32,531 nucleotides of DNA, taken from the NCBI GenBank assembly GCA_035285325.1, contig JAYKJB010000066.1, forward strand, positions 1 through 32,531, in the 5' to 3' direction. The DNA comes from Candidatus Sericytochromatia bacterium. Lineage in GTDB: Bacteria > Cyanobacteriota > Sericytochromatia > S15B-MN24 > JAQBPE01. The notes under the pieces are model-generated. The model did no database searches and was not told the DNA's origin. It was given only the letters and a program-made list of their open reading frames with translations. Of the stretch, positions 1 to 32,531 are shown one piece after another. Positions within the stretch are counted from its first letter, which is position 1; each line of letters opens with the position of its first letter. The translations under genes were made by a program, and so were the position numbers.

Positions 1-810
1 CTCTGGCCTTGCGGCACGGCTCAGGCGCTGGACATTTATGAGCCGGACTCCGCCTACGCGACGGCCCCCAACAGTCCCGAGATGGGCGACATCAACGCAC
101 CAGAGGTGCAGGCCAAGGTGATGAACGCAGGGGCGGAACTGCTCAGCAGCCACCCTCGCTTCGCCAATGTGGTGGTCTCGATGGCGCCAGACGGGACCTT
201 GCGTTCCGACCTGTATGTCAATCTTCGGCGCGTCCTGACGTTGACGGGGGATGACGGCACGCGGGCGCAACCCATCGCGGACGCCGTCAACCGGGCGCAG
301 GCCAACGGTCATATGCGCGCCGACCTCATCACGCCGGCGCGCCGGCGCGGCAGCTACGCCATTGTGGCGGGCGGCGAAACCTTGCTGACGGTCGACGAAC
401 GCTTGGCCCGGGCGGGTGGAGGCCGTTCCACCAGTTTGGTGCTGCGCTGGCTCGACAATATGCGGATGGCGGTGGGGGGGGCGCCCTTCCGACTGGCTGC
501 CTCCCGTGGCGGGCTGTTCTCCGGCACGCTGACGGGCCGCGCTTCGTGGTATGGCCCGGGCTTCAATGGCCGTCGGGCGGCCAGTGGCGAACGCTTCAAC
601 CAGAATTCCATGACGGCCGCGCACAAGACCTTGCCCTTCGGGACGGTGCTGCTGGTGACCAACACGCGCAATCATCGCTCGTGTCTGGTGCGCATCAACG
701 ATCGAGGGCCTTATGTGAAAGGCCGGGAAATCGACCTGTCCGCCGCCGCGGCGCGGGTTCTGAAAATTGATGGGGTCGGCAGCGTTCGCATCGATATCCT
801 TCAGCCCTGA
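1..810 (+). CDS. rlpA: RlpA-family septal ring lytic transglycosylase-like protein (5' end outside window)
   Basis: The frame is open from base 1, so the gene begins upstream; the first visible codons may be the tail of a signal peptide or linker. The last ~90 residues (from about base 535) are a typical RlpA double-psi beta-barrel: G-x-ASWYG, a GRRAASGE stretch, MTAAH-x-TLPFGT, VTN and VRINDRGPY followed by R-x-IDLS. The family binds or cleaves denuded peptidoglycan in the periplasm or outer membrane. The preceding ~150 residues, with an RWLDNMRMAVGGAPF-like segment just before the barrel, resemble the extra N-terminal domain of cyanobacterial RlpA proteins (from memory). No SPOR domain follows. 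An internal ATG at 82 is unlikely to be the true start because coding continues upstream. The gene ends convergently, 21 bases before the GH2 gene. Catalytic activity is not certain, since many RlpA homologues only bind glycan. Confidence 0.92.
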   Translation, partial: LWPCGTAQALDIYEPDSAYATAPNSPEMGDINAPEVQAKVMNAGAELLSSHPRFANVVVSMAPDGTLRSDLYVNLRRVLTLTGDDGTRAQPIADAVNRAQANGHMRADLITPARRRGSYAIVAGGETLLTVDERLARAGGGRSTSLVLRWLDNMRMAVGGAPFRLAASRGGLFSGTLTGRASWYGPGFNGRRAASGERFNQNSMTAAHKTLPFGTVLLVTNTRNHRSCLVRINDRGPYVKGREIDLSAAAARVLKIDGVGSVRIDILQP

Positions 811-829
811 GCGTCGCGCGGAGCGCTCA
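808..829. terminator. Small convergent hairpin between rlpA and the GH2 gene
   Basis: TGAGCG (808-813) and CGCTCA (824-829) form a 6-bp stem around a 10-nt GC-rich loop, in the 21-base gap between two convergent stop codons. There is no T-run, so it is at best a weak bidirectional terminator. Confidence 0.3.
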
Positions 830-831
830 CG

Positions 832-2967
832 TCATCGGCCGACGGGCAGATCGTAGGCGTTGACCAGATCCGTTTCGCCAGGTTGGCTCAGCGTCAGGCG
901 CAATTGCCAGTTCCCTTCGCTGGTTGGCTGGAAGGGCAGTAGCCCCAGCGATACGGCCTGACAGTCGGCTTCCAGCGTCAGATGGTGGGTCTGCTCGTGT
1001 TGGGCGCGGCCATCCGGTGCGAGCAAGCTCACCGCGATCGCCACCTGGCGAGGCTCATGCGCATCGTTGACCACATGGATTGGCAGCCGATAGCGCTTGC
1101 CCGGTCGGTAGCGGTCGCGCGGCGTCAGGCAAAACACATACTGGGGGGAGAGGGCCAACTTGTAGGCGTGATAGGACTGCTTGGGGCTCCGCCAGTAGTC
1201 GATGATGGACCAGCTGACCCCGGGCTGGGAATCCGTGAACATGAAGTTCAGGAAGCCCCCATTCGGTCGGTACTTGTGAAAACGCAGCCGATCGACGTAA
1301 TAGCGCTGAAGCTCGGCCTGATAGGTTTGACTGGCCTCGACCAGAGGCGCCAGTTGATGAGACCCCGTGTCGATCCACAGGCTCATCAGCTCCCACTGAA
1401 GCAGGTACTGGCGATTCAGGTGGCGCCAGTCGGAACCACGCAGGTCATCGGGCAAGAAGGTGCGCGCGTGTTCGTAATTGGGAAAGCTCTGGGCGCCGAA
1501 TTCCGTTACGAAGCGCAGGTTGCGTGGGAACAGGCGTCGCCAGAGATCAAACCACCGCTTGGGCCCGTAGGACATGTACCAGCCGAAGTAGTAGTGGCCG
1601 TCGGTGCCAGATAACCAGCCTGGAATCCACATTTCGCCCGAGGAACGGATCACGGTGCGGCTCTGGTCCAGATGGCTGACTGCCTGGACCAGCTGGGAGC
1701 CCATGACATCCCGGTTCCAGCTGCGGAAAAGGCTCCAGTAGGTGCGCAGCTGGCGCAGCAGCGGCTCCACACTGGTGTCATCCACGTGCAGCGGTTCATT
1801 GTGCAGGCACCAGATCACGATGCTCGGGTGGTGGTGCAGCATGCGCACCATTTCCTGGGATTGGCGCAGCGCCTCTGGCAGGATTTTTCTGGCGTACAGC
1901 CATTGCAGCGGAAAGTCCTGCCAGAGCAGCACACCGGCCTCATCGGCGGCCCCATAGAGGGCTGGGTGGTCCACGTGGGCGTGGACCCGCAGCATGTTCA
2001 TGTGCGCTTGCTTGGCCCATTGCAGGTCGATGTGGGCGCGCTCGGGCGTCATGCTGGCCAGGCGGGCATCACCGGGAGGGTAGTTGCTGCCTTTCACGTA
2101 CAGTCGCCGCCCATTCAGATAGGCGATGTAATCGCGCATCTCCCAGGTGCGGAGCCCGGTGATGGTTTCCCAGGCGGTGCGTTGTTCCCCGACCGTGAGC
2201 GTCACCTGGACACGGTAGAGGGCCGGAAAACCCAGGTCGTGCGTCCACCAGAGGCGGTACTGGGGCAATTTCAGGTGGTGGTGCCAGCCATATCGTCCAG
2301 CGGGCAGCGTGACCAACCCCTCGAAATGCTGGGCCTCCCCCGCGAAGTTGTGGGGAGAAAAGGTCACCTGCCATGCTCCCTGACAGGCCTCCGGCACGCG
2401 CACATCGACGCGCATGGACACCTCGGCTTGCGTGTCGTTGAAGTCTGTCAGATGCCACAGGGCGGAGGCGATCGAGAGCGCGGGCCGTGACACGATTTCC
2501 ACGGGCAACCAGAGCCCGCCGGCATTGTAGCGATAGCTCGAGAGGGCGTCCCAATGCGCAAAGACGCCTGTGATGGTCTCTTTTTCCAGGCAGGAACGCT
2601 CGATCGGGCTTTCCACTTCGATCAGCAGCTCGTTCTCCGCGCGCAAGGCCGCGGTGATGTCGAAGTCCTGCGGGAAGAAATAGCCTTCCGAGGCACCCAC
2701 GAACTGGCCGTTGAGGTGAATGCGGAAGCGGTAGAACACTCCTCGCAAACGCAGGTGGTGACTCAGGCCTGCCTGATCGGGCGCCGTGAAGGAAAATCGC
2801 TTGCGGTACCACACCGTGCCTGTGTGCGTGCTGAGCGCAGGGTGTTCCTGCCAGTGCGCCGGCAGCTGCTGCTCATGCCACCCATCTTCAGGGGCAGGCG
2901 GCCCGTCGCTGGTCGCGACAGGCCGCAGTTGCCAGGGGCCCGATAAATCCAGCGTGACCACGTCCAA
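832..2967 (-). CDS. Glycoside hydrolase family 2 protein (beta-mannosidase/beta-galactosidase type)
   Basis: A 711-residue GH2 enzyme that should cleave terminal beta-linked sugars. Domain order fits the family: an N-terminal jelly-roll sugar-binding domain (about 5-165, with TVWYRK and F-R-I-H-L-N-G-x-F-V-G), an Ig-like domain (about 170-280), then the TIM barrel. The acid/base Glu is E391 in the CLHNEP motif and the nucleophile is E489 in VTEFGAQSFP. The NEP form of the acid/base motif is galactosidase/glucuronidase-like, while the nucleophile segment resembles beta-mannosidases, so the substrate cannot be fixed. A short extra domain follows the barrel. There is no signal peptide, so it is probably cytoplasmic. 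The start is TTG at 2967, chosen because GGAGGG lies 8 nt upstream; a GTG two codons later is possible. It lies 60 nt downstream of the lipoprotein gene on the same strand. Confidence 0.9.
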   Translation of the reverse strand: MDVVTLDLSGPWQLRPVATSDGPPAPEDGWHEQQLPAHWQEHPALSTHTGTVWYRKRFSFTAPDQAGLSHHLRLRGVFYRFRIHLNGQFVGASEGYFFPQDFDITAALRAENELLIEVESPIERSCLEKETITGVFAHWDALSSYRYNAGGLWLPVEIVSRPALSIASALWHLTDFNDTQAEVSMRVDVRVPEACQGAWQVTFSPHNFAGEAQHFEGLVTLPAGRYGWHHHLKLPQYRLWWTHDLGFPALYRVQVTLTVGEQRTAWETITGLRTWEMRDYIAYLNGRRLYVKGSNYPPGDARLASMTPERAHIDLQWAKQAHMNMLRVHAHVDHPALYGAADEAGVLLWQDFPLQWLYARKILPEALRQSQEMVRMLHHHPSIVIWCLHNEPLHVDDTSVEPLLRQLRTYWSLFRSWNRDVMGSQLVQAVSHLDQSRTVIRSSGEMWIPGWLSGTDGHYYFGWYMSYGPKRWFDLWRRLFPRNLRFVTEFGAQSFPNYEHARTFLPDDLRGSDWRHLNRQYLLQWELMSLWIDTGSHQLAPLVEASQTYQAELQRYYVDRLRFHKYRPNGGFLNFMFTDSQPGVSWSIIDYWRSPKQSYHAYKLALSPQYVFCLTPRDRYRPGKRYRLPIHVVNDAHEPRQVAIAVSLLAPDGRAQHEQTHHLTLEADCQAVSLGLLPFQPTSEGNWQLRLTLSQPGETDLVNAYDLPVGR

Positions 2968-3027
2968 CCTGGAACCCTCCGAGGCAAGGCGTCAGCCCGA
3001 ACAGGCCGGGCGGAACGTCCTCGCGGA

Positions 3028-4149
3028 CTAGTTCGACAGGGCACGCATCGGAACAGCCACTTCCAGAGGGCGGTTGTTCCGTCCGTTGATCTCGTTCGAA
3101 CCACTGAGAAAACGGATGCGCGCCACCACCAGCAAGGGTTGGTCCAGCGGATCGGCCGGCGTGAAGAAGTTCTTCAAGGAGACCGAGCCGACCGGTATGA
3201 CCAGGTTCACCGAAGGCCCGAAGGTCTGCTGGTTGGCCGGAGGCACCAGCAGCGGCGGGGTGGGAACTTCGGTCTTGGGGGTCGCGATGGCCGGCTTGGG
3301 TGGTGTCTCGGCAGCCCGGCGGGGCGTGTTGTAGGTGTAGAAGACCGAATATCCGGTGATCAGGGCGCCACGGCTGCCCGGGGGCGACCGCAGCGTGAGC
3401 CCCACGTCCGGTGGTTCCGGATTGTACGTGACATTGGTTTCAGGCGGCCCGGGTTGGCCATCGGGGCCCAGGGTGCTGCGTTGAACCACCTTCAAGGTGA
3501 TGCCCGTGGGCGGCTCCGAAGCGGTCCACTCGAGGATACTTGGCGGCAGGCCCTTGTCATCGAGGTCCAGCGTCGGGGGGATGTCCAGCGTGAAGTCGGC
3601 GTCACGCAGCAGGAAGTTGGGCTGGATCGTGAAGCGCTGGGGCGCCCCCACCACATCCTGGAAAGAGGCGGTGACCAGCACGTCGCCTTCTGGAATGCCC
3701 TCCAGCAGGAATTCACCATGCTTGAGGTAAAAGTATTTGCCATCCGGTTTGTTGGAGGAAGGGAACTTTCTCAGAATGCGCAGGGCGTCTGCGACGCTAC
3801 CATCTTCGAACTCGTGGCCCTCGACGTACTGCCTGTCCTTGTTGTTGTCCTTGTCTTCCACGAACTCAGGGGGGCTGGTTTCGCTGATCTCCGCAGTGAA
3901 GGCGTAGGCCCCTCCGGTCGTGACAAAGGCGTTGCCCTGCACCTTGCCATCCGACTTCACCACCTTGCCGTGCAAATGCCCCCGCTGGATCACGGTGGGG
4001 GCTTTCTTGGCCCGCGGTCCGATGATGGGTGACAGCGCCGGGTATTGCGTCACCAGCGCGTTGGTATCGCAACCGGCCACGCCCGTTGCGGCGGCCAGCA
4101 AGCAGAGAGCGGCTCCCAGTGTGCGGCGAAGTGTGTGCATCTGTCTCAT
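3028..4149 (-). CDS. Lipoprotein with beta-sandwich domains, unknown function
   Basis: 373 residues. A basic N-terminus and hydrophobic segment end in a GVAGC lipobox (Cys27), so it should be lipidated and held on a membrane. The region around residues 55-100 (HGKVVKSDG...GGAYAFTAEIS) looks like a divergent carboxypeptidase-regulatory-like beta domain, and the part around 200-373 looks like one or two Ig/FN3-like domains separated by a Pro/Thr-rich linker. The C-terminal half resembles the neighbouring lipoprotein: both have a GY-x-V/A-x-Y strand and end in an E-V-x-(V/I)-P-(M/V) strand. The ATG overlaps the stop of the upstream gene as ATGA (4146-4149), which implies translational coupling and perhaps a shared complex. 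No enzymatic motif was seen. Confidence 0.85.
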   Translation of the reverse strand: MRQMHTLRRTLGAALCLLAAATGVAGCDTNALVTQYPALSPIIGPRAKKAPTVIQRGHLHGKVVKSDGKVQGNAFVTTGGAYAFTAEISETSPPEFVEDKDNNKDRQYVEGHEFEDGSVADALRILRKFPSSNKPDGKYFYLKHGEFLLEGIPEGDVLVTASFQDVVGAPQRFTIQPNFLLRDADFTLDIPPTLDLDDKGLPPSILEWTASEPPTGITLKVVQRSTLGPDGQPGPPETNVTYNPEPPDVGLTLRSPPGSRGALITGYSVFYTYNTPRRAAETPPKPAIATPKTEVPTPPLLVPPANQQTFGPSVNLVIPVGSVSLKNFFTPADPLDQPLLVVARIRFLSGSNEINGRNNRPLEVAVPMRALSN

Positions 4150-4745
4150 TCTGAGATATTCCCCTCGAAGCGGATCGGAACGCTGACAGGGATCTCGACC
4201 TCGTTGAAGTTGTCATCTACCCCCTTCAGGGTGACGCGGCAGGTGATCGTGTGGATCAGCTGACGATTCAAAGCGGGGGTTGGCTTGAAGACGAAGACCT
4301 GGTCGATGCCGTAACCCCGCACCTGCTGGTTGTAGATGGGCAGGGTCAATTCCAGGTTGGCCGGCCGCTGGCTCGAGGCCGGGGGCAGATAGCCCGAAAT
4401 ATCGAGGTCCACCTTGGAGAGCAACAGGCTGGCGATCGGCAACCCCGTCTGATCGAGGTACTCGGCGGTATAGCCCTCGAATTGCACGCCAGGACCCGCG
4501 TCATTCGGGAAGCTTTGCACCCTGACGGTGACGTCCTCGGCCTGCACGTTGAAGACGTTGGTCGACCGCTGGTAGGTGATCTGGACGTTGATCATGCTGG
4601 GCTCGGGAAAGGCGACGGCCCGAGACTTGGGCAACAACGGGTTGCCCAGGTCAAAGAACTTGCAGGCCGAGAGGCCCAGCGCGACCCCCGCCCACAAAAG
4701 CCCCAAGCGGACTCCGCGCAACACTCGGTTTTGCGTCGAATTCAA
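4146..4745 (-). CDS. Small lipoprotein, unknown function
   Basis: 199 residues from a TTG start at 4745, preferred over the ATG at 4769 because GAGGAA sits 6 nt before the TTG and the ATG has no spaced ribosome site. The signal peptide ends in a GLSAC lipobox (Cys28). The mature part is all-beta in character, with no catalytic motif, and appears to share its fold with the C-terminal part of the downstream lipoprotein. It is the first gene of the leftward group (this gene, the 373-residue lipoprotein, GH2), with a 4-nt ATGA overlap to the second. No good promoter was found in front of it. Confidence 0.8.
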   Translation of the reverse strand: MNSTQNRVLRGVRLGLLWAGVALGLSACKFFDLGNPLLPKSRAVAFPEPSMINVQITYQRSTNVFNVQAEDVTVRVQSFPNDAGPGVQFEGYTAEYLDQTGLPIASLLLSKVDLDISGYLPPASSQRPANLELTLPIYNQQVRGYGIDQVFVFKPTPALNRQLIHTITCRVTLKGVDDNFNEVEIPVSVPIRFEGNISE

Positions 4746-4968
4746 CTGGCGTTCCTCAAAACCTGGCATTCCTGCGCAAGACTATGTTACCCGGCACATG
4801 GGTTTCCGAATCGTCTCAAACGAGCTTTGTTGCTCGCTTTGAGCCACCTTTGGGTCGGGCGCGGGCCCATCGGCCCCCCCGTCCCAAGGTGGGTGATTGC
4901 AGCGTAACAGCTGACGCTCCCCGACGGCTGTGATGCCTTACCAAGCGTTCTCCGCGAGCTTCAAACCG

Positions 4969-4998
4969 TTGACAGGCAAGTCTTACAGCCGCTAATTT
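4969..4998 (+). promoter_or_regulatory. Sigma70-type promoter of the HTH gene
   Basis: TTGACA (4969-4974) is followed after 18 nt by TAATTT (4993-4998), about 28 nt before the start codon. The -35 box is a perfect consensus and the region is AT-rich against a GC-rich background. Confidence 0.6.
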
Positions 4999-5026
4999 AC
5001 GATTCGGCGGGACGCGGGAGGGCCTG

Positions 5027-5335
5027 ATGGGCTTGCGCTGGCATCTGGTGGACACCATGGCGCGCGAAGGGTTGTCGTTTGACGCCCTGGAATTGCGCCT
5101 GGGATTTTCCCTGGGCCATGAGTTGCGGGGGGCCGTTCCCCCGATCGACCTCTCCTTGCCGATCGTGGCCGACCTGTGTCAGGCCATCGGCTGTCAGCCC
5201 GGGGATCTGCTGAGCTGGCTGCCCGATGACCCGGCTGAACAGGCGGAGCGTGCGCTGGCCCAGGATGCGCTGTTTCAAAGTTTCCTCGCCTATCGGCATG
5301 GCCAGTTGCCTTCCGAGCCAGACGGCGACGGCTGA
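5027..5335 (+). CDS. Small Cro/C1-type helix-turn-helix protein
   Basis: 102 residues. The segment LPIVADLCQAIGCQPGDLL is the C-terminal half of a Cro/C1-type HTH domain (the HTH_26 pattern of A-L-G-C-x-P-G-D-L-L), and the N-terminal helix (RWHLVDTMAREGLS) fits the first helix. The loop between them (residues ~25-40, HELRGAVPPIDLSLP) replaces the normal second and third helices, so DNA binding may be altered. A strong GGGAGG lies 4 nt before the ATG. It stands alone between divergent and convergent neighbours, so it is probably a monocistronic regulator of unknown target. Confidence 0.75.
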   Translation: MGLRWHLVDTMAREGLSFDALELRLGFSLGHELRGAVPPIDLSLPIVADLCQAIGCQPGDLLSWLPDDPAEQAERALAQDALFQSFLAYRHGQLPSEPDGDG

Positions 5336-5347
5336 ATGCCCTCCCCT

Positions 5348-5386
5348 TGACCGCTTCAGCCCTCTCGTCACCCCTCTCGGCGGTCA
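5348..5386. terminator. Weak inverted repeat between the HTH gene and the molybdenum-hydroxylase operon
   Basis: TGACCGC (5348-5354) pairs with GCGGTCA (5380-5386) across a 25-nt loop in the 146-nt gap between convergent genes. The loop is long and there is no T-tract. Nothing else was seen in this gap. Confidence 0.2.
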
Positions 5387-5481
5387 GGGCCCGCTCGATG
5401 GAGCGCCGCGATCAAGGTGGGGCGAGGACCTCGCTGGAACGGCGATGCAGTCGCCAGCCGGCGAGCGACGGGGGGAAGGCG

Positions 5482-7845
5482 TCAGTGGGGTCGGAGCGCC
5501 CGCCAAACGCGTTCGGGCGTGGCCGGCGTCTGCGTGATCTGGACCCCGATGGCGTCATGAATGGCGCCCAAAATGGCTGGTGGCGTCCCGATCAGGGGCG
5601 GTTCGCCCACGCCGTGTGCGCCAAACGGGCCTTCCGGATCGTAATGCTCCAGGATCACCGCCTCGATCGGGGGCGTGTCGACCATGGTGGGCAAGATGTA
5701 GTCCGTAAAGCCAGGATTCAGCATCTTGCCTTCTCGCATCAGCACCTCCTCCATGAGGGCCATGCCCAATCCCTGCACCACGCCCCCCTCGATCTGTCCC
5801 TCCACCAGTTGCGGGTTGATCGCGCGACCCACATCGTGGACCGCGACAATGCGCACCGGGCGGACCGCACCGGTTTCGGTATCGACGAGCACCTCGCAGG
5901 CGTGGGCGCCGAACAGGTAGGTGATGAAGGCACGCGGAGACAGGCCGCTATCACCGGCTGAGGGGACGGTGTTGGGTTGAAAGTGGCTGCGTGCCTCCAG
6001 CACGATGCCGCGGCGGCGCGCCTCGGAGAGGATCTGAACGAAAGACACCTTTCGCGTCGGGCTCTCGCGGTGATACAGCCAGCCGTCCGCCAGGGCCATT
6101 TCCTCCGGGTGGACCGGCAGCAGGTGCGTGGCCACGTCGAAAATCTGGCGTTTGAGTTCGGTGGCCGCCAGGCGCACCGCATTGCCGGTGAAAAAGGTCT
6201 GGCGTGTGGCTGAACTCGAGCCGGCTTCCGGTGTCAGAGCGGTATCGGCCAGCAGCACCTGGACCGTGCGCGGATCGACGCCCAGTTCTTCGCCTGCCAC
6301 CTGGGCGCACATCATATGCAGGCCTTGGCCCACCTCCACGCCACCCGTGGCGACCTCGACCAGGCCCTCCTGGTTGAGTCGCACCCAGGCTCGGCTTGCA
6401 TCCGGAAACCCGTCCCCGTAACCCAATCCGAAACAAAACGTGCTGATGCCGAAACCGCGTTTGAGCCAGGGCTGCTCCGGGTCGGGAAGGGTGTTGCGGT
6501 GTTCCCAACCGATGCGGCGGGCGGCTTCCTCCAGGCAGGCCTGCACCGAGACCACCGGGATGCGCTGGGTGGTGGTGACCATGTCTCCGGCCTGAATCAG
6601 GTTCTGACGCCTCAGCGCCACCCGATCGAGGTCCAGCCGTTCGGCCAGCTTGTCGATGGTGGCCTCGTAGGCGATCGCCAGCTGACAGGCGCCAAACCCC
6701 CGCATGGCGCCCGTGGGGTTCTGGTTGGTGTACAGGCCGTGCGCGTCGACGTGAATGTGGGGCACCCGGTAGGGCCCGGTGGCGTGACTGGCCGCCTTTC
6801 TCAGCACGGCTATGCCGGTGCTCGCGTAGGCGCCTTCGTCGGCGAAGATCTCCACCTCGGCAGCCACCAAGGTGCCGTCCTGCTTGGCCCCCAGGGTGTA
6901 GTGAATGCGCAATGGATGGCGCTTGTGGCGCGCCACCATGGACTCGGCGCGCGTGTAATGCAGTCCGACCGGCTTCCCGGTTTTCAACACGGCCAGCCCC
7001 AGGTAGATCTGGATGGAAATGTCCTCTCGGCCGCCGAAGGCCCCGCCCGTGGGGGGCTGGATGATGCGCACGCGTTCCAGCGGCAGCCCCAGCGCCATGG
7101 CCACCAGCCTGGCCTCCTCGTGGACCCATTGGCCCGCGGCATGAATCACCAGGGTTTGCCCGTCGAGGCTGGCATAGCCCGCTTCGATGTCGAGGAATGC
7201 GTGGTCGACGGACTGGGTTTCGAGCGTGTGCGTCACCACCACGTCGCAGTCCTCGGCCAGGGCTCGGCGGGCGTCGCCCTTGCGAATGCGCTGCGAGCCC
7301 ATGCGGTTCCCGTGGGCGTGAATGGCCGGGGCGTCCGGGGCCAGGGCCTGATCGATCGAAAACACCCCCGGCAGCACCCGGTAGTCGACCTTCACGAGCT
7401 CTCGCGCGCGCTCGGCGGTGGCGCGGTCCTTGGCGACGATCAGAGCCACGGCGTCCCCCAAGTAACGCACCTTCTGGGTAGCGAGCACCTCCTGATCGCG
7501 CCGGATCAGCCCGTGTGAATTGGTGCCGGGCACGTCATTGCCGGTCAGCACCGCCACCACGCCGGGCAGCGCTTCCGCTGCGTGGGTCTCGATGGCCACG
7601 ATCTCCGCATGCGGGTGGTGCGCGCGAACGACGCTCGCCCAGAGCATGCCGGGCACCCACAAGTCGGCCCCGTAACGCGTCTCGCCCATGACCTTCGGGT
7701 GGGCATCGGCCCGCGTGAGGCTGGCGCCCAGGGCCGCCGGCTTCGGGGGCGCAGCCCGCGTGGGCGTCGGCTGCAGGGCGCGTGGCAGCTCTCGCGCGGG
7801 GGGCACAGGGCGGGTTGCGGCAGACGAAGGGGGCAGGTCAGGCAT
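5482..7845 (-). CDS. Xanthine dehydrogenase-family molybdopterin-binding (large) subunit
   Basis: 787 residues, the usual size for the catalytic subunit of three-subunit molybdenum hydroxylases, which oxidise purines, aldehydes or N-heterocycles at a Mo-cytosine-dinucleotide centre. Visible family motifs are VMGETRYGAD near residue 52, GGAFGGRED, AMRGFGACQ, GVEVGQGLHM and the active-site G-V-G-E-P-P near the C-terminus (Glu ~748). The N-terminal ~40 residues are a Pro/Ala-rich extension without a clear twin-arginine signal. The ATG at 7845 has GAGGAG 8 nt upstream and overlaps the end of the 2Fe-2S subunit gene by 8 nt. The substrate cannot be told from sequence; CoxL-type CO dehydrogenase is unlikely because no AYRCSFR-like loop was found. 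Confidence 0.95.
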   Translation of the reverse strand: MPDLPPSSAATRPVPPARELPRALQPTPTRAAPPKPAALGASLTRADAHPKVMGETRYGADLWVPGMLWASVVRAHHPHAEIVAIETHAAEALPGVVAVLTGNDVPGTNSHGLIRRDQEVLATQKVRYLGDAVALIVAKDRATAERARELVKVDYRVLPGVFSIDQALAPDAPAIHAHGNRMGSQRIRKGDARRALAEDCDVVVTHTLETQSVDHAFLDIEAGYASLDGQTLVIHAAGQWVHEEARLVAMALGLPLERVRIIQPPTGGAFGGREDISIQIYLGLAVLKTGKPVGLHYTRAESMVARHKRHPLRIHYTLGAKQDGTLVAAEVEIFADEGAYASTGIAVLRKAASHATGPYRVPHIHVDAHGLYTNQNPTGAMRGFGACQLAIAYEATIDKLAERLDLDRVALRRQNLIQAGDMVTTTQRIPVVSVQACLEEAARRIGWEHRNTLPDPEQPWLKRGFGISTFCFGLGYGDGFPDASRAWVRLNQEGLVEVATGGVEVGQGLHMMCAQVAGEELGVDPRTVQVLLADTALTPEAGSSSATRQTFFTGNAVRLAATELKRQIFDVATHLLPVHPEEMALADGWLYHRESPTRKVSFVQILSEARRRGIVLEARSHFQPNTVPSAGDSGLSPRAFITYLFGAHACEVLVDTETGAVRPVRIVAVHDVGRAINPQLVEGQIEGGVVQGLGMALMEEVLMREGKMLNPGFTDYILPTMVDTPPIEAVILEHYDPEGPFGAHGVGEPPLIGTPPAILGAIHDAIGVQITQTPATPERVWRALRPH

Positions 7846-8374
7846 TCCTGGGCTCCTCGTGCGGTGGGTCCCCGCGCCGGAGGGCGCAGGCCAGTTCGAC
7901 CGCTTGCTGGATTTTCATGTAGCCCGTGCAGCGGCAGATGTTGCCCTCCAGCCCCCTTCGGATGCGTTCCGGGCTGGGTGAGGGGTCTTGGGCCAGCAGG
8001 CCCTCGGTGGCGACGACCAGGCCCGGGGTGCAGTAGCCGCACTGCACTGCCCCACAGGCCACGTAGGCTTGTTGAACCGGAGACAGGCGGCCTTGCGTCT
8101 GCAGGCCTTCCACCGTCACGACCGACCGTCCTTCCACCTGAGGCGCCATGATCAGGCAGGCGTTCATCGCAAGACCATCGACGAGCACGCTGCAAGAGCC
8201 ACATTCGCCCTCCAGACAGGCGCCTTTCGTGCCGATCAGGTCGAGCTGTTGGCGCAAGACCTCGAACAGCGTCCAGCTGGGATCGACCGCGAGGGTCTGC
8301 CGAACGCCGTTCAAGCTGAAACAGACTGTCCAGGATGGGTCGAAGCGCTCGTCGTGGGTGCGTTCGATCAGCAT
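7838..8374 (-). CDS. Molybdenum hydroxylase 2Fe-2S (small) subunit
   Basis: 178 residues, carrying electrons from the Mo centre to FAD. The N-terminal plant-ferredoxin-type cluster is bound by Cys53, 58, 61 and 73 (C-x4-C-x2-C...C) and the C-terminal helical cluster by Cys112, 115, 147 and 149 (QCGYC and CRC). All eight ligands are present, so the subunit looks intact. The ATG at 8374 is preceded by AAGGAG about 10 nt upstream. It is the middle gene of the operon, 44 nt after the FAD subunit and overlapping the Mo subunit gene by 8 nt. Confidence 0.96.
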   Translation of the reverse strand: MLIERTHDERFDPSWTVCFSLNGVRQTLAVDPSWTLFEVLRQQLDLIGTKGACLEGECGSCSVLVDGLAMNACLIMAPQVEGRSVVTVEGLQTQGRLSPVQQAYVACGAVQCGYCTPGLVVATEGLLAQDPSPSPERIRRGLEGNICRCTGYMKIQQAVELACALRRGDPPHEEPRNA

Positions 8375-8418
8375 GCGGGCGACACTCCTTCAGGGGCCCA
8401 GGTGGACGCTGTGACGCG

Positions 8419-9240
8419 TCACGACCTGACGGGCGGATCAAGCAGCTGGTGCAGCAAGCGCGAGACAATCGTGCCGGCGACGTCTCGGCGGTAGTCAGCC
8501 GAGGCACGGTGGTCGCTGATCGGCTGAATCAGTTCTCGCACCATGTCACCCGCTGCGCGGGCGCTGTCGGGGGTGAGACCGTCGCGGGACAGCATCGCCT
8601 CAACGGGCGTCACGCGCAGCGGGCGCGGGGCCACCGAGCCCAGCGCCACGCGAACCTCCCCGGCGGGGCCTTGTGAGACGGCGGCTGCCACGACGGAAAT
8701 GGCGGTGGCGTCACGCTTGCCTACCTTGTGCCAGGCGGAGCGCAGCCGGTTCGATAGCTGAAACTGGGTGATCATTTCATCCGGGGCCAAGGCCGTCTTG
8801 CCCGGCGCCAGAAAGAATTCCGTCAGGGGCAGCGTCCGGACGCCACGCAGGCTGCGCAGGGTCACATGGGCGTCGTGGGCCAGCAGCGCCACCGACAGAT
8901 CGCCGGCTGGACTGGCATTTCCGACATTGCCTCCGACCGTTCCCCGGTTGCGAATCTGGGGCCCGCCGATCGAGGCGGCGGCCTCCGCCAGGGCTGTGAG
9001 AGGGCTCTCTTCCAGCCAGGCGTGCGGGCACATGGCGCCGATTTGCAGGGCCTCGTCGGTGGTCTGCAGCGTGCGCAATTCGCCGACCTGACTGAGGTCG
9101 ATCCACACGCGTCCGCGCACCAGACCGCGATTGCGCAGCACCACCAGGTCCGTGCCGCCGGCGAGAAAACGCGCGTCATCGCCGTGCTGCGACTTCCACT
9201 GCAGCGCGTCGGCCAGGCTGTTGGGTTGCAGGAAATTCAC
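8419..9240 (-). CDS. Molybdenum hydroxylase FAD-binding (medium) subunit
   Basis: 273 residues from a GTG start at 9240, chosen because GGGAGGTGA lies just upstream and the family homology begins at this codon (M-N-F-L-Q-P). The open frame extends further upstream, but those residues look non-coding. FAD contacts are visible in LAGGTD (about 27-31) and IGGPQIRNRGTVGGN with ASPAGDL (about 91-115), both diagnostic of the CoxM/XdhB fold; a CO_deh_flav_C-type domain follows (about 165-265). It is the first gene of the operon FAD, 2Fe-2S, Mo, the common order in bacteria. Electrons pass from here to an acceptor not encoded nearby. Confidence 0.94.
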   Translation of the reverse strand: MNFLQPNSLADALQWKSQHGDDARFLAGGTDLVVLRNRGLVRGRVWIDLSQVGELRTLQTTDEALQIGAMCPHAWLEESPLTALAEAAASIGGPQIRNRGTVGGNVGNASPAGDLSVALLAHDAHVTLRSLRGVRTLPLTEFFLAPGKTALAPDEMITQFQLSNRLRSAWHKVGKRDATAISVVAAAVSQGPAGEVRVALGSVAPRPLRVTPVEAMLSRDGLTPDSARAAGDMVRELIQPISDHRASADYRRDVAGTIVSRLLHQLLDPPVRS

Positions 9241-9463
9241 GCCTTCACCTCCCGCCCAGAGGTTCGCGGCTTCGCTCGCAGCGTCGCGGCTCTCTGCCGT
9301 TATACCCGTGTGAGGGCCATCACGATCATCTGGTCTCGCGGCGTCCGAAGGGGGCGAGGATGCTTGCTGGGCGCCGGTGGACGTCAGGGCCCCGATTGCG
9401 GTACAACAAGCCTGGTCCGGATTCGAAGCGACCAGGTTGCCAGAGAGAGCCAGGAGAAAGTCC
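9241..9463. other. Divergent intergenic region
   Basis: 223 nt between the start of the FAD subunit gene (-) and the IolE-like gene (+). It must hold the promoters of both transcription units. On the minus strand a TATAAC (9299-9304) could be a -10 box, but no -35 box lies at the right distance. Frames on both strands run open here, which is probably a GC effect. Confidence 0.4.
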
Positions 9464-10303
9464 GTGTCGGCACGTCTCGCATTTGCGGTCGGCCAGGAGC
9501 TGCCTTCAGCGGAGCTGACGTGGTTCAGCCCCTTGCGCGGCCTCGGCTTCGCGGCGCTGGAACTCACGCTCACGCCTGCGACAGCGTGGCCCTCTGCCGA
9601 GGCGCTGGCCGGTTGTGGCGTGATTGCTCAGGGCTACACGCCCGGCTTGACCGATGGCCAGGGGGTCGCCGCCGCGTTCAACGAGGTCAACCCCTATCTG
9701 GATGCGCTGCGTGAGCTGGGGTGCCAGCTGCTGGTGGTGGGAGAGCCGACCACGAGGGGGCGCGGACAGGTGGCCGGACGCGTGCATGACACCGGGGCGC
9801 GCGGCCTGCTGGAGGCGGAATGGCGCAATCTGGCCGATGCGCTCAACGAGCTCGGGGCGCGCTGTGAGGAGCGAGGCTATCGTCTGGCGTTTCAGCCCGG
9901 TGCCGGCACCCACGTGGAGACGGCCACGGAATTGAAGCGGTTGATGAACCTGACTGACCCGGCCCTGGTCGGACTCGCCCTGGATACCGGGCACTGGGTG
10001 GTTGGCGGGGGACATCCGCGAGAGGCCATCGAAACCTATCGCTGGCGCCTGAACCTGGTGCGCCTGCGGGACGTCTCGGTGGAGGTCCTCGACACGGTCG
10101 TTCGCCACGGCCTCGACTGGCAGGAGGCCCAGCGTCGTCGCGTCTTCTGCCGCCCGGGAACCGGGCAGGCGCCCCTGGCGGACACGCTCGCCGCCTTGCG
10201 GGAAATCGGCTATGAGGGGTGGCTCAGCCTGGCCTCGGATGGGCTGACAGGGCCTGAAGAAGCGCCGGAGTTTTGCAGACAGGCCCTGGCAGGGCTGCTG
10301 TGA
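9464..10303 (+). CDS. IolE-like sugar-phosphate isomerase/epimerase TIM-barrel protein
   Basis: 279 residues from a GTG start at 9464 with AGGAGA 6 nt upstream; an ATG at 9377 is in frame but the added residues do not resemble the family. The AP-endonuclease-2/xylose-isomerase-like barrel is shown by GAGTHVET, DTGHWVVGGGHP and REIGYEGWLSL, which align in order with inosose dehydratase (IolE). Compared with the remembered IolE pattern, some metal ligands appear changed: the HHH segment reads FQP, the H-L-K-D segment reads R-L-R-D, and the last strand reads SLASD where an acid is usual. The enzyme may therefore be divergent or inactive, so I do not assign a reaction. It is followed after 16 nt by the ankyrin gene, probably in one transcript. 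Confidence 0.75.
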   Translation: MSARLAFAVGQELPSAELTWFSPLRGLGFAALELTLTPATAWPSAEALAGCGVIAQGYTPGLTDGQGVAAAFNEVNPYLDALRELGCQLLVVGEPTTRGRGQVAGRVHDTGARGLLEAEWRNLADALNELGARCEERGYRLAFQPGAGTHVETATELKRLMNLTDPALVGLALDTGHWVVGGGHPREAIETYRWRLNLVRLRDVSVEVLDTVVRHGLDWQEAQRRRVFCRPGTGQAPLADTLAALREIGYEGWLSLASDGLTGPEEAPEFCRQALAGLL

Positions 10304-10319
10304 TGCCTGGCGGTCGGGC

Positions 10320-11333
10320 ATGAGGTGGGGTGTGCGTGAGGCGTGGCGCTTCCTGGAAGGGGGGGCGACGTCGCGACTGGGGCGGTTCGGGCTGGCATCG
10401 TTGCTATCGCTGACGGCCGTTCCCGCACTGGCCGACGAGGCGGCGGACCAGGCCCTGATCAGCGCGATTTATGCGGGCAACATGCGGGCCATGCAGACGG
10501 CCCTGCGCCAGGGCGGCAGCTTCAACGCGCGCGACGTGAACGGCTACACGCCCCTCCACTGGGCGGCGTTTCGCGGCTATGTCGTCCTGGCGGGTTACTT
10601 GCTGGACCGTGGCGCCGCCATCGATCCCAGTGACAACAACGGCTACACGCCGCTGATGCTGGCGGCCTGGAACGGCCACGACACGGTGGTACGCCTTTTG
10701 CTGGCCCGTGGTGCCAGTCGTGAACGTCTCAGTCTGGACGGCTTCACGGCGCTCGATTACAGCCAGACGCAGGGGCATCATCACCTGCGCGCGCTGCTCG
10801 AGCCGACTCGCAGCCCGTATGGGGTGCCGGTGGCACGGGCCAGCTTGGCCCCTGCGGAGGCCGAGGGAGCTCCCTTCCGCCCGCGCTCGCCGCGTACCCC
10901 AGGACCGGTCAAGACACCTTTCCCGAGAGTCGAGCCGGTGCATCACTTCGAACCGGTGGCGGGCTTGCACTTGGCTCGGGTGCAATTTCCGATCGTCGGC
11001 GTGCATTACCGCCTGCGCTTGCAGGAATGGTTTTCGCTTCGGCTCGGCACCGAATACGGGCGGTCGGTGTTTTCGCAGACCGGTCCCCTTGATCTGGCCT
11101 TCGTACGGATGCAGGCTGCCGTGGTCACCAATGGCCCGCTTTACCTCGGGGTAGGGGCCACGCATCTGACGTTGGGAAGCCTGTCTGCCGGCGGTTACAA
11201 TCCCAGCATCGTCTACCCCGAGGTGATCACGGGCTTGCGTCTGGGTTGGGGCCCGTTGTCGGCCAGCACCGAGTTGCGCCTGGGGTGGGATGGCCCCAGC
11301 ACCGTCACGGGCGGCATTGGCGGTCGCTTCTGA
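10320..11333 (+). CDS. Secreted ankyrin-repeat protein with C-terminal beta-barrel-like domain
   Basis: 337 residues. A signal peptide (about 18-38) ends in PALA-DE, giving export by the Sec route. Residues about 42-160 hold three to four ankyrin repeats, with clear NGYTPLHWAAFRG and NGYTPLMLAAWNG cores. A Pro/Arg-rich linker (about 165-205) leads to a region (about 210-337) of alternating hydrophobic strands (VGVHYRLRL, FSLRLGTEYG, LYLGVGATHLTLG, ITGLRLGWG, STELRLGWDG) ending in GGRF. A terminal Phe after amphipathic strands is the signature of outer-membrane barrels recognised by the BAM machinery. I infer a small barrel in the outer membrane with the ankyrin part in the periplasm. The start has no good ribosome site, so it may be coupled to the gene 16 nt upstream. 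Confidence 0.75.
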   Translation: MRWGVREAWRFLEGGATSRLGRFGLASLLSLTAVPALADEAADQALISAIYAGNMRAMQTALRQGGSFNARDVNGYTPLHWAAFRGYVVLAGYLLDRGAAIDPSDNNGYTPLMLAAWNGHDTVVRLLLARGASRERLSLDGFTALDYSQTQGHHHLRALLEPTRSPYGVPVARASLAPAEAEGAPFRPRSPRTPGPVKTPFPRVEPVHHFEPVAGLHLARVQFPIVGVHYRLRLQEWFSLRLGTEYGRSVFSQTGPLDLAFVRMQAAVVTNGPLYLGVGATHLTLGSLSAGGYNPSIVYPEVITGLRLGWGPLSASTELRLGWDGPSTVTGGIGGRF

Positions 11334-11404
11334 CCCCGACGCCGTCATTGGGGGGCAGGGTCCACGAGGCCGGCCGGGCTCGCGGGACTGTCGCAGTGAG
11401 ATGG

Positions 11405-12370
11405 TCAGGGGCGCAGGGTGGGGCTGGCGCTCGGGCTCGCGGAGGCGACGTTTGAGGGGGCAGGACTTGCCGGGGGGCTGATGCTCAGCGCCGGCGTGGC
11501 CGTGGCGGCGCCCGCCGCCGGGGTCGCAGGGGGGGGGACACTCGGGCTGGACGGCGTCGCCCCTGCGCCAGCCGCCGCGCTGGGAAGCGGCGTCGCAGGC
11601 GTCGTCGAGGCCGGAAGCGCCAGCTTCGGGATGGCGGTGGGTAACCCCTGGGCCAGGAGCATCGTCCGTGACTGCTCATCCAGACTGCGAAGCGGGCGTC
11701 CGATTTCGAGGCGCAGCCGATCGACCAGCGTGCGCAGCTCGGCCTCGTTGCTGTACCAGAGCTTGAACCGGTCTTGCAGGGCCGTTGGATCGGTGAAGTC
11801 GAGCGAGGCGACCTGAGGCAGGCGCGCATCGATCATGGCCACCAGGCGCTCGAAGCTGCCGCGGTCGAATTCCCCCACGGGCCCTGAAATCCCTTCGGTC
11901 AGGCCGACCGTGGCCAGCGTGCTGGCGGTGTCGACATCCGCCGTGGCGCCATGGACGTTCGTGCGCGCCAGGGTGCGCATCTGCACGTCTCTTCCGTCCG
12001 CTGTGCGCGCGACGACCACCACACCGAAGGCTTGTCCCGGTGGGATCCCGGCCAGCTGATAGGCCCCGTTGGGCCCGGTGAGCGCAATCCGTCCTGGCAG
12101 CGGCGCACCACTTGCATCGGACAGGAACACCTCCCCCCGGTTGATCGGCACCTCGTATTCCAGGGAGGCGGTCGAGCCGGCCACGGCCAGCCGTGCCGGG
12201 ATGCGGGCCATGCCCCCCATCAAGACGCCCGGCGCCGGACGATCGGCCGACACGATACACGGCGACACTTCCGATGCGCAGCTGGCCAGCAGCGCCAGGG
12301 TCAGGCTGGCCCGGGCCAGGAGCCCCGGCGTGCTTTGCCGTCTCTGCACAAGAGAACACAAACTGGCCAA
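11405..12370 (-). CDS. Lipoprotein with carboxypeptidase-regulatory-like domain and Pro/Ala/Ser tail
   Basis: 321 residues. The TTG start at 12370 is supported by GAGGGAG about 6 nt upstream. The signal peptide ends in LLASC (Cys31). Residues ~70-120 carry a carboxypeptidase-regulatory-like beta domain (G-E-V-F-L-S-D-A-S-G...GAYQLAGIPPG). Then comes a segment shared with three other lipoproteins here: D-T-A-S-T-L, GEFDRGSFERL, LDFTDPTAL. The last ~80 residues are Ala/Pro/Ser/Thr-rich, suggesting a flexible surface-exposed tail. It starts 11 nt after the stop of the 12382 gene, so the two are co-transcribed. No function is known. Confidence 0.82.
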   Translation of the reverse strand: MASLCSLVQRRQSTPGLLARASLTLALLASCASEVSPCIVSADRPAPGVLMGGMARIPARLAVAGSTASLEYEVPINRGEVFLSDASGAPLPGRIALTGPNGAYQLAGIPPGQAFGVVVVARTADGRDVQMRTLARTNVHGATADVDTASTLATVGLTEGISGPVGEFDRGSFERLVAMIDARLPQVASLDFTDPTALQDRFKLWYSNEAELRTLVDRLRLEIGRPLRSLDEQSRTMLLAQGLPTAIPKLALPASTTPATPLPSAAAGAGATPSSPSVPPPATPAAGAATATPALSISPPASPAPSNVASASPSASPTLRP

Positions 12371-12381
12371 CGCGAACTCCC

Positions 12382-13110
12382 TCAGAAAAATGGCTTGAAC
12401 GCGTCGAGCGGGCCCACCGGAGCGGCCCCCACCGCGGCTTCGAGCTGTTCGCGTGAGCCGGGTTGGGCGCTTTCCCGGGCGAGGTCGTCCAGCAGCGTGG
12501 CGAGCGCCTGGTCTTCTCCTCGGCGCGCCGTCAACCAGTCGGTCATGGCCCCCGCGTCTCGCATGTCGGGTTTCTGGGTCTGGCTGAGCGCACGCTGAAC
12601 CCGTGCCACGACCTGCGCAAAGGTGGTTGGCGTGAAGGGGCCCGGCATGCCGGCCCGCCCTTTCATGGTGGCGAGCACCACCAGCGAGGTGGCGGGCGTG
12701 ATGTCGTGAGCCGTGGGCGCATCGGCACTCGGCCGGGCCAGGGTCGAGAGCACCAGCCCGTTCGCGCCAGGAAAGCGGGCCACCAGCACGTACTGGAAGC
12801 CCAAGGGCAGCTGAGCGGCCCAGAATTCGCCCTGGTCGTTGGTGCGGGCCCGCATCATGCCGGGAATGGCTGCACCCGTGACGTCAGCCGGCGCGACGGA
12901 AGCCGCGGCGATCGCCTGGCCCTCCAGGTCCAGGACCCGTCCACGCACCATGCCGCCCACCCCGGGGGGGCCAGGCTGCGGACAGGGCAGCTGCGTGCAG
13001 GCCGACAGGGCCAGCAAGACGCCGGCGCTCCATCGCAGCCAGGGAAAACGAACAGCGAAGCGTTGCAATCGGAACACGACCCCTTTTGCCACGTGGTCAG
13101 GGGTCGCCAT
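12382..13110 (-). CDS. Lipoprotein with carboxypeptidase-regulatory-like domain
   Basis: 242 residues from ATG at 13110. The open frame runs on to 13272, but that would overlap the upstream gene and add an Arg/Pro-rich stretch. The ribosome site is poor; GTG codons at M+7 or M+11 are alternatives. The signal peptide ends in LALSAC (Cys38). A carboxypeptidase-regulatory-like domain spans about 55-120 (GRVLDLEGQAI...NDQGEFWAAQLPLGFQY). The rest matches the paralogous pattern: DITPATSLV, GPFTPTTFAQV and an acidic/helical segment in place of DFTD. It precedes the 11405 lipoprotein by 11 nt. Confidence 0.78.
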   Translation of the reverse strand: MATPDHVAKGVVFRLQRFAVRFPWLRWSAGVLLALSACTQLPCPQPGPPGVGGMVRGRVLDLEGQAIAAASVAPADVTGAAIPGMMRARTNDQGEFWAAQLPLGFQYVLVARFPGANGLVLSTLARPSADAPTAHDITPATSLVVLATMKGRAGMPGPFTPTTFAQVVARVQRALSQTQKPDMRDAGAMTDWLTARRGEDQALATLLDDLARESAQPGSREQLEAAVGAAPVGPLDAFKPFF

Positions 13111-13210
13111 TGTACCGCGTGGCGGCCTGGCGCGCAGGGGGGCGTCCCCGCTGGCACCGCGGAGGGTCACGGCAAGCGGGAGGCAAACCGCTCGCCGGGG
13201 GCCGGCCTGG

Positions 13211-13903
13211 TCAGGACAGCGCCTTGTGCATGAAGTTGGTGATGGTGCGGACGCGCTCCGCCTCCGTCTCAAATTGCACGACCCGGCGGATGGTTTCGCG
13301 CGTGGAATCTTGATCGAGGCGGGCCTTGGTCAGCCGGATCGCCTTGGTGGCCAGTTCTTCCGTCGGCAAGCCGCCCACGGCCATGTACTGACCCACGGCG
13401 GTTTCCACCAGTTTGCGCTTCTCGGCCAGGCGAAACAGCGCGTAAGCTTCCTCGCGGGTCTTCACCACGGCGGACAGGACGGCGAAGGCCTCGTCATGGA
13501 GCTGCGCTTTGCCGGCCGCAACCTCCAGGGCCTCCTTCAGGGCGCCACGATTGGCCTGGTTGAAGGCGACGGACAGCTTGCGTGCCAGGGTAGCCACCTC
13601 AAGGGCCTCCTGGGTCGTGCTGGCCTGGCTCAGCGCCTGCCGCAGGCCGGTCGACACGTTGGCGTACTGGCCGCGTTGGGCCAAGGTCTTGCGCACTTCG
13701 GCCATGGCGGCTGCGAAGGCGGGATTGCCGAGGTCTCCATTGAGGCTTTCCGCGAGCTTGGACCCTTGCAGACGCAGGGCATCTCGTCCCACCGCGCCCG
13801 ATGCCTGGCGGCTGACCTGTTTGCCCGCGCGGCGGGCGGCCTGCTGGCCTCCGGTCATCCGGCCCCAGGAGTGACTCCAAGCAGTGAACATGCGTGTGAT
13901 CAT
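13211..13903 (-). CDS. Conserved-looking helical protein, function unknown
   Basis: 230 residues, rich in Ala, Glu, Lys and Arg and predicted almost wholly alpha-helical, without signal peptide or membrane segment. The first ~40 residues are basic (AARRAGKQVSRQ). I recognise no domain. The ATG at 13903 has only a distant AGGGG; an internal ATG four codons on is also possible. Coding is supported by its length and by codon use with G/C third positions. It lies between two gaps of 100 and 152 nt, on the same strand as its neighbours. Confidence 0.65.
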   Translation of the reverse strand: MITRMFTAWSHSWGRMTGGQQAARRAGKQVSRQASGAVGRDALRLQGSKLAESLNGDLGNPAFAAAMAEVRKTLAQRGQYANVSTGLRQALSQASTTQEALEVATLARKLSVAFNQANRGALKEALEVAAGKAQLHDEAFAVLSAVVKTREEAYALFRLAEKRKLVETAVGQYMAVGGLPTEELATKAIRLTKARLDQDSTRETIRRVVQFETEAERVRTITNFMHKALS

Positions 13904-14055
13904 CGACGAAAGCCCCTGAAAGAATTCGACCTTGGCCTGAGGGCGTTTATCGCGGCATGGCCCCGGTGAGTTTCTTAACAGGCTGTAAATATTGGCTTAA
14001 GTTCGGAAGCGAAGCGCGAGCGTCGGTCCAGCGACGTTCCTCATCTGTCTCGCGT

Positions 14056-14391
14056 TCAGGGCATCCGGCTCAGGGCGTGAATCAGCTTTTCGAGGTCGGA
14101 GATCTGCGTGATCATGACCTGCTGAAACTCGCGCACGAAGTCTTCCAGTTTGGGCTTGAACGGCATTTCTTCCGCCTTGCCGCTGGCGCTGAAGCGCACC
14201 TGCCCGGCCGCCTCGCCGAAGATCTGGTGAAGCAACTTCTTGTTGCCCAGGCCCCATTCGATGCGGGCCTGTTGCGATTGCTCCAGATCGCTCTCGGACA
14301 CGATCGGGCGCAGCAGAATTTCGCGACCCAGCGTGGCACGCGCCTGCAGTTCAGCCAGGGCTGCCTGCTTGTTCTGAGCGGCGTCTTGCAT
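14056..14391 (-). CDS. Small helical protein, function unknown
   Basis: 111 residues from ATG at 14391, chosen over an upstream start at 14487 because AGAGGTAGG lies 6 nt before it. The protein is highly charged and mostly helical (QDAAQNKQAALAELQAR...FVREFQQVMITQISDLEKLIHAL), with a coiled-coil-like C-terminus and no export signal. I do not recognise it. It is divergent from the kelch lipoprotein gene, sharing a 206-nt AT-rich intergenic region. Confidence 0.65.
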   Translation of the reverse strand: MQDAAQNKQAALAELQARATLGREILLRPIVSESDLEQSQQARIEWGLGNKKLLHQIFGEAAGQVRFSASGKAEEMPFKPKLEDFVREFQQVMITQISDLEKLIHALSRMP

Positions 14392-14517
14392 GGGAAACCT
14401 ACCTCTGGCCAGGGTCACGCCCTGTGCGAGGCCTTGGTTGACGTTCCACGGCGAAGCGTCACAGGCCAGGACGGGTGACCCTCTCATCAGATTACATACC
14501 CGCGCCGCCTGACACGG

Positions 14518-14546
14518 TTGACAAACGTACGTTTCAAGCTCAATAT
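14518..14546 (+). promoter_or_regulatory. Promoter of the kelch/DUF3370 lipoprotein genes, with palindrome in the spacer
   Basis: TTGACA (14518-14523) is followed after 17 nt by CAATAT (14541-14546). The spacer carries a perfect 12-bp palindrome, AAACGTACGTTT (14523-14534). Just downstream, AATATT occurs twice five bases apart (14542-14558). The palindrome is a good candidate operator for a dimeric repressor. Confidence 0.55.
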
Positions 14547-14597
14547 TTATACAATATTTTACCTTTGCTTAACCATTATTTTGGGAGGGGGCGCGTG

Positions 14598-15575
14598 ATG
14601 CGGCGGTCTGATGGCTGGAGGGTTTCATTGGCTTCACTGGCCCTGCTGGCGGCAGGGTGCGCACACGTGCCGGCTCACTCCCTGCCACAGGGGGGGCCCC
14701 TGGCTCTGCGGGCTCAGACGAATGGCTGGACGCCGTTGCCGGATGCCCCGCTCGCGCGTGAGGGCGCAGCGGGCACCGCGTTTGGCCTGAGCCTCTGGGT
14801 GCTCGGCGGACGGGACGCGGCCGGTCAGCTGCTGACGAAAGGACATCGTCTGGAGGGCTTTGAACGCTGGGAAGCCGTCCCGCCTCCGGGAGGCTCGCGC
14901 TTTCAGGCCAGTGCCGTGACCCTGAATCCTCCTCGTCTGTTGCTGACGGGGGGGCAGGCCGAGGGGCGGGCCCTCGGAACCACCGAGTGGTGGGACGTCG
15001 CCACGGCCAGCTGGCAACGTTTGCCCGATCTGCCGACGCCGCGCTGGGGCGCCGGAGCGGCGGGGCACGGGGTGTTCGCTTACGTGGTGGGGGGCAGCAA
15101 CGGGCGGCCGCTCGACACGGTGGAGCGGTTCGACGCTCGCGATCGCAGCTGGCGCTCCCTGGCTCCCTTGGCCTTGGGCCGGGAAGCGGGGGTGGCCGCC
15201 ACGCTGGGGCAGCGGATCGTCGTGGTGGGGGGGCGCACCCGGGATGGGCTCACGGGCAGTCTGGAAATCTACGACCCGGCCACGGGAGTCTGGAAGGCCG
15301 GCCCGGCCATGCCGACCCCGCGCTCCCATGCGGCCTTTGCGGTCTATGGTTACCATCTTTTCGTGCTCGGAGGGCTGACGGCCCAGGGGCCGACGGCGGC
15401 CGTCGAGTCGTTCGACCTCACCAGTGGCACTTGGACGGTGCGAGCGTCCCTGCCAGAGGCCCGCCACGGGGCGGTGGCCGCCCGGGTGGGCGAGCGTCTG
15501 GTGGTGACCGGGGGCGTGGTGGCAGGGCGCGTCAGCGCAGGGGGCTGGCGCATGCCCTTTCCGTTTGGCCGCTGA
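14598..15575 (+). CDS. Kelch-repeat lipoprotein
   Basis: 325 residues from ATG at 14598, preceded by GGGAGGGG 7 nt upstream; the longer frame from 14475 would run through the promoter. The signal peptide ends in LLAAGC (Cys21). The mature protein is a run of about six kelch repeats, each with a VLGG/VVGG/LTGG strand pair, a conserved Arg or Glu and a W in the last strand (WTPLPDAP, WQRLPDLPTPR, WRSLAPLALGR, WKAGPAMPTPR, WTVRASLPEAR), so it should fold as a six-bladed propeller at the cell surface or in the periplasm. Such propellers are mostly protein or carbohydrate binders. It is followed after 49 nt by the DUF3370 lipoprotein, likely in the same transcript. Confidence 0.9.
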   Translation: MRRSDGWRVSLASLALLAAGCAHVPAHSLPQGGPLALRAQTNGWTPLPDAPLAREGAAGTAFGLSLWVLGGRDAAGQLLTKGHRLEGFERWEAVPPPGGSRFQASAVTLNPPRLLLTGGQAEGRALGTTEWWDVATASWQRLPDLPTPRWGAGAAGHGVFAYVVGGSNGRPLDTVERFDARDRSWRSLAPLALGREAGVAATLGQRIVVVGGRTRDGLTGSLEIYDPATGVWKAGPAMPTPRSHAAFAVYGYHLFVLGGLTAQGPTAAVESFDLTSGTWTVRASLPEARHGAVAARVGERLVVTGGVVAGRVSAGGWRMPFPFGR

Positions 15576-15624
15576 CGGGGAATAAGCACCCGTAGGCCCC
15601 CAGGGGCCTTCGGGAGGTCCATCC

Positions 15625-17100
15625 TTGTTCCAAACCTTGCGAACCCCGCTCTGGCTCGCGGCCACGTCCGTGACGCTGGCCGCCTGCGCCGCCCCCGTGA
15701 CGCCGGCCGTGCCGCCTGCGGGCCCGGTCTCGCGGGGCCGTGATCCAGGGCCGGCCGCCACGCCGCTGGTTCCCTCCGCCCCCGCCGTCAGGACCTCCCC
15801 CCTGCCGGTGGCCAGCGCCAGCCCCCCGCCACCCGGGCGCGCGCTCGACAGCCCGATCCGCCCCCTGCCCGGTGGCCTCGATGAGGTGGCCGTCTTCAAC
15901 TCGAACAATCCGGAACTGCTGCGCGAGAGTGGGGTGCTGCTGTCCACCTTTGCCGGGGGCGGCGTTCACCTGAACCACCCTTTTGCGGGGGCGTTCGAGG
16001 TGTTCCTGCACCACCTGGCGGAAACAGCCTTCATGGACGGCAATGACACCTGCTGGCTGGGGTTGCTGGCCCGCAACGATGGCCAACGCCCGTCGAACCT
16101 GGAGTTGAAGGCCGGCGTCAGCTGGCTGACCGGACCGGACGCCCCGTTCATCGATCTCGACCCGCTCGTTTCCGATCCCCGGGGCGAGGTGTATTCCGGC
16201 CCAGGCGACCGGGTTGCCCTGGATTTCCTGCTCGGACGTTCCAACCTGACGAGGGAGACCTTTGCGCTGGCGGCTGGCGAGACCAAGCTGCTGTTCAATC
16301 AACCGATTCCCGCCAAGAATTTTGGCCTCCCCTCGCGCAATGGACGCTCGGGCCTGTTCCGCTTTCAGGTCGACCAGCCGATCAAGCTGGCGGCGGTCGC
16401 CCTGTTCGGCCGCGCTTCGGACAAGCCGGATCGGCAGGCCTTCCAAGCCTTGCTGGACGCGGGCAAGCGGGCCGCGCCGGCGGAGCGGGCCGCGACCGCC
16501 TATGAGCCGGGCCAGCCTCCCACCGGCGGCAGCTTCATCTACGGCCGAGTGGGCGGAGTCAGCCTGGGCAGTCGCTGGACCGGCACCCTGTTCAATCGGG
16601 CCTCCGAGGTGCTCTCGAGTGCAGGCAGCAGTGTGGGCTTTCCGATCGCCAGCCTGGCGCTGAACACGCTGGGCAGCCGTCAGAATCAGTCCCCCCGCAT
16701 GGTGGTGCGCTATCCGGAATCCCCGCCGGAGGCGCATGGCAGCTATGGCGTGACCTACGACCTGACCATTCCGCTGGACAATCCCGAGGGAACGAGCCGG
16801 CGCTATGCGATCGCCCTCTCGCATCCGCTGCGCATTCCCGAGAATCAGGCCGGGGCGCCCAGCTATGCGCCAACCCCCGGGAAACTGGTCACCTTCCGCG
16901 GCTCGCTGCAACTCGACTGGGACGATGAGCGCCAGCAACCCCGGCGGACCCAGGTTCATCTGGTCTTGCGTCAGGGCGAGCGGGGGACGCCCTTTGAAAC
17001 CGTGACGGTGGCCCCCGGTGGACGCACCGACGCCCGCCTGCGCCTGGTGTATCCGGCCGATTGCACGCCCCCGCAACTGCTCACGGTGACGCGCTTGTAG
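15625..17100 (+). CDS. DUF3370-family lipoprotein
   Basis: 491 residues. The TTG start at 15625 has GGGAGGT 6 nt upstream. The signal peptide ends in LAAC (Cys21), followed by a Pro/Ala-rich linker to about residue 75. The rest matches DUF3370 over its whole length: LPGGLDEVAVFNSNNPELL, GVLLSTFAGG, DAPFIDLDPLV, GEVYSGPGDRV, GSFIYGRVGGVSLGS, VRYPESPPEAHGSYGV and a final PPQLLTVT. I know this family almost only from cyanobacteria, and its function is undescribed. Lipidation suggests a place in the envelope. It ends 9 nt before the convergent GspF-like gene. Confidence 0.88.
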   Translation: MFQTLRTPLWLAATSVTLAACAAPVTPAVPPAGPVSRGRDPGPAATPLVPSAPAVRTSPLPVASASPPPPGRALDSPIRPLPGGLDEVAVFNSNNPELLRESGVLLSTFAGGGVHLNHPFAGAFEVFLHHLAETAFMDGNDTCWLGLLARNDGQRPSNLELKAGVSWLTGPDAPFIDLDPLVSDPRGEVYSGPGDRVALDFLLGRSNLTRETFALAAGETKLLFNQPIPAKNFGLPSRNGRSGLFRFQVDQPIKLAAVALFGRASDKPDRQAFQALLDAGKRAAPAERAATAYEPGQPPTGGSFIYGRVGGVSLGSRWTGTLFNRASEVLSSAGSSVGFPIASLALNTLGSRQNQSPRMVVRYPESPPEAHGSYGVTYDLTIPLDNPEGTSRRYAIALSHPLRIPENQAGAPSYAPTPGKLVTFRGSLQLDWDDERQQPRRTQVHLVLRQGERGTPFETVTVAPGGRTDARLRLVYPADCTPPQLLTVTRL

Positions 17101-17109
17101 GCTGCCGGG

Positions 17110-18186
17110 CTAGGTGAGCTGTTCGACCGTGTGTAGAAAGCCGGAGGCGAGTCGGTAGATCAACCAGCCCATCAGGCCCATCGCGACGGCCGTCAGGGCC
17201 CCGGCCGCCACCGCGATCAGGCGAGCCGCGGCGCGATCGCCGTCTTCTTTCCAGACCTCGCTGGCCGTTTCGAGGGCCTCGTCGAGGCGGCCGGCAGCCT
17301 CTCCGGTCTCGATCACCGAGAGCATCTCATCTGGAAAGGCCTGCGGGTGTTGGCGCATGGCATCGGTCAGGGAGATCCCACGCTGGACCTCCGCCTCGAC
17401 GGCCTGGCAGGCACGGCGCAGACCCGGGTCGGCCAGGTTGTGCGCGGCCAGCGCGAAGGTTTTCGACATCGACAGACCCGCCCCGAGGCAGGTGCCCAGC
17501 AGCAGGCCGAGGTGGGCGATCGCTTGCTGTCGCAGGGCCGACCCCACAAACGGCAGCGAGGCGGCTGCGCGAGCCAACCCCTTGCGCAGGGGCAGGGCCA
17601 CGGGGGCCAGGGCCAGCCAGTAGCTTCCGAAGACCCCGGCATAGAGACCCAGCAAAGGCTGACCGGCTGCGCGCGCGTAGGCGCCCCATTGGCCTTCAAA
17701 CACCAGTTGCAAGGGCGCCAGCAGGGCGGCCGCACTCAGCATGAGCAGGGGATAGATGCCCTTTTTCAGTAGTGCGACGCTGGTCTCATGGCGTTGCCAA
17801 TGGCGGCTGGCCAGGACCTCCAACCCGTCGGAGGTTCGCCCGGACGCCTCGGCTGCCGCCAGCCATTCGGCGTCAAAGGACGGGATGATCGGCGTTTGAC
17901 GGGACAGCTCTTCGGCCAGTGCCCCCCCCCGCGACACCTGGTTCGTGAGACCCGTCAGCACCCCACGGAGCGCCGGCGGCCAGCGCCCTTTGGCCAGACT
18001 GGTCAGCGCGGCAGCAGGGGGCAGGCCACTGCGAAGCAAGCGGCCGAACTGCGCGTAGAAGCTCCCCAGCTGGCGGGGCGCCAGCGGCATCCAGAGCGGG
18101 GCGGCTCCGCGGGGCTGGCGAGGTTGGGAGGGGCGGCGTGGGGCTCGGCGGGTGGGCATTTGACCGGCGACAGACAAGCAGGGCAC
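17110..18186 (-). CDS. Type II secretion/type IV pilus inner-membrane protein, GspF/PilC family
   Basis: 358 residues with two T2SF domains: about 40-165 (FYAQFGRLLRSGLPPAAALTSL...FDAEWLAAAEASG) and about 215-345 (HLGLLLGTCLGAGLSMSKTFALAA...FPDEMLSVIETGEAAGRLDEAL). Membrane segments lie near 145-165, 178-200 and 322-350, the family pattern. These proteins form the inner-membrane platform over the assembly ATPase. No pilin, GspE/PilB ATPase or secretin is nearby, so it acts with parts encoded elsewhere. The N-terminal ~35 residues are Arg/Pro-rich. The start is uncertain: GTG 18186 has AGAGG directly abutting, TTG 18177 has better spacing to the same site, and ATG 18159 has none. Confidence 0.85.
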   Translation of the reverse strand: MPCLSVAGQMPTRRAPRRPSQPRQPRGAAPLWMPLAPRQLGSFYAQFGRLLRSGLPPAAALTSLAKGRWPPALRGVLTGLTNQVSRGGALAEELSRQTPIIPSFDAEWLAAAEASGRTSDGLEVLASRHWQRHETSVALLKKGIYPLLMLSAAALLAPLQLVFEGQWGAYARAAGQPLLGLYAGVFGSYWLALAPVALPLRKGLARAAASLPFVGSALRQQAIAHLGLLLGTCLGAGLSMSKTFALAAHNLADPGLRRACQAVEAEVQRGISLTDAMRQHPQAFPDEMLSVIETGEAAGRLDEALETASEVWKEDGDRAAARLIAVAAGALTAVAMGLMGWLIYRLASGFLHTVEQLT

Positions 18187-18296
18187 CCTCTGTGTACCCG
18201 GCGCCAGGCGGGTTGAGTTCGTTCAGCTCCCGTTCGACCCCTGGGTTCAGGCGGGAGTGTCGAGGTGCCCCCCGGTTTTCGACGCGACGCGCGTCT

Positions 18297-19652
18297 TCAG
18301 CCTGGCCCTTCCGGCTTCTGAAGCCCGAAGTGCTCGCAGTAGGCGCGCCCTTTCACCTGGTTGCCCGCGCGATCGCGCTTGGTGGCGCTCATGGCGCCTT
18401 CCCAGTAATGCGGCAAGGGGTCCTGCATGAAGGGCAGCAGGCGCGCCACCTCCTGATTTTTGATCCGCGCGGAGAGCTCCACCGTCTCGTCGGTGTCGGG
18501 TAGGGTGATGCGCCAGTCGGTGGTGTAGTGCAGACCCGTCCGCGGGCTTTGCCACCAGGCCAGCCGTTCCATGGTGTAGCGCGAACCGACGCTGCCGCGG
18601 CCATCCACGGCGGAGCGGTTGACGTGGCGCGCCCCCGGGTTGCCTTGCTTGTCGCGGAAGGCGAAGAGATTGTAATCGCTGCCGTCATCGAACTGGAGGG
18701 AAAACCAATCCCAGCGATCGGCGAAGCCGGAGACGAAAAATGGGCCCCACTGGTGATCGAGCCAGGAAATGCCGGTCACGGTCTGTGGGGTGCCGCCCAC
18801 CGTCAGGGTGCCCTGCGCGTTGAAGCGCGTCTGACTGTAATACCAGCTGTCCTTGCCCTCCGGCATGTCGATCTTGCCATTGCCCCCGATCAGCAGCGGG
18901 GCTTTGCGGGCGGTCAGTTGCAGGTCGAAGCCGGCCTCCGCGAAGGCGCTGGACAAGGCGTAGCGCTGGTCGCTCAGGCTGCGGAGGCGATGCGGGCCAT
19001 ACGCCTGGGCCAGGCCCTCGCTTGACCCGAGCGCCTGACGTGCGGGAATCCACTGGCGCACGTAGTGAAACCGTCTCAACGTGAGATCGGAAACGGCCAC
19101 GTGGGCCCAGTGGAGCAGCGGCCCCACCTTGAACAGGGTGAACTCGTAGCCGAACTGACGCTTCAGCGGCCCGAGGCCCTTCGTTTCGAGGTGGCCATTG
19201 AGGTACCACCATTCGGTCAGCGCGCTGGCATGGTCGCCTTCGTCACGCGGAAAGCGAATCTGACTCTGTTCGGTGAGGTGGAGCGGACCGAGTCGGCCCT
19301 GGGCGATCGCCTCCAGCTTGCTGCGCAGCGGATCACCAGCCTCACGGCTTGCCGCGGCGGGCGTTTCTGCGAGGGCCAGGCGCGCGATCGCCTGGCTGGA
19401 CTTGGGCTGGGGATCGTGATGCTCGGCATAGGCCGTGAACAGGCTCACCGTCTCCCGATCGCCGCTCCGCAGCGCTTCGGCCAGGACGGTCGCCGTCAGG
19501 CGCTCGTAGGTGGGCAGATCGAGCTGCTGCGGGTCAGCGCTGTGAACCGCGGCGAGGCCCGTCCTCGCGGCAGGAGAGGGGGCGGCGGGTGGCTTGGCGC
19601 AGGCCGCGAGGCCCAGCGCACAGAGCGTCAACAGGATCTTGGAACGGGTCAC
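18297..19652 (-). CDS. AttH/CrtC-like lipocalin-family lipoprotein
   Basis: 451 residues from GTG at 19652, with GAGAGG about 7 nt upstream. The signal peptide ends in LAAC (Cys18). From about residue 130 it matches the AttH / carotenoid 1,2-hydratase-like fold: FPRDEGDHASALTEWWYLNGHL, RQFGYEFTLFKV, ISWLDHQWGPFF, WDWFSLQFDDGSDYNLFAFRD and a C-terminal YWEGAMSATK. These are two lipocalin-like barrels that bind hydrophobic ligands; some members hydrate carotenoids, but most are uncharacterised secreted proteins. The first ~110 mature residues are helical and extra to the family. Genes for carotenoid synthesis are absent here, so I would not call it CrtC. Confidence 0.85.
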   Translation of the reverse strand: MTRSKILLTLCALGLAACAKPPAAPSPAARTGLAAVHSADPQQLDLPTYERLTATVLAEALRSGDRETVSLFTAYAEHHDPQPKSSQAIARLALAETPAAASREAGDPLRSKLEAIAQGRLGPLHLTEQSQIRFPRDEGDHASALTEWWYLNGHLETKGLGPLKRQFGYEFTLFKVGPLLHWAHVAVSDLTLRRFHYVRQWIPARQALGSSEGLAQAYGPHRLRSLSDQRYALSSAFAEAGFDLQLTARKAPLLIGGNGKIDMPEGKDSWYYSQTRFNAQGTLTVGGTPQTVTGISWLDHQWGPFFVSGFADRWDWFSLQFDDGSDYNLFAFRDKQGNPGARHVNRSAVDGRGSVGSRYTMERLAWWQSPRTGLHYTTDWRITLPDTDETVELSARIKNQEVARLLPFMQDPLPHYWEGAMSATKRDRAGNQVKGRAYCEHFGLQKPEGPG

Positions 19653-19753
19653 GCCACGGCCTCTCTGATCGACGAGGCCCGACAGGCCCCCTCCATGTTA
19701 TGGGCCAAGCGGGTGAGACCTGTTTCCAAATCTGGTTAAGGTTTGTTAAATCT

Positions 19754-20287
19754 TTATTTAAGAACCGATTCAATCAGGCTGTCGGGCGGCAGGGTGTGCC
19801 CGGTGAAACGAATCGTCCCCTGGCGGTCCACCAGCACAGCGGTGGGCAGACCACGAATCTGATAGGCCTCGGACACCTTCAACTCCTGGTCCAAGAGCTG
19901 GGGATAGGTCAATTGGGCAGTTTTCACCAGCCGGTGCCGTCCTTCGTCGGTGTCATTCACATTGATGCCCACGACTTCAAGGCCGCTGGAGCCAAACCGA
20001 CGGTGCAACGATTCGACGTGCGGAGCCTCCGCACGACAGCCTCCTCACCAGGAGGCCCAGAACACCATCAAGGCCGCCCGTTTGTCCCGCAAGCTCGACA
20101 GCTTCCAGTTGTCGCCCCGCTCCGTGGCCAGGGCCACCTCGGGGGCCCCGACCTGCGAGGGCGGCGCCATCGTGAGGCGCTCGGCCGAGATGGGGGGGAA
20201 ACCTTGCCACAGCCACAGCCCCGCCAGCAGGAACGGCACGCTGAAGCCGAGCCAGGCCGAGCGAAACGGGAGGAGGGGTGGGGTCAT
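19754..20287 (-). CDS. TlpA-like thioredoxin with in-frame TGA at the first active-site cysteine; candidate selenoprotein
   Basis: A single reading frame of 177 codons interrupted only by TGA at 20045-20047 (codon 81). Before it: an ATG with AGAAGGTGA 5 nt upstream, a membrane anchor (about 11-29) and the TlpA approach strand ending in FWASW. After it, in the same frame: G-G-C-RAEAP, a GINVNDTDEG strand, the cis-proline GLPTAVLVDRQG (Pro148) and a normal C-terminus. The motif is thus W-U-G-G-C if TGA is read as selenocysteine, against WCxxC in ordinary TlpA. A hairpin at the SECIS position follows the TGA. If TGA is a stop, neither half contains a working redox centre, and restart at the TTG of codon 94 would lose Cys84 as well. 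Alternatives are a nonsense mutation or a base error. It would act as a membrane-tethered thiol reductase or oxidase outside the cytoplasm. Confidence 0.8.
20017..20035 (-). promoter_or_regulatory. Candidate bacterial SECIS hairpin after the in-frame TGA
   Basis: On the mRNA strand, CGUGCGGA, loop GGC, UCCGCACG form a perfect 8-bp stem. The stem starts 9 nt and the loop 17 nt after the UGA at 20045-20047. Bacterial SECIS elements lie inside the coding region just 3' of the UGA, with a short loop carrying a G in its first positions, as here. If the top A-U pair opens, the loop reads AGGCU, close to the AGGUCU loop of E. coli fdhF. Confidence 0.65.
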
Positions 20288-20308
20288 CAGGGTCACCTTC
20301 TGCCACTG

Positions 20309-20338
20309 GTTGTACCCAGCCTCCGAGGGCTCTGTCAC
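20309..20338 (-). promoter_or_regulatory. Possible promoter of the TlpA-like gene
   Basis: On the minus strand GTGACA (20338-20333), an 18-nt spacer and TACAAC (20314-20309) lie just upstream of the ribosome site of the TlpA-like gene. One mismatch in the -35 box; the -10 box is weaker. Confidence 0.4.
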
Positions 20339-20425
20339 GCGGACACAGGCGACCCGGTTGACCCCGCGGGACCCATCAGGGCCCACCAAACCAGCGCGCC
20401 AGCACGGGGCGCAAGGACCTCACCG

Positions 20426-21973
20426 TCAGAACAGGGAGGGCAGGGTTTGGCTGCCGGGTTGCAGCAGGTGCTGAACGCTGCCGAGTTCCCGATCATCTTT
20501 ATCTTTGGCTTTGAAAATCAAGGCACAACCTTCGATGACCTTGAGTTCCACCTGAAGCAGACCACCCCTGCGTTCAACGTCTCGTTCATCCAGTTTGGCC
20601 CCATTGTCCGCGCGGTGAACGCTGACTTCCTCGATCCCGGTCGCGTTCACCGTGAAGGTCTTGCGTGTCTCGGGGCCGCAGGCCCCTGAGGGCGCCGGAC
20701 TGCCGGTGCCGCTTCCCGCGTTGGAGTTGCCGCTGCCCTTGTTGGCATCGCTGCTGCCCGTGTTGTCGCTTCCGCTGCTCGCGTTGGCGTTTCCACTGCC
20801 CTTGCTGGCATCGCTGCTGCCCGTATGGATGCTGCCGCTGCTCGTAGGGGCGTTTCCACTGCCCTTGTTGGCATCGCTACTGCCCGTGTTGTCGCTGCCG
20901 CTGCTCGCGTTGGCGTTTCCGCTGCCCTTGTTGGCATCACTGCTACCCGTATGGCCGCTGTCGCTGGCCCGGTCGATGTTGCTGTGACCCGTGCCGGTGA
21001 CGCCGCCGGCCTTGCCCGCGTCGCTGCTGCCCGCATCGGCGTGACCGCTGGCCTTGCCGGCGCCCTGAGGAGGGGGATTGACGTTGCCACTGGCCTTGCT
21101 GGCACTCCCTGGGTCCCGGACCTCCGCCTGGCTTCGTTCGACTTCCTTCGCTTCACCGGATTCGTCCCGTTCACCCGTCGCCTTCGGCAGCGGGTCGGGC
21201 AGGGCTTTGGCCAAGGCCGCCTCCAGCATCGTGACCTGGCTGCGCAGCGTGGCCACCTCGTTCAGCAGGGCCTTCATGGCCCGGCTCACGGCCGTGGCGT
21301 CGGTGAAATCTGGCAGCTTGGTGGCCACCAGCGACTGCGCGGTGGATTCGCTGGCTTCCTGAAAGCGAGCCGGGTCGAAGTCTCCCAGCGGCTTGCCGCC
21401 CAGTTCCTCGACCAGGTTGCTCGTCACCAGCGTGGTGGCTGGGTCGAGCCGGGTTTGAATTTCCGGTTTGGTGGTCCGGATCAGGCTGCGGAAGGTGGCC
21501 GCTGCCCCGCCGAAGGTGGGCACCTCGGCGGCCACCACGAAGGACAGGCCGGCCGGCACCCTGGGCAAGCTGAATTCGCCACCGGCATCGGTTCGCACGG
21601 GCGCCACTTCCGGGAGGCTCTGACCCGCTGCGTCGGTCAGAATGACCCGCGCGCCTTCCACGGCCACGGTGTCCAGAGCGAGCAGGCGGTACGTCGTGCG
21701 CGCGCCCTGAAAGCCCGCCGGGCTGATCAGCGAGATGCCCCGGTCACTGATCAAGCCGAGGCCACGGTCGCTGACCAGCTTGACGCCGGCCCCCACCGCC
21801 AGCCCACTGGGAATGCGCACGGTGCCGCGAACCGGCACGTACTGGACGCGGGCGGCGGCCGCGCGAGGACGCGCCGCGCCGAGCTTGCTCTCGCTGGTCT
21901 CCGGGGGCGTGACCGTGACCCTGCAGGCCGTCAGGGCCGCGACGCTGAAAATGAGAAGCCCGCCATGACGCAT
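20426..21973 (-). CDS. Repeat-rich lipoprotein with LISDRG repeats, regulatory-like beta domain and Ser/Gly/Asn tandem repeats
   Basis: 515 residues from ATG at 21973 with GGGGAAGGTG about 5 nt upstream. The signal peptide ends in LTAC (Cys17). Residues 66-88 are nearly identical 8-residue units (LVSDRGLG, LISDRGIS, LISPAGF). A carboxypeptidase-regulatory-like domain follows (about 95-150, VEGARVILTDAAGQSL...GGEFSLPRVPAG), then the family segment with DPATTLV, LGDFDPARFQ and LPDFTDATAV and a short coiled coil (about 235-260). Residues ~285-430 are low-complexity, including four 21-residue repeats. A small beta domain with two cysteines ends the protein. It is a paralogue of the 22105 gene. 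The function is unknown; the architecture suggests a surface-exposed stalk. Confidence 0.85.
   Translation of the reverse strand: MRHGGLLIFSVAALTACRVTVTPPETSESKLGAARPRAAAARVQYVPVRGTVRIPSGLAVGAGVKLVSDRGLGLISDRGISLISPAGFQGARTTYRLLALDTVAVEGARVILTDAAGQSLPEVAPVRTDAGGEFSLPRVPAGLSFVVAAEVPTFGGAAATFRSLIRTTKPEIQTRLDPATTLVTSNLVEELGGKPLGDFDPARFQEASESTAQSLVATKLPDFTDATAVSRAMKALLNEVATLRSQVTMLEAALAKALPDPLPKATGERDESGEAKEVERSQAEVRDPGSASKASGNVNPPPQGAGKASGHADAGSSDAGKAGGVTGTGHSNIDRASDSGHTGSSDANKGSGNANASSGSDNTGSSDANKGSGNAPTSSGSIHTGSSDASKGSGNANASSGSDNTGSSDANKGSGNSNAGSGTGSPAPSGACGPETRKTFTVNATGIEEVSVHRADNGAKLDERDVERRGGLLQVELKVIEGCALIFKAKDKDDRELGSVQHLLQPGSQTLPSLF
20693..20944 (-). repeat. Four 63-nt tandem repeats coding 21-residue Ser/Gly/Asn/Asp units
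   Basis: Four in-frame copies of a 63-nt unit encode SSDANKGSGN followed by ANASSGSDNTG or variants. Copies 1 and 3 encode nearly the same unit; copy 2 carries APTSSGSIHTG and copy 4 degenerates. The in-frame period allows copy-number change without frameshift. Confidence 0.85.
21710..21778 (-). repeat. Eight-residue LISDRGLG-type repeats, degenerate copy
   Basis: 24-nt period coding LVSDRGLG, LISDRGIS and LISPAGF (residues 66-88 of the lipoprotein). Same repeat as in the 22105 gene but more diverged. Confidence 0.75.
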
Positions 21974-22010
21974 GGGACACCTTCCCCCGCGTTCAGGGAA
22001 AAAGCCGACA

Positions 22011-22025
22011 CGTTCCTTCCATACC
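22011..22025 (-). promoter_or_regulatory. GGTAT-type upstream element of the 20426 lipoprotein gene
   Basis: GGTATGGAAGGAACG on the minus strand, about 50 nt before the start. It is similar to elements before the 22105 gene and the kinase gene. An inverted repeat ATACCC-GAA-GGGTAT (22021-22035) overlaps it. Confidence 0.4.
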
Positions 22026-22095
22026 CGAAGGGTATCCTTTTAACCGGTTCCGAAGGGGCATCTCGTGGCGCGGCAGCCGCTCGAACTTGGTTCGC

Positions 22096-22119
22096 TCAGG
22101 CCGGTCAGGGAGGGCCTGA
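22096..22119 (-). terminator. Weak hairpin at the end of the 22105 lipoprotein gene
   Basis: TCAGGCC (22096-22102) and GGCCTGA (22113-22119) form a 7-bp stem around a 10-nt loop overlapping the stop codon. There is no T-run. Confidence 0.25.
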
Positions 22120-23730
22120 CGGGAACAGGGTCGGGAGCGACTGGGCGCCAGGCGCGACCAGAATGCGCTGCGTGCCGATGGTCTGCATGCGCGCATCCAG
22201 GCCGTCGATCTCCAGCGGACAGCCCTCCACGATCTTCAGCCAGACCGTGCGCCCAGGAGCATCGACGCTCTCACTGTCGATCTTCTCCAGTCCGCTGGGG
22301 GTGACCAGGCGAACGACCAGATGGACGACGTTTGGATCGCCCACCTGGAAGGCGCGCTCGATTTGTGCTGAGCAGCTGGGTGCCGCTGGCTGACTGGGCG
22401 GCGGAGAAGTTGGTTGCGGTGGCTCTGGCAGCACCAGCGGGATTCCCAGCAGCGCGGGGGTGATCGCGTGCTGGAACAGCCCCATCAGGCGGCCTTGTTG
22501 ATCGAGGTAGACCAGCCACACCGGGCATCCCAGCGGCACCACGCCGGCGAAATTCGACGCGCGCTTCAGCGCCGCCAGCAGGGGTGAGGCATGCGGGGGA
22601 ACGCCCGCCGCCACGCGTCGGATTTGCAGGGTGCTGACCAGGGGGTGGGCGATGGCCGGGGCGCGCTGCCCGACCAGGCAGCCTGAGAAGGCGGGGGAGT
22701 CAGGCCTTTCCAGGCTGGCCTGGCTCCAGTCGCTTGCGCTGGTGGGCGTGCTGCTGGCCTTGGGGGGAGTGCCCGGAGGGGCCGTGGCCGAGGGCGCTTG
22801 AGCAGACTCAGCAGGTTTGGGCGTGTCGTTGGATGCCCCCGTGGGCGTGGCGGTGGCGGTGGGCGCTCCCGAAGCCGGGATAGACGTCTCGGCCGGGCGC
22901 TCCGGGGGCTGGCTCGCCAGGCTGGCCTTGAGGGCGGACAGTTCCTGGCGCAAGGCCGCCAGGGTGTCGCGCAACTCGGCCACCTCCTGACTCAGCCGTT
23001 GCATCTGGCGGCGCACGTCGGCGGCGTCGGTGAAGTCCGGCAAGCGTTCGCTGGTCAGTTGCTGCGAGGTGGCCTCGGTGGCGCGCTGGAACTGGGCCGG
23101 ATTGTAGCTGCCCAGCTCGCCATCCGGCAGGCCTTCCAGCACGTGGCCCGTCACCAGCGTGCTGGCCGGGTCGATCTGGGTGCTGGCGCCCGCTTCCCCC
23201 ACCTTCACCAGGCTGCGGAAGGCGGCCGTTTTGCCGCTGGGCGTGGGCACCTCGGCCGAGACGACGAAGGGGAGGCCGGCCGGGACGCGGGCCATGCGGA
23301 AGCGGCCCTCGGCATCCGTCACCACCGACGGAATGTCGGGAATGGGCTGTCCGGCGGCGTCCGCCAGAAACACGCGCGCCCCCTCCACGGCCGATGTTTC
23401 GAGGGCCTGCAGGCGATAGCGTGGCCTGTCCACCTCCACGAACGAAGGGCCTCGCGCGCGCTGGAGACCCACGCCGCGGTCGCTGATCAGGCCGAGCCCG
23501 CGATCACTGATCAGCCCGAGCCCGCGGTCGCTGATGAGGCGGACGCCGGCCGCCACGCTGAGCGTTCGTGGAACCCGGAGTTGCCCCTCCAGCGGCACCC
23601 GAGGCGCTTCGGCCACCTTGGTCGCACGGCTGGCGGCTTTGCGTCCGGGCTCGGCGGGGGGCGCCGGTGGTGCCTGGCAGGCGGCCAGGGTGATCAGCAT
23701 CAGGAGCGTAGCGGCCAGGGAGGTGCGCAC
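22105..23730 (-). CDS. Lipoprotein with LISDRGLG repeats and regulatory-like beta domain, paralogue of the 20426 gene
   Basis: 541 residues. The start at 23730 is GTG with no convincing ribosome site. The signal peptide ends in LAAC (Cys18). Domain order equals that of its neighbour: LISDRGLG repeats (65-88), a carboxypeptidase-regulatory-like domain (about 100-160, VEGARVFLADAAGQPI...GRFRMARVPAG), the family segment (DPASTLV, LGSYNPAQFQ, LPDFTDAADV), a coiled coil (about 240-270) and a Thr/Pro/Ala-rich linker (about 275-345). It then has a unique domain around 350-430 (SGCLVGQRAPA...NFAGVVPLGCPVWLVYLDQ) before the shared C-terminal domain (WLKIVEGCPLEIDG, GAQSLPTLF). The two genes probably arose by duplication; only the central low-complexity regions are unrelated. 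Confidence 0.85.
   Translation of the reverse strand: MRTSLAATLLMLITLAACQAPPAPPAEPGRKAASRATKVAEAPRVPLEGQLRVPRTLSVAAGVRLISDRGLGLISDRGLGLISDRGVGLQRARGPSFVEVDRPRYRLQALETSAVEGARVFLADAAGQPIPDIPSVVTDAEGRFRMARVPAGLPFVVSAEVPTPSGKTAAFRSLVKVGEAGASTQIDPASTLVTGHVLEGLPDGELGSYNPAQFQRATEATSQQLTSERLPDFTDAADVRRQMQRLSQEVAELRDTLAALRQELSALKASLASQPPERPAETSIPASGAPTATATPTGASNDTPKPAESAQAPSATAPPGTPPKASSTPTSASDWSQASLERPDSPAFSGCLVGQRAPAIAHPLVSTLQIRRVAAGVPPHASPLLAALKRASNFAGVVPLGCPVWLVYLDQQGRLMGLFQHAITPALLGIPLVLPEPPQPTSPPPSQPAAPSCSAQIERAFQVGDPNVVHLVVRLVTPSGLEKIDSESVDAPGRTVWLKIVEGCPLEIDGLDARMQTIGTQRILVAPGAQSLPTLFPSGPP
23467..23538 (-). repeat. Three 24-nt repeats coding LISDRGLG
   Basis: Three tandem 24-nt units encode LISDRGLG, LISDRGLG and LISDRGVG (residues 65-88). 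The DNA copies differ mainly at third positions, so the protein repeat appears to be selected. Confidence 0.85.
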
Positions 23731-23764
23731 GGGGCCGATCCAATCGCGAAGGGATGAGGGGAGC

Positions 23765-23786
23765 GGACAGTTGTCCCCTTCATACC
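23765..23786 (-). promoter_or_regulatory. GGTAT...GGGACAACT upstream element of the 22105 lipoprotein gene
   Basis: GGTATGAAGGGGACAACTGT lies 56 to 37 nt upstream of the GTG start. Its right half is an inverted repeat, GGACA-AC-TGTCC. Nearly the same sequence precedes the kinase gene. Confidence 0.5.
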
Positions 23787-23823
23787 GCAGGGGAGTGGCG
23801 CGGAAACCTGGGGACGGCCGGGC

Positions 23824-25713
23824 TCAGAAGCGCGCGGGCGGAGCCGCCGGCAAGTAGCCTCCGCTGCCGCGCAACCAGGCGTCGAAGCGCGATTCAAGCA
23901 GATCGAGCGGGACGGCCCCGTCGCGCAGGACGGCCTCGTGGAAGTCGCGGGCGTCGTAGCGTTTGCCGAGTCCTTCGATCGCGCGGGCCTTGAGTTCGAG
24001 GAACTTCCATTCTCCGACCTTGTAGGCCACCGCCTGACCGGGGTCGGCCAGGAAACGATCGACTTCCTGGACAATCTCAGCTTCAGGGCGCGCGGCGTGG
24101 GCCCGGTAGAAGGCGATCGCCCGCTGGCGCTCCCAGCCGCCCGCGTGCAAGCCGGTGTCCAGCACCACCCGCAAGGCGCGTCGCATGCTCATGTTCAGGC
24201 GCCCGAAGCGGGCGTAGGGATCGCGGTACAAGCCCAGCTCCTCCCCCAGCGATTCGGCATACAGCCCCCAGCCCTCCACGAAGGCGCTGGGGCGACTCAA
24301 GCGCCGAAAGGTCGGCCAATCGGCCCGTTGAAATTGCCGCGAGAACTGCAAATGGTGGCCGGGCAGGGCTTCATGCAAGGTCAGGGGCGCCGCTTCGTAG
24401 GCGGGACGATGCGCCAGGTTGCTCAGGTTGACGAAAAACGTGCCGCCGCGCGAGCCATCGGTGGCGGCCGGCAGGTAGTAACCGCCGGGGGCGGTCGGGG
24501 CGATCGCCTCGGGCACGGCCGCCACGCCACACGGCGGCACGTTGGTGACGCGGAACAGGCTGGGCAGGCACTGGGTCAAGCGGCGCACCAGCAGGTCGTA
24601 TTCGGCCAGCGCGGCGGCCTGATTGGGATGCCGGAAGCGGGGATCGCGCTCGACCTGCCGCAGGAACTCGCCAAGGTCGCCCTCGAAGCCCACCTCCAGA
24701 CGGATCAGTTCCATCTCTTGCTGCAGGCGGGCCACCTCCGCCATGCCGCGGGCGTGCAACAGCGCCGGCGTGACGCGGGTGGTGCAGTGGGCGTTCAGCA
24801 GGTGCTCGTACAGGCGATCACCGCCCGGCAGCGCCGCAAGCCCCGTTTCCTGATGCGTCGCGGGCAGGTAATGGTTGCGCCAGTAACGTTCGAACCGGCG
24901 GATGCCCGGTTGGACCACGCGGTCGATGGCCTGACGGGCCTCTTCCCGCAGGCGGTGCTGGCGTTCGGCCGGCATGTCCAGCGGCAGCCGGGTCAGGGGC
25001 TGGTAGAACGGACTCTCTTCAGGCCGTTTGACCTGATGCGGGGCCAACTGCGTCAACACCCGTTCGGCCAGACCCCGGTCGAGCACGAGACCTCGCTTGC
25101 GGGCCCCTTCGAGCCCATCGATGGTCCGCTCCACGCGTACCCCGAAGGCGCGCAGGCGCCCGATCCAGTCCAGGAAGTCGCGCTCCGCGTCGAATTTGAG
25201 CAGGCCGACCAGGGTGTGGTCCAGCTGGGGGCCCTCCAGCGGCGTCACGACCCAGGCGTGGGCGCCGAGCGGATCGCCTTTCAGCCAGGTTTCGAGGTGA
25301 CGCGTATAGAGCTGGTGATGGAAGCGGTCCTCAGGGGTGAGGCGCGCCAGCGGAATCTCGCGCAACTGGCGCCAGGCCTGTTGCTGGTGGCTCAGGCGGT
25401 CTCGCTGGGCCTGCTGGGACTGGTCGGCCCAGGCCGAATTCCAGCGGCGATCGCCCATAGCCGAGGCAAACAGGGGATCCTGGGCCATGGCCCAGTCCCA
25501 TTCCGAGGCCAGAAAGCGGCGCAGGCGTTCCGTGGTGGGGTAGTCGGCCGCTTGCACCGGGGCTGTGAGCGGCGCGAGCGCCAGCAGACCCACGGACAAC
25601 ACGCGACCGACGTACCGGATCAGCGGGCGGTTCAGGCTGGCGAATCGGGACGTCATCCTGGACTTCATACCTGGCTGGTCGATGGATGGCAAGATGGCAA
25701 GTGAGGCTTCCAC
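23824..25713 (-). CDS. DUF885-family secreted metallopeptidase-like protein
   Basis: Up to 629 residues. A signal peptide (about 25-55, ending APVQA-AD) sends it out of the cytoplasm. The DUF885 hallmarks are present: the metal-site motif L-HEALPGHH (His447, Glu448, His453/454), the downstream EGWGLYAE (Glu480) and a conserved YYLPA/FFVNLSN strand before the motif. Family members are thought to be zinc-dependent peptidases (gluzincin-like), although few have known substrates. All expected metal and catalytic residues are there. The GTG at 25713, 14 nt after the kinase gene's stop, has no ribosome site; ATG at 25668 or 25656 would still keep the signal peptide and may be the real start. It is likely co-transcribed with the kinase. 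Confidence 0.88.
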   Translation of the reverse strand: MEASLAILPSIDQPGMKSRMTSRFASLNRPLIRYVGRVLSVGLLALAPLTAPVQAADYPTTERLRRFLASEWDWAMAQDPLFASAMGDRRWNSAWADQSQQAQRDRLSHQQQAWRQLREIPLARLTPEDRFHHQLYTRHLETWLKGDPLGAHAWVVTPLEGPQLDHTLVGLLKFDAERDFLDWIGRLRAFGVRVERTIDGLEGARKRGLVLDRGLAERVLTQLAPHQVKRPEESPFYQPLTRLPLDMPAERQHRLREEARQAIDRVVQPGIRRFERYWRNHYLPATHQETGLAALPGGDRLYEHLLNAHCTTRVTPALLHARGMAEVARLQQEMELIRLEVGFEGDLGEFLRQVERDPRFRHPNQAAALAEYDLLVRRLTQCLPSLFRVTNVPPCGVAAVPEAIAPTAPGGYYLPAATDGSRGGTFFVNLSNLAHRPAYEAAPLTLHEALPGHHLQFSRQFQRADWPTFRRLSRPSAFVEGWGLYAESLGEELGLYRDPYARFGRLNMSMRRALRVVLDTGLHAGGWERQRAIAFYRAHAARPEAEIVQEVDRFLADPGQAVAYKVGEWKFLELKARAIEGLGKRYDARDFHEAVLRDGAVPLDLLESRFDAWLRGSGGYLPAAPPARF

Positions 25714-25727
25714 GCTGCACGAGGCCG

Positions 25728-28700
25728 TCAGAGGCCCTTGAAGCGCGCCCAGCGGGCTTCAAGACTGACATTTTGAGGCCCCAGGGGCTCCGTGATACCC
25801 GTGGTCCGGGCCAGTTCCTCATTGACCAGGTGCAGCCAGTGGGGGTTGCGCATGCGATGGAACAGGCGACCGGCCTCCGTGAGGGCTTGCCGGGCCTGGG
25901 TCGGGCGTCCGGCGGCCCGCAGCACGCTGCTGCGCGCCAGGTGCGTGTGAGCCTGCAGGAAGAGGTTGTCCATCTCCGGGCTGCGCACCCGGGCCAGCAC
26001 GGCGTCGAAGCGGGAGAGCGCCTCGCTGTGGCTGCGTGGGGCGGCGCAGCGTCCCAGCCCCAGCCAGGCAAAGGCCTCGCTCAGCGGATTGCGCAGCGGG
26101 CCCGAACCGGCGATCGTCGCCAGTTGCTGAAAGATCGGTTCGGCCGCGGCAAGTTCACCTTCCGTCGCCAGGGTCGCAGCGCGCCCATACATGCCCAGCA
26201 TGAGGGCGAAGCCCAGGCCATCCGCCTGGCCGCGGTCAATCAGGTCGTCGAACACGGCCAGCGCCTCGGCGGGACGCCCCAGATCGGCCAGCAGGTGCCC
26301 CCGCAGCGCCAGGGACTTGTTGAAAGCCAGCGCCTGCTGACGAAGGTGCGGATAGACCAGCAGGTTTTTCTCGATCTGTTCCAGCGCGAGTGCGTACTCT
26401 CCTTGCTGCCAGAGCAGATAGGGGCGCAGGTACAGCACCCAGGCGAAGGGAGGGCCTCCCACCCGGCGGGTCTTGCGCAGGGTCAGTTCGAGGTAGCGTT
26501 CGGCTTCCTCCACGTGGCCCGTCCAGGCTGGCCAGACGCCGAAGTAGAACCAGGCCAGGTAGGGGTCCTCGTCCCCCATCTCCCGGGCATAGGCCAGCGC
26601 CCGGTCACGGGGTTCGGGGGAAGGCCGCTGGCCTTGAAAGGCGATCGCATTCTGGGCGGCCCAGACCCCGACGCGCGCGGAACGCATCAGGGTGGAGGCG
26701 AGGGCGGGCAGGGGCGCTTCGAGCAGCCTGGCTGCTTGCCGGGCCTCCACGAGGAGCTCATCGATGCGACCTGATACCAGCAAGGCAGGAACACGTGCTA
26801 CCTGGACCACGGCGGCCGCGGCTGACTTGGCCTGGTCGGGCACCAGCTGGACCAGCTGCTCTGACGCCGCAAAGGCGTCGGCCGGTTTGCCGATGATGGC
26901 GTGGGTCACCGCATAGAGGGTCAACAGGGTCGCCACATCCTGCTGACCGGCTGCCAGCAGCCTGGCCACCTGCACCGGGTCGGCCTGATAGGCCGCATAG
27001 GCCTTGCTGAGCATCTCGCCGGCGAGGGCGGTGGCCATATGGAAGCCGTGGTGGCCGATCTGCATCCAGATGGCCAGCCGCTCCGGCATGTGCTCCTGGG
27101 GCAAGCGCGAGAGCGCCCCCTCGGCATCGCGCCAGGTTTCCAGCGCCGTATAGATCACGCCGCGCGCCAGGGCCTGCTGGGCGGCCACCAACAGATGCGG
27201 ATAGGCCTGGGCATCATCGCCCGCCTGCAGGAAATGGCGGCCCAGTTCATGGGCGATCGCCGTCTGATCCTCGGGGTGCTCGGCCAGCAGCGCCGCGCCG
27301 GCGCGCTGGTGCAGCTGGTTTCGGCTTTCCGGTTCCAGGCCTGCATAGGCCACTTCGCGCACGCGGTCGTGGGGGAACTCGTACTGGCCCGGCCCCGTGC
27401 GCGTGAGCAGCTGGCGTGCCAGCAATTCCTCGAGCCAGGTGAACAAGTCGTCTTCCGCACTGTCGGACACGGCTTGCAGCACCCGCAGCTCCCACGCGTG
27501 CCCCAGCACCGCGGCCGCGCCGAGCAGATGACGGGCGCCCTCCGGCAGGTGCGCCAGGCGACGCTGAACGGCCGTTTCGATGCTGCGCAGCTGTTGCAAC
27601 ACGGCGGGATCAGCCGGGAATTGCCAGAGCCCCTGCTTGCGGGCCAGGTGGCCCTCCTCGATCAGCAGTTGCAACACCTCCCGGGTGAAGAAGGGATTGC
27701 CGCCGGTGGCGCTGTACAGGGCGCGGGAAAAGTCTGACGGAATCTCGCTGCCGGGGAAAAAGGAGGCGAGCAAGGCGGCCTGCTGGGCCTGTTCGAGCGG
27801 GGCGGGACGCATCCAGTGACTGGTGCCTTCCTCGATGGTTTGCCAGAGCGGGTTGCCGGCCGGGGTTTCGTCGTCGCGGAAGGTACCGACGCAGAACACC
27901 CGGCTGCCCGTCGTGCGGCGGATGCCCTGGTTCAGGATGTCGATCGTCTGGGGGTCGGCCCAGTGCAGGTCGTCGAGCAGAAAGAGCAAGGGATGGCGCT
28001 GCGAGAGGGCCGTCAGCCATTCGATCACCATGTCGACCACATTGACGCCCTCGGGGGGGGCCTCCGCCGAGGCGAATTCCGGAAACAGCAAGCGCAGCGG
28101 GCCCTCGAAGAGACGGCGCTCCTCGGGCAGGGCATAGGCCAGCGCGGGCCGCAAGGCGTCTCTCAGGGCGTCATAGGGGCCCATGCCCTCGTCGTGACAG
28201 GCGCCGTGCATGACCACGAAGCCAGCCAGACTCGCCTTCAACTTGATCTCCTGAACCAGCCGAGACTTGCCCGTTCCGGCTGGGGCGCCGATCAGCAAGG
28301 CCTGGCCCTGTCCGCCCGAGACCGTCTCCAGGCAGGCTTCGATCCGCGCCAGCTCCACTTCCCGACCCACCAGTTCGCCGGAGACCAGAAAGCTCAGCTG
28401 CTGATCGCGGCTTTCCCGGGCCACGGCGGTGCCCGAGAGGGCCGACAGCTCGGCCAGGGCCATCCCGGCCGTGCGGGGACGACGCCCTGGCTCCTTGTCC
28501 AGCAGCCGCATGATCAGGCGTTCGAAGGCGGGTGGCAGCTCGGCGCGCGCCTCGCGGGGCGCGCGCGGGGCGTTGAAGAGGTGGGCCCGCACGACCTCGC
28601 CAACGCTGCCCGTGAAGGGCAGGCCACCTGTGACCAGCTCGTAGGCCAGGCAGCCCACCGAATAGAGGTCTGCCGCTGCGCTGATCGGCGCGCCGCGCGC

Positions 28701-29243
28701 CACTTCGGGGGCCATGTAGCCGGGCGTGCCGGTGATCTGGCGCGGCCCTTCCTCGTGGGCCTGGCGCATCAGGCCGAAATCCATCAACTTCAGCACGCCC
28801 TCCGGCGTGACGCGGATGTTGGCGGCCTTGATGTCCCGATGGACGTATTGCCGAGCGTGGATGTAGTCCAGTGCTTGCAACAGCTGGCTGAGCAGGTGGT
28901 AGACCGTCGGTAGCGGCAAGGGGCCCTGCGTGAGCAGCTCGGCCAGTTCCTGCCCCGGTACCAGCTCCATCACGATGAAGCGATCGCCGTCCTCCAGCTG
29001 GCCGAAATCGAGCACCGCCACCGTGTTGGGATGCCGCAAGCGAGCCAGCGCGTGGTATTCCGCCTTGAAACGCAGCCGCAGTTCGGCCGTGTCGCCGGGC
29101 AGGGCCTTGACCACTTTCAAGGCGCATTCGCGATCGCCCTCGAACTGGTCCAAGACCCGGTAGACCGTTCCCATGGCTCCCTCGCCCAGGGTGCCGAGCA
29201 CGCGATAGCGCTGGGTGAAGTGGGTAGGCCCGGGATGTGACAT
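25728..29243 (-). CDS. Ser/Thr protein kinase fused to AAA-type ATPase and TPR-like region
   Basis: 1171 residues. The kinase domain (about 13-270) has every key element: glycine loop GEGAMG (20-25), Lys43, HRDIKAAN (Asp137), DFG (155-157) and APE (178-180), so it should be active. An ATPase domain follows (LVGREVEL at ~291, Walker A GAPAGTGKS at 319-327, Walker B LLFLLDD at 419-425, then LHWAD), as in STAND/MalT-like and PknK-type regulators. From ~600 to the end it is helical with degenerate TPR-like repeats, probably a ligand or partner sensor. There is no transmembrane segment, so it is cytosolic. It lacks a C-terminal HTH or histidine kinase domain. The ribosome site is weak. The nearby DUF885 gene and the upstream element shared with two lipoprotein genes suggest a role in envelope control. 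Confidence 0.93.
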   Translation of the reverse strand: MSHPGPTHFTQRYRVLGTLGEGAMGTVYRVLDQFEGDRECALKVVKALPGDTAELRLRFKAEYHALARLRHPNTVAVLDFGQLEDGDRFIVMELVPGQELAELLTQGPLPLPTVYHLLSQLLQALDYIHARQYVHRDIKAANIRVTPEGVLKLMDFGLMRQAHEEGPRQITGTPGYMAPEVARGAPISAAADLYSVGCLAYELVTGGLPFTGSVGEVVRAHLFNAPRAPREARAELPPAFERLIMRLLDKEPGRRPRTAGMALAELSALSGTAVARESRDQQLSFLVSGELVGREVELARIEACLETVSGGQGQALLIGAPAGTGKSRLVQEIKLKASLAGFVVMHGACHDEGMGPYDALRDALRPALAYALPEERRLFEGPLRLLFPEFASAEAPPEGVNVVDMVIEWLTALSQRHPLLFLLDDLHWADPQTIDILNQGIRRTTGSRVFCVGTFRDDETPAGNPLWQTIEEGTSHWMRPAPLEQAQQAALLASFFPGSEIPSDFSRALYSATGGNPFFTREVLQLLIEEGHLARKQGLWQFPADPAVLQQLRSIETAVQRRLAHLPEGARHLLGAAAVLGHAWELRVLQAVSDSAEDDLFTWLEELLARQLLTRTGPGQYEFPHDRVREVAYAGLEPESRNQLHQRAGAALLAEHPEDQTAIAHELGRHFLQAGDDAQAYPHLLVAAQQALARGVIYTALETWRDAEGALSRLPQEHMPERLAIWMQIGHHGFHMATALAGEMLSKAYAAYQADPVQVARLLAAGQQDVATLLTLYAVTHAIIGKPADAFAASEQLVQLVPDQAKSAAAAVVQVARVPALLVSGRIDELLVEARQAARLLEAPLPALASTLMRSARVGVWAAQNAIAFQGQRPSPEPRDRALAYAREMGDEDPYLAWFYFGVWPAWTGHVEEAERYLELTLRKTRRVGGPPFAWVLYLRPYLLWQQGEYALALEQIEKNLLVYPHLRQQALAFNKSLALRGHLLADLGRPAEALAVFDDLIDRGQADGLGFALMLGMYGRAATLATEGELAAAEPIFQQLATIAGSGPLRNPLSEAFAWLGLGRCAAPRSHSEALSRFDAVLARVRSPEMDNLFLQAHTHLARSSVLRAAGRPTQARQALTEAGRLFHRMRNPHWLHLVNEELARTTGITEPLGPQNVSLEARWARFKGL

Positions 29244-29270
29244 CGTGGAAGGGTCACCAGGAACGGCGGG

Positions 29271-29290
29271 GGAGTTGTCCCTTGTATACC
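29271..29290 (-). promoter_or_regulatory. GGTAT...GGGACAACT upstream element of the kinase gene
   Basis: GGTATACAAGGGACAACTCC lies 47 to 28 nt before the ATG. It shares 14 or more of its bases with the element before the 22105 lipoprotein gene. The right half is again an imperfect palindrome (GGGA-CAAC-TCCC). TATACA could serve as a -10 box, but no good -35 box was seen. Confidence 0.5.
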
Positions 29291-29301
29291 CCTGAAAGCA
29301 G

Positions 29302-29331
29302 AACCTGCCAGGTCGTGTGACCTGGCAGGTT
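29302..29331. terminator. Strong hairpin between the tandem regulatory-like gene and the kinase gene
   Basis: AACCTGCCAGGTC (29302-29314) and GACCTGGCAGGTT (29319-29331) make a perfect 13-bp stem with a 4-nt loop. On the plus strand it is followed by TTCGTGTTT. On the minus strand, where transcription of the 29382 gene ends, the tail is CTGCTTTC, a weak U-tract. It most likely insulates the kinase unit from the gene upstream. Confidence 0.7.
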
Positions 29332-29381
29332 TTCGTGTTTGGAATTCAGGGGAACAGGTCCCCCGGGTTCAATTGGCCCTG

Positions 29382-30797
29382 TTACGACTTGGGCTTGCTG
29401 CTCGAGCTGGCACTGCCAGGCGCGCTGGGCACCGGCACGGGCGCACTCGGGATGGGCAAGCTACCCGACGCGGAAGGCATCGGCGGCACGAAGCCGGGCG
29501 GGATCGGGAACGGGAAGATGACGGGCGGAAGCGTCTTGGCGCCCTTCATCAGCTTGATCGGCTCGCCCAGCGTCGCCGTGAAGCTGGGCTTGTTGTCAAC
29601 CATCACCGGGATGATGAAGGTCATGTAGCCGCCCGCCGCCACGGAGAGCTTGTACTCACCCGGCAGGATCCGGTCGAGCGTGAACTTGCCGTTGGCATCC
29701 GAGAACTGGTTCTCGGTCACGGGCGGGTCGATCTGCGCCACGGCACCATCCAGGGGCTTGCCGGTCTCGTCAAGGACCTGGCCCGAAATCTTGCCGAAGT
29801 AGGCGACGGTGCTGGTCAGCTTGGTGACGCCGAGGTCTTGCGGCGCGGCCGAGGTCACGGTGACGGTGCGGCGCGGTGGCAGCTGGTAGAACGGGCGATA
29901 GACCTGAACGGTGTACTCGGCCGGCGGCAGGTTCAGCACCTCGAAGCGGCCTTCGTCATCGGTGATGGCGGTAAAGTTGTCGAGACCGACGTCGGTGTTG
30001 GCGATCGCCTTGCGGTCTTTCGGGTAGACCGAGATGGTCGCGCCGATGATGGCCTTGCCGTCGCTGCTCTGGACGGTGCCCGTCACGCCGGTGGGCGGAT
30101 TGACGTCGCGTTCCAGCACGATCGGGGCGTCGAGCATGGCCGGCCGGCCACTCTTGACCGCGATGCCCTTGACGGTCTGGCGCTTGAAGCCAGGCTTGGC
30201 GACGACCACGTTCCAGGTGCCTTCGGCCACGTTGGTGAGGGCGAAACGACCGGTTTCACCGGCCTTGCCGACCACCGAGGTACCGCCGCTGAGGAACACG
30301 TCCGCGCCTTCCACACTGTCGGTGGGGCGAGCGTCTTTCAGCTCGATCACGCCTTGGATGGAACCCGTGCGACGGGTCACCAGGCTGGCGGCGTCGACGA
30401 TCGGGGGATCTTGCGCCAGCGGCACCATGATGGCGGTCGGCGAGACCACCTTGGTCACGCCGCCCTTGCCATCTGGCACGGCCGCTTCGAGGGTGTATTC
30501 CGCGCCACCCTTGACCACGGCGGAGAACTTCCCATCGGGACCGATGGTGGTTTCCTTGGTGTCGATGTCGCTGCGCGCGATCACGGTGCCGCCCGTCGCC
30601 GTGGCCGCCTGGGCCAGGCGATAGCCCGCGCTGATCGAATCCACGGTGACGGTCCCCGTGATGGTGCCGGTTCCGGCACCGGCAGAGCCCGCAGCGGCGC
30701 CGCTGGCCTGGGTGGGGTTCGGGGTCTGATTGCCCTGGCAGGCCACGAGCGACGCACACAGCGTCAGCGCGAGCCCGAGGTTCATGGTAGAACGCAA
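29382..30797 (-). CDS. Lipoprotein with several carboxypeptidase-regulatory-like domains
   Basis: 471 residues from a TTG start at 30797, chosen because GGAGG lies 9 nt upstream; the ATG four codons later has no site, and the frame to 30968 is not plausible coding. The signal peptide ends in LVAC (Cys20). The mature protein is a chain of Ig-like/carboxypeptidase-regulatory domains: a first near 45-125, a second near 150-220 (GSIQGVIELKDARP...GRFALTNVAEGTW), a third near 230-320 (TGVTGTVQSSDGKAI...GRFEVLNLPPAEY) and a fourth near 345-410 (GKISGQVLDETGKPL...GKFTLDRILPGEY). A Pro/Ser/Ala tail closes it. The third-to-fourth domain part is nearly repeated in the gene upstream, so the pair is a tandem duplication. 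Likely a surface structural or adhesion protein. Confidence 0.85.
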   Translation of the reverse strand: MRSTMNLGLALTLCASLVACQGNQTPNPTQASGAAAGSAGAGTGTITGTVTVDSISAGYRLAQAATATGGTVIARSDIDTKETTIGPDGKFSAVVKGGAEYTLEAAVPDGKGGVTKVVSPTAIMVPLAQDPPIVDAASLVTRRTGSIQGVIELKDARPTDSVEGADVFLSGGTSVVGKAGETGRFALTNVAEGTWNVVVAKPGFKRQTVKGIAVKSGRPAMLDAPIVLERDVNPPTGVTGTVQSSDGKAIIGATISVYPKDRKAIANTDVGLDNFTAITDDEGRFEVLNLPPAEYTVQVYRPFYQLPPRRTVTVTSAAPQDLGVTKLTSTVAYFGKISGQVLDETGKPLDGAVAQIDPPVTENQFSDANGKFTLDRILPGEYKLSVAAGGYMTFIIPVMVDNKPSFTATLGEPIKLMKGAKTLPPVIFPFPIPPGFVPPMPSASGSLPIPSAPVPVPSAPGSASSSSKPKS

Positions 30798-30806
30798 GTT
30801 CGGAGT

Positions 30807-30821
30807 CCTCCTGTTGGGAGG
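30807..30821 (-). promoter_or_regulatory. Hairpin covering the ribosome binding site of the 29382 gene
   Basis: On the minus strand CCTCC, five bases CAACA, GGAGG form a 5-bp stem that pairs the Shine-Dalgarno sequence with an anti-SD copy. A larger imperfect hairpin (GGTCCTG at 30821-30827 with CAGGACC at about 30853-30859) lies just upstream. Together they could limit translation of the 29382 gene. Confidence 0.35.
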
Positions 30822-30949
30822 TCCTGGGTCCGCGTTCGCGACGCGGATGGGCAGGACCCGTTCACACGACACACTCCCTGTCCGGCCCGGACGTGCCTTT
30901 GGCCAGACGGCGCGCAGACAAGCCTGGTGCAACAGGCAGGTTTGACATT

Positions 30950-30988
30950 GAACCGGGCGCGCCGCCAAAGTGCAAGCGCGCCCGGTTC
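30950..30988 (-). terminator. Hairpin after the NHL-repeat gene
   Basis: GAACCGGGCGCGC (30950-30962) and GCGCGCCCGGTTC (30976-30988) form a perfect 13-bp stem with a 13-nt loop, starting 8 nt after the stop codon of the NHL gene. No U-tract follows, so it may block RNases or act with another termination factor. Confidence 0.55.
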
Positions 30989-30996
30989 AGCAGGGC

Positions 30997-32531
30997 TCAG
31001 CGGATCACGCGGACGCGATGGTTGCTGGTGTCCGCGACGTAGATCTCGCCGGTCTTGGCCAGCACCAGAGCGCCTGGGGTGCCGAACTTGGCGTCGCCCA
31101 GCTTGCCGTCCACCATGCCGAACCAGCTGCCGCCCAGGGTCACGACCTCCCCGGCGGCCGAGACGCGCCGGATGCGGTGGTGGTTGGTGTCCGCCACGTA
31201 CAGGTAGCCGTCGTGGCCGTAGTGGATTCCCTCAGGGAAGCTGAAGCCCGCGGCCGCGCCGATGCCATCGTTGGTGCTCTGGGTCGGCGAACCGGCCAGC
31301 GTCGACACCGTGCCACTCGGGGTGATCTTGCGGATGCAATGATTCCCCAGTTCGGTCACGTAGAGGGTGCCATCCGGGCTCACGGTGATGCCGCTGGGAT
31401 CCCAGAATTTGGCCGCACTGGCCGGACCTTCCACGTAGCCCGAGCTGGAACCGGCCACCGTCGAGACCGTGCCGTCCGGCGTGATCTTGCGGATGCGCTG
31501 GTTGCCCTGGTCCGCCACGAAAACGGTGCCATCGGGCGTGACCGCCAGGCCTTTCGGGAAGGTGAAACGGGCTGCCTTGCCCACGCCGTCGTTGGCCCCC
31601 GGGGTGCCGTCGCCGGCCAGCGTGGTCACCGCTCCCGTCGGCGTGACCACGCGAATGGCGCAGTTGCCGCTGTCAGCCACGTACAGATTGCCCTTGGCGT
31701 CGACGCCCAGGCCTTCTGGCTGCGAGAACTGGGCGGCCTGGCCCGTGCCATCCGCCAGACCGGCGTTCATGCCGGCCAGCAGCGTCACCATGCCATCCGC
31801 CATGACCTTGCGAATGCGGTTGCTACCGGTATCCGCGACGTAGATGACGCCATCCGGCGCCAGCGCGATGCCGCCGGGCGCATAGAACTGCGCCGAAGCG
31901 CCCTTGCCGTTGGCGCCCCCCACTTTTGACCCCGCCAGCGTGCTCACCTCGCCCTTCAGCGCCACCGGTGGCGAGAGTTTGGGGGCTGCGGAGGATGGCG
32001 CGGGGAGGGGCGTGGCCACCGTGGTGGCGACCGGGGTGGCCACCACGGTCGCCGAAGCGGGGGCTGTCGGCGTCGGGGGAGCGCTCGCCGGGGGCGCCGA
32101 TGGCGGCGGCGCCGCCGGGACCGGTTCGAGCGGCTTGATCACGGGCGGCTCGGTCTTGGCACTGCCCTTGGTCAGCGTGATGGCCTCCGGCAGCGTGACC
32201 GTGAAGTTCGGCTTGTTGTCGACCATGACCGGCACGATCACCGGTTTGAGGCCTCCGGCCGCGATCGTCAGTTGGTACTCGCCCGGCAGGATCCGGTCGA
32301 GCGTGAACTTGCCGGTGGCGTCGGTGAACTGGCTGTCGGTCACGGGCGGGTCGAGCTGGGCCACGGCGCCGTCGAGCGGGAGGCCCTGCACGTCTTTCAC
32401 CACACCGGACACCTTGCCGAAGTAGGCCACCGTGCTGGTCAGCTTGGTGATGCCGAGGTCCTGCGGGGCGCCGGCCGTGACCGTCACGCTGCGGCGTGGC
32501 GGCACCTGATAGAAAGGCCGATAGACCTGCA
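30997..32531 (-). CDS. Carboxypeptidase-regulatory-like protein with six-bladed NHL propeller (5' end outside window)
   Basis: The frame is open to the window edge and the last visible codons (QVYRPFYQ) match the inner part of the tandem paralogue, so the N-terminus is missing. Visible order: the end of one regulatory-like domain, another complete one (GKVSGVVKDVQGLPL...GKFTLDRILPGEYQL), a Pro/Ala/Thr linker of about 75 residues, and six NHL repeats up to the stop. Each repeat has the form VSTLAG...DG...A-x-F...P-x-G-(I/L)-x-V...G-x-(L/I)-Y-V-A-D-x-x-N-x-x-I-R-(K/V)-(I/V). Six repeats close a beta-propeller, probably an extracellular binding domain. The family also includes enzymes, but no catalytic site is visible. 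It lies 199 nt upstream of the 29382 gene. Confidence 0.88.
   Translation of the reverse strand, partial: QVYRPFYQVPPRRSVTVTAGAPQDLGITKLTSTVAYFGKVSGVVKDVQGLPLDGAVAQLDPPVTDSQFTDATGKFTLDRILPGEYQLTIAAGGLKPVIVPVMVDNKPNFTVTLPEAITLTKGSAKTEPPVIKPLEPVPAAPPPSAPPASAPPTPTAPASATVVATPVATTVATPLPAPSSAAPKLSPPVALKGEVSTLAGSKVGGANGKGASAQFYAPGGIALAPDGVIYVADTGSNRIRKVMADGMVTLLAGMNAGLADGTGQAAQFSQPEGLGVDAKGNLYVADSGNCAIRVVTPTGAVTTLAGDGTPGANDGVGKAARFTFPKGLAVTPDGTVFVADQGNQRIRKITPDGTVSTVAGSSSGYVEGPASAAKFWDPSGITVSPDGTLYVTELGNHCIRKITPSGTVSTLAGSPTQSTNDGIGAAAGFSFPEGIHYGHDGYLYVADTNHHRIRRVSAAGEVVTLGGSWFGMVDGKLGDAKFGTPGALVLAKTGEIYVADTSNHRVRVIR

Follow-up and report, generated by a model that had tools for sequence, protein, structure and literature searches.

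A probable TlpA/ResA-like selenoprotein gene with an in-frame TGA at the first catalytic cysteine, from a non-photosynthetic class of Cyanobacteriota

Selenocysteine (Sec) in a UxxC motif has been described in more than one family of redox proteins. A thiol-disulfide isomerase-like selenoprotein of the TlpA-like family cd02966, carrying UxxC, is known from the Sargasso Sea (PMC1088965; listed in PMC13188914), and a Prx-like thiol:disulfide oxidoreductase selenoprotein with UxxC or UxxU is placed in PF00578 (PMC9312934). Cyanobacteria appear to lack Sec use, according to a review (PMC9312934). One Sec-bearing protein has been noted in a 'Candidatus Melainabacteria' record (PMC9529120), so a sighting at the level of the phylum is not wholly new; no mention of Sericytochromatia together with selenocysteine was found in the papers searched. 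Here we describe a gene on a 32,531-nucleotide stretch of DNA from a Candidatus Sericytochromatia genome (the whole stretch is called the window below) in which a UGA at residue 81 of a TlpA/ResA-type protein is very probably read as Sec. Support at the level of sequence comes from the anatomy of the gene, the Sec machinery of the genome, the pairing of the TGA with Cys in homologues and the predicted fold, and from these we infer Sec insertion itself as well as the location and substrate of the product.

The initial annotation had proposed a complete TlpA-type protein in one frame broken by a single TGA, giving no strand. Read-through translation confirms the frame, and direct reading places the gene on the minus strand, running 20287..19754, with the following features:

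19754..20287, minus strand: tlpA/resA-like gene of a probable selenoprotein, 177 aa with the proposed Sec81 (read-through translation; PF00578, NCBIfam and PDB matches)
20294..20299, minus strand: Shine-Dalgarno-like AAGGTG, 6 nt 5' of the ATG (sequence read)
20287-20285, minus strand: start ATG (sequence read)
20204..20254, minus strand: predicted N-terminal membrane helix, residues 12-28 (AlphaFold2 helix and hydrophobic sequence)
20047-20045, minus strand: the internal TGA, put forward as the Sec codon, in place of the first WCxxC cysteine (invariant Cys column in homologues)
20036..20038, minus strand: intact TGT codon of the resolving Cys84 of UxxC (alignment and sequence read)
19844..19846, minus strand: cis-Pro codon, P148 of the GLPT motif (invariant in alignment; sequence read)
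19756-19754, minus strand: terminal TAA (sequence read)

The read-through product is MTPPLL...FWASW-U-GGCRAEAPH...IRGLPTAVLVDRQG...SLIESVLK, with GLPTAVLVDRQG also lying between GGCRAEAPH and the final SVLK. The frame is open apart from the one internal stop at residue 81. TGA is the normal stop of 10 of the 12 window ORFs checked, so the genetic code has not been reassigned wholesale. A CrtC-type lipocalin gene lies downstream and repeat-rich, secreted-looking ORFs lie upstream, neighbours that indicate no pathway. Two adjacent, paralogous-looking ORFs of 515 and 541 aa occupy 20426-23730 on the minus strand; both have lipoprotein-like starts and SDRGLGLISDRG repeats, one has a low-complexity GSSDANKGSGN tract, and neither has a Pfam match.

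When the TGA is translated as X, PF00578 is hit at 74.4 bits (cut-off 26), and Redoxin is also matched. In an alignment with six homologues, F76, W77, A78, W80, C81, C84 and P148 are all invariant, and the TGA falls on the column that is Cys in 6/6, precisely where the first redox Cys had been expected from the sequence. Among solved structures, ResA and TlpA are the nearest in sequence, the ResA match in the PDB scoring 69.6 bits. An AlphaFold2 model, built from seven sequences with Cys standing in for Sec, has a mean pLDDT of 80.8, with about 90 across the thioredoxin domain, and a helix at residues 12-28; Foldseek ranks ResA first, and most of the top matches have a TM-score by target length of 0.82-0.86. 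The thioredoxin fold, W-C-x-x-C and cis-Pro that mark TlpA/ResA-like proteins are thus all present, with the proposed Sec replacing the first Cys. Assignment by name was rejected for ResA (NF002854, 81.1 bits against a cut-off of 170, the highest-scoring NCBIfam subfamily), TlpA (NF047696, 56.6 against 230) and WAxxUGC_long (NF041054, 75.7 against 300, the motif here being UGGC and not UGC), all far under their cut-offs; DsbE (TIGR00385) reached 45.3 against 123.15. As every named NCBIfam subfamily cut-off is missed, naming stops at 'TlpA/ResA-like'.

An active-site Cys lost to a nonsense mutation, with early decay of the gene behind it, would give the same internal stop. The composition offers this reading something, as GC3 falls from 0.94 5' of the TGA to 0.70 3' of it, a value that is as low in about 6% of equal-size stretches in the other window ORFs. 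The downstream half is nevertheless intact as had been claimed for it: no second in-frame lesion was seen across the 96 codons 3' of the TGA, and the cis-Pro and the C-terminal ResA/TlpA fold are retained at high predicted confidence. The TGA moreover sits at one particular codon among about 177, that of the catalytic Cys, and chance is unlikely to have placed a nonsense mutation there, as the initial annotation had reasoned. A pseudogene is accordingly a very unlikely explanation, and the complete Sec machinery of the genome makes a further argument against it.

That machinery was located in the genome bearing the window (3.83 Mb in 138 contigs, 98.58% complete, 2.96% contamination), where the search for sel genes proposed at the outset returned selA, selB, selC and selD, the full genome-level trait for Sec decoding. 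Contigs are given by number:

C5:74901-75992: selA, 475.7 bits
C5, directly after selA: selB, score over its cut-off
C86:2472-2564: tRNA-Sec (selC) with anticodon UCA, 71.6 bits against a gathering threshold of 47
C23:39504-40430, minus strand: selD, 380.7 bits, with an in-frame TGA
C121:8443-8808, minus strand: Bcp-type peroxiredoxin with DDTPG-U-THEL (TxxU), a second probable selenoprotein of the genome

ARAGORN calls the UCA tRNA as tRNA-SeC(tca). The TGA of selD stands in the context AG-U-ASKLGPG, the canonical Sec site of SelD (the UxxK motif is listed as such in PMC9312934), and a strong hairpin follows it. SelD would itself require Sec for its own synthesis, which implies a working Sec system. 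Binning error is an unlikely source of the machinery, since the SelA tree agrees with taxonomy (the genome pairs with G001, a member of its own family, and the remaining rows group by family and genus) and the GC of the contigs concerned agrees at 0.67-0.68; the selA-selB neighbourhood is also the same in that family member. Cys may substitute for Sec at UGA when selenium is short, in other systems. On this ground a selenium-free reading of the UGA can be considered, in which the codon stands for Cys, supplied by a UCA tRNA charged with Cys or by sulfur misloading, or for some other residue. SelA and SelD, the latter with its own Sec codon, and a UCA tRNA that scores as tRNA-Sec all argue the other way, and this is the least probable of the alternatives, exceedingly so.

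In the Sec reading, the codon would be followed by a SECIS element, and a candidate is found immediately 3' of the TGA:

20017..20035, minus strand: SECIS-like hairpin CGTGCGGA-GGC-TCCGCACG (folding, -12.3 kcal/mol; within the bSECIS constraints)

It has an 8-bp stem and a 3-nt GGC loop that starts 17 nt past the TGA. The bSECIS constraints allow a loop of 3-9 nt and a stem of 4-16 bp at 16-37 nt from the UGA, with a G in the first two loop positions and an energy of at most -7.5 kcal/mol (PMC13188914), and the hairpin agrees with all of them. A structure-specific test against 20,000 synonymous recodings gave P = 0.0019, while the folding energy of the whole region 3' of the TGA did not differ significantly from synonymous recodings (P 0.07-0.34). 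In window genes, 11% of coding positions reach -7.5 kcal/mol and 1.3% match the strength of this hairpin; with that many nearby positions equally strong and the whole-region energy ordinary, the hairpin is supporting evidence that is modest taken alone. Similar hairpins (P 0.002 to 0.04) follow the TGA in two UGHC genes of relatives, SelD and three peroxiredoxins, and other TGA genes are without one. The bSECIS model does not fit some other class genes with a catalytic TGA (G001:C334 and G007:C28), and for this reason it was not applied as a filter.

The wider class shows the same placement of TGA. The sample comprised 18 genomes, seven with SelA and 11 without a convincing SelA, and the genes counted were AhpC/TSA-family matches to PF00578, 61 in the former and 55 in the latter. 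An in-frame TGA occurs in 12 of the 61, in all 12 cases in one of two catalytic columns: four are the first position of UxxC (the window gene, two UGHC and one ULFC) and eight fall where peroxiredoxin-type proteins have their peroxidatic Cys. No catalytic-site TGA was found among the 55 genes of the SelA-negative genomes, a contrast with a Fisher P of 3e-4 that is indicative only, as genes within one class are related. Those 55 genes yielded a single TGA, in G017:C6, which is not catalytic: the frame breaks there behind a FTFVCP site that is itself intact. An apparent TGA in G001:C311 was rejected on account of an upstream stop and an intact Cys.

Other loci with TGA codons came to light alongside these. 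The three further UxxC redoxin-like genes of relatives read T-U-GHC (G007 and G004) and G-U-LFC (G010), and in each the hairpin loop lies 25 nt past the TGA. One 27 kb contig carries both selA and a TPG-U peroxiredoxin (G004:C25:5000-19000). An acidobacterial AhpC/TSA-like gene (L025, 5100-5111) reads RGAW-TGA-P-TAA-S, its catalytic site being occupied by TGA and a TAA following; it is either a decayed selenoprotein gene or an assembly error.

What weighs against the Sec reading, besides the drop in GC3, is that the TGA is known from one draft genome and that no close orthologue was found at E <= 1e-20 among 97 relatives, nor in a scan of genome contigs. A single draft genome leaves room for a base-call error, in which case a sequencing or assembly mistake would hide a true Cys codon, the protein would be an ordinary CxxC TlpA-like protein, and Sec would be used elsewhere in the genome. 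Such an error must, however, strike one particular codon and yield TGA and not another codon, at a column type where the family TGAs of Sec-positive genomes invariably fall, and with a fitting SECIS-like hairpin behind it. An error on these terms is very improbable, if slightly less so than a pseudogene.

If the UGA is indeed read as Sec, SelB and Sec-tRNA(UCA) would recognise the hairpin just 3' of it and place Sec at position 81. The product would be of TlpA/ResA type, would carry the redox motif U-G-G-C and would face the periplasm, probably anchored in the cytoplasmic membrane via its N-terminal helix. The selenol of Sec81 may then attack a disulfide or oxidised substrate, with Cys84 resolving the selenenylsulfide. 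On this mechanism the protein is most likely a thiol-disulfide reductase, and by analogy with ResA and TlpA it might act on cytochrome c or oxidase maturation proteins or on oxidised thiols.

The origin of the DNA in a cyanobacterium-related lineage, proposed from the letters alone, is borne out by the distribution of photosystem II. CP43/CP47-type proteins are present in the checked genomes of the same phylum outside the class, bar one family of ~2 Mb genomes, and are absent from all 18 class genomes, which identifies the phylum as Cyanobacteriota and the class as non-photosynthetic. No convincing SelA was found in the 368 non-class genomes of a 386-genome phylum sample, where the best score was 24 bits against 421-488 for true SelA. 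It is possible, though doubtful, that Sec use has been inherited vertically and over the long term in this non-photosynthetic class (probably Sericytochromatia) and lost in phototrophic Cyanobacteria and in the other non-photosynthetic group, the ResA-like protein being a lineage-specific Sec invention for periplasmic redox control. The result points to a functioning Sec trait in one class of a phylum, Cyanobacteriota, for which reviews list none, and a comparison of these deep branches could test when Sec was gained or lost relative to oxygenic photosynthesis. There is also a practical side, in that standard annotation would split or truncate the window gene and its companion selenoprotein genes.

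The initial annotation had called this a new TlpA-like selenoprotein. The selenoprotein part of that claim is supported, and the novelty needs correcting: UxxC selenoproteins of both the TlpA-like (cd02966) and the Prx-like (PF00578) type had been listed before (PMC13188914, PMC9312934), and the window protein is therefore not a new kind of protein but a new member of a known one. The fresher part is the lineage, since Sec use in this branch is barely documented. Bacillus subtilis ResA and Bradyrhizobium TlpA have the same fold and active-site layout but use CxxC and no Sec, where UxxC is proposed here. WAxxUGC_long shares the ResA-like domain and the WAxx-U context, and differs in its U-G-C spacing, against U-x-x-C in the window protein, and its 354-position model. 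The Prx-like selenoprotein has UxxC and belongs to PF00578, which is also the best Pfam match of the window protein, whereas the latter, with FWASW-U-GGC, is nearer to ResA and TlpA than to peroxiredoxins. The Sargasso Sea selenoprotein, compared by its description, likewise combines the TlpA-like family with Sec in UxxC; the window protein is set apart by coming from a genome of a Cyanobacteriota class and by standing without a close relative in the genomes searched.
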